The translations under genes and the position numbers were made by a program. Below are positions 1 to 42,223 of a DNA stretch of 42,223 bases, in pieces; positions within the stretch are counted from its first letter, which is position 1; each line of letters starts with the position of its first letter. The DNA is taken from NCBI GenBank assembly GCA_019459525.1, contig JAIBEY010000028.1, positions 1 through 42,223 on the forward strand, given 5' to 3'. The DNA comes from Prolixibacteraceae bacterium. Lineage in GTDB: Bacteria > Bacteroidota > Bacteroidia > Bacteroidales > Prolixibacteraceae. The notes under the pieces were generated by a model. That model ran no database searches, was not told the DNA's origin, and worked only from the letters and a program-made list of their open reading frames with translations.

Positions 1-1
1 G

Positions 2-2638
2 AATGGATTAATGGCTTGGGCGCCCAAGCGAATTGAGCTTTTTACCACACCGCACCAGCAAATTTATGCTCAGGATTGGCTGGAACAATTGGCTTTACAT
101 GAGTTCAGGCATTTAGTACAAATGGATAAAATTCAGAGTGAGTTACCCGCATTGGTGAAGGCTATTTTGGGAGAGCAAGCTGCTGCAATTGTTGTTGGCG
201 CATATTTGCCATTTTGGTTTCTCGAAGGTGATGCTGTAGTTACTGAAACAGCGCTATCCAACACCGGGCGTGGAAGAATGGCTGCGTTTAGTATGGATTA
301 TCGGGCACAACTGATCGAAAAGAGCAAATTCTCGTTTGATAAAGCTTACCTGGGTTCGTACAAAGATTACGTGCCAAACCATTATAAACTAGGTTATTGG
401 ATGGTGGGAAAAAGTCGGGAAAAATTTGGAACAGATGTGTGGTCCGGAGCTTTGCAGAAAATCGGACAACAACCATTTTCAATTACTCCGCTGAATTCTA
501 CTTTAAAGAAAACCACGGGATTAACAGCCAAACAGCTCTATGATCAGCTATTTGGAGAACTGTCAACTGAATGGAAACGAAAATTAAGCAACGCACCAAT
601 TGACTCAATTTCAATTGTTTCGCCTAAAAATAAAAATTATATCGAGTATCTTTACGCTGATTTTTACCGCGACTCTTTGATATTTGCATACCGAGCGTCA
701 ATAAATGATATTGGTCGTTTTGTATTAATTAATCCGGAGAAATCGGAGCGGATAATTTACACGCCGGGAACAATTTTCGAAGAATCGGTTTCACTGCAAA
801 ACAATCTGATTATTTGGGCGGAGCGACGTGCTGATCTCAGATGGACACACGCCGATCGTTCTGTTATCCAAATCTATAACATAGAAAACAAAACTAAACG
901 GGAAATTAAGAATCAAAACAAGTTGTTCAGCCCGGTTATCTCGCCTGATTTAAAATCATTTGCTTCCGTTGAAGTTGATCCGGCCAATAATTATCAGCTC
1001 TCAGTTTTTGACTTAGCAACAGGTATTCTGAAAGAAAGATTCCAAACACCAGATAACCAGTACTTTTTTACTCCTTGCTGGGACGGAAAAGGGGAAAAGT
1101 TATACGTCGTTTGTTTGTCAGAAAAAGGGAAATACCTGGCTTCAATCGATCTCAAAACCAAGGATATTCAAGCACTAACAACCACTACTTTTGCAAACAT
1201 CAAGAATCCGGTTTATTCCAAAGGACAAGTTATTTTTTCCGCCGATTTTACCGGAATTGATAACCTGTATGCTGTTGATACCCAAAGCAAAAAAGTTACT
1301 GAAATTGCAAAAGTTCCGTTCGGGGCTGATTATCCTTCAGTAACAAGTTCCGGAGAAAAAGTACTTTATAGTCATTATACATCAGCGGGTTACCGGCTCG
1401 CAACGGTTTCACTAAAACCGAAAACAGATCAAAAAGAAGTAAAAAGCATCGCATTGGCTTCCGATTCACTTGCTCAAAATATGGCTAATCAAGAAATTGG
1501 AATTCCGGATTTTTCAAATTCAGATTCGGTAGTGTACCGATCAAAGAAATATCGGAAACTGGCTCATTTGTTCAATTTTCACAGTTGGGCCCCGGCCTAT
1601 ATTGATATAAACAGTTACGAAATACGACCTGGTGTATCTTTATTCTCTCAAAACAAATTGGGCACTGCCGAAACAAAACTTGGATACGATTACGATGTCG
1701 CCGACAAAACAGGCCGGTATAAAATTGGATTCAGATATTCCGGATTATTTCCTGAATTTAATACCGAATTATCTGTTGGCGATCAGTCATCCAGTTATTA
1801 CCAAGTTAAGAATACAGTAAATAAATTTAACCAGATAATCAGCAGCGACACAACCATTCAACGATTCTCATGGAAAGAATTAACAGCTGATTTCGACGTC
1901 AGGTTGCCATTAAATTTTTCAAAAGGCAAATTCTCCCGGATAATTTACCCCGAAATACAATATACTTTTAACCAGGTATCTCATAAGGCATCTACCCCCG
2001 AAAACTTTTATTCAGGAAATTATCATGCTATGACCTACCGACTTTATTTCTACAATTTATTACAGCAATCCAGTCAAAATCTGATGCCCAGATGGGGACA
2101 ACAATTCGATTTAATTTACAGGCATACTCCATTCATTGGAAACGACTTAGGCGTACTTTCAGGAATGCAGTCAATCCTGTTTTTCCCCGGCGTGACTAAA
2201 AATGCAGGGTTAAAAGTTTACCAGGGTTATCAGGAAAAGAGTTTTGTGAAAAATTACAATTTCTCAAACTTTATCCGTTTCCCAAGAGGTTTTCAGGGAT
2301 ACCAGAACAATAAAATGTATTCACTTGCTGCCGATTATAAATTTCCGTTCTTATATCCTGATTTAAGTATTGGAAAACTTGCTTATATCAAGAGAATGAA
2401 GGCATCGCTATTTTACGATTATGCCTGGCTGTCTGTTCCGGTTGTTGATGATGATGGAAAAATTTATCCCAACCATCATAATATTGAATTGAAATCTTTT
2501 GGTCTTGAACTAACTTCAGACCTACATTTTCTGCGCTTTTTTGCACCTGTTGAAATTGGAATTCGATCTGCATATCGTCCTGATTTTAAGGATTTCATGT
2601 TTAATCTATTATTCTCAATTGATTTTAATGGGCTTTAA
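2..2638 (+). CDS. Metalloprotease / beta-propeller / outer-membrane barrel protein (5' truncated)
   Basis: The reading frame is open to the left edge, so the start and probably a signal peptide lie outside the window; residue numbers here count from the first in-window Met at base 11. A gluzincin-type zinc site is visible: HEFRH at residues 30-34 and a likely third ligand, Glu72, in the LEGDA stretch, as in peptidase MA-like families. Residues about 200-480 resemble TolB/DPP-type propeller blades (repeated short beta segments, FSPVISPD, TPCWDGKGEKLYVV). The last 350 residues alternate polar and aromatic strands and end in a beta-rich segment, as expected of an outer-membrane barrel. The likely role is an envelope protein with a surface or periplasmic peptidase-like domain; its substrate is unknown. 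The 3' end overlaps the convergent phosphoesterase gene by 14 bases. The domain assignments are by eye. Confidence 0.8.
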   Translation, partial: NGLMAWAPKRIELFTTPHQQIYAQDWLEQLALHEFRHLVQMDKIQSELPALVKAILGEQAAAIVVGAYLPFWFLEGDAVVTETALSNTGRGRMAAFSMDYRAQLIEKSKFSFDKAYLGSYKDYVPNHYKLGYWMVGKSREKFGTDVWSGALQKIGQQPFSITPLNSTLKKTTGLTAKQLYDQLFGELSTEWKRKLSNAPIDSISIVSPKNKNYIEYLYADFYRDSLIFAYRASINDIGRFVLINPEKSERIIYTPGTIFEESVSLQNNLIIWAERRADLRWTHADRSVIQIYNIENKTKREIKNQNKLFSPVISPDLKSFASVEVDPANNYQLSVFDLATGILKERFQTPDNQYFFTPCWDGKGEKLYVVCLSEKGKYLASIDLKTKDIQALTTTTFANIKNPVYSKGQVIFSADFTGIDNLYAVDTQSKKVTEIAKVPFGADYPSVTSSGEKVLYSHYTSAGYRLATVSLKPKTDQKEVKSIALASDSLAQNMANQEIGIPDFSNSDSVVYRSKKYRKLAHLFNFHSWAPAYIDINSYEIRPGVSLFSQNKLGTAETKLGYDYDVADKTGRYKIGFRYSGLFPEFNTELSVGDQSSSYYQVKNTVNKFNQIISSDTTIQRFSWKELTADFDVRLPLNFSKGKFSRIIYPEIQYTFNQVSHKASTPENFYSGNYHAMTYRLYFYNLLQQSSQNLMPRWGQQFDLIYRHTPFIGNDLGVLSGMQSILFFPGVTKNAGLKVYQGYQEKSFVKNYNFSNFIRFPRGFQGYQNNKMYSLAADYKFPFLYPDLSIGKLAYIKRMKASLFYDYAWLSVPVVDDDGKIYPNHHNIELKSFGLELTSDLHFLRFFAPVEIGIRSAYRPDFKDFMFNLLFSIDFNGL

Positions 2639-3848
2639 TCCTGCGTAAAGTTAACACAGTAATTTCGGGCCGCATTTCCACTCTTCCCGGAAACCCAATC
2701 GTTCCAAGTCCCCTGTTTACATAAAGATACTGACCATCAGACTCATACAATCCGCCCCAAAGTTTCTGATAAAAGTACAATGGACTAAATTCAATTCCGG
2801 CGAATTTTACAGCAAACTGCCCGCCATGCGTGTGTCCTGAAAGCGTAAGTGGTATATTGGTATCTGGCACAACTCTGGCTTCCCAATGTGCCGGATCATG
2901 CGACAACAAAATTTTGAAACTATTCTCCGGAATACTATCCAAAGCTAAATCGAGCCGTGCATATTGCGGAAACGGCGGATGTCCCCAATTCTCAACCCCA
3001 ATAATGCAAATCGATGTATCCCTGACATTTACCGTCTGCCACTGATTCAGTAAAAGCTGAAAGCCAGCCTCGGTTAATCCATGCCTGATTAATTTCAGGT
3101 TTTTTATTTTGCTTGTTGTATCGGGCCATTGAGAGTAATCGCCGTAATCATGATTGCCCTGTATAGCATATTTGCCATATGTGCCGGTCAACTGTTTTAG
3201 AAAGGGTTCAAACCCATTTATTTCATCACTAAAATTATTAACAATATCGCCAGTCAAAACCAATAGATCGGGTTTAATATGATCAACAATCAGTGCCGAT
3301 TTCTCCAGGTTGCTAACATTCTTACCAAAACTACCCAAATGAATATCAGACAGTTGAACCATTTTAAATCCATCAAGCTGTGGAGGTAAATCAGCAAAAT
3401 AGAACTCATGTTCTTGAACGTTTAAGCTGTAACGGCCAACAAAAATACCATAAGTAATCACACAAAAAAAACCAGCGCTAATAAGTAAAGAACCCGATAA
3501 ACAGATCAACTGGGCACGAAGCCCAATAAACCAACGAACCGGATAGGAGAGTAGCGTAGAAATGGAAAATACTGTTTTGGGAAACAGATCTAAAAAGGCA
3601 GCAGAAATAACTACTATAAAAAATGAATAGTTTTTACTTTGGCGAATAACTTCAGGATTTGAAAATGAATACACGAATAGGGAAGTGGCTAAAATACTTA
3701 TCGAAATATAAAAGATCGTGATGTAAGTTTTAAACTTTAGGTGCGAGGTTTGTGCAACCAATTTTCGGAATCCCCAATAGGAGACCAGTTCCAGAATAAA
3801 AACTGCTGCGAAGAAGAAAACCAAAAATGATGAAGGAATACCTCTCAT
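2625..3848 (-). CDS. Membrane-anchored metallophosphoesterase
   Basis: This 407-aa protein has a hydrophobic N-terminal half (about four membrane segments in residues 1-150) followed by a calcineurin-like phosphoesterase domain. The metal-binding motifs appear in order: SDIHLGS (DxH), TGDIVNN (GDxxxN), GNHDYGD (GNHD), SHDPAHW, and SGHTHGGQ (GHTH). This is the YkuE/YaeI-like class of membrane-associated phosphoesterases, some of which act on lipid or UDP-linked phosphodiesters; the actual substrate cannot be read from the sequence. It is transcribed toward the preceding protease gene, and the two stop codons overlap tail to tail. No good promoter box was found in the AT-rich DNA upstream of its start. 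The family call is firm and the substrate is open. Confidence 0.93.
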   Translation of the reverse strand: MRGIPSSFLVFFFAAVFILELVSYWGFRKLVAQTSHLKFKTYITIFYISISILATSLFVYSFSNPEVIRQSKNYSFFIVVISAAFLDLFPKTVFSISTLLSYPVRWFIGLRAQLICLSGSLLISAGFFCVITYGIFVGRYSLNVQEHEFYFADLPPQLDGFKMVQLSDIHLGSFGKNVSNLEKSALIVDHIKPDLLVLTGDIVNNFSDEINGFEPFLKQLTGTYGKYAIQGNHDYGDYSQWPDTTSKIKNLKLIRHGLTEAGFQLLLNQWQTVNVRDTSICIIGVENWGHPPFPQYARLDLALDSIPENSFKILLSHDPAHWEARVVPDTNIPLTLSGHTHGGQFAVKFAGIEFSPLYFYQKLWGGLYESDGQYLYVNRGLGTIGFPGRVEMRPEITVLTLRRIKAH

Positions 3849-4712
3849 AAATTCTAAATTAGTTCGAAAGAAGAAAAATAAACAATTTGCTTTTCTTTTT
3901 TAGTATTAAACCCAATTTTTATGCTTTTTGTTGTGATTTCACCTATTTCTGCACAGATTGTCCAAGTTTAAACCATAGCTCATATCAAACTAAATATCTT
4001 ATAATAAAATACTTATAATCAAATTTGGAGCAATTTGAAGCCTCTAGCTTTCAATATTTAGTGCTGATTTGATAGAGGGTTGCAAAAAATGGACAAAATT
4101 CACTGTAAAGCAATCTTTTTAAAATTCCAGATCAACTGGATTTGAAAATTAGGCAATAAAACAAAGGGTAGGGTAGCTTCCACTAAAAATTCACCCTAAT
4201 TTTCTAATCGCAATTTTAGATCGAACAGCTAGCCATTAAATCTTTGTGCTATTTACAAATGAGAATAATACAATGAACAATATTCAAGTTTACATTTGGC
4301 AAATATTCACAATAAATACAAATGTGAATGAGATATTTTTTGTGATAATTTAAATAATATAACCCTGTATAGATACAATGTGAATACTCAAAAATCACCA
4401 TAATATATATAGGAATAATATCATATATAGTATTCATTTTTAGTAATTTAAAAACGATCATTTATGATTTGACTTAAATTAATAATTTACCCCTGTTAAT
4501 TTTAACTAAAAACTACTTATATATTAATAGATAATTAGTTTAATACCAACTATTTAGTGGTCATATATAAAGTATTAAATCAATATATTATGGCTACTTT
4601 TTATCTGAATGTATACTTGATTTATACAAATGTAACTTGTTTGAATTAACAAATTACAACAAGTAATTAAAATCAATTTATTACATTTGTGCATTCAGTA
4701 ATTTACATTTAA
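3849..4712. other. AT-rich intergenic region without a credible gene
   Basis: These 864 bases separate the divergent phosphoesterase and XRE regulator genes. They are visibly much richer in A and T than the flanking genes. No frame shows credible coding character; one 70-codon minus-strand frame (4249-4461) is simply low-complexity Ile/Tyr/Asn. The region contains several CAAATGT/ACATTTG words in inverted pairs: 4292-4298 with 4319-4325, and 4627-4633 with 4684-4690. An ATTCACA/TGTGAAT pair is also present around 4305-4328. I see no RNA gene or insertion sequence. It may be a long regulatory region or the remains of lost genes. Confidence 0.6.
4626..4690 (+). promoter_or_regulatory. Promoter with nested inverted repeats upstream of the XRE regulator
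   Basis: ACAAATGTAA (4626-4635) and TTACATTTGT (4681-4690) are perfect 10-base inverted repeats. Inside them ACTTGT (4635-4640) mirrors ACAAGT (4659-4664). The right arm contains TACATTTG (4682-4689), a perfect match to the Bacteroidota -7 consensus TAnnTTTG, 23 bases before the ATG at 4713. No clear -33 box sits at the usual distance. Because the repeat arm overlaps the -7 box, binding there would block transcription, so autoregulation by the XRE protein is a reasonable inference. Confidence 0.5.
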
Positions 4713-5186
4713 ATGGAAGAAAGAATCAGGAAATTTATGGAGTATAAAGGAATCACTCCTTCAGAACTTGCAGATTCAATTGGCGTACAGCGTTCAAATG
4801 TGACCCATGTTTTAAAAGGACGAAATAAGCCTAGTTTTCAGTTTATCGAAAAAATGCTGCAGATATATCCTGACTTGAATGCCAAATGGCTTATGCTTGG
4901 AACAGGCTCTATGGTTGACGCCCCGCTAAAAACAAGAACATTATTTGATCAAATTGCAGAACAACCTATCCTTCAGGTTCCAAAAGAAGAAAAAACCGAA
5001 AGTATGCCTGTCGTTGAAGAACCTGCAATGCCAGAGAATAAAGCAATATCTACTCCTCCCGTTGCTGAAAAAAAAATACCGCAAGATGAGCTTCAGGATC
5101 AATTTTTTAGTTCAGAAAAACCGATAGAAAGGTTGATCGTTTTCTTTAAAGACGCAACATTTAAAGTTTACAATCCCTCCCGATAA
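4713..5186 (+). CDS. XRE-family helix-turn-helix regulator
   Basis: This 157-aa protein has an N-terminal HTH_3/XRE DNA-binding domain in residues 3-60 (ITPSELADSIGVQRSNVTHVLKGRNKPS carries the helix-turn-helix). A flexible Pro/Glu-rich linker follows (about 75-135), and a short conserved-looking tail contains ERLIVFFKD. There is no peptidase or ligand domain. It lies 36 bases upstream of pyrK in the same direction and is preceded by inverted repeats that overlap its own -7 box. Control of its own gene and perhaps of the pyrK-pyrD operon is therefore plausible but inferred. pyrK also has a separate -7-like box, so the two need not be one transcript. Confidence 0.88.
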   Translation: MEERIRKFMEYKGITPSELADSIGVQRSNVTHVLKGRNKPSFQFIEKMLQIYPDLNAKWLMLGTGSMVDAPLKTRTLFDQIAEQPILQVPKEEKTESMPVVEEPAMPENKAISTPPVAEKKIPQDELQDQFFSSEKPIERLIVFFKDATFKVYNPSR

Positions 5187-5198
5187 TATTTTTAAATT

Positions 5199-5206
5199 AT
5201 CTTTGC
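5199..5206 (+). promoter_or_regulatory. Putative -7 promoter box of pyrK
   Basis: TATCTTTG matches the Bacteroidota -7 consensus TAnnTTTG exactly and lies 16 bases before the pyrK start at 5223, giving a very short leader. I see no convincing TTTG at -33, so readthrough from the XRE gene is also possible. Confidence 0.45.
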
Positions 5207-5222
5207 CGGCAAATTCATCTGC

Positions 5223-5996
5223 ATGAAAAAGACGGTAATAGATTTTTTATTGCTTGATAATAAGCAACTTAATAAAGATAACTTTCAACTTACACTTCAG
5301 TCACCCCTTCCGGTTTCTGATATTTTTCCTGGTCAGTTTATTAATGTAGAAATTAAAGAAGCCACTGAGATTTTTCTTAGGCGCCCTTTTTCAATATTGG
5401 ATGTTGATTACGAAAAGCAAACGATCGCATTGCTGGTAAAGATCCTTGGGAGAGGTTCAAAAAAGCTGACTGAAGCTCGTCCGGGTCAAACAATAAGTGC
5501 TATTTTTCCATTAGGAAAGTCGTTTACTTTGCCTGATCAAAACGACCGGGTTTTACTAATAGGTGGCGGCAGCGGTGTAGCTCCCATGCTGTTCCTGTCA
5601 AAAATATGCGGACTAAAACCTGAAAATGTGACCGTACTTATCGGTGCGAGATCGGCTTCCGATCACATTGATGTAACTGCATATCAATCTTATGGTCAGT
5701 TTTATTATACTACAGAAGATGGTTCGCTGGGCGAAAAAGGCTATGTAACTAATCATCCTGTCTTTACAGAGAAACTCAATCAATATACCAAAATATATAC
5801 TTGTGGCCCCGATTTGATGATGAAAGCAATTGGACGAAAAGCAATTGACACCAACATTTTTTGCGAAGTATCGCTCGAAAATATGATGGCTTGTGGATTT
5901 GGTGTGTGTTTGTGTTGTGTTGAAGATACTAAAACAGGTCACAAATGCGTATGTACCGATGGACCTGTATTTAATGTAAACGATCTGAAATGGTAA
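5223..5996 (+). CDS. pyrK: Dihydroorotate dehydrogenase B, electron-transfer subunit
   Basis: PyrK (257 aa) passes electrons from the PyrD FMN to NAD+ during dihydroorotate oxidation in pyrimidine synthesis. It is a ferredoxin-reductase-type flavoprotein. [10 protein letters not shown] (about residues 52-61) is the FAD-binding motif, [10 protein letters not shown] (about 116-125) the NAD-binding loop, and the C-terminal cysteines C224, C229, C232 and C244 (the last in CTDGPVF) bind the 2Fe-2S cluster. Length is typical. Its stop codon overlaps the start of pyrD (ATGGTAA), which indicates translational coupling of the two subunits. The call is secure from the motifs and the neighbouring pyrD. 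Confidence 0.96.
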
Positions 5997-6901
5997 ATCT
6001 TGGGATAAAAATTCATAATCTGGATTTAAAAAATCCGGTTATGACAGCTTCCGGAACCTGTGGCTTCGGAGAAGAAATTGCTGATTTTCTTGACCTTTCG
6101 CTTCTGGGCGGAATGGTTGTTAAGGGAACTACCTTAAAACACAGGGAAGGAAATGCCTATCCGCGAATGGCTGAAACTCCTTCAGGAATGCTGAATGCCG
6201 TTGGACTTCAGAATAAAGGAATTGATAATTTCATTAGCAATATTTATCCCCGAATTAAAGATTTAGATACTCACATCATCGTCAATGTAAATGGCTCAAC
6301 GATTGAAGATTATGTTGCTTTAACTGAACGATTGAATGAATTAGACAGAATTCCGGCTATCGAACTAAACATTAGTTGCCCGAATGTAAAGGAAGGCGGC
6401 ATGGCTTTCGGAATTAGTTGCCCATCCGCCGAAGCTGTGGTTAAAGCTGTAAGAAAAGTATATGGTAAAACGTTGATAGTTAAGCTGTCTCCGAATGTTA
6501 CCAGTATTGCCGAGATCGCCAAAGCTGTGGAAGGACAAGGAGCTGATAGTGTTTCACTCATCAATACGTTGCTGGGTATGGCCGTAAATGCTGAAACCAG
6601 AAAACCTGTTTTATCTACAATTACCGGGGGACTTTCGGGTCCGGCAATTAAGCCCATTGCGCTTCGAATGGTTTGGCAGGTTTATAATGCCGTGAAAATT
6701 CCGGTTATTGGCATGGGTGGAATCATGAATGCAACGGATGCGCTCGAATTTATGATTGCCGGTGCTTCGGCAATTCAGGTGGGTACCGCTCTTTTTATTG
6801 ATCCAACCATTCCGGTAAAGATTATTGATGGCATTTCCGAATATATGGAACGCCATAAAATTCAGTCTGTTAACGAAATAATTGGGAGTTTACAATGCTG
6901 A
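5990..6901 (+). CDS. pyrD: Dihydroorotate dehydrogenase class 1B, catalytic subunit
   Basis: PyrD (303 aa) is the FMN-containing TIM barrel that oxidises dihydroorotate to orotate, the fourth step of UMP synthesis, in the cytosol. Visible signatures are [11 protein letters not shown] near the N terminus, [11 protein letters not shown] with the catalytic Cys at residue 130, the FMN-phosphate region [14 protein letters not shown], and [12 protein letters not shown] near the end. Class 1B partners with PyrK, which is directly upstream and overlaps by seven bases. Downstream, its TGA overlaps the ATG of a serine hydrolase gene (ATGCTGA), so the three genes form one translationally linked operon. 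Length and motifs are normal. Confidence 0.97.
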
Positions 6902-8211
6902 ATTTAAGAAAGATACATATCTGCACTATAAAATCATTTAAGTATTTGTTGCTCTTTCTGCTCATTGTTTCTAACTGTACTTTGCATCAGGAAGCAAACG
7001 AATTGCTCAATCCGGATGAAGAGCTTGACTCTGATGGGTTGAACTTCAGAATTACCAATGATCTCTCCACATTCAGTGGAAGCAAACTAATTGAAAAAGA
7101 AGCTAATGATTTCCTGAGGCAATGGAACCTAGCAGGAATGACCATGTCGATTGTTAAGGATGGGAAACTGGTTTATGCACATGGTTTTGGATATGCTGAT
7201 GTTGAAGCTAAACTGCCGGTTAATCCGGGAAACCTGTTTCGGGTTGCAAGTGTCAGCAAACTGATAACAGCTGTTGCCATCATGAAACTTGTTGAGAAAA
7301 AAACAATTACGCTCGATTCAAAGGTATTTGGTCCCAAAGCTATTCTGAAAGATCCGGTTTTTAGTTCCGTTGCCGATAAAAGGCTGTATGATATTACGGT
7401 ACGCCAACTTTTGGCTCATTCCGGAGGCTGGTCGTTACACTATGGCGACCCTGCGTTTAATTCGCTGGTCGTACTTGAACGAACAGGCGAAACCGGAGCG
7501 GCATCCATTGATTCTTATTGCCGTTTTGTTGCATCCCGAAAACTGCATTTTACTCCTGGAACCCGATCTTCTTACTCCAATATGGGTTATATGTTTCTGG
7601 GTAAAGTTATTGAAGCAGTTACCGGTCAATCGTACGAAAAATTTGTGTACAACGAAGTTCTAAAACCTGTTGGAATTACCGATATGCACATCGGTCGAAG
7701 CTATCTTTCTGACCGACGCATGAATGAAGTGAAATATTACGAATCTGAAGAAAGTCAACCAATTCCAGCTTTCGACGGCTCGGGAAGGCTTGTTCCAAAA
7801 CCTTACGGTGGAAACCCGATTGAGTTACTCGGTCCTGCTGGTGGATGGATTGCATCGTCGGTTGAATTGGCCCAGCTACTGGTTTTAGTTGATGGTTTTA
7901 GGAATGTTCCCGACATGATTTCTCACAACCTGATCAATCAAATGGTTGATGATACCGATTTCAGGGGCCCTCTCGGCTGGAAAACAGTAAAAGACAATGG
8001 CGACTGGATTCGCACGGGTAGTATGGCCGGAACTTCAGCCATTATGAAAAGACAAAGTAACGGATTTTCGTGGGTTGTAGTGCTGAATTCGAGCAGTTGG
8101 AAAGGACCGAGACTACCAGCCTATGTCAATTACATGATGGGGAAAATAGAAAAAGGAACATCGAAGTGGCCTAATCACGATCTGTTTAAGCACGTCCCCA
8201 AAAAAATATAA
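6895..8211 (+). CDS. Serine hydrolase of the class C beta-lactamase/PBP4* family, probable lipoprotein
   Basis: This 438-aa protein has a hydrophobic N-terminal signal (residues 14-27) ending in VSNC, where Cys28 could be lipidated although Asn at -1 is unusual. The catalytic domain shows SVSK (Ser119 nucleophile, Lys122), YSN (227-229) and RTG (373-375) in place of the KTG/HTG box. These are the three hallmarks of the family, which includes esterases, D-amino acid peptidases and true class C beta-lactamases. Arg in the third box argues against assuming beta-lactam hydrolysis. The gene overlaps pyrD at ATGCTGA and ends the pyr operon before a strong terminator. No functional link to pyrimidine synthesis is evident. 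Confidence 0.9.
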
Positions 8212-8244
8212 CCTGATATTCTGCAATAATTTAACATCAGTCAG

Positions 8245-8278
8245 AAAGATGAATCATGCAATGGTTCATCTTTTTTGT
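8245..8278 (+). terminator. Rho-independent terminator after the pyr operon
   Basis: GATGAATCA (8248-8256) pairs with TGGTTCATC (8262-8270), one G-T wobble, around a five-base loop. It is preceded by A residues and followed by TTTTTTG. It ends transcription 34 bases after the serine hydrolase gene. Confidence 0.85.
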
Positions 8279-8296
8279 TTTAGCATCATGCCCGGG

Positions 8297-8326
8297 TTGG
8301 GTTGAACTTTTCAATCTGTATCTTGT
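8297..8326 (+). promoter_or_regulatory. Weak candidate promoter for the E2-E1-flavodoxin operon
   Basis: TTG at 8297-8299 is followed after 19 bases by TATCTTGT (8319-8326), an imperfect match to TAnnTTTG. The site lies between the upstream terminator and the E2 start at 8381, where a promoter is expected. The -7 match is incomplete. Confidence 0.3.
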
Positions 8327-8380
8327 TAGTTTGTGTGAAAACATGAAGTTCTTAATGTTAAATAATAATTGTAAGAAAGT

Positions 8381-9727
8381 ATGTCAGAATTTAAAATCCA
8401 GATGCCAAAATTGGGCGAAAGTGTCCAGGAAGCTACCATTACCAAATGGTTTGTAAAAGAAGGCGATCGAATTGAAGAAGATGAACCACTTTTTGAGGTT
8501 GCTACCGATAAGGTTGATTCTGAAATTCCGTCTCCGGTTGATGGCATCATAAAAAAAATAGTTCATCCGTTAAATGCTTTGGTTCCGGTTGGCGAAATAG
8601 TTGTGATAATAACCATTGACGATGATGATGACGAACCAAAAGACAAACCGGAAGAAAAGGCAGCTACTTCGGAACCAGAGAAATCATCAGTTCAGGAGCA
8701 AAAAGCTGTAAAAGAAACAGTTCAGATAAGTGAATCGGTTAAAGTTACCGAACAAAAACCTTCAGTTGAGAGTACTGAAACAAAATCAACGCGGTTTTAC
8801 TCACCTTTAGTTTTGTCAATTGCCAATTCAGAACAGGTAAGTTTGGCTGAACTGGAAACCGTAAAAGGTTCGGGACTAAACGATAGGGTACAGAAAAAAG
8901 ATATTCTTTCATATATCGAAGACCGCAAAAAGGGCAAAGTTTCCAAACCAGTTCAATCCACAGAAATTCCGAATAAAGAAACGGTATCACCTCCAAAAGT
9001 TTCGGTTTCTCACGGCTTGAATGACCAGATCATAGAAATGGACCGGGTGCGTAAAATTATTGCCGATCATATGGTGATGTCGAAGCAGGTTTCGCCACAT
9101 GTTACCGCAGTTGTTGAAGCTGATGTAACCAACCTGGTATTGTGGAGAACCAGGGTAAAGGATGAATTCCTGGCAAAATATGGCGAAAAAATAACCTATA
9201 TGCCTGTATTTACTGAAGCAGTTGCACGTGCAATTACCGAATATCCTTTATTGAATTCATCAGTTGACGGCTATAAAATAATTATGCACAAGGATGTTAA
9301 CATTGCCATTGCCGTTGCCAAACCCGATGGAAACCTGGTTGTTCCGGTTATAAAAAATGCAGAACAGAAAAATCTGGTTGGTCTGACCAAGAACCTGAAC
9401 CAACTGGCAGAAGCCGCACGCAAAAATAAACTGACCGTTGAAGATTATCAGGGAGGGACATTTACGATCACCAATTTTGGATCATTCCGAAACCTGATAG
9501 GTACACCAATCATTAACCAACCCCAGGTTGCTATACTGGCCACCGGTAGTATCGAGAAAAAACCGGCTGTAATGGAAACACCAACAGGCGATGCTATTGT
9601 TGTCCGCCACAAAATGTTCCTTTCTTTATCATATGATCATAGAATCATAGATGGCGCTTTGGGCGGGGCTTTCCTGAGGCGAATAGCAGACATTTTGGAA
9701 GAATTCAATATCAATCGCGAAGTGTAA
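8381..9727 (+). CDS. 2-oxo acid dehydrogenase E2 (dihydrolipoyl acyltransferase)
   Basis: This 448-aa E2 moves acyl groups from E1 to CoA through a lipoyl arm and forms the core of a 2-oxo acid dehydrogenase complex in the cytosol. An N-terminal lipoyl domain (1-80) carries the lipoylated Lys44 in TDKVDSE. A charged linker follows, then a peripheral subunit-binding domain (about 137-177, YSPLVLSIANSE to DILSYI), a second linker, and the catalytic domain ending in SYDHRIIDG with His420 and Asp424. There is a single lipoyl domain. The fused E1 gene begins 24 bases downstream, so E2 and E1 belong to one complex. Substrate (branched-chain, pyruvate or other) cannot be fixed from sequence; the branched-chain type is likeliest. 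No E3 gene is in the window. Confidence 0.94.
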   Translation: MSEFKIQMPKLGESVQEATITKWFVKEGDRIEEDEPLFEVATDKVDSEIPSPVDGIIKKIVHPLNALVPVGEIVVIITIDDDDDEPKDKPEEKAATSEPEKSSVQEQKAVKETVQISESVKVTEQKPSVESTETKSTRFYSPLVLSIANSEQVSLAELETVKGSGLNDRVQKKDILSYIEDRKKGKVSKPVQSTEIPNKETVSPPKVSVSHGLNDQIIEMDRVRKIIADHMVMSKQVSPHVTAVVEADVTNLVLWRTRVKDEFLAKYGEKITYMPVFTEAVARAITEYPLLNSSVDGYKIIMHKDVNIAIAVAKPDGNLVVPVIKNAEQKNLVGLTKNLNQLAEAARKNKLTVEDYQGGTFTITNFGSFRNLIGTPIINQPQVAILATGSIEKKPAVMETPTGDAIVVRHKMFLSLSYDHRIIDGALGGAFLRRIADILEEFNINREV

Positions 9728-9751
9728 ATTCAATAAATTAAAATAACATCT

Positions 9752-11794
9752 ATGACAACAGTTCCAAAAGTATTTTCGGTTAAAACCACACCCAAAGAAA
9801 TACTTGAAAAATGGTATCATTTAATGACTTTAGGCCGGGCGATTGATGAAAAGGCGCCGAATTACCTGAAACAAGCCATTGGATGGTCGTATCATGCCCC
9901 ATACGCCGGGCACGATGGAATCCAGCTTGCCATCGGGCAAACATTTGAAAAAGAAGTTGACCACATTTTTTTATACTACCGCGATATGCTGACAGCATTA
10001 TCCTGCGGAATGACTGCCGAAGAAATTATCCTGAACGGCATTTCCAAAGCAACCGACCTTTCGAGTGGTGGACGCCACATGTCGAATCACTTTGCGAAAA
10101 TTGCATGGAATATGCACAACGTTTCTTCGTTAACAGGAAACCATACACTCCATGCAGTTGGAGTAGCCAGAGCAATTAAGTATTATGGTAAAAAAGCGGT
10201 AGCCATCAGTGTTCAGGGTGAATCCTCTTTATCTGAAGGATTTGTTTATGAAGCCATTAATGGTGCTTCAAAAGAAAAACTACCAGTTATATTTGCCATT
10301 CAGGATAACGGTTATGGGATTTCGGTACCAAAGAAGGACCAGACTGCCAACCGAAAAGTAGCAAACAATTTTACCGGATTTAAAAATCTCAGGATCATTC
10401 ATTGTAACGGAAAAGATGTTTTTGATTCGATGAATGCCATGTACGAAGCCAAACGGCATGCACTGGAAACCGGCATGCCCGTTATGGTTCAGGCCAATTG
10501 CGTTCGTATGCACTCACATTCCAACTCCGACAGGCATGAATTGTACCGTTCGGAAGATGAACGTGGTTATGTAATGGATTATGACCCTTTATTCAAGTAT
10601 AAACGAATGTTGCTTCGTTACGGAAGGTTTACCCCTGAAGAACTTGAAACCATCGAAAATAAGGCTAAAATAGAGCTTAAAGAAGCACACAAGCAAGCCA
10701 TGAAAGCTCCGGATCCGGATCCGGCCACTTATCTGGATTTTGTACTTCCGGAACCTCACCAACCAGAAAAGTATCCAGACGGAACTCATCAGGAAGATGG
10801 AGAAAAGAAAAAACTGATAACTGCACTGAATGAAACGCTGAAAGCTGAATTCAAGCATAATCCGGATACATTCATCTGGGGTCAGGATATGGCTAATAAA
10901 GACAAAGGTGGTATTTTTAATGTTTCCAAAGGACTTCAGAAAGAATTTGGCTCGAAGCGGGTTTTTAACGCCCCGATTGCCGAAGATTTTATTGTGGGTA
11001 CCGCCAACGGAATGTCGAGATTCGACGAAAAAATCAGGATTGTAATTGAAGGTGCCGAGTTTGCCGATTATTTCTGGCCAGCCATGGAGCAATATGTCGA
11101 TTCCAGTCACGACTACTGGCGTTCCAACGGTCAGTTTACGCCAAATGTGACCATACGGCTTGCGTCGGGCGGATATATCGGTGGCGGAATATACCATTCG
11201 CAGAACATCGAAGGAGCTTTAACTTCCCTTCCGGGAGTCCGGATTGTTTATCCCTCCTTTGCTGATGATGCTGCCGGGTTATTGAGAACTGCCATGAGAT
11301 CAAGGGGAATGACCATGTTTATGGAACCTAAAGCGCTATACAACGATCCAAAGGCAGCCACGGTTATTCCTGATGACTTCGAGGTTCCGTTTGGAAAAGC
11401 AAGAATTCGTCGTGATGGTGAAGATTTAGTCATGATTACTTATGGAAATACTACACATATGTGTCTCGAGGCAGCGGAAAAGCTTTCCAAAGAAGGCGCT
11501 TCTGTTGAAGTTATCGACCTTCGTTCGTTGATTCCGCTCGACAAGGAAACAATTCTGAATTCGGTTAAACGAATCGGTAAAGTGATGGTTGTTCACGAAG
11601 ATAAAGTGCACTCAGGTTTTGGATCTGAAATTACATCGGTAATCATGGAAGAAGCATTTGAATATCTTGACGGACCTGTAAAACGAGTAGGATCGTCGTT
11701 TACACCGGTAGGATTCCATCGCTCATTGGAGCGAATGATATTACCTAATACTGAAAAAATTTACAACGCCGCCAAAGAAGTTTTGGCTTATTAA
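9752..11794 (+). CDS. 2-oxo acid dehydrogenase E1, alpha-beta fusion
   Basis: This 680-aa protein joins the E1 alpha (about 1-340) and E1 beta (about 350-680) chains that are separate genes in most bacteria; the fusion is common in Bacteroidota. E1 uses thiamine diphosphate to decarboxylate a 2-oxo acid and acylate the lipoyl arm of E2. The alpha half has GGRHMSNHFA and the cofactor motif beginning QGESSLSEG and ending QDNGYGIS, with Glu where Asp is usual. The beta half shows the WGQDM, APIAEDFIVG and VHEDKVHSGFG segments of transketolase-like beta chains. It sits between E2 and flavodoxin genes in a tight operon. A second, more divergent fused E1 is encoded at 28299-30716. Confidence 0.93.
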   Translation: MTTVPKVFSVKTTPKEILEKWYHLMTLGRAIDEKAPNYLKQAIGWSYHAPYAGHDGIQLAIGQTFEKEVDHIFLYYRDMLTALSCGMTAEEIILNGISKATDLSSGGRHMSNHFAKIAWNMHNVSSLTGNHTLHAVGVARAIKYYGKKAVAISVQGESSLSEGFVYEAINGASKEKLPVIFAIQDNGYGISVPKKDQTANRKVANNFTGFKNLRIIHCNGKDVFDSMNAMYEAKRHALETGMPVMVQANCVRMHSHSNSDRHELYRSEDERGYVMDYDPLFKYKRMLLRYGRFTPEELETIENKAKIELKEAHKQAMKAPDPDPATYLDFVLPEPHQPEKYPDGTHQEDGEKKKLITALNETLKAEFKHNPDTFIWGQDMANKDKGGIFNVSKGLQKEFGSKRVFNAPIAEDFIVGTANGMSRFDEKIRIVIEGAEFADYFWPAMEQYVDSSHDYWRSNGQFTPNVTIRLASGGYIGGGIYHSQNIEGALTSLPGVRIVYPSFADDAAGLLRTAMRSRGMTMFMEPKALYNDPKAATVIPDDFEVPFGKARIRRDGEDLVMITYGNTTHMCLEAAEKLSKEGASVEVIDLRSLIPLDKETILNSVKRIGKVMVVHEDKVHSGFGSEITSVIMEEAFEYLDGPVKRVGSSFTPVGFHRSLERMILPNTEKIYNAAKEVLAY

Positions 11795-11807
11795 AAACTT
11801 AAGTATC

Positions 11808-12317
11808 ATGAATAAAACAGGAATATTTTACAGTTTTAATTCAACTAAAACAGCTAAGGTTGCTGAAAAAATCTGTCAGGAATTTGAACCGGAATTTAAT
11901 ATCCAGAAGGTCAATGCAGAAGAATTAACCGAAGAATTGTTTCTTTCGTTTACTAATCTGATTTTAGGGGTACCTACCTGGTTCGATGGTGAATTACCCA
12001 TTTACTGGGACGAATTTGTACCTGCAATCGAAGATCTGAACCTTAAAGGCAAAACCGTTGCTATTTATGGTCTTGGCAATCAGGTTGAATATCCTGAAAA
12101 TTTTGGTGATGCTGTAGGTATTATGGCAGAACTACTTCAGGAAAGAGGAGCTAAACTGGTTGGCTTAACTGCTATTGAAGGTTATACGTACGAATCTTCG
12201 CGAGCAGAAGTTGATGGTAAGTTTCTGGGATTGGTTCTCGATCAGGAAACTCAGCCGCGACTAACAAAAGACAGGATATCCAATTGGGTTAAAGATCTGA
12301 AAGTACAGCTTGCATAA
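11808..12317 (+). CDS. fldA: Flavodoxin
   Basis: This 169-aa long-chain flavodoxin carries FMN and shuttles low-potential electrons. The phosphate-binding loop is SFNSTKTAK near residue 9, and the two isoalloxazine loops are seen at GVPTWFDGELPIYW and YGLGNQVEYPENFGDAVG. It starts 13 bases after the E1 gene and precedes a clear terminator, so it belongs to the E2-E1 operon. Whether it is reduced by pyruvate:flavodoxin oxidoreductase or serves another partner is not shown here. The family identity is clear from size and loops. Confidence 0.94.
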   Translation: MNKTGIFYSFNSTKTAKVAEKICQEFEPEFNIQKVNAEELTEELFLSFTNLILGVPTWFDGELPIYWDEFVPAIEDLNLKGKTVAIYGLGNQVEYPENFGDAVGIMAELLQERGAKLVGLTAIEGYTYESSRAEVDGKFLGLVLDQETQPRLTKDRISNWVKDLKVQLA

Positions 12318-12335
12318 AATAATTTAACGCTACGT

Positions 12336-12371
12336 AAGGGTATGATTTTCAAAGTCATGCCCTTGTTTTTT
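12336..12371 (+). terminator. Rho-independent terminator after fldA
   Basis: AAGGGTATGA (12336-12345) pairs with TCATGCCCTT (12355-12364) with one wobble and is followed by GTTTTTT. It closes the E2-E1-fldA operon 18 bases after the flavodoxin stop. Confidence 0.88.
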
Positions 12372-12405
12372 GCATATAACCTACAGCTATCTGTTGAATA
12401 CGGAG

Positions 12406-12433
12406 TTTGAAAATCAGATAAAGTATATCTTTG
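12406..12433 (+). promoter_or_regulatory. Promoter of mgsA
   Basis: TTTG (12406-12409) and TATCTTTG (12426-12433) match the Bacteroidota -33 and -7 boxes, with a slightly short 16-base spacer. Transcription would begin near 12440, which rules out any start codon upstream of 12454 and so decides the mgsA start. Confidence 0.6.
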
Positions 12434-12453
12434 TTTGCATTAAAAGCAAAATT

Positions 12454-12930
12454 ATGAAGAAGAAGAAAGTAATTGCCATTGTAGCGCATGATAACCGTAA
12501 AAAAGATATGATTGAATGGGTTTCGTGGAACTGGAAAGAATTTATCCCGCACAGCCTCATTTGTACCGGAACAACCGGAAGCCTGGTGCAAGCGAAATTA
12601 ATAGAAAAATGCGCGGAAAATGATGTTATTCCACCAGATGTTACGCGATTGAAATCTGGTCCGTTGGGAGGAGACCAACAATTGGGAGCATTGATTTGCG
12701 AAGGTAAAGTTGATATGCTCATCTTCTTTTGGGATCCGATGCAACCACAACCGCACGATGTTGATGTAAAGGCTCTGCTTCGTATCTCAACCATGTATAA
12801 TATTCCAACTGCCACAAACCGCTCAACAGCAGATTTCCTGATCTCTTCCAAACTGTTTCATCAGGAGTATGAGCCTATTTTAAAAGATTATGGCAGTTAT
12901 ATTACTCGAAACCTTGATTTTAACCAATAA
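12454..12930 (+). CDS. mgsA: Methylglyoxal synthase
   Basis: MgsA converts dihydroxyacetone phosphate to methylglyoxal and phosphate, a bypass that frees phosphate when sugar phosphates build up. The protein is 158 aa from the ATG at 12454; an upstream in-frame ATG at 12370 is rejected because it lies inside the preceding terminator and ahead of the promoter. Conserved parts are IVAHDNRKKDM, SGPLGGDQQLGA with catalytic Asp74, FFWDPMQPQPHDVDVKALL with the catalytic His and Asp, and NIPTATNRSTADF. This matches E. coli MgsA closely throughout. It is a single-gene unit with its own promoter. Confidence 0.95.
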   Translation: MKKKKVIAIVAHDNRKKDMIEWVSWNWKEFIPHSLICTGTTGSLVQAKLIEKCAENDVIPPDVTRLKSGPLGGDQQLGALICEGKVDMLIFFWDPMQPQPHDVDVKALLRISTMYNIPTATNRSTADFLISSKLFHQEYEPILKDYGSYITRNLDFNQ

Positions 12931-12990
12931 TTTTACTGTTTATTAACAAAAATGTAAAGATTTTATGTTGCGTTTGGTTATTTGTCTTTT

Positions 12991-12998
12991 TAGCTTTG
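12991..12998 (+). promoter_or_regulatory. -7 promoter box of the 59-aa gene
   Basis: TAGCTTTG matches TAnnTTTG and lies 20 bases before the ATG at 13019. TTTG at 12973-12976 is a possible but closely spaced -33 box. Confidence 0.45.
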
Positions 12999-13018
12999 GA
13001 AAAACAAACAATGGAGCC

Positions 13019-13198
13019 ATGAAAGAAGACAGATTGAAAAAAATGATCAAAACAATGTATCTTCTTCGCGAAGTTTTAAGACAGAAACAAGAGGATGACA
13101 GGGCTTTTAAGTTTAAGCCAAAAAACAAGGTACTGACAGAAGTAGATGAAATTATTGACCGAAGTCTGGAAGAGTTTTATTCGCTGAGAGTCAGTTAG
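13019..13198 (+). CDS. Small charged protein, unknown function
   Basis: A 59-aa frame begins at ATG 13019; an in-frame ATG at 12965 is less likely because the -7 box TAGCTTTG (12991-12998) lies after it. The product is very rich in Lys, Arg, Glu and Asp and is predicted to be largely helical (KEDRLKKMIKTMYLLREVLRQ starts it), ending EEFYSLRVS. There is no signal peptide or membrane segment. It has its own promoter-like box and a perfect 15-base terminator downstream, which supports a real monocistronic gene. I do not recognise a family. A nucleic-acid or protein-binding role is possible but not shown. Confidence 0.65.
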   Translation: MKEDRLKKMIKTMYLLREVLRQKQEDDRAFKFKPKNKVLTEVDEIIDRSLEEFYSLRVS

Positions 13199-13242
13199 AT
13201 GAATTAGTGATTTACAAAACAGAATTGTAAATTATTTAGGCG

Positions 13243-13286
13243 AACGATAATATACTTGTTGAAAAAAGTATATTATCGTTTTTTTT
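13243..13286 (+). terminator. Very strong rho-independent terminator
   Basis: AACGATAATATACTT (13243-13257) and AAGTATATTATCGTT (13266-13280) are a perfect 15-base inverted repeat around an eight-base loop, followed by a T run. It isolates the small gene from the downstream LRR gene. Confidence 0.92.
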
Positions 13287-13409
13287 GCACAAAATCCTGC
13301 CAATATTTTTTACTTTTTCATTCCTTTGCCGCACAAAATTTAATTTGCTATTGACTTTATCCTCAAACAGATTCTTACTTGATCATATATAATAAGTTAT
13401 TGATACACA

Positions 13410-14840
13410 ATGAGTAGAAAGTACAAATTAATGTTTGTTTTGATATTTATAATCTCATTTCATGCCAGTTATGGGCAGAAGAGGTCAAAGAAAAAACCAG
13501 CAATTGAACAAGTTAGCCAACCTTCGATAGAATATACTTCGCTGGAGGAAGCTCTTCTAAATAAAAAGACGGCTACAATCCTAAATCTTGAAAATCAAAA
13601 GCTAAGTAGTATTCCTGACGAAATAAGCAAATTACAGAATTTACAGGTTTTAAAATTAGGATACAATTTACTGGAAAAGATACCTGAATCCATATTTAAA
13701 CTGATAAACCTGCAGAAGTTATACCTGAACAACAATAAGTTGAGTGAAATACCTTCCGGAATTGGTAATTTAACTAAGCTAAAGGAATTGAAGCTTCAAG
13801 AGAATAAACTCGTTGCAATGTCTGAAGAGTTAGGCAAGCTCAGTTCTCTTGAAATTTTATTATGCGCGGAGAATCAATTAACCACAATCCCAACCTCTAT
13901 CGGAAGCTGTAATGCTTTACAAATCATCGATTTATTCAATAACAAGCTGGAGATATTACCGACAACAATTGGAACTTGTACGAATGTAAAAGTGTTGGAT
14001 TTAAACTGGAATCAGCTAACTGACTTACCTGATGAGATTTGTAATTTGAAATTGATGGAGGTGCTTCGTTTGGAGAAGAATAAAATCCAAAATTTGCCAC
14101 AGGAATTTGGGAATTTAGTAAAGCTAAACGAATTAGTTATAAATGATAACCAACTAAGTAACCTTCCAGAAAGCTTTGGAAAGCTAATTCAGCTAAAAGA
14201 ATTAATACTTACGAAAAACAAGCTAATTGGCTTACCTGAGTCAATAGGAGAATTGGTTAATGTAAAAATACTTGATGTATCACAAAACCAACTTGTAACC
14301 CTTCCGGAGTCGATCAAAAACATGCTTAAGCTCGAGGAAATATATCTATACAACAACAAACTTACAATATTGAAAGGCGAAACGTTTAATATTCCAGCTT
14401 TACGAATCTTGAATTTGAGTATAAATAAAATAACCCAATTCAACTGTAATATTTACAAATGTAAACAACTTCAAATCATTGATTTTGAGCAAAATGAATT
14501 AAAATCATTTCCTGATATAGTTACAAATGTAATAAGTTTACAGCAATTAAATTTTGCTGGAAATAGGCTTAGTGATATACCGAAATCAATCTTGCAATTA
14601 GAAAATCTCAAACAATTATTTTTTAGCAAGAATGAGATCGTAACTCTGCCTTTAAATTTGTATCAACTCAATTGGCTGGAAACGTTGGATCTAAGCCAGA
14701 ATAAACTTCAGATAATCCCATTGAACTTCGGACAAGCTAAAAGCTTAAAACAACTAGATCTTCGGGGAAATCCTTTTTACAAATGGCATTTGAAACAAAT
14801 AAAGGAAAAACTTACTGTTGAGGAATTACGAATTGAGTAA
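13410..14840 (+). CDS. Secreted leucine-rich-repeat protein
   Basis: This 476-aa protein opens with a signal peptide (hydrophobic residues 7-20, likely cut after SYG) and then consists of roughly sixteen 23-residue leucine-rich repeats from about residue 57 to 455. Their pattern is LxxLxLxxNxLxxLPxxIxxLxx (for example LPESIGELVNVKILDVSQNQ). This is the bacterial ROCO/Shoc2-like repeat class without a GTPase domain. No lipobox, C-terminal sorting domain or membrane anchor is visible, so it is probably periplasmic or released. LRR arrays bind proteins; the partner is unknown. It stands alone between a strong terminator and a convergent gene. Confidence 0.88.
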   Translation: MSRKYKLMFVLIFIISFHASYGQKRSKKKPAIEQVSQPSIEYTSLEEALLNKKTATILNLENQKLSSIPDEISKLQNLQVLKLGYNLLEKIPESIFKLINLQKLYLNNNKLSEIPSGIGNLTKLKELKLQENKLVAMSEELGKLSSLEILLCAENQLTTIPTSIGSCNALQIIDLFNNKLEILPTTIGTCTNVKVLDLNWNQLTDLPDEICNLKLMEVLRLEKNKIQNLPQEFGNLVKLNELVINDNQLSNLPESFGKLIQLKELILTKNKLIGLPESIGELVNVKILDVSQNQLVTLPESIKNMLKLEEIYLYNNKLTILKGETFNIPALRILNLSINKITQFNCNIYKCKQLQIIDFEQNELKSFPDIVTNVISLQQLNFAGNRLSDIPKSILQLENLKQLFFSKNEIVTLPLNLYQLNWLETLDLSQNKLQIIPLNFGQAKSLKQLDLRGNPFYKWHLKQIKEKLTVEELRIE

Positions 14841-15003
14841 TCGGTTATGATTTTGTCGAATCTACCAGACTTTGATATTTCCGTACCATCATCAGTTTGT
14901 GTTTAATGAGGTGAAGGATTTCGAGTTAATTATGATAATTTTTTAAACAAATAAAAATTTGTGCGTTTGTCTTAGAATTAATATTATGTTATTTTTACAC
15001 AGC

Positions 15004-15031
15004 AAAAAAGGAAGGAGTAAAACTCCTTCCT
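15004..15031 (-). terminator. Terminator of the gyrA-TPR unit
   Basis: On the minus strand AGGAAGGAG and CTCCTTCCT (15009-15017 with 15023-15031) form a perfect nine-base stem with a five-base loop, followed by TTTTTT. It lies 13 bases beyond the TPR stop codon. Confidence 0.9.
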
Positions 15032-15043
15032 AAGTCATATCGA

Positions 15044-16225
15044 TTACTGATTGTTTTTCATTTTCTCAACTATCTCAGCATGCTTATCCAACATCTTTAA
15101 ACGATAGTACAACGTTTTTAATGATTCCATTGTAAATTTATCTGTTGGATTTACTTCATGAGCCTTTTCCATATATGGAATAGCTTTTTTGAATTCAATG
15201 TCAGCTTTGTTTTTTTCTTCTTCGTATTTCTCTGGTTGGTTGCTCGGAATTGAATTGGCAACATCAACTTGTTTTACGCCTTTATTGTAATACAATGCTC
15301 CTAAATTATAATAAGCGTCAAAATAGTCAGCTTTAAATTCAATAGCTTTTAAATAGCTATTAGCAGCATCTTCAGTCCTCTGAAGTTTGTCATAGAGGGT
15401 TCCCTGGGCAAAGTAATACGAAGAGTTCTTCGGATCTTGAGAAATTGCAATATCCAAGTATTTCATCGCATCATCTACTTTATTGGCATTCAGGTAGATA
15501 TTTATAACTTCAACAAGCAGAGCTCCGTTATCACTATATTCTTTTAACCCGTCTTGCAAGATATTTAATGCTCCAAGAGTATCTTGTTTTTGCAAATAAC
15601 TGCTCGAAATCAACGAATAAGTTTTGGCACCATTGTATTTATATTTAGCTGCCTGTTTGTAATATTCAATTGCTTTATCGTATTTCTGAGCATTGTAAGC
15701 TGCAAGTCCGGCATTGAAAATAATTACCGTATCAATTGCATTCGGATCTTCTGCCTTATAAACAGGAGTTTGTTCAATAGCTATAATCTGCTCAAACGAT
15801 TTCATTGCCTTTTCATAATTTTCTTCATTAAAGGCTGCAACTGCTTGGTTTGTAAGATCTCCAATCAAAAGTGTCAATTTAATTTTAACACTTTTACCAA
15901 ACCGGTCTTTGTCGTCAAGCTGTAAGGCTTTCATATACGAATCGAAAGCAACAGTCAAAGGGTCGGCACTTAATTTTTTGTAGTTTTCATCTTTCGATTG
16001 AAATACTGCCTGATAGATCTCACCACGTACTTCCCAGGTTCTTGGCCAGGTAACAGACCCTTCTGTTTTAGGGTTGTTTGCATCAATAGTTTCTTCTATT
16101 GCTTCAACCGCTTTGTCTAGCTTTCCTGTTTCTTTATAACTTAAAGCACTGGTTACTTTGCCTTTCTGTGCGAATGCACACGTTACGGCAAAAAGTAAAG
16201 CAAATAAAATAGTCGTTCTCTTCAT
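15044..16225 (-). CDS. Exported tetratricopeptide-repeat protein
   Basis: This 393-aa protein starts with a clear signal peptide (MKRTTILFALLFAVTCAFAQ, cleavage after AFA). The rest is built of TPR helical hairpins: AVAAFNEENYEKAMKSFEQI, AGLAAYNAQKYDKAIEYYKQ, LNANKVDDAMKYLDIAI and AYYNLGALYYNKG are recognisable units. TPR proteins scaffold protein complexes; no enzyme motif is present. The gene follows gyrA by 42 bases on the same strand with no evident promoter between, and a strong terminator follows it, so it is probably co-transcribed with gyrA. Its partner in the periplasm is unknown. Confidence 0.9.
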   Translation of the reverse strand: MKRTTILFALLFAVTCAFAQKGKVTSALSYKETGKLDKAVEAIEETIDANNPKTEGSVTWPRTWEVRGEIYQAVFQSKDENYKKLSADPLTVAFDSYMKALQLDDKDRFGKSVKIKLTLLIGDLTNQAVAAFNEENYEKAMKSFEQIIAIEQTPVYKAEDPNAIDTVIIFNAGLAAYNAQKYDKAIEYYKQAAKYKYNGAKTYSLISSSYLQKQDTLGALNILQDGLKEYSDNGALLVEVINIYLNANKVDDAMKYLDIAISQDPKNSSYYFAQGTLYDKLQRTEDAANSYLKAIEFKADYFDAYYNLGALYYNKGVKQVDVANSIPSNQPEKYEEEKNKADIEFKKAIPYMEKAHEVNPTDKFTMESLKTLYYRLKMLDKHAEIVEKMKNNQ

Positions 16226-16267
16226 TTTAATAAAAAGTTTGTAATTTATGCTTAAATTTAATAATTA

Positions 16268-18790
16268 CTACAATTCATTTGACTGATTATCACCATCTTC
16301 CAACGGTTCAATATGGTCATCCAGAACCTCAATAATTTCATCAGGTTCTTCTGATGCCGGAACAATTGTAATCGATGCAATCTGATCTCCCTCTTTCAAA
16401 TTAATCAGGCGAACCCCTTGTGCAGTACGACCCAAAATTCGAAGTGAAGATATTGACATTCTGATTGTTAAACCAATTTGGGTAATAATCATCAGGTCGT
16501 TAGTATCATCAACACTCTTAATCGAAATTAATTGCCCCGTCTTTTCTGTCACATTTATGGTCTTAACTCCTTTTCCTCCCCGGTTAGTCAAACGATAATC
16601 TTCAATTTTAGATCGTTTTCCATAACCATTTTCAGAAACTACCAATATGTCTTCGTTTTCGTTCTCAACACAAACCATGCCAACGACTTCGTCCTGGTCG
16701 TTTCCAAGAGTAATACCTCTTACTCCTGAAGCTGTTCTGCCTATTGGCCGTACGCTTTGATCTTGAAAACGAACCGCTTTGCCCGATTTTACCGCCATCA
16801 TAATATGATGATTTCCATTAGTCATCCGTGCTTCTAACAATTGGTCATCTTCGCGGATCGTAATTGCATTTACACCATTTTGGCGTGGACGTGAATATGC
16901 TTCGAGTGATGTTTTCTTGATAATTCCTTTTTTGGTGCAGAGAATTATAAAATTATTATTAATATAATCGGGATCGGTAAGATTATTCACATTAATATAT
17001 GCCAAAATTTTATCGTCCTGCTCAATATTAATAACATTCTGAATTGCCCGGCCTTTTGATGTTTTCGTGCCTTCAGGGATTTCATACACTTTCAGCCAGA
17101 AACATTTTCCTTTTTCTGAAAATAAAAGCAGTGTGTTGTGCATGGAAGCATTAAACATATGCTCAAGGAAATCAGAATCACGGGTTGTGCTACCTTTCGA
17201 ACCAACTCCTCCCCTTCCCTGTGTTTTAAAATCAGTTAAGGGTGTTCTTTTCAAATAGCCTAAATGAGAAATAGTAATTACCATTTCTTCATCAGCGTAG
17301 AAGTCTTCAGGGTTGAACTCTTCAGCATTCGGAACAATTTCTGTTCTACGCTCATCTCCGTACTTAGCTTTTACCTCCAGAAGTTCATTTTTTATGATCT
17401 CCATTCGGAGGCTGACATCTGCCAATACACTCTTCAAATATTCAATAAGCTTCAGAATATCTTCATATTCCTGATGTAACTTATCCTGCTCCAGGCCAGT
17501 TAACTGACGCAAACGCATTTCAACAATGGCGCGCGACTGAATGTCTGATAAATTAAATCGTTCAATCAGATTCAACCTGGCTTCGTCCGGATTTTTCGCA
17601 GCACGGATAATGGCGATTACTTCTTCAATATTATCACTTGCAATGATTAAACCTTCCAGAATATGAGCACGTTTCTCTGCCTGATCCAATTCAAACTGTG
17701 TTCTACGGATAACAACATCATGGCGGTGCTCAACAAAATAGTGAATTAAATCTTTCAGGTTAAGCATCTTAGGTCGGCCATTGACCAAGGCAATGTTATT
17801 TACACTGAAACTATTCTGAAGCTGAGTATATTTATAAAGCTTATTTAAAACGACATTCGATATCTCATCTTTCTTAATATCGAAAACAATACGCATTCCG
17901 TCACGATCCGATTCATCGTTCACGTTTGAAATTCCTTCAATTTTCTTTTCATTGATCAATTCAGCAGTCTTAATAATCAGTTCTGCTTTATTAACCATGT
18001 ATGGAATTTCGGTAATAACAACTTTCTCGCGGCCGTTCGGAGCTACTTCAATATGCGCTTTGCCCCTCACAACAATTCGTCCCCGTCCTGTTTCAAAAGC
18101 CTCCTGAACACCACGGTACCCATAAATGATTCCACCAGTTGGAAAATCAGGAGCTTTAATAATAGCTATAAGATCCTGTATATCAATCTCATTATTATCG
18201 ATATATGCAACGATTGCATCGATGGTATCCGATAAATTATGTGGGGGCATATTGGTCGCCATACCAACAGCAATACCAGATGCTCCATTCACTAATAAAT
18301 TTGGGATACGAGTAGGAAGAACGGTGGGTTCTTTCAACGACTCATCAAAGTTAGGTTGAAAATCAACCGTATTTTTTTCCAAATCGGAAAGTGTTTCTTC
18401 TGCTATTTTAGATAATCTGGCTTCAGTATAACGCATTGCTGCGGGACTATCACCATCAACTGATCCAAAGTTACCCTGTCCATCGACCAATGGATAACGT
18501 AACGACCATTCCTGGGCCATACGAACCATCGTAAAATATACTGATGAATCACCATGCGGGTGAAACTTTCCTAAAACTTCCCCTACGATCCTGGCTGATT
18601 TCTTATACGGTTTATTGGAAAGTGTTCCTAATTCACTCATTCCAAATAATACACGACGATGCACAGGCTTTAAACCATCTCTTACATCTGGAAGAGCTCT
18701 TGAAACAATAACAGACATCGAATAGTCGATGTAAGCTGATTTCATTTGCTCTTCAATATTTATCTTGATAATTTTTTCGCCTTCAGACAT
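16268..18790 (-). CDS. gyrA: DNA gyrase subunit A
   Basis: GyrA (840 aa) cleaves and rejoins DNA in the gyrase tetramer that introduces negative supercoils. The catalytic tyrosine is Tyr121 in [10 protein letters not shown]. The quinolone region reads [12 protein letters not shown]: Ser82 is retained, while Phe86 occupies the place of E. coli Asp87. The GyrA box is NRGGKGV in the C-terminal beta-pinwheel, and an acidic tail ends the protein. The start at 18790 is supported by an unusually strong Shine-Dalgarno sequence for this phylum and an upstream promoter. A TPR gene follows within 42 bases. Identity is certain; ParC is excluded by the GyrA box and family length. Confidence 0.97.
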
Positions 18791-18793
18791 TTA

Positions 18794-18803
18794 CTCCTCC
18801 TTT
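18794..18803 (-). promoter_or_regulatory. Strong Shine-Dalgarno site of gyrA
   Basis: The minus strand reads AAAGGAGGAGTAAATG, so a full anti-16S match stands five bases before the ATG. Most genes in this window have no such site, in keeping with Bacteroidota, which makes this one notable. Confidence 0.8.
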
Positions 18804-18833
18804 AAATAAATTTTGCTTAAAAAAAATGACTGA

Positions 18834-18862
18834 CAAAAATACAAAAATACTTTTTGAAACAA
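18834..18862 (-). promoter_or_regulatory. Promoter of gyrA
   Basis: On the minus strand TTG (18862-18860) is followed after 18 bases by TATTTTTG (18841-18834); a second TATTTTTG copy lies directly upstream at 18849-18842. Both match TAnnTTTG. The leader would be about 40 bases. Confidence 0.65.
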
Positions 18863-19063
18863 GCAATTTACTTGCTTTTCATTGGCATTCGGGAAATAAG
18901 ATTTGAACAATGCAATGTTCAAAAAATCAACAATTTAAACTGAATGCTTAATATTTAATGATTAAATTTGATGAAAGAAGTTTCGCAGCATGAGAAACCG
19001 TACCAACTTTTAGGAATACTTTTTGTTATTTTGAAATTGTAATTTATTAACGTGTCAATAAAT

Positions 19064-21589
19064 ATGGATTCACAATTTTCACCACGAATTAAAGATGTAC
19101 TATCATATAGTAGAGAAGAGGCCATTCGATTGGGAAATGAGAGTATTGGATTGGAACATATCTTTCTGGGTATTCTGAGAGATGGCGAAGGTGTGGCTAT
19201 TGAGATACTTACTAATCTGGGAATAAATCTAGCTGAAATAAAACAATCGATTGAAGAAAAACTAAGAACTGGCAAAGATGTTGATTCACAAGCATCTGTG
19301 CAATTACTAAAGTCGGCCGAAAAAGCGCTAAAGCTTGTTTATCTGGAAGCCCGTGCCTTTAACAGCCCTACTATTAATACGGGTCACCTACTGCTTGCCC
19401 TAATAAAAGACAAGGACAGTTTAATTAGCAATATCATGAACGACTACCATATTAATTACTACATATTAAAGTCCAGGTTGGAAGATTATAAAAACCCGGA
19501 AGCTAAATCGGATTTTGATGACGAAGATGACGATGCTGATGACAGTTTTTCCAAACCGTCCGGAGGTGCATCTTCCTCATCTGCCAAAAAGCCAGCTAAT
19601 CCGAAATCAGAAACACCAGTTCTTGACAATTTTGGCGTAGATATTACCAAGGCTGCCGAAGAAAATAATCTGGATCCGATTGTTGGCCGGGAACGCGAGA
19701 TCGAACGCTTAGCCCAGATTTTATCGAGAAGAAAAAAGAACAACCCAATACTTATTGGCGAACCTGGAGTCGGTAAATCTGCTATTGCTGAAGGACTTGC
19801 GCTTCGGATTATTCAGAAGAAAGTATCCCGTGTTTTGTTCGACAAAAGAGTTGTAAGCCTCGATATTGCGTCTATAGTAGCCGGCACAAAATACCGTGGC
19901 CAGTTTGAAGAACGCATGAAAGCTATTTTAAACGAGTTATCAAAAGTTAACAACGTTATTTTATTTATTGACGAAATACATACTATTGTTGGTGCTGGCG
20001 GGGCAACCGGATCACTGGATGCTGCCAATATGCTGAAACCTGCTCTGGCGCGCGGTGAAATACAATGTATTGGAGCCACTACTTTGGATGAATATCGCCA
20101 ACAAATAGAGAAAGATGGAGCTTTGGAACGCAGATTCCAGAAAATTATGGTTGAGCCCACTTCTGTTGACGAAACCATTGAAATTCTGAATAACATCAAA
20201 CAACGTTATGAAGATCACCACAATGTAATTTATACACCTGAAGCTATTGATGCTTGTGTAAAATTAACGGCCCGATATATTCCGGACCGTTTCCTTCCTG
20301 ATAAGGCTATTGATGCATTGGACGAATCCGGATCACGGGTACACATTTCGAACATCAACGTTCCCGATCGCATAGTAAAGCTCGAAGAGAAAATTGAGAA
20401 AACAAAAGAAGAAAAAATAAAAGCTGTTAAAAGTCAAAACTTTGAACTGGCGGCTAATCATCGTGATAAAGAAAAGAGTTTGTTGCAGTTGCTTGATCAG
20501 GAAAAAGAAGAATGGGAAAAAGAACTCATCAGTCACCGTGAAACTGTTACCGAGGAAAAAGTTGCTGAGGTTGTTGCCATGATGTCAGGCGTTCCTATCC
20601 AGCGAATTGCTCAGGCCGAAGGCAAACGGTTAATGGATATGGGAAAACAGCTTATGGGTAGCGTTGTTGGGCAGGATGACGCCATTGTAAAAATTGTAAA
20701 ATCTATTCAGCGGAATAGAGCTGGCCTTAAAGATCCCAATAAGCCAATCGGTTCGTTCGTATTTCTTGGACCAACTGGAGTTGGTAAAACGCAATTAGCC
20801 AAAGTATTGGCTAAATACCTATTCGATGGTGTTGATTCTCTTATCAGAGTAGATATGAGCGAATATATGGAAAAATTCTCCGTTTCGCGACTTGTGGGGG
20901 CTCCTCCGGGATATGTTGGATATGAAGAAGGTGGTCAGTTGACTGAAAAAGTACGACGTAAACCATATTGTGTCGTTTTATTGGATGAAATTGAAAAAGC
21001 TCACCCTGATGTATTTCACTTATTGCTTCAGGTATTGGATGAAGGAAGATTAACCGACAGTTTAGGACGCAATATTGATTTTAAAAATACGATCATAATT
21101 ATGACCTCGAACATTGGTTCGCGTCAATTGTCTGAATTTGGTCGTGGAGTTGGTTTCTCTACACAAAAGGCAAGTGTTGATGAAGGCGAAAATGCGAAAT
21201 ATATTGTTGAAAAAGCCCTTAAAAAAGCGTTCGCCCCAGAATTCTTAAACCGTATCGACGATGTCATCATGTTCAACTCGCTAACCAAAGAACACATTCA
21301 CGAAATCATTGATATTGAACTAAAAGGCTTATACGATCGAGTTAATTCGCTCAATTACAAGCTGAAAATATCAACAGCGGCGAAAGATTTTATTGCCGAT
21401 AAAGGTTACGATTCTCAGTTTGGTGCCAGGCCACTTAAACGCGCTATCCAAAAATATCTGGAAGATGAAATGGCAGAAGTGATCATAAAAGCCTCAGTGG
21501 TACAAGGTGATACGATTTCCGTAGGTTTTGACAAGAAAACTGAAAAAATCAAAATCAGGATATTAACGTCACCCGTTATAAAGAAATAA
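19064..21589 (+). CDS. clpC: ATP-dependent Clp protease ATPase subunit ClpC
   Basis: ClpC is a hexameric AAA+ unfoldase that feeds proteins to ClpP. From the ATG at 19064 it is 841 aa; a GTG at 19052 is an alternative, but family members begin MDSQFSP. Residues 1-145 hold the two Clp_N repeats, followed by an acidic Ser-rich linker. The first AAA+ domain has Walker A GEPGVGKS (about 232) and Walker B LFIDEIH. A coiled-coil/UVR-like middle region includes NFELAANHRDKE. The second AAA+ domain has GPTGVGKT (about 569) and LLDEIEKAHPD, and the end carries the Clp D2-small domain (FGARPLKRAIQKYLED). It is a single-gene unit divergent from gyrA. Confidence 0.95.
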   Translation: MDSQFSPRIKDVLSYSREEAIRLGNESIGLEHIFLGILRDGEGVAIEILTNLGINLAEIKQSIEEKLRTGKDVDSQASVQLLKSAEKALKLVYLEARAFNSPTINTGHLLLALIKDKDSLISNIMNDYHINYYILKSRLEDYKNPEAKSDFDDEDDDADDSFSKPSGGASSSSAKKPANPKSETPVLDNFGVDITKAAEENNLDPIVGREREIERLAQILSRRKKNNPILIGEPGVGKSAIAEGLALRIIQKKVSRVLFDKRVVSLDIASIVAGTKYRGQFEERMKAILNELSKVNNVILFIDEIHTIVGAGGATGSLDAANMLKPALARGEIQCIGATTLDEYRQQIEKDGALERRFQKIMVEPTSVDETIEILNNIKQRYEDHHNVIYTPEAIDACVKLTARYIPDRFLPDKAIDALDESGSRVHISNINVPDRIVKLEEKIEKTKEEKIKAVKSQNFELAANHRDKEKSLLQLLDQEKEEWEKELISHRETVTEEKVAEVVAMMSGVPIQRIAQAEGKRLMDMGKQLMGSVVGQDDAIVKIVKSIQRNRAGLKDPNKPIGSFVFLGPTGVGKTQLAKVLAKYLFDGVDSLIRVDMSEYMEKFSVSRLVGAPPGYVGYEEGGQLTEKVRRKPYCVVLLDEIEKAHPDVFHLLLQVLDEGRLTDSLGRNIDFKNTIIIMTSNIGSRQLSEFGRGVGFSTQKASVDEGENAKYIVEKALKKAFAPEFLNRIDDVIMFNSLTKEHIHEIIDIELKGLYDRVNSLNYKLKISTAAKDFIADKGYDSQFGARPLKRAIQKYLEDEMAEVIIKASVVQGDTISVGFDKKTEKIKIRILTSPVIKK

Positions 21590-21601
21590 GTACAAACAAA
21601 G

Positions 21602-21627
21602 AAACCAGGTTTACGCCTGGTTTTTTT
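21602..21627. terminator. Bidirectional terminator between clpC and the phosphatase gene
   Basis: AAACCAGG (21602-21609) and CCTGGTTT (21616-21623) form a perfect stem; T residues follow on the plus strand and a T-rich stretch follows on the minus strand. The hairpin loop contains the stop codon of the minus-strand gene (21611-21613). Confidence 0.85.
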
Positions 21628-23503
21628 GTTTGTGACCTAAATATCTTAATGCCAGCAGTGTTATATCGTCCTCTTGTTTCTTTTCTCCTTCGTAAATTAC
21701 AATACTCTTCGAAAGTTTGTCAACAACTTCTGCTGCCGACAAATCAGCCATATGCAGAATGTTTTGTTCCAATTTTTCAGTACCGTAATGCTGATCGGTC
21801 GAGTCTCTGGAGTTAATAACACCATCGGTATATAAAAGAAACAAGTCTCCGTACTTCAATTCAAGACTACCACTTTTATAATTTTTGTTTTTATAAATAC
21901 CCAAAGGTAATCCGTGACTTTTCGAAAGGGTTTGAAGTGTTCCATCAGCATGAAGGATGTACGGATAATTGTGCGCTGCATTACAATAATCAAGAATACC
22001 CGATTTTGTATCAAGGATTCCTATAAAAAGCGTAATAAAATATTGGTGTGAATTGCGGGAGCTCAACTCTTTATTTACCCGGCTTACGATTTCTTTTGAC
22101 GATAGAATCTTGGCATTTGCCTTTATAAGTGTACTGGCAATTGCCATAAACAACGAAGCAGGAATCCCTTTCCCCGAAACATCGCCAATAGCGACTAACA
22201 GATGACTTTTATCGATAAAAAAATAATCGTATAAATCCCCACCTACAATTTCAGCCGGTTTTAATAATGCAAATAAGTCGATTTCCGGATGTTTCTCAAA
22301 TATAGGTTTTCCAGTCGGAATAATATTTAATTGGATATCGCGTGCCGATTTCAGATCCTTTTCATATTTAAGCTTTTCTGCGGCCGTTTTTGTTTGTTCG
22401 CTGATTAACGATCCGTATTTAGCCTGCCAATCTTCAAAACTTTCGATAAGCATCCGAATCTCATCTTTTGAGTTTTTCTCGACACCTTGTCCCGAACTGA
22501 ATTCCTGAATCGACTGCGTTATACGCGCCAATGGATTAAGCATTTGCCAAAATATAAACATGTTTATAAAAAACAGAACGATAATCCCTATTCCGGAAAC
22601 CAATATGATTCTCTTGAATACAACTTCAATATCTTTAAACAATTCTTTTTCCGGAATCACGATCAGAATTGACCAATTGGGGTTTGTTAAGGGCGCCATA
22701 TAGAGCCAACACGATTGATCAACAACATATTGCCTAATTCCTCTACCGCCTCCTCTCCCATTTGCAAATTCTTTCTCCATTTCCTGAAATTTACTTTTTG
22801 CCAGTCTTTCGAAGGTGCTTTTATGAGCGGCCGATTCCACTTTCGGGCGAGTAATATAATTCCCAGACTTATCTATAACGAACGAATAACCACTCTCTCC
22901 TATTTTAATCTCCGAAAGTAAGCGATTCAACTCCCGTAACGACACTTCGCACGAAACAACTCCGGCAACTAATTTTGAATTAGGATAATAAATTGGAGTT
23001 TTATAGGAAACCAAAAGATGCGTGTGGTCATTTTTACAATAAAATGGAACAGACCAAAGCCCACTATTGGAAGGAAGTTCTCCTGACTTTAGCTTTAAAA
23101 TATACTGCTCATTTATAACACTATCAGGACTGGAAATAATTTGACCGGGTTTATTGGATGAATATTTTACAAAGCCGCCTTTTTCATTAAGTAATTCAAC
23201 ATGAATACTTTCAAGTATAATATTGGTTTCTAAAATTTTAGCCAATAAAAAGTTAAGGTCATTGTTCTTTTGATAATATAAAGCCTGAAATGCGACGTTC
23301 TTTGCTATTTCTTCGGTACCTACAGTAATCCGGGAAACCTTGGAGAGAATCAAATTACTCTGGTTGATTGCGCCCTCCTCTATCTTACCAACCAAAATTT
23401 TATTACTCAAATGATAATTAATGTACACAATGGCTGCAATAATTAAAATAGCAATTGAAGTAATATGAGAATTCAGGCGAAAGGAAACTCCTTTTTGGCT
23501 CAT
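21611..23503 (-). CDS. Sensor PP2C/SpoIIE-type serine phosphatase
   Basis: This membrane protein (630 aa from the ATG at 23503; in-frame ATGs at 23545 and 23596 are alternatives) has membrane segments at about 13-30 and 298-320. They bracket a large periplasmic Cache-type sensor (SGYSFVIDKSGNYITRP, WSILIVIPEKELF). A short HAMP-like linker and coiled coil lead to a SpoIIE/PP2C domain with the metal-binding motifs AEIVGGDLYDYF, IGDVSGKGIPASL, LLYTDGVIN and DDITLLAL. Such proteins dephosphorylate anti-sigma-factor antagonists in partner-switching systems; no STAS or HPK gene is next to it, so the partner is elsewhere. It is convergent with clpC and shares its terminator. Confidence 0.9.
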   Translation of the reverse strand: MSQKGVSFRLNSHITSIAILIIAAIVYINYHLSNKILVGKIEEGAINQSNLILSKVSRITVGTEEIAKNVAFQALYYQKNNDLNFLLAKILETNIILESIHVELLNEKGGFVKYSSNKPGQIISSPDSVINEQYILKLKSGELPSNSGLWSVPFYCKNDHTHLLVSYKTPIYYPNSKLVAGVVSCEVSLRELNRLLSEIKIGESGYSFVIDKSGNYITRPKVESAAHKSTFERLAKSKFQEMEKEFANGRGGGRGIRQYVVDQSCWLYMAPLTNPNWSILIVIPEKELFKDIEVVFKRIILVSGIGIIVLFFINMFIFWQMLNPLARITQSIQEFSSGQGVEKNSKDEIRMLIESFEDWQAKYGSLISEQTKTAAEKLKYEKDLKSARDIQLNIIPTGKPIFEKHPEIDLFALLKPAEIVGGDLYDYFFIDKSHLLVAIGDVSGKGIPASLFMAIASTLIKANAKILSSKEIVSRVNKELSSRNSHQYFITLFIGILDTKSGILDYCNAAHNYPYILHADGTLQTLSKSHGLPLGIYKNKNYKSGSLELKYGDLFLLYTDGVINSRDSTDQHYGTEKLEQNILHMADLSAAEVVDKLSKSIVIYEGEKKQEDDITLLALRYLGHKQKNQA

Positions 23504-23663
23504 TTTAATAGATTTATTTGGCTTACCCAATATAAGAAAAAGCATTCTGAAATCGGTCCTGCAACGCTTAAAAAAAGTTAAACTCAAAACAGGCAACTAA
23601 CTATTCGCCCATTTGCCTGTATCCTGGAAAGTATTGTTTATTTTCTGTACCATAATCTTCAAA

Positions 23664-23693
23664 ATAAAAAAGCCGGCACAAAAGTACCGGCTT
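23664..23693 (-). terminator. Terminator of fabG
   Basis: On the minus strand AAGCCGG and CCGGCTT (23670-23676 with 23687-23693) form a seven-base GC-rich stem followed by TTTTTTA, 30 bases after the fabG stop. Confidence 0.88.
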
Positions 23694-23722
23694 CTCCATA
23701 TTCTTTCAAAAGAAATAAAATA

Positions 23723-24469
23723 TTAGGTATTCATAGCGCCACAAACGTTAATTACCTGTCCGCTTACATACGACGATAAGTCTGATGCAAGGAAAAGAGC
23801 AACTTTAGCAACTTCTTCTGGAGAGCCACCGCGCTTCATCGGAATGGTTGCCTCCCATTGTTTACGTGCATCTTCCGGAATTTTTGCAGTCATTTCAGTG
23901 ATAATAAATCCGGGGGCAATGGCATTTGAGCGGATTCCGCGTGAACCAAGCTCTTTAGCTATTGATTTGGTGAAACCGATTATTCCGGCTTTAGATGCAG
24001 AATAGTTTGATTGTCCGGCATTTCCACTAACTCCAACGACCGAGCTCAGATTAACTATCGAACCTGATTTTTGTTTCAACATAATTTTCTGGGCAGCCTT
24101 GGCAAAATTAAAAACCGATTTCAGGTTTACATTAATTACGGCATCCCATTGTTCTTCAGTCATGCGCATCAATAAAGTATCTTTGGTGATACCTGCATTA
24201 TTAACTAAAGCATCAACAGCTCCAAAGTCGGTAACAATCTGGTTCACAACCCGATCGGTATCCTCGAAATTAGCTGCATTCGATGCGTATCCTTTAGCTT
24301 TCACGCCAAGTTCAATTAACTCAGCCTCAGTGTTTTTCATGTTTTCATCTTCAAAAAGATCGGTGAAGGCAATATTGCAACCTTCTTCTGCAAATTTGAT
24401 GGCAATTGCTTTTCCAATTCCCCTCGATGCGCCAGTAATTATGGCCGTTTTTCCTTCAAGAAGTTTCAT
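23723..24469 (-). CDS. fabG: 3-oxoacyl-[acyl-carrier-protein] reductase
   Basis: FabG (248 aa) reduces 3-oxoacyl-ACP with NADPH in each round of fatty-acid elongation. It is a classical short-chain dehydrogenase: the cofactor loop TGASRGIG (residues 12-19), NNAGITKD, the catalytic Ser in LSSVVGVSG and the YSASK Tyr-Lys pair, and a C terminus SSYVSGQVINVCGAMNT typical of FabG. It is a single-gene unit with a -7 box upstream and a terminator downstream. No other fatty-acid genes are adjacent, so a general short-chain reductase role is not fully excluded, but length and motifs fit FabG well. Confidence 0.94.
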   Translation of the reverse strand: MKLLEGKTAIITGASRGIGKAIAIKFAEEGCNIAFTDLFEDENMKNTEAELIELGVKAKGYASNAANFEDTDRVVNQIVTDFGAVDALVNNAGITKDTLLMRMTEEQWDAVINVNLKSVFNFAKAAQKIMLKQKSGSIVNLSSVVGVSGNAGQSNYSASKAGIIGFTKSIAKELGSRGIRSNAIAPGFIITEMTAKIPEDARKQWEATIPMKRGGSPEEVAKVALFLASDLSSYVSGQVINVCGAMNT

Positions 24470-24506
24470 ACTTAATATTTGAGTTATATGTTTTTCAAAT
24501 TATGGG

Positions 24507-24514
24507 CAAAAGTA
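24507..24514 (-). promoter_or_regulatory. -7 promoter box of fabG
   Basis: The minus strand reads TACTTTTG, matching TAnnTTTG, 37 bases before the fabG ATG. No -33 box is evident. Confidence 0.4.
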
Positions 24515-24733
24515 ATAAAATATACGAACCCGAAGTTTTTAAGCTTCCCTTATCAGTCTTTTCAATCTTTTTGTCAGAAATATCCATAGAATTTTATACT
24601 GAAGTATTCGAAATCTCAACCAACTATTTATATTCAAAATTTTAATATTACATTCGCCATACCTCTAAAAAATCAACTAATCAATCATAGTCTAATTTTA
24701 AAACACTATAGTGTAGCAATTTATATTATATAG

Positions 24734-25654
24734 ATGATGTTAGTCCCTAAAAAAAGTCTTTGCGTTTTTATTCATTTTAGTGAATATCCATATATTCCTA
24801 ATTACGTTGAGCTCTATGTCAACGAGTTATCCATCTATTTTGACGAGGTAATAATTGCCACCAACCAAAGAGCTTTAAATCCCCGTATTGAAAGTTTAAA
24901 TGCGAATATATCCATTCAGTTTCTGCGTAATGAAGGTTATGATTTTGGAATGTTTTACAAGGTGTTCCAAACAATTAATCCGCTTAAATACCACCAGATC
25001 GCTTGTGTTAACGATTCGAATGTCCTTTTTAATAGTTTGCAACCAATTTTTGAATGGGGTAAAAATTCGAAACTGGACTTCTGGGGATTAATTGATTCTC
25101 ACGAAAAACCATGGTTCTCAACATACCTGGATAGCTATCATATACAAAGTCATTTTATTGTTTTTCAAACAAAAGCCATTAAGGTGTTACCCGCCTTTTT
25201 TAATTCAATTAATATTCAGGATATATTTGACGAAAAAGACATTGTGAAATTGAGGCAGGCTGTGATTAATCAGTGGGAAATTGGCCTTACCCAATTTATG
25301 AAAAACAACGATATTCTTAATGGTTGTTTCATAGACAGCCAATTGTATTCGCTTATACATTATTCCGGAAAACCTGTTAATGTTGGGCATAAGTTGTATT
25401 CAGAGCTGATTCAATCGGGCTTTCCATTATTAAAAAAGAAAATTATCACAAGTAGTAAATGGACAGACTTTTTTCGTTCTGAGACTCATTGGGAAAAAAT
25501 GATCCGACAGTATGGGAATAAAGACTGGAAACTGGAAATATTGATTAATGAATTGCTTCGGATTAAAGATGAGTATAATAATCAACCTATTAACATGTTA
25601 AAAAAACAGCTCCTGAAAGTTTACAATGCTTTACAGAAAAAAGATGTTGCCTAA
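24734..25654 (+). CDS. RgpF-like rhamnan synthesis family protein
   Basis: This 306-aa protein resembles the RgpF family (rhamnan synthesis protein F), glycan-building proteins of cell-surface polysaccharide pathways. Typical features are an N-terminal beta-alpha start (SLCVFIHFSEYP), the NEGYDFGMF motif at about residues 61-69, the CVNDSNVLF motif with its Asp near residue 97, and HIQSHFIVF. No signal peptide or membrane segment is seen. A second Met directly follows the first, so the start could be one codon later. It stands next to a DUF4422 gene 56 bases downstream, also linked to glycan synthesis, but no sugar-nucleotide or export genes accompany them. Confidence 0.82.
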   Translation: MMLVPKKSLCVFIHFSEYPYIPNYVELYVNELSIYFDEVIIATNQRALNPRIESLNANISIQFLRNEGYDFGMFYKVFQTINPLKYHQIACVNDSNVLFNSLQPIFEWGKNSKLDFWGLIDSHEKPWFSTYLDSYHIQSHFIVFQTKAIKVLPAFFNSINIQDIFDEKDIVKLRQAVINQWEIGLTQFMKNNDILNGCFIDSQLYSLIHYSGKPVNVGHKLYSELIQSGFPLLKKKIITSSKWTDFFRSETHWEKMIRQYGNKDWKLEILINELLRIKDEYNNQPINMLKKQLLKVYNALQKKDVA

Positions 25655-25710
25655 CCTTTGGACAAATTGAAACTCAAAAAAAAAATCATTTTATCAAATA
25701 TCGATTCACA

Positions 25711-26523
25711 ATGTCGGGTTCCTCAAAAATAAAAATTTATGTCTTTTACTATAAAAACGGATCAATTTTGGAAATGGATCCAATCTACCAGCCAATTATG
25801 GCTGGCTGTGATCGATATAACGAAAAAACAACTATTCCCGGCGACAATACAGGCATTCACATATCAGAAAAAAATCCGTTTTACAGCGAATTAACGGGCA
25901 TTTACTGGGTCTGGAAAAATACTTATCAGGATGTTATCGGAACCTGCCATTACCGGAGATTTTTTACAGCTAAACCCGAACCATTTTTATATCAACTCAA
26001 ACGATTGTTATACTTTCCATTGGGCTTATATAAAAAGCGCTTCGGGCTGATTTATACCCAAAATACCAAACGATTTGCCGGGCGAATTCTGACCAAAGAT
26101 GAAATTGAGTCGCTGCTTTGTAAATACGATGCCATTTTGCCTCAAGCCCGAAAGTTGAAATATACGGTTAAAACGCACTACAGTCGTTATCACGACATCA
26201 ATGACCTCAAACTACTCGAATCCATTTTAAAAGAAAAATATCCTGACTACCTTGTGGCCTATCACGAAGTATTAAAAAGCAAACGACTATACGCCAACAA
26301 CATGTTTATTCTAAAAGACGAACATTTTCAGGAATTTATGGCCTGGTGGTTTGATCTGCTTTTTGAGTTTGAACGACGGATCGATTTAAATGCATATACC
26401 GATTATCAGAAACGCATTCTCGGGTTTATGGCCGAACGTTTACTCAATATCTGGTTTCAGAAAAAACAATTGAACTGCGTTGAACTGCCGGTAATCTATT
26501 TCAAACGTTTCAAGCTTGAATAG
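25711..26523 (+). CDS. DUF4422 family glycan-synthesis protein
   Basis: This 270-aa protein matches the DUF4422 family, found in capsule and exopolysaccharide clusters and thought to be glycosyltransferases. Diagnostic features are KIYVFYYKNG at the N terminus, SELTGIYWVWKN at about residues 57-68, and the IGTCHYRRFF motif at about 74-83, followed by NNMFILKDEHF and a C-terminal GFMAERLLNIW. It is soluble with no membrane segment. It lies behind the RgpF-like gene and probably shares its transcript. The acceptor and sugar are unknown. Confidence 0.88.
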   Translation: MSGSSKIKIYVFYYKNGSILEMDPIYQPIMAGCDRYNEKTTIPGDNTGIHISEKNPFYSELTGIYWVWKNTYQDVIGTCHYRRFFTAKPEPFLYQLKRLLYFPLGLYKKRFGLIYTQNTKRFAGRILTKDEIESLLCKYDAILPQARKLKYTVKTHYSRYHDINDLKLLESILKEKYPDYLVAYHEVLKSKRLYANNMFILKDEHFQEFMAWWFDLLFEFERRIDLNAYTDYQKRILGFMAERLLNIWFQKKQLNCVELPVIYFKRFKLE

Positions 26524-26564
26524 CTAACAACTTCAAATAAGCAGGCTATTCAAGTCAAATAATG

Positions 26565-26572
26565 TATTTTTG
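26565..26572 (+). promoter_or_regulatory. -7 promoter box of mnmE
   Basis: TATTTTTG, identical to the gyrA box, stands 24 bases before the mnmE ATG. No clear -33 box is present. Confidence 0.45.
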
Positions 26573-26596
26573 TCAGATCAAATGAAATAATCACCT

Positions 26597-27991
26597 ATGC
26601 TCGATCAATTAACCATTTGCGCCATAGCAACCTCTCCTGGAATGGGAGCCATAGCAACCATTCGTCTTTCGGGAGAAAAAGCAGTTGAAATAGCTGATTC
26701 GGTTTTTCAGTCACCCAAATCAGGTAAAAAACTGACAGACCAAAAACCGAATACGTTGCATTTTGGCAGTATTTCAGATGGAAGTGAATTGATTGATGAA
26801 GTTGTGATCTCAATTTTCAAGGCACCTCATTCCTTTACTGGCGAGGACGTCATTGAAATTACCTGTCATGGTTCGGTCTATATTCAGCAGCGGATTCTTC
26901 AATTGCTAATTGGCAAAGGTGTTCGCATGGCACTTCCCGGTGAATTTACGCAACGGGCATTTCTGAATGGCAAAATGGATCTTTCTCAGGCTGAAGCCGT
27001 TGCCGACCTGATTGCATCAACGAACCGCGCAGCACAAAAAGTTGCTATAACCCAGATGCGTGGCGGATTCTCGTCGGAATTAGCCAATTTACGTGGCGAA
27101 TTACTGCATTTCATTGCTATGATTGAGCTGGAGCTCGATTTTAGCGAAGAGGATGTTGAATTTGCTGACCGGGAACAACTCAAAAAACTGGTTTCAAAAA
27201 TTGAAGAGATTCTTCGGAAACTAAGAAATTCGTTTCAATTGGGAAATGTGATTAAAAACGGGATTCCGGTTGCTATTGTTGGCGAAACCAATGTCGGAAA
27301 ATCAACCCTATTGAATGCTTTGCTGAATGAGGAAAAGGCCATCGTTTCGGACATTCACGGCACCACCCGCGATGTGATTGAAGATGTGGTGAATATCCAC
27401 GGAACGGCTTTCCGCTTTTTTGATACTGCCGGAATACGCGAAACGACCGACGAAATTGAAACCCTCGGAATAGAACGCAGCTATAGTAAGCTTGATCAGG
27501 CAACAGTCGTAATCCTGGTGGTTGACACTCAAAACGAATTCTCAATTATAAGCGAACGAATTGCCAAAATCAGGGAAAGAATATCAGGGCAACACCTGAT
27601 TATTGCAGCCAATAAAGTTGACCGTGGTTTACCAGAAACAATCTCTGGGCTAAAAAAAATGAGCTTACTTCAGAACGAAAAAATAGTGTTTATTGCGGCC
27701 AAACAAAAGATCAATCTTGATGAACTGATTTCGGAAATGCAACAGGCCGTTTCGCTCGAATCCATCGGCGAAGATGCTGTGATCGTGACCAACGTACGTC
27801 ACTTCGAAGCATTGACCCGCGCACATGAATCCATTGAACGCGTGCAACTTGGACTCCAAAATCTAATTTCTGGCGACTTTCTGGCGCAAGACATCCGTGA
27901 ATGCCTTCATTACTTGGGCGAAATAACCGGCGAAATATCAAATGATGAAATTTTAGGGCATATTTTTAAGAATTTCTGTATCGGCAAATAA
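26597..27991 (+). CDS. mnmE: tRNA uridine-5-carboxymethylaminomethyl(34) synthesis GTPase
   Basis: MnmE (464 aa) works with MnmG to modify the wobble uridine of certain tRNAs, using methylene-tetrahydrofolate and GTP. Residues 1-120 form the folate-binding TrmE N domain (ICAIATSPGMGAIATIRLSG). A helical domain follows with the G domain inserted: G1 GETNVGKS (about 229-236), G2 GTTRD, G3 DTAGIRET and G4 NKVD. The protein ends FCIGK with the conserved C-terminal Cys461. Length and all motifs are normal. It has its own -7 box and no operon partner. Confidence 0.97.
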   Translation: MLDQLTICAIATSPGMGAIATIRLSGEKAVEIADSVFQSPKSGKKLTDQKPNTLHFGSISDGSELIDEVVISIFKAPHSFTGEDVIEITCHGSVYIQQRILQLLIGKGVRMALPGEFTQRAFLNGKMDLSQAEAVADLIASTNRAAQKVAITQMRGGFSSELANLRGELLHFIAMIELELDFSEEDVEFADREQLKKLVSKIEEILRKLRNSFQLGNVIKNGIPVAIVGETNVGKSTLLNALLNEEKAIVSDIHGTTRDVIEDVVNIHGTAFRFFDTAGIRETTDEIETLGIERSYSKLDQATVVILVVDTQNEFSIISERIAKIRERISGQHLIIAANKVDRGLPETISGLKKMSLLQNEKIVFIAAKQKINLDELISEMQQAVSLESIGEDAVIVTNVRHFEALTRAHESIERVQLGLQNLISGDFLAQDIRECLHYLGEITGEISNDEILGHIFKNFCIGK

Positions 27992-28154
27992 TTATCTGGC
28001 AAATGATTCCGGTCCCTCATAAATTCCAAATTTCTGGCTAATAAACTATTGGGGTTTACTTCCCTTATATCTTCATTCTTCTATTTGCGGAAAAATTTGC
28101 TGCAAGTCTTGTATAAACACACAATCAGAAGATAAAAAGATCTTTTAATAATTT

Positions 28155-28162
28155 TAGCTTTG
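28155..28162 (+). promoter_or_regulatory. Candidate -7 box upstream of the second E1 gene
   Basis: TAGCTTTG matches TAnnTTTG. It would give a leader of about 130 bases containing a long-range stem (28175-28184 with 28228-28237). No clear -33 box is seen. Confidence 0.35.
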
Positions 28163-28174
28163 TACCAAAGAATT

Positions 28175-28237
28175 AAGAACCGTTATTTATAATTTCATTG
28201 AACGAAGGAAAACAAAAGTCCACCCGAAACGGTTTTT
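28175..28237 (+). other. Long-range stem in the leader of the second E1 gene
   Basis: AAGAACCGTT (28175-28184) can pair with AACGGTTTTT (28228-28237), ten pairs with one wobble, enclosing 43 bases. It lies just downstream of the candidate -7 box and ends in T residues, so it could be a leader structure or weak attenuator. The rest of the 307-base gap (27992-28298) shows no gene. Confidence 0.3.
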
Positions 28238-28298
28238 GTATCTTCAATGAGTTAGGCGACTTACAATTTAGGAATTCGCATTTATAACAATAAAATTT

Positions 28299-30716
28299 AT
28301 GTATCTAGAAAAAGCATCTCTGGTGGAAATAAAAGAAGAAGAGATTACTGTCGTATTAAATGATTATTACCTGGTTTGTTTGAGCCGACAGTTAAGCCTT
28401 TTGGGAAGAAAAGAGGTTCACAACGGACGGGCACATTTCGGAATCTTTGGCGATGGCAAGGAACTGGCCCAGGTTGCATTTGCCAAAACATTCCGGAAAG
28501 GCGACTGGCGATCGGGGTATTACCGCGACCAAACATTTATGCTGGCACTGGATTTACTGAAACCTGAAGAGTTCTTTGCCATGATGTACGGCGATACAAA
28601 CACTGCATTCAACCCTTCAACCGGGGGTAGAAATTTCAATAACCATTTTAGTACTACGAATATAAATCCGGAAGGTCAGATTCAAAACTTGATGGAGCAA
28701 TTCAATTCGGCTTCCGACATTTCACCAACCGCCGGACAAATGCCCCGTTTGCTTGGACTAGCCCAAGCCTCTAAAATAGTCAGGCAAAATCCTGAGCTGA
28801 AAAAATACCTCCAGAATAATGTCGATGGAAATGAAGTGGCCTTTGGTTCCATTGGCGATGCCAGCACATCGGAAGGCATGTTTTTCGAAACAATTAATGC
28901 AGCGGCTGTTATGCAGGTTCCGCTGGCTGTAGCGGTTTACGACGACGGTTTTGGAATTAGTGTACCCATTGAACTGCAAACGACAAAATCAAGTATATCA
29001 AAAGCATTAAAAGGTTTTGAAAACGACAACGGGAACAACGGAATTTCAATTTATACGTGCAAAGGATGGGATTACCCTAAGCTGGTACAAACGTTTTCAG
29101 AAGGCATTGAGCGCTGCCGCCAAACCCAAAATCCGGCATTGTTTCACATTCTGGAAGTAACCCAACCCCTGGGCCATTCCACCTCCGGATCGCACGAGCA
29201 TTATAAATCAAAAAAACAGCTTGCCTGGGAAAAAGAGTTTGATTGTTTGGTTCAGTTTCGGAAATGGTTGCTCGAAACCGGCAAAGCTGATCAGGATACT
29301 CTTTTTGAAATTGAAAGCAGAGCGGCCAAAACAGCGCAGAATGCAAGGAATAAAGCGTGGAAAAATTATACAAATAGTTTTTCGGCAGAACTAAAATCCC
29401 TCATTCCTATCGTTAATAAAATTAATCTGAAATCATTAGGAAAATCAAATTATACAGATGAACTTGAGGCGATTACAGCAAAGATATTCCCAACCAGACG
29501 TGCGTTTTACAGTTTTGCCAAACGAATACTTTTTGAAATTCATGGAGTAAATAGCCTCGCCCCAGAACGGTTTGAACTTCTTGAATGGACCCGAAAATTC
29601 GGGGAACAAAACAGCAAGTTCTATAACACAAACCTTTATAGGGAAGGCAACGATTCGGCGCTTCAGGTAAAAGGCGTCTCGGTCAAATATCCTGAAAATC
29701 CGCCGCAGGCAAACGGGTCACAAATCCTTAATCAGAACTTTGATGCACTGTTCGAGAAACACCACAACTTAGTCACTTTTGGCGAGGACACCGGGAAACT
29801 GGGCGATGTAAACCAAGGAATGAAAGGCATGCAGGATAAATATGGAATATCCAGGGTTTTTGATACCGGAATACGCGAAACAACTATCATCGGACAGGGA
29901 ATTGGCTTGGCATTGAGAGGGTTTCGTCCGATTGCAGAGATCCAATACCTCGATTATTTAATCTACGCGCAATCGACTCTCAGCGATGATTTGGCCAGTA
30001 TGCAATACCGCACGTTGGGAAAACAGGCAGCCCCGCTTATTATCCGAACCAGGGGACATCAATTGCAGGGAATATGGCATGCCGGTTCGCCCATACAGCT
30101 CATCCTGGGTTCAATGCGTGGAATTTATCTTTGCGTTCCGCGAAACATGACACAGGCTGCCGGATTCTATAACACCCTGCTCGAAGCAAATGATCCTGCA
30201 CTGGTGATTGAGCCGCTAAAAGGATATAATCTGAAAGAACCACTGCCATCAAACATGGGCGAGTTCAGAGTACCATTGGGTGTTCCTGAAATCATCCACG
30301 AAGGAACTGACATAACCGCTGTAACTTACGGATGGAATGTGCATCACGTGCTAAAAGCGGCTCACCTCCTGAAGGAAATCAAAAATATTTCGGTTGAAGT
30401 TATTGATGTCCAAACGTTAATGCCTTTCGATGTGAATCACCTGATTCTCGAATCGGTAAAAAAGACTAACAAAGTAATTTTTATTGATGAGGATGTTCCG
30501 GGGGGTGGCACCGCATACATGATGCAAAAAGTAGTACAGGAACAGCAGGTTTTCAATTATCTGGATACCGCCCCACGAACGTTGTCGGCCATGGAACATC
30601 GTCCGGCTTACGGAATCGACGGAGAATATTTCACAAAACCAAACGTAGAATTGATTTTCGAAGAAATCTACCAAATGATGCATGAGGTAGATGTAAAAGG
30701 CTATCCTTTGCTATAA
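28299..30716 (+). CDS. Divergent 2-oxo acid dehydrogenase E1, alpha-beta fusion
   Basis: This 805-aa protein is a second fused E1. The alpha part (about 30-350) has GGRNFNNHF and a thiamine-diphosphate motif starting GDASTSEG and ending YDDGFGIS, with Asp where the metal-binding Asn is usual. The beta part (about 475-805) shows FGEDTGKLGDVNQG, GIRETTIIGQGIGLALRG, RTRGHQLQGIWHAGSP and FIDEDVPGGG, all typical transketolase-like beta-chain regions. It is 125 residues longer than the E1 at 9752-11794 because of a longer N terminus and a longer linker. No E2 or E3 gene is adjacent, so it must borrow them. Substrate is unknown; branched-chain 2-oxo acids are a reasonable guess. Confidence 0.88.
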   Translation: MYLEKASLVEIKEEEITVVLNDYYLVCLSRQLSLLGRKEVHNGRAHFGIFGDGKELAQVAFAKTFRKGDWRSGYYRDQTFMLALDLLKPEEFFAMMYGDTNTAFNPSTGGRNFNNHFSTTNINPEGQIQNLMEQFNSASDISPTAGQMPRLLGLAQASKIVRQNPELKKYLQNNVDGNEVAFGSIGDASTSEGMFFETINAAAVMQVPLAVAVYDDGFGISVPIELQTTKSSISKALKGFENDNGNNGISIYTCKGWDYPKLVQTFSEGIERCRQTQNPALFHILEVTQPLGHSTSGSHEHYKSKKQLAWEKEFDCLVQFRKWLLETGKADQDTLFEIESRAAKTAQNARNKAWKNYTNSFSAELKSLIPIVNKINLKSLGKSNYTDELEAITAKIFPTRRAFYSFAKRILFEIHGVNSLAPERFELLEWTRKFGEQNSKFYNTNLYREGNDSALQVKGVSVKYPENPPQANGSQILNQNFDALFEKHHNLVTFGEDTGKLGDVNQGMKGMQDKYGISRVFDTGIRETTIIGQGIGLALRGFRPIAEIQYLDYLIYAQSTLSDDLASMQYRTLGKQAAPLIIRTRGHQLQGIWHAGSPIQLILGSMRGIYLCVPRNMTQAAGFYNTLLEANDPALVIEPLKGYNLKEPLPSNMGEFRVPLGVPEIIHEGTDITAVTYGWNVHHVLKAAHLLKEIKNISVEVIDVQTLMPFDVNHLILESVKKTNKVIFIDEDVPGGGTAYMMQKVVQEQQVFNYLDTAPRTLSAMEHRPAYGIDGEYFTKPNVELIFEEIYQMMHEVDVKGYPLL

Positions 30717-31452
30717 TTTGTCCTTTTACAACGCAGATGAAAAAGTTGAATGAGTTGAAATCGGGAAATAACAAAAATCCCCGGAAAACAAGTTTCCAGG
30801 GATTCCCAAACTAAACCAAATCTACTTTCACCTAATTTAAACCTATAAAAAAACCACTTTCAAGCCCAAACCGTATATTTAAAGCGATCAACGCACTCAA
30901 TAACTTCTTTCACCAATATGTCTTTAAATTTCAAATACAATACCAAAAGTGTAGCACGTAAAAGGCGTACGATTAAAACAACACATAAAACACTACAATA
31001 CAGATACTTATTCCATAATTAGTGTTTGTAATCAATATTTATCCATTCAGAATAGAAAAAAAGTTATGCTTTTTGGCGGAACGAAACGCACATTTGTGCG
31101 CTTAATCAGACTATCCGAATTTCGAAACAGCTTCAATGTTGATTTAAAATTAATTAATAGCCAGATTTACAGTCGGAAACCCATTTAAACCAGACTTTAG
31201 ATATATATTTGTTTTTTTATAACATTTTGTGATCTTTTACGTTACCCTTTTGAATACTTTGTCCATACACTTCACCTAATAAAGAGACAAATCATACTAT
31301 CAGAATTGAATCAACCTGATATTTTGCTTGACCGGGTTATATCATTATAAAGTCAAGGCGTAAATTCTACGATCTGGAAATGCTATTTTTTTTACAAATA
31401 CGGATTACGATTAAAAATTAAATGATCACAACAATAAAAAAGGAGAAACAAG
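30717..31452. other. Long intergenic region with hairpins, no recognised gene
   Basis: I see no convincing gene in these 736 bases; a 25-codon frame at 30737 runs into a hairpin. Visible items are a hairpin at 30776-30804 whose T tract lies on its minus-strand side, a palindrome CGCACATTTGTGCG at 31087-31100, and a TATATTTG -7-like box at 31204-31211. A minus-strand TAGATTTG box lies at 30817-30824. The segment precedes the 52-aa gene and may include its promoter. Confidence 0.5.
30773..30804 (-). terminator. Hairpin with minus-strand T tract
   Basis: AATCCC/GGGATT and GGAAA/TTTCC (30776-30804, one mismatch) form an 11-pair stem with loop ACAAG. The T tract follows only when read leftward. 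No minus-strand gene lies to the right, so it may end a small RNA or act as a weak terminator for the E1 gene. Confidence 0.4.
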
Positions 31453-31611
31453 ATGTTCGAAAAGAAACCACATGATTTTAAAACACCGGATTTAACTAAA
31501 TTGCAAGAAGTAATTATTGATGTGAAGACCAGAATTTATATTCCGGTTGGCGCAGATCCCAAAGAAGCCAGAAGCCGCTATTTTTCAAGGCTTGAGGTAA
31601 AAAAACTGTAA
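31453..31611 (+). CDS. Small protein of 52 aa, unknown function
   Basis: A 52-codon frame begins at ATG 31453 after AGGAG at 31441-31445, a good seven-base-spaced ribosome site that is rare in this genome. The product is soluble and charged: MFEKKPHDFKTPDL at the start, EVIIDVKTRIYIPVGADPKE in the middle, and SRYFSRLEVKKL at the end, an apparent beta-strand pattern followed by a basic tail. There is no signal peptide. A large hairpin follows at 31641-31689. I do not recognise a family. The ribosome site and the orderly amino-acid composition make it a likely real gene. Confidence 0.65.
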   Translation: MFEKKPHDFKTPDLTKLQEVIIDVKTRIYIPVGADPKEARSRYFSRLEVKKL

Positions 31612-31640
31612 CTAATTTTCACAAGAAGGAGACAATATTG

Positions 31641-31689
31641 ACTGTTTTTTGAGACTGTAATCTTCCAGATTACAATTTCAAAAAACAGT
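31641..31689 (+). terminator. Large hairpin after the 52-aa gene
   Basis: ACTGTTTTTTGA (31641-31652) pairs perfectly with TCAAAAAACAGT (31678-31689), and inside it TGTAATC (31656-31662) pairs with GATTACA (31668-31674). The sequence after it is T-rich but broken (TCTTTAATATTT). It probably ends the small-gene transcript, but could also be a leader structure of the DUF819 gene. Confidence 0.55.
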
Positions 31690-31810
31690 TCTTTAATATT
31701 TAGCCATTCATTTCCCCAATCAATTTCTTATTTTTACTCCGTTCTGTTCCTAATTACTTTAGGATAATAAATTCGCGTACTCCAAACCGAACAAAACTAG
31801 ATAATCAACT

Positions 31811-32977
31811 ATGACATTGATCTCTCCCGAAAATCATCTGATTCTTTTTGCTGTAATAGTTGCTGCCGCAGCACTCGGAATATGGTCGGAACACAAAAAG
31901 TGGCTTGGTCAGGTATCCGGTATTCTGATTACCATGATCGTCATGTCTATTTTATCCATGTCCGGAGTGATTCCGGTAGCCTCTAACCCTAAATTTAAGG
32001 TAGAAGTTTACGAATTGATATTCAGCTATTTTATCCCCATTTCAATCCCATTGATGTTAATGGGATCAAACATTACAAGAATCATCAGGGAAGGCGGAAA
32101 ATTACTTGTCGCTTTTCTGATTGGCGCATTGGGTGTAATATTGGGAAGCTTACTGGCATTTTATACCATTGACTTAGGCCCGGATTCAGGAAATGCCGCA
32201 GGAGTTATTGCAGCTACCTTAATTGGAGGAAGCATGAACTTTATCGCCACCGGAGAAATCATAAACTTCAGTACACACCCGCTGTTTTCGGCAACCATTG
32301 CAGTAGATAATTTTGCTGCCAATGCTTATATTTTACTGCTGTTTGCTGTTCCATCCATGACGTTTTTGGCGCGTTTCTTTGTAAAGCCAAAAGCCGAAAA
32401 CCGGGAAGCTACTGAAAAAAATCCTTCTGAGGAAACCTATCCGATTACTATGGAACGGATTGCTATTTCAATTCTGATTGCTGCTGTTGTTGCAGCCGCT
32501 GGAAGCTTGCTTTCCGATCTCGTACAAAAAATATATTCAACCCGAATGAGTATGAGCATCCTGATGATCACCCTGCTCGCTGTATTACTGGCCAACCTTT
32601 TCCCTAAAAAGCTAAAAAAACTGGAAGATACTGCCTTTGCCATCGGGCTATGGATGATGTACGTTTTTCTGGCTGCCATTGGCGCTTCAACCAATTTAGC
32701 TGACATGTTGCATGTTGGTCCGGCAGTATTGGGTTTTTACCTGATCATTATGTTCTTCCATTTTATATTTCTGGTTTCGCTGGCCAAACTTTTCAAATTG
32801 GATGTTTACGAAGTCATTATTTCATCGGCGGCCAACATCATGGGGCCATCGGTCGCGGCACCCATGGCAGCTTCGCTTGGTCAGAAAAAACTAATCACTC
32901 CCGGAATTCTTGTAGGGATATTGGGCTATGTAATTGGCACATTTATAGGTGTAACAATTACCATGACACTAAGCTGA
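31811..32977 (+). CDS. DUF819 family integral membrane protein
   Basis: This 388-aa protein has about ten hydrophobic membrane segments across its length and matches the DUF819 (YjcL-like) family, thought to be secondary transporters but without a firm substrate. Diagnostic stretches are IPISIPLMLMGSNI near residue 80, ATLIGGSMNFIATGE near 140, and SSAANIMGPSVAAPMAASLG near 340. The two glycine/asparagine-rich re-entrant-like segments suggest inverted halves. It follows the 52-aa gene by 199 bases with a strong hairpin in between, and no partner gene is adjacent. Confidence 0.9.
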   Translation: MTLISPENHLILFAVIVAAAALGIWSEHKKWLGQVSGILITMIVMSILSMSGVIPVASNPKFKVEVYELIFSYFIPISIPLMLMGSNITRIIREGGKLLVAFLIGALGVILGSLLAFYTIDLGPDSGNAAGVIAATLIGGSMNFIATGEIINFSTHPLFSATIAVDNFAANAYILLLFAVPSMTFLARFFVKPKAENREATEKNPSEETYPITMERIAISILIAAVVAAAGSLLSDLVQKIYSTRMSMSILMITLLAVLLANLFPKKLKKLEDTAFAIGLWMMYVFLAAIGASTNLADMLHVGPAVLGFYLIIMFFHFIFLVSLAKLFKLDVYEVIISSAANIMGPSVAAPMAASLGQKKLITPGILVGILGYVIGTFIGVTITMTLS

Positions 32978-33002
32978 TAAACAGATATTTGAATAACTTC
33001 AT

Positions 33003-33836
33003 TTACAACAAAACTACAATCGGACTTTGGCGCGAAGCTTCGTTCCTGAATTTCACCTTAGGATAACCAACCAGCAACGAGGCATAAACCTGGTGATTGG
33101 CCGGCACTTTAAATTGCGGGTTCAGTTTGCTTTTCTTGCCCATGGCTTTTACTATAAATCCGTTGAAACAGGTCCCCAATCCCAGGGTATTGGCGTAAAT
33201 TGAAGTATAAGTTGCCCAAATATTGGCATCAGCTTCAGCCATTCCGGTTTTCGAAACTTCGCCATGAAACAGCAATACTGCCGGGGCATGGTGGCAAATC
33301 TGCGAATCGTTTGTTTTTTGACGTTCAACAAACGTGTCTTTGTAGCGTTTGAGCTTTTTAATATTCATCGACGGAGCAAAAATCCGGATAAAAGGACTAA
33401 TCCAGGGAGAACAAACCAAGCTAAACAGCCGGATCAGAGCTTCTTCGGTAAGGTCATTCAGCAGTTTCACTTTTTCTTTCGAGCGAACAATGGAAATCTG
33501 TAGCGGGCGCGCATTACTTGCCGACGGATAATGCTTCATGTTATCAACCAGTTGAAGCAAAACGGCATCCGGAACATCTTTCGAAAGAAAACTCCGGCAT
33601 GATCGGATTCCGGAGCTTAAATTCCTGAAATCTTTTGGAGTAACCGCATGTGGCTGAAGCAGAAAAACATCACCAAAATCGGGTCGTACAGCCATTTCAG
33701 GACAAATAGCCACACAATGTCCGCAATGAATACAGGCATCGGAAATTTCGCCGGTGGCGATGGTGATAGCTTGTGCAGGGCAGTCCTTTTCACATTTTAA
33801 GCAGCGGGTGCATTTTTCGAGTTGAATAAAAGGCAT
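33003..33836 (-). CDS. Nitroreductase with N-terminal two-[4Fe-4S] ferredoxin domain
   Basis: This 277-aa protein fuses a bacterial ferredoxin domain to an FMN nitroreductase domain. Cluster ligands are C9, C12, C15, C19 and C35, C38, C41, C45, each set closed by CP. The nitroreductase fold spans about 75-277, with SCRSFLSKDVP (a modified R-SxR-F motif near residue 80), PSASNARPLQISIV and NTLGLGTCFNGF. Such enzymes reduce nitro groups or quinones, or serve in anaerobic electron transfer; the natural substrate is not evident. It has its own promoter at 33857-33886. It is convergent with the DUF819 gene, ending 25 bases from it. Confidence 0.92.
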   Translation of the reverse strand: MPFIQLEKCTRCLKCEKDCPAQAITIATGEISDACIHCGHCVAICPEMAVRPDFGDVFLLQPHAVTPKDFRNLSSGIRSCRSFLSKDVPDAVLLQLVDNMKHYPSASNARPLQISIVRSKEKVKLLNDLTEEALIRLFSLVCSPWISPFIRIFAPSMNIKKLKRYKDTFVERQKTNDSQICHHAPAVLLFHGEVSKTGMAEADANIWATYTSIYANTLGLGTCFNGFIVKAMGKKSKLNPQFKVPANHQVYASLLVGYPKVKFRNEASRQSPIVVLL

Positions 33837-33856
33837 AACAATCGGATTTTGAGATT

Positions 33857-33886
33857 CAAAAATACAAACGATAGTGGCTAAAACAA
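33857..33886 (-). promoter_or_regulatory. Promoter of the nitroreductase gene
   Basis: On the minus strand TTG (33886-33884), a 19-base spacer and TATTTTTG (33864-33857) fit the Bacteroidota promoter well. The ATG is 20 bases beyond the -7 box. Confidence 0.6.
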
Positions 33887-33933
33887 TAGCACCCCTACAA
33901 CTTCAAATAATAAACAACGATTCTCCTACCCTT

Positions 33934-34746
33934 TTATTTTCCCGCCTGACTTTCAAACCTCCGTTTCAGCGCGCCAATTTCTTCGGTCAGTATTTTTAAC
34001 TGCAGGGCCACCTGATTGTCTGTCAACTGTGATTCTGTGACCTCCCGACTGATATAGTGCACAAACTTCCAGATTTCCCGAATTTCGGTGGCTGCCAGTT
34101 CGTAGGGCCGATAGGTTGTATTAAGCGAAATCAGTTGAAAACAACCACGTTCTGCCAACTCATTGGTCAGTTGTTTGAAAACCAATCCTTCATTTAAAGT
34201 CAGCACCACATACATTTCGCCGGTTTTAATCTCGTTCCAGTCCTGAACAAATTCGCCGGTAATCCACGCTCCATCCGGAATGGGCAGCATCGAATCGCCA
34301 CTAATTTGGAAAGTCCGGTATTTCCGCTCGGATGACAAAAACGGAAGTTGAAAAACCGGCAATTCCGAAATATACTCCGGATCGGCGAAACCGTTGGTGT
34401 AACCCGCCTTGGCTTTCTCCGAAACCAATTCGATGTTGTCGCGGTTCATCCGGTCAACCGTAGTTGCCATTACACGGAGGTTGCTCCCTTTCAGAAAAAC
34501 ATCCTGCCCATGCTCCAGTTCATAAAGTTGACTTTCGCGCAGTTTAGCCAGATCAACCCGCAATAATGTGTCGATGGCTACATGGAAATAATCCGACAAG
34601 ATAACCAGCGACTGAATGCTTGGACCTGAAATTCCATTCTCATAATTATTCAGGGTCGATCGTTTGATATCCAGCGCAACTGCAAGCTGATCCTGCGTCA
34701 GTTTCTTCCGGTTCCGCAAAAATTTAATGTTCGAATCGAAATACAT
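33934..34746 (-). CDS. LexA-like repressor: XRE helix-turn-helix plus S24 self-cleaving peptidase
   Basis: This 270-aa regulator has an XRE DNA-binding domain (residues 5-62, LTQDQLAVALDIKRSTLNNYENG) and a C-terminal S24 peptidase domain. The cleavage site is Ala114-Gly115 in AKAGYTNG, the nucleophile Ser152 in SGDSMLP, and the general base Lys201 in LVFKQL, the arrangement of LexA, UmuD and phage CI-type repressors. A short coiled coil near the C terminus ends the protein. By analogy it would be inactivated by RecA-stimulated self-cleavage after DNA damage. It is divergent from a Y-family polymerase gene, and its own promoter is covered by three ATTTGATT sites, so autorepression is likely. 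The domain calls are firm; the induction signal is inferred. Confidence 0.93.
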   Translation of the reverse strand: MYFDSNIKFLRNRKKLTQDQLAVALDIKRSTLNNYENGISGPSIQSLVILSDYFHVAIDTLLRVDLAKLRESQLYELEHGQDVFLKGSNLRVMATTVDRMNRDNIELVSEKAKAGYTNGFADPEYISELPVFQLPFLSSERKYRTFQISGDSMLPIPDGAWITGEFVQDWNEIKTGEMYVVLTLNEGLVFKQLTNELAERGCFQLISLNTTYRPYELAATEIREIWKFVHYISREVTESQLTDNQVALQLKILTEEIGALKRRFESQAGK

Positions 34747-34787
34747 ATTTGGTAGTTTAAATGAATTGATTAAATTACAGTCGTATG

Positions 34788-34836
34788 ATTTGATTAAAAA
34801 ACAATCAAATGTAGAAATTTGATTTTGAATAACAAA
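34788..34836 (-). promoter_or_regulatory. Repressor promoter with three-site operator
   Basis: On the minus strand TTTG (34836-34833), a 19-base spacer and TACATTTG (34813-34806) form a near-ideal Bacteroidota promoter. Three eight-base sites overlap it: ATTTGATT at 34788-34795, its inverse AATCAAAT at 34803-34810 (inside the -7 box), and ATTTGATT at 34817-34824 (in the spacer). Centres are 15 and 14 bases apart. This is the expected shape of an autoregulated operator for the XRE-S24 protein. Confidence 0.7.
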
Positions 34837-34861
34837 GAAAGGTGCGATTTTTTGATTCAGG

Positions 34862-34950
34862 TTAACTCTGTGATCTCTGTGAATAACTCCTTTTTTCCTC
34901 TGTGGTTAAATTTTACCACAGAGAACACAGAGTTAAAACACAGAGTTTTA
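34862..34950. repeat. Palindromic intergenic repeat (CACAGAG family)
   Basis: TTAACTCTGTG (34862-34872) and CACAGAGTTAA (34926-34936) are perfect inverted arms. Between them CTCTGTGGT (34898-34906) and ACCACAGAG (34915-34923) form an inner palindrome, and CACAGAG recurs at 34939-34945. The build is that of a REP/BIME-like mobile intergenic element. Similar CACAGAG-rich repeats occur in other bacteria (from memory). Confidence 0.7.
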
Positions 34951-34967
34951 AAAGAAAAGCAAACACC

Positions 34968-36170
34968 ATGAACTTTCAAAATAATACCATAGTACATCTT
35001 GATCTCGACACCTTTTTTGTATCGGTAGAGCGAAAGGAGAATTCTAAGTTAATCGGAAAACCGGTTATCATTGGCGGCTTATCCGACCGGGGCGTGGTAG
35101 CCAGTTGCAGCTACGAAGCACGGCGATTTGGCGTCCATTCCGCCATGCCCATGAAAATGGCTTTATACTTATGCCGTGATGCGATTGTTATTCGCGGAGA
35201 CATGGATCGGTACAGTAAACTTTCCAGGGAAGTAACCGATGTGATTGCCGCTTACGCTCCGGTGTACGAAAAAGCCTCGATCGACGAGCATTACCTCGAC
35301 ATTTCGGGAATGGATCGTTTTATTGGCTGCTACAAATGGACGCACGAACTGCGAAACCGAATCATTTCAGAAACCGGACTGCCCATTTCTTTCGGACTTT
35401 CGGTGAATAAAACCGTATCGAAAATCGCTACCGGAGAAGCGAAACCAAACGGCGAAAAAGAAGTTCCGCGCGACTTTGTTCGACCTTTCCTGAACCCGCT
35501 CCCAATCAAAAAAATTCCGGGAGTGGGCGACAGAACCTGTCATTTGCTGCATTCGATGGGTGTATTCACCATTCACACACTGAGTGACATTCCACCGGAA
35601 ATGATCCAGCAGGTACTCGGAAAGTCAGGAATTGACATCTGGAAGAAAGCGAACGGCATTGATCTCTCTCCGGTAGTTCGCTATTCGGAAGAAAAATCAA
35701 TCAGCACCGAACGTACATTTGAAACGGACACCATTGATATTCAGATGCTCGAACGTTTGCTGATTGCGATGGTCGAAAAAATTGCCTTTAAAATGCGGAA
35801 AAAGCAGAAGCTGGCATCGGTAATTACGGTTAAAATCCGTTATGCCAATTACGACACGCACACGCTGCAAAAAAAGATTGCCTACACTTCGTTCGATCAT
35901 ACACTGATGGACACTGCACTCGAATTGTTCCGGCGACTGTATGAACGGCGCATGCTCATCCGCCTGATTGGCGTTAAACTCGGTGGATTGATTGGCGGCG
36001 TTCAGCAACTGGATTTATTCGATAACAACGATAAGCTGATCAAACTCTACCTGTCAATGGACCAGATCAGGATGCGCTACGGCTCCGACGCTATTCACCG
36101 CGCTTCGGGAGTTGAAAAGAAAGAGAAAGTTGCCAGTCACAGAATTCAGTCGCAAACAATAATAATTTGA
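34968..36170 (+). CDS. dinB: Y-family DNA polymerase (DinB/UmuC type)
   Basis: This translesion polymerase is 400 aa from the ATG at 34968; an in-frame ATG at 34902 lies inside the palindromic repeat and is rejected. Catalytic acids are Asp12 in HLDLDTFF and Asp106-Glu107 in ASIDEHYLD, where His108 replaces the usual small residue. The fingers and palm (CSYEARRFGVHSAMPM), helix-hairpin-helix thumb (IKKIPGVGDRTCHLL) and little finger (ISTERTF onward) follow. QLDLF at 347-351 is a perfect beta-clamp-binding motif. It is divergent from the LexA-like repressor and upstream of a short DnaE-type polymerase, so it probably belongs to an inducible mutagenesis set. Confidence 0.95.
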   Translation: MNFQNNTIVHLDLDTFFVSVERKENSKLIGKPVIIGGLSDRGVVASCSYEARRFGVHSAMPMKMALYLCRDAIVIRGDMDRYSKLSREVTDVIAAYAPVYEKASIDEHYLDISGMDRFIGCYKWTHELRNRIISETGLPISFGLSVNKTVSKIATGEAKPNGEKEVPRDFVRPFLNPLPIKKIPGVGDRTCHLLHSMGVFTIHTLSDIPPEMIQQVLGKSGIDIWKKANGIDLSPVVRYSEEKSISTERTFETDTIDIQMLERLLIAMVEKIAFKMRKKQKLASVITVKIRYANYDTHTLQKKIAYTSFDHTLMDTALELFRRLYERRMLIRLIGVKLGGLIGGVQQLDLFDNNDKLIKLYLSMDQIRMRYGSDAIHRASGVEKKEKVASHRIQSQTIII

Positions 36171-36319
36171 AGATTTGGAAATTTGAGAATTTGAAGATGA
36201 ATGGCTTAATGGTTGAAAAAAATGAACAATTTAACTATTAACAAACCCGTAACTCGCAACAGTTTCTTAGGTACTCCGAACTCGCAACCCGTATCTCGTA
36301 ACCCGCAACAAATTCAAAC
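36171..36319. repeat. Low-complexity short-repeat stretch between dinB and dnaE
   Basis: The first part repeats a GA-TTTG-like word (GATTTGGAAATTTGAGAATT, then TTGAAGATG). The second part, from about 36245 to 36310, repeats AACCCGTAACTCGCAAC-like words with drifting bases (GAACTCGCAACCCG, TCTCGTAACCCGCAAC). Both are short degenerate direct repeats without unique spacers. No promoter box is seen. Confidence 0.6.
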
Positions 36320-39256
36320 ATGTACCTCAATTGCCATACCTATTACAGCCTTCACTACGGCACGCTCAGCATCAACGAATTGCTCGATCTGGCTATCCTG
36401 AACGATCTCAGTACGATCGCCCTTACCGACATTAATACCACAATGGGCATCCCCGAATTTGTGATGGAAGCGCAGAAAAAAGGCATCAAACCCATTGCCG
36501 GATGTGAGTTTCGTAATGGAGATGATCTGCTATACATTGGTTTGGCCCAAAACCGCGAAGGCTTGAAAGAACTGAACGACTGGCAAACCAAACACAATCT
36601 TCAGGAGAAGTCATATCCTGCAGATGCTCCGGAATTTAAGCAAGTGTTTGTAATTTACCCCTTCGGAAGAAAATCACCCGATGAACTGCGCAACAATGAA
36701 TCGACCGGAATCAAAGCGAATCAACTCAATAAACTGCTGACCTCCGAATATCGCAAATACCCGGAAAAACTGGTTGTTTGGCAACCTGTTACGAATAAAA
36801 ATCAGGAAGGCCTGTTTCTGCATAAAAGCCTTCGGGCCATTGATCACAACGTACTGATTACAAAACTTATGGAAAATCAGTTTGCCAACGATCCGGAAAT
36901 CATGGACTATCAGAATCTGGCAAGCCAGTTCAAAAATCATCCGGAAATTATTCGGAATACCGAAAAATTAATGAACGCCTGTAGCATCAGCTTCGAATTC
37001 AAGGTAATCAAGAACAAAAAACTATTTACCCATTCGGCTTACGAAGACAAGCATTTGCTTGAACGACTAGCCCTCGACGGCATGATTTACCGTTATGGAA
37101 TCGACAATATAGAAGCACACAAACGAGTTCGTCATGAACTGGAGATCATTGACAAACAGAATTTTTCGTCGTATTTTCTGATTGCGTGGGATATTGTTCG
37201 TTACGGCATGTCGTGCGGGTTTTACCATGTTGGGCGCGGAAGCGGAGCCAACAGCATTGTTGCTTATTGCCTGAAAATCACAGATGTTGACCCAATCAAA
37301 CTAAACCTTTACTTTGAGCGATTTCTGAATCCGCAACGCAGTAGTCCGCCCGATTTCGACATCGATTATTCGTGGCGCGACCGTGAGCAAATTCAGGAAT
37401 ATATTTTTAAGCGCTACGGACGTGATCATGTGGCTTTACTAGGTGCAACTTCTACATTTAAAGACCGTTCCATTTACCGCGAGCTGGGAAAAGTGTTCGG
37501 GCTTCCAAAAGAAGAAATTGATTTGCTGCTTGACAATCCGAACGATGACCGAAATTCAAATAAAATCACCAAACTGATCAAAACGATGGCCGAAAAAATG
37601 GTTAATTTTCCGAATCTGCGAAGCATCCATGCCGGTGGAATCCTGATTTCGGAAGAACCCCTCACCTACTACACCGCACTCGATTTGCCTCCAAAGGGCT
37701 TTCCGACAACACAATGGGACATGTACGTGGCCGGCGATCTGGGCTTCGAAAAACTGGATATCCTCAGCCAGCGGGGCATCGGGCACATTAAAGAAGCCGT
37801 AGAAATTATTCAGGAGAATCGAAACGAGAAAGTTGATATCCATCAGGTTGAGCGATTCTTTCAGGACGAGCAGGTCAAATTACAGTTGCGAACCGCCGAA
37901 ACCAATGGTTGTTTTTACATTGAAAGTCCGGCCATGCGCGGTTTGCTGACCAAATTACATTGCGACAATTACCTCACGCTGGTAGCCGCAAGCTCTATTA
38001 TCCGGCCCGGAGTGGCCAAGTCGGGCATGATGAAACAATACATTCAGCGTTTTCATAAACCCGAATCGATTCGGTATCTGCACCCGGTGATGAAAGCACA
38101 GCTCGAAGAAACCTTTGGGGTTATGGTTTATCAGGAAGACGTAATTAAAGTAGCGCATCATTTTGCAGGGCTCGACCTGGCCGAAGCCGACGTACTGCGC
38201 CGCGCCATGAGTGGTAAGTTTCGGGCCAAACAGGAGTTTCAGGGCATTGTGGCCAGGTATTTCAGTAATTGTCGGGAACGGGGTTATCCGGAAGCCGTTA
38301 CCCGCGAAGTGTGGCGTCAGATCGAATCGTTTGCCGGTTATTCGTTTTCGAAGGCACATTCGGCATCGTATGCGGTCGAAAGTTTCCAGAGTTTATTCCT
38401 GAAAGCGCATTATCCACTCGAATTTATGGTGGCCGTAATTAATAATTTCGGCGGATTTTACCGCACCTGGGTGTATTTCAATGAGGCACAGCGTTGCGGC
38501 GCCCACATCGAACTGCCTTGTGTAAACCGAAGCCGGAGTGAGACCCGAATCATTGGCAAAACTATTTTCACAGGATTTGTGCATGTTCAGAACCTTGAGC
38601 AGTCGGTCATTTCAGTAATCCTGAACGAACGGCAGCAAAACGGAGAATTTGGTTCCCTTTCTGACTTTATAGAACGGACTGCCATTACGAAAGAGCAACT
38701 GATTATTTTGATTCGGTTGGGTGCCTTTCGTTTCACCGGAACATCCAAAGCCGAACTTTTGTGGAAAGCTCACATGTTACTGAATAAAACTGTTCCGGTG
38801 GCAAAAAACCGGGCTTTGTTCGAAGCAGCACCGCGCGAATTCGTCCTTCCCAAGCTGGAACAATCGGTTTTGGGCGATGCCTGGGACGAAATTGAGCTGA
38901 TCGGTTTTCCGGTTTCGATGACTGCTTTTGATATGCTCGAAACCAGGTTCAGGGGAGAAATAACAGCTAAAAGCATGATGGGCAACATTGGCCGGACAGT
39001 GCGGATGCTGGGCCGTTTGGTAGCCATCAAATACGTCCATACCTCAAGAGACGAAATCATGCACTTTGGCACGTTTACCGATGTGCAAGGTGAATTTTTC
39101 GATACGGTGCACTTTCCTCCATCGCTGAAAAATTATCCTTTCCGGGGCGATGGCATTTATTTGATTTTGGGTAAGATGGTTGAAGAATTTGGCTTCCCCA
39201 GCCTCGAAGTGGAAAAGATGGCCAAAATGCCGTTTCTGAAGAATCCAAAAGCATAA
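36320..39256 (+). CDS. dnaE: DNA polymerase III alpha-type polymerase, short (DnaE2/ImuC-like)
   Basis: This C-family polymerase is 978 aa, clearly shorter than the main replicative DnaE (about 1,160 or more). The N-terminal PHP domain (1-80) is degenerate: the HxH motif is NCH and the DH motif is DI, so metal-dependent nuclease activity is unlikely. Catalytic acids are in PDFDID (344-349) and in KLDIL (Asp480). The helix-hairpin-helix and OB-fold regions follow (RMLGRLVAIKYVHTS). The start is chosen at MYLNCHTYYSL, since the PHP strand begins there. Placement after dinB and near a LexA-like repressor suggests an error-prone polymerase for lesion bypass. Standard ImuA and ImuB genes are not present here. 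Confidence 0.92.
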   Translation: MYLNCHTYYSLHYGTLSINELLDLAILNDLSTIALTDINTTMGIPEFVMEAQKKGIKPIAGCEFRNGDDLLYIGLAQNREGLKELNDWQTKHNLQEKSYPADAPEFKQVFVIYPFGRKSPDELRNNESTGIKANQLNKLLTSEYRKYPEKLVVWQPVTNKNQEGLFLHKSLRAIDHNVLITKLMENQFANDPEIMDYQNLASQFKNHPEIIRNTEKLMNACSISFEFKVIKNKKLFTHSAYEDKHLLERLALDGMIYRYGIDNIEAHKRVRHELEIIDKQNFSSYFLIAWDIVRYGMSCGFYHVGRGSGANSIVAYCLKITDVDPIKLNLYFERFLNPQRSSPPDFDIDYSWRDREQIQEYIFKRYGRDHVALLGATSTFKDRSIYRELGKVFGLPKEEIDLLLDNPNDDRNSNKITKLIKTMAEKMVNFPNLRSIHAGGILISEEPLTYYTALDLPPKGFPTTQWDMYVAGDLGFEKLDILSQRGIGHIKEAVEIIQENRNEKVDIHQVERFFQDEQVKLQLRTAETNGCFYIESPAMRGLLTKLHCDNYLTLVAASSIIRPGVAKSGMMKQYIQRFHKPESIRYLHPVMKAQLEETFGVMVYQEDVIKVAHHFAGLDLAEADVLRRAMSGKFRAKQEFQGIVARYFSNCRERGYPEAVTREVWRQIESFAGYSFSKAHSASYAVESFQSLFLKAHYPLEFMVAVINNFGGFYRTWVYFNEAQRCGAHIELPCVNRSRSETRIIGKTIFTGFVHVQNLEQSVISVILNERQQNGEFGSLSDFIERTAITKEQLIILIRLGAFRFTGTSKAELLWKAHMLLNKTVPVAKNRALFEAAPREFVLPKLEQSVLGDAWDEIELIGFPVSMTAFDMLETRFRGEITAKSMMGNIGRTVRMLGRLVAIKYVHTSRDEIMHFGTFTDVQGEFFDTVHFPPSLKNYPFRGDGIYLILGKMVEEFGFPSLEVEKMAKMPFLKNPKA

Positions 39257-39417
39257 TTTAGGGATGTATTATAGTTTTTATACATATTTAACTATCCCCG
39301 ATTCATTTTTCAATCTTTTCTCTTTATTTTGCAATACAATAACCAATAGCAGATTTTTTGGCAGATTTTTCTTTGCCATTTCTGAACAAACGAACAGACC
39401 AATATTTACGCTGATTT

Positions 39418-39924
39418 ATGGTAAACCTGGCAAAGAACATACGATTGATTATCATTCAGATTATTGATTATTTCCATACTCCTTTCCGGAAAATTATACC
39501 CAGGGAAACATTCAGATATGGTGCTACCGGGGGTTTTAATACCTTGCTCGATATTTTCCTTTACTTTATTTGTTACAATTACATTCTCGATAAAAAGATT
39601 ATTGATATTCAGATTGTTTCTGTAAGTCCGCACATTGCCGCATTTTTAATTGTATTCCCGATTACTTTTTTCACAGGATTCATTCTGGCCAAATACATCA
39701 CCTTCACCAATTCCGAAATCAGAGGACGTGTTCAGTTAATTCGCTATATGATCTCGGTTTCCGGTTCAATTTTCCTGAACTATATTTTCCTGAAAGTTTT
39801 GGTCGAATTTGGCGGCTTATGGCCAACTCTGGCAAAAATCATTACAACAGTTATTGTTGTTATTTACAGCTATTTTGCTCAAAAATTCTTCACATTTAAG
39901 ACCTCGGGACTGGCAACTTCCTAA
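39418..39924 (+). CDS. GtrA-like membrane protein
   Basis: This 168-aa protein has four hydrophobic membrane segments and matches the GtrA family, small membrane proteins thought to help move lipid-linked sugars across the membrane for surface glycosylation. Typical motifs are FRYGATGGFNTLLDIFLYF (first segment), FFTGFILAKYITF (motif before the cytosolic loop), and YSYFAQKFFTFK at the end. It stands alone: the preceding gene is the polymerase and the next element is a riboswitch. No glycosyltransferase gene accompanies it. The start at 39418 gives the expected N terminus, although no promoter box is clear. Confidence 0.9.
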   Translation: MVNLAKNIRLIIIQIIDYFHTPFRKIIPRETFRYGATGGFNTLLDIFLYFICYNYILDKKIIDIQIVSVSPHIAAFLIVFPITFFTGFILAKYITFTNSEIRGRVQLIRYMISVSGSIFLNYIFLKVLVEFGGLWPTLAKIITTVIVVIYSYFAQKFFTFKTSGLATS

Positions 39925-39963
39925 ACCCGTTATTTATCTTTTCAGTATATTTTAACCTTGCAG

Positions 39964-39996
39964 TTTGCCACTGAAACTTTTTTTGACTTATCTTCG
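39964..39996 (+). promoter_or_regulatory. Promoter ahead of the cobalamin riboswitch
   Basis: TTTG (39964-39967), a 21-base spacer and TATCTTCG (39989-39996, one mismatch to TAnnTTTG) place the transcript start near 40002, exactly where the riboswitch aptamer begins. Confidence 0.6.
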
Positions 39997-40000
39997 CTGG

Positions 40001-40166
40001 CGAATTGGTGATGCTCGGTTGAGTATCAAGAGGGAATCCGGTTAAAATCCGGAGCTGTACCCGCAGCTGTAAACTCTGAATATTTTTTGCACTACTTGCC
40101 ACTGTCAAGCCTTAAGCAAGATGGGAAGGCCGCAAAAATGGAGTGAGCCAGAAGACCTGCCATTCG
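40001..40166 (+). promoter_or_regulatory. Cobalamin (adenosylcobalamin-class) riboswitch
   Basis: The conserved core is present: AGAGGGAATCCGGTT (40030-40044) followed by AATCCGGAGCTGTACCCGC (the L4/P4-P6 core), CTGTAA, and the B12 box AGCCAGAAGACCTGCC (40146-40161). CGAAT (40001-40005) and ATTCG (40162-40166) can close the P1 stem. Downstream an AAGCTTT/AAAGCTT hairpin (about 40181-40201) may be part of the expression platform; no T tract follows, so control is probably at translation. The downstream gene would be off when B12 is plentiful. Confidence 0.93.
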
Positions 40167-40288
40167 AGCTACAATATTCAAAGCTTTCGGGAGAAAAAGC
40201 TTGGAGTAACCAAAAACATTAAGCAACCGGTTATTTCAGCAGTTTTGCGTATTGTAATCATTTTGAAACCATTCAAAATTATTACATA

Positions 40289-41911
40289 ATGAAACAAATC
40301 TACATGACGGCATTTCTTGCCACTTTTTTAGCATTTAACACCATGGCACAAACTGTTGCCAAGTTTGACGACCTGCCCCTGGAGCCGGGAAAGTTCTGGA
40401 ATGGCTCCGATCTGTCGGGCAGTTTTAAAAGCTCCGGAATCACATTCTACAACTTGTACAACCAGGACTGGGCTAGCTGGAGTGGGTTTGCCTATTCGAA
40501 CACGACCGATGTTACAACCGCCGGATACCAAAACCAGTATAGCGCCATTACCGGAAAAGGGCATGAAGGTAGCGCCAATTATGCCGTTTGTTACCCAACT
40601 CCTTCAGCAGAAATTGGATTTAACACATCAACAAAAGTCACCGGTTTTTATGTAACAAACTCCACCTATGCTTACCTCTCGATGAGAAACGGCGATCAAT
40701 TTTCAAAGAGATTTGGCGGCGAAAGTGGCAACGACCCCGATTATTTCAAACTAATGATAGAAGCCCTGGATACTGAAGGAAAGCCTGTTGATACGCTTTA
40801 TTTTTACCTGGCCGATTTCCGGTCTGATGACAACTCGAAAGATTACATTTTAAATCAATGGACCTGGGTTGACCTTAGTGAACTTAAAGAGGCCCGTAAG
40901 CTCCGGTTTAGCCTTAGTTCGAGCGACAACAGCTATGGCTACATGAATACGCCCGGATATTTCTGCATGGACGACCTAAACGGCGAAAAACCATTCGAAT
41001 ACAAACCGGTAACATCAGCAGGTTTCGAAAATCTGGATCTCGGATCTCAAGGTTATTACAATGGTGGCGATAACAAAGGTGGTTTTGTGAGTGGCAACTT
41101 CAGGTTCCTTACCGATTATACGCAATCAGAATATGGAGATTACTGGTCGGGATTTGCGGCTTCTGAGAAAACCGACATCACTACCCCCGGCTATAACAAT
41201 CAATACAGTGCCATCACCGGAAAAGGTGTTGCCGGAACTCCGGGTTATGCCGTTGTTTATCCTGCACCCGTTTCCACTGTCCTGTTTAAAGACACCATCG
41301 TTACCGGATTTTATGTAACAAACAGTACTTACGCTTATCATTCAATGAAGAACGGTGATGCTTTCTCGAAAAAATTTGGTGGTGAAACCGGAAATGATCC
41401 GGATTGGCTAATGCTGACCATAGAAGGGTTCAATTCGGAGGATCAATCAGCCGGAAAAATAGAATTCTACCTGGCCGATTTTGCATACAGCATCAATTCA
41501 TACGATTATATACTGGATACCTGGAAATGGGTAGATCTTTCGAAACTTGGAAGAATCTCAAAACTCGAATTTTCATTACGCTCAACCGATAACAGTGCAT
41601 GGGGAATGAACACACCGGGTTACTTCTGCATCGACAACCTCAATCATCAGGTTTTGACCTCTTCCCCGGAACTCAAACAACTTCAGGCTTCCGTTTTTCC
41701 TAATCCGTTTAGCGACCAAATTGTTGTTTCCGGATTAAAGAATCAGGCTAATGTTACCATTTCTGACGTTGGCGGAAGAAACATCAGAATATATACCAAC
41801 ATCTCAAACAACCAGATGATTGGCGGGTTGGACCAGTTAAAACCGGGCATCTATCTCGTTAAAGTAATTGAAGGGAAAAACCTGACAACGACTAAGCTGT
41901 TGAAGAAATAA
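40289..41911 (+). CDS. Tandem DUF4465 protein with T9SS sorting domain, probable B12-binding exported protein
   Basis: This 540-aa protein has a signal peptide (residues 1-20, cut after AFNTMA) and two similar DUF4465 domains at about 26-230 and 244-452. They share SGFA, NQYSAITGKG, VTGFYVTNSTYAY, FSKxFGGExGNDPD and TPGYFC. A type A T9SS sorting domain (about 462-540, VFPNPFSD to TTTKLLKK) ends it. DUF4465 proteins lie in B12-regulated loci of Bacteroidota, and some have been described as surface B12 binders (BtuH, from memory). The riboswitch directly upstream supports a corrinoid-capture role. Unlike the lipoprotein binders, this one would be exported by the type IX system. Binding itself is inferred. 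No btuB gene is in the window. Confidence 0.9.
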   Translation: MKQIYMTAFLATFLAFNTMAQTVAKFDDLPLEPGKFWNGSDLSGSFKSSGITFYNLYNQDWASWSGFAYSNTTDVTTAGYQNQYSAITGKGHEGSANYAVCYPTPSAEIGFNTSTKVTGFYVTNSTYAYLSMRNGDQFSKRFGGESGNDPDYFKLMIEALDTEGKPVDTLYFYLADFRSDDNSKDYILNQWTWVDLSELKEARKLRFSLSSSDNSYGYMNTPGYFCMDDLNGEKPFEYKPVTSAGFENLDLGSQGYYNGGDNKGGFVSGNFRFLTDYTQSEYGDYWSGFAASEKTDITTPGYNNQYSAITGKGVAGTPGYAVVYPAPVSTVLFKDTIVTGFYVTNSTYAYHSMKNGDAFSKKFGGETGNDPDWLMLTIEGFNSEDQSAGKIEFYLADFAYSINSYDYILDTWKWVDLSKLGRISKLEFSLRSTDNSAWGMNTPGYFCIDNLNHQVLTSSPELKQLQASVFPNPFSDQIVVSGLKNQANVTISDVGGRNIRIYTNISNNQMIGGLDQLKPGIYLVKVIEGKNLTTTKLLKK

Positions 41912-41919
41912 GCGATTTC

Positions 41920-41949
41920 GGTTTAAACCCGGGAGAAAAGCTTTAAACC
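41920..41949 (+). other. Inverted repeat after the DUF4465 gene
   Basis: GGTTTAAA (41920-41927) and TTTAAACC (41942-41949) are perfect inverted arms around 14 bases. No T run follows, so a terminator call is not justified. The rest of the gap up to 42072 holds only the promoter-like site below. Confidence 0.35.
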
Positions 41950-42003
41950 AAAGTTCGTTTCTGATGTTATCCTTAACAAGCAGAAATGAAAGGCTGGATA
42001 CTT

Positions 42004-42033
42004 TTTGTATTATCAGTGAATTTTATTTCTTTG
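42004..42033 (+). promoter_or_regulatory. Candidate promoter of the FKBP gene
   Basis: TTTG (42004-42007), an 18-base spacer and TTTCTTTG (42026-42033, one mismatch to TAnnTTTG) precede the ATG at 42073 by about 40 bases. Confidence 0.4.
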
Positions 42034-42072
42034 TACAATTATTTAAAATTTAAAATATTAAAAGAAAAAGCT

Positions 42073-42223
42073 ATGAAAATTGGAAAAAACAAAATGGTTT
42101 CCCTAACATACGATCTACATTACGATGATGCTGATGGAGAGTTGATTGAACAGGCAACCAGCGAGAAACCATTGAGTTTCGTGTTTGGTGCCGGATTAAT
42201 GCTCCCTAAATTTGAATCACACC
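42073..42223 (+). CDS. FKBP/SlyD-type peptidyl-prolyl isomerase (3' truncated)
   Basis: The frame from ATG 42073 is open to the right edge; about 50 residues are visible. MKIGKNKMVSLTYDLHYDD followed by DGELIEQATSEKPLSFVFGAG and LMLPKFESH is the SlyD-like FKBP pattern: the strand-turn-strand start, the GELIE segment, the PLSFVFGAG turn and the LPKFE helix. These are cytosolic prolyl isomerases and chaperones. The insert-in-flap domain and the C-terminal tail are outside the window, so whether the metal-binding tail of SlyD is present cannot be told. A promoter-like site lies upstream. Confidence 0.85.
   Translation, partial: MKIGKNKMVSLTYDLHYDDADGELIEQATSEKPLSFVFGAGLMLPKFESH

Follow-up and report, generated by a model that had tools for sequence, protein, structure and literature searches.

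At the right end of the window, the name used here for the whole 42,223-nt stretch of DNA that was analysed, a cobalamin riboswitch precedes a gene whose product carries a pair of DUF4465 domains followed by a sorting tail of the type IX secretion system (T9SS), and no btuB gene lies beside it. Is this a self-contained way of scavenging corrinoids, as the original prediction proposed, or a part of a B12 uptake system whose other genes lie elsewhere? The evidence favours the latter. Very likely, the gene encodes a B12-riboswitched, T9SS-exported corrinoid catcher with two pockets, which feeds a BtuG-BtuB-type importer encoded elsewhere, and the protein is probably an accessory surface binder of an ordinary BtuB-BtuG regulon.

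The locus and its leader

The window is the complete contig C107 of a 5.54-Mb assembly and ends 312 bases 3′ of the DUF4465 gene, so that the downstream side is invisible in this genome. Its right end carries, in order, a GtrA-family gene, the riboswitch, the tandem DUF4465 gene and the start of an FKBP-like gene (Table 1). A family profile search of the genome found a single DUF4465 gene, the one described here. No window ORF of at least 70 aa matches the BtuB-, BtuG- or BtuH-like proteins of the same genome, and no TonB receptor was found among the ten window ORFs put through Pfam. One of these ten, an 875-aa open frame at positions 11–2635, has no Pfam match at all at E ≤ 0.001.

Table 1. 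Coordinates of features at the right end of the window.
Feature	Position	Strand	Basis
GtrA-family gene	39418–39924		Pfam on window ORFs
Candidate Bacteroidota-type promoter (TTTG, 21 bases, TATCTTCG)	39964–39996	+	Sequence; same-genus leaders
Cobalamin riboswitch aptamer	39989–40178	+	RF00174, 99.1 bits, full length
B12 box of aptamer	40146–40161	+	Pattern AGCCAGNAGACCTGCC, 143 bases 5′ of start codon
Expression platform / 5′ UTR	40179–40288	+	20-row alignment, consensus fold, terminator scan
Gene for 540-aa tandem DUF4465 protein	40289–41911	+	ORF; relatives in other genomes
Putative signal peptide without lipobox cysteine, residues about 1–20	40289–40348	+	By inspection
DUF4465 domain 1, residues 20–236	40346–40996	+	Profile, structure matches, residue alignment
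DUF4465 domain 2, residues 241–456	41009–41656	+	Profile, structure matches, residue alignment
T9SS type A C-terminal sorting domain, residues 469–540	41693–41908	+	PF18962, TIGR04183, fold matches
FKBP-like gene, first bases only	from 42073		Named by eye

At 99.1 bits (E = 9.8e-24; gathering score 31.5), the match to RF00174, which spans the entire covariance model (1–189), is not due to chance. The aptamer ends 110 bases before the start of the DUF4465 gene, and the distance from the B12 box to the start codon is 141–145 bases across 20 same-genus leaders, the window counted. A promoter on the 5′ side of the aptamer is plausible. Read by eye against the Bacteroidota consensus, it consists of TTTG (39964–39967) and TATCTTCG (39989–39996), spaced by 21 bases. 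A promoter scan placed TTGCCA/TATCTT at the same site, as one of 10 promoter-like sites where 4.9 were expected. By eye, the TAnnTT box is in place in all 20 same-genus leaders (window included), and the −33 element, TTG or TTTG, in about half of them.

Between the aptamer and the gene, a hairpin (AAGCTTT-loop-AAAAGCTT) is followed by a strongly conserved block that reaches the ATG, and this part of the leader is nearly invariant across the 20 same-genus rows. No intrinsic terminator was found on the plus strand of 39800–42223 in a scan for which 2.8 were expected by chance; its sole match lies on the minus strand, inside the DUF4465 gene. An intrinsic terminator was therefore discarded as the expression platform and, given also the near-invariant leader after the aptamer, control at the translation start is the better guess. 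Most pairs in the consensus fold of the 20-row alignment show no variation, and we therefore refrain from a switching model. By eye, a pair close to the ATG looks changed on both sides in two leaders (L048 and L055) and broken in a third (L069). The full aptamer and its B12 box are held in common with RF00174 riboswitches, whereas the leader after the aptamer is genus-specific, highly conserved and without a terminator in the scan.

A tandem DUF4465 protein with a sorting tail

The DUF4465 profile PF14717 matches the protein over two stretches with 369.8 bits (cut-off 25), the domains scoring 196.8 and 186.9 bits singly, and the two are 55% identical to each other. Both match the solved DUF4465 structures, BtuJ1, D5EK51 of Coraliomargarita (9hmu), 4jqr, 4e9k and BtuJ2 (9i2l), with E values against BtuJ1 (9qpm) of 6e-31 and 2e-26. 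The closest among them, BtuJ1, D5EK51 and BtuJ2, have B12 bound. The original prediction had chosen BtuH as comparator and proposed setting the predicted structure beside it. BtuH2 (7biz, so identified in the available part of PMC8941943) is absent from the 14 structure sequences that match the whole protein at E ≤ 1, searches of the solved structures with either domain singly gave no BtuH match, and 7biz is not among the best 50 fold-search matches listed; BtuH was ruled out as a relative on these grounds. The AlphaFold2 model of the 540-aa protein (mean pLDDT 85.5, pTM 0.47) has the augmented beta-jelly-roll fold of the DUF4465/BtuJ family, and its best fold matches are 9hmu (TM 0.82 by target) and BtuJ1. 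By sequence and predicted fold, the relative is BtuJ (DUF4465), not BtuH. At a pTM of 0.47 the packing of the domains is unsure, and the relative placement of their pockets is therefore left uninterpreted.

According to the available text of PMC13398666, BtuJ1, BtuJ2 and six further, diverse DUF4465 proteins all bind B12, the six having been picked for breadth and successful expression. The accessible part of PMC12751083 gives BtuJ1 Tyr146, Asn241, Thr242 and Tyr245 as the shared hydrogen-bonding residues. In both papers, as far as they are available, the tyrosine of the HI-loop NTPxY motif and a DE-loop tyrosine contact B12, and the former is retained in 97% of DUF4465 homologues (PMC13398666). 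The equivalents in domain 1 are Y127 (DE loop), N220, T221 and Y224 (HI loop N220-T221-P-G-Y224), and those in domain 2 are Y348 (DE loop), N441, T442 and Y445 (HI loop N441-T442-P-G-Y445). Across the genus, whose tandem proteins number 15, the Y146, T242 and Y245 positions are kept in 15/15 first and 15/15 second domains, and the Asn241 position in 15/15 and 13/15, respectively. By analogy with the proven relatives, each domain would be expected to bind one corrinoid.

Two other positions bear on whether the pockets are equivalent. At the position of BtuJ1 Tyr86, tyrosine is found in all 15 first domains of the genus and Ala, Val or Thr in all 15 second domains (Ala291 in the window protein); the published BtuJ descriptions, in their available parts, contain no statement found on a contact between Tyr86 and B12. 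The counterparts of Trp78, which touches the lower ligand in BtuJ1, are Trp61 (domain 1) and Tyr282 (domain 2), and a tryptophan occupies this position in 12/15 first and 13/15 second domains of the genus, with alignment gaps nearby. Since the tyrosine is not a genus rule and gaps lie close by, an explanation based on the lower ligand is weakened, which lowers the odds of a two-cobamide or relay reading. Given Tyr282 and Ala291, domain 2 may nevertheless differ in affinity or ligand.

Residues 1–22 look by inspection like a Sec signal peptide without a lipobox. The C-terminus matches PF18962 (Por_Secre_tail) at residues 469–537 (36.7 bits, cut-off 27) and TIGR04183, 'T9SS type A sorting domain' (40 bits, cut-off 23), and in the fold search the tail of the AlphaFold2 model matches the T9SS cargo tails 8qb1 and 8glk. 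The T9SS gene sprA is present in the genome (2739 bits for SprA, the T9SS component searched), together with 34 sorting-tail matches above cut-off. In Porphyromonas, cargo with type A sorting tails is mostly surface-anchored, and T9SS cargo is also sometimes released or vesicle-borne. The predicted unit of promoter, riboswitch, two DUF4465 domains and sorting tail thus holds, its promoter being plausible; from the tail and sprA we infer that the protein leaves by the T9SS, as had been predicted, and is then anchored or vesicle-borne. IPR026444 is the T9SS sorting domain. Among 824 DUF4465 sequences, 229 have IPR026444 and 275 are lipoproteins (PMC12751083, available text); DUF4465 proteins with sorting tails are already in print, and the window protein is one of that class.

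In a 46-row tree of tandem domains, a single branch separates all 23 first domains from all 23 second domains (support 92/88, below the starring limit), by which one old tandem duplication is favoured rather than proven. In a 96-domain tree, four single-domain proteins nest among the first domains (their clade 100/94) and another, L093, groups with the second-domain clade. This nesting favours the view that some congeners later lost one of the domains, and disfavours the single-domain proteins as ancestral in the genus. Tandem DUF4465 genes occur in five genera, which argues for two useful sites.

Importer genes in relatives and in the same genome

DUF4465 is present in 72 of the 140 genomes of the family. 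Counts are based on 72 genes from 75 fetched neighbourhoods, plus the window gene, after exclusion of three loci, each from a different genome (L114, L115 and L116), whose DUF4465 genes are broken or partial. The proteins fall into two groups, one with a sorting tail by Pfam in 42 of 43 members and the other in none of 30; the tail-less group consists mostly of short single-domain proteins that have an invariant lipobox-like cysteine in common. The genus of the window has 15 tandem and 5 single-domain genes, every one with its own upstream B12 box. An Rfam riboswitch was found in 17/20 and 15/16 loci scanned, among them 14/14 of the genus, and the loci lacking one are L018, L024 and L039, where the gene lies behind an importer set, and L026, where the flank stops inside a giant gene.

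Giant proteins of 2568–2594 aa occur in another genus (L109 8918–16642, L111 2747–10453 and L113 2696–10480), and combine adhesin-type domains with one DUF4465 domain and a T9SS tail, their genes being preceded by a cobalamin riboswitch; their domains (Cleaved_Adhesin, CUB, BNR_assoc_N) were itemised for L109 and L111 only. At two of these loci, L111 and L113, a BtuH-like frame that has a riboswitch of its own runs divergently from the giant protein gene.

Within the genus, no BtuB-, BtuG- or BtuH-like match lies near the gene in the 20 flanks (mostly about 9 kb, less at contig ends), and in the 13 congeners listed it is flanked by a GtrA-like gene on one side and FKBP- and AroC-like genes on the other (named from their first residues). 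Outside the genus, a BtuH-like-BtuB-BtuG set is present in the flank of 14 of 23 sorting-tail-group genes from five genera, comprising 6/8 tandem and 8/15 single genes. At 13 of these loci, in four other genera, the DUF4465 gene is 3′ of the set on the same strand, unlike L081, where it is upstream. The BtuH-like matches in these sets cover the BtuH region. In five congeners (G001, G002, G012, G014 and G020) the gene and the importer set are on one contig, convergent and about 14–15 kb apart; part of the interval between them in G001 matches contig C100 of the window's genome, and the remainder has no match among the pieces compared. Beyond the gene, the contig continues for about 27, 224 and 65 kb in G009, G011 and G019, respectively, with the importer set on a different contig.

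In the genome of the window itself, C100:822–6607 (L011) carries a riboswitch followed by genes for a BtuH-like protein, a TonB receptor and a BtuG-type DUF5074 protein. Residues 23–299 of the BtuH-like protein (804 aa) match BtuH2 (7biz, 9e-28) and BtuGH (8blw, 1e-36), and a T9SS sorting tail stands at its end. A long match to this protein, full or split, is found in 18 of the 23 genomes of the genus, and in G005, G007, G015, G016 and G017 it is matched at the tail only. The two congeners without any DUF4465 match, G007 and G015, are thus also without the long BtuH-like match, which hints that DUF4465 and BtuH-like proteins are retained or lost together. A second TonB receptor is encoded on C80, along with btuF-, cobU- and btuC-type genes (Pfam) behind two riboswitches, the remaining cob and btuD names there being assigned by eye. 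With the NCBIfam B12-receptor model the two receptors reach 80.8 and 135 bits, below its cut-off of 599.7, and a heme-receptor model gives the one on C80 a higher score (233.6, cut-off 316.85); it is by context that the two are BtuB-type. CbiC, the sole corrin-ring gene sought, was not found in the genome by a search that was positive in 7/14 control genomes, and there are four B12-binding-domain matches above cut-off, in keeping with a B12 scavenger.

The statement that no btuB is adjacent, on which the original prediction leaned, is correct for the window yet misleading. The importer set is adjacent or linked to the gene in relatives and present on C100 in the same genome, so that a missing neighbour does not mark a separate design.

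C80 also carries a cobalamin riboswitch without a clear gene behind it, followed by a conserved tail (C80:67467–67774, minus strand, corresponding to L008 7468–7775); no same-strand frame longer than 81 aa is listed behind it (L008 6500–8400). The conserved, covarying stretch of about 110 nt after this riboswitch ends, by eye, in a hairpin and a T-run, which went unlisted in a terminator scan limited to loops of up to 8. Tails of this type, with homologues among L140–L149 and L170–L185, occur in 18/140 family genomes and 10/23 of the genus, with a weak match in the distant G057. A full riboswitch accompanies the tail in 9/9 loci and, in an overlapping set, 11/13, the two exceptions being L172, probably cut by a contig end, and L186, a weak match. 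In 16 sequences, 14 of them distinct (L186 dropped, L172 left out), both partners of the pair vary at several positions of one tail helix (T-A in 7 and C-G in 7, for instance), and the helix's other pairs hold in 11–13 of 14. The riboswitch and tail may represent a B12-controlled small RNA. At 6 of 17 tail loci a same-strand frame of at least 100 aa, possibly a gene, begins within 300 bases downstream, and the tail might, against the small-RNA reading, be the leader of such a frame.

Proposed corrinoid capture and competing explanations

From the leader, the domains and the tail we infer the following course of B12 repression, export, anchoring and hand-off. Plentiful cobalamin would bind the leader RNA and turn expression off, probably at the translation start. 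When cobalamin is scarce, the tandem protein would be made and would cross the inner membrane via Sec, after which recognition of its C-terminal sorting domain would lead to export by the T9SS and probably to surface anchoring. Each jelly-roll domain would hold one corrinoid in its loop pocket, at the HI- and DE-loop tyrosines, and the corrinoid would be handed to an importer of BtuG-BtuB type that belongs to this riboswitch regulon and whose genes lie elsewhere in the genome. This hand-off would involve an operon located on a different contig, and three congeners lack linkage over such a distance; these unlinked congeners (G009, G011 and G019) and the TonB receptor scores temper confidence in the explanation as a whole.

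The protein might instead be released, free or on outer-membrane vesicles, and act like a siderophore, with the corrinoid returning by diffusion. Release or vesicle carriage of T9SS cargo would allow this, but the tail is of type A, the kind that is mostly surface-anchored in Porphyromonas. In B. thetaiotaomicron, BtuJ1 and BtuJ2 act on extracellular vesicles (PMC12751083, available text). The sequence itself does not distinguish release from anchoring, and release is considered unlikely, if still a serious contender. It is improbable that domain 1 is the sole capture site, with domain 2, its B12 binding no longer tight, a spacer or a binder of a different corrinoid. Such a division would suit the tyrosine at the Tyr86 position in every first and no second domain of the genus, the tyrosine at the Trp78 position in domain 2 of the window protein, and the four same-genus proteins that retain a domain-1 type copy only; against it, second domains keep Y146, T242 and Y245 throughout, and N241 and Trp78 in 13/15 each, and L093 retains a domain-2 type copy only.

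That the protein is regulated by B12 but binds some other ligand, such as heme or a glycan, by reuse of the jelly roll, is very hard to credit. Tandem CBM22 (glycan-binding) domains do appear in the fold search, lower among the matches listed, but the contact residues are retained in both domains, and all eight DUF4465 proteins described in the available text of PMC13398666 bind B12. A separate uptake design independent of btuB is likewise most improbable. It would account for the lack of a btuB-like gene in the window and in the 20 same-genus flanks, and for the absence of the importer set over 27 kb or more downstream of the gene in G009, G011 and G019. Set against this are the C100 operon of BtuB-BtuG type with its own riboswitch, the C80 TonB receptor with btuC/btuF/cob-type genes, and the relatives in which the gene adjoins or is linked to the BtuB-BtuG set, by which the alternative scavenging design originally proposed is disfavoured.

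A catcher serving an importer encoded elsewhere, the preferred explanation, resembles BtuJ1 and BtuJ2 of B. thetaiotaomicron (DUF4465, IPR027828; PDB 9FCT, 9QPM, 9I2L) in family, fold and HI/DE-loop residues, as well as in the riboswitch-regulated B12 loci and the accessory role to a BtuB-BtuG importer. BtuJ1 and BtuJ2 are lipoproteins with one DUF4465 domain, whereas the window protein has two domains, a signal peptide that looks non-lipid, and a T9SS sorting tail, and its gene lies apart from btuB. BtuH (BtuH2, 7BIZ; BtuGH, 8BLW) has a similar B12-binding accessory role in such loci, but the BtuH-like protein with a T9SS tail is the C100 product, and the window protein has no BtuH match in the structure-sequence searches or among the fold matches listed. 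With the DUF4465 proteins that have sorting tails (PMC12751083, available text) it shares the predicted export route, and differs from that class in being tandem.

The word 'tandem' has 0 occurrences in the DUF4465 papers PMC12751083 and PMC13398666, and in the available text of these two and of PMC8941943 and PMC9723704 (literature mostly outside subscription journals) no mention was found of tandem DUF4465 proteins, nor of any BtuH-like protein with a T9SS tail. No paper was found by wording that combines DUF4465 with type IX secretion, although PMC12751083, in its available part, gives InterPro counts otherwise worded, and none that joins C-terminal sorting domain and cobalamin-binding by those words. 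B12 binding by DUF4465 is already known, and doubling the domain varies known parts only modestly. More unusual are a tandem duplication, probably old, whose two pockets differ slightly, and a T9SS tail on the BtuH-like partner too. A broader proposal, that in this lineage the BtuH-like and BtuJ-like binders moved from a lipid anchor to the T9SS, the BtuJ-like one being two-site with pockets that diverged outside the HI/DE side, is rather doubtful; if true, one chain may catch two different cobamides, or relay to BtuG-BtuB.

The locus also cautions against taking the absence of a neighbouring btuB as a new uptake design. As a two-pocket catcher, the protein would show that the BtuJ type reaches beyond the lipoproteins of gut Bacteroides, to exported proteins with two pockets in other Bacteroidota, and BtuH-like and BtuJ-like binders with T9SS tails would be tied to a BtuB-BtuG-type importer in one regulon. 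Its tandem pockets may provide a simple test case for cobamide choice, avidity or relay.
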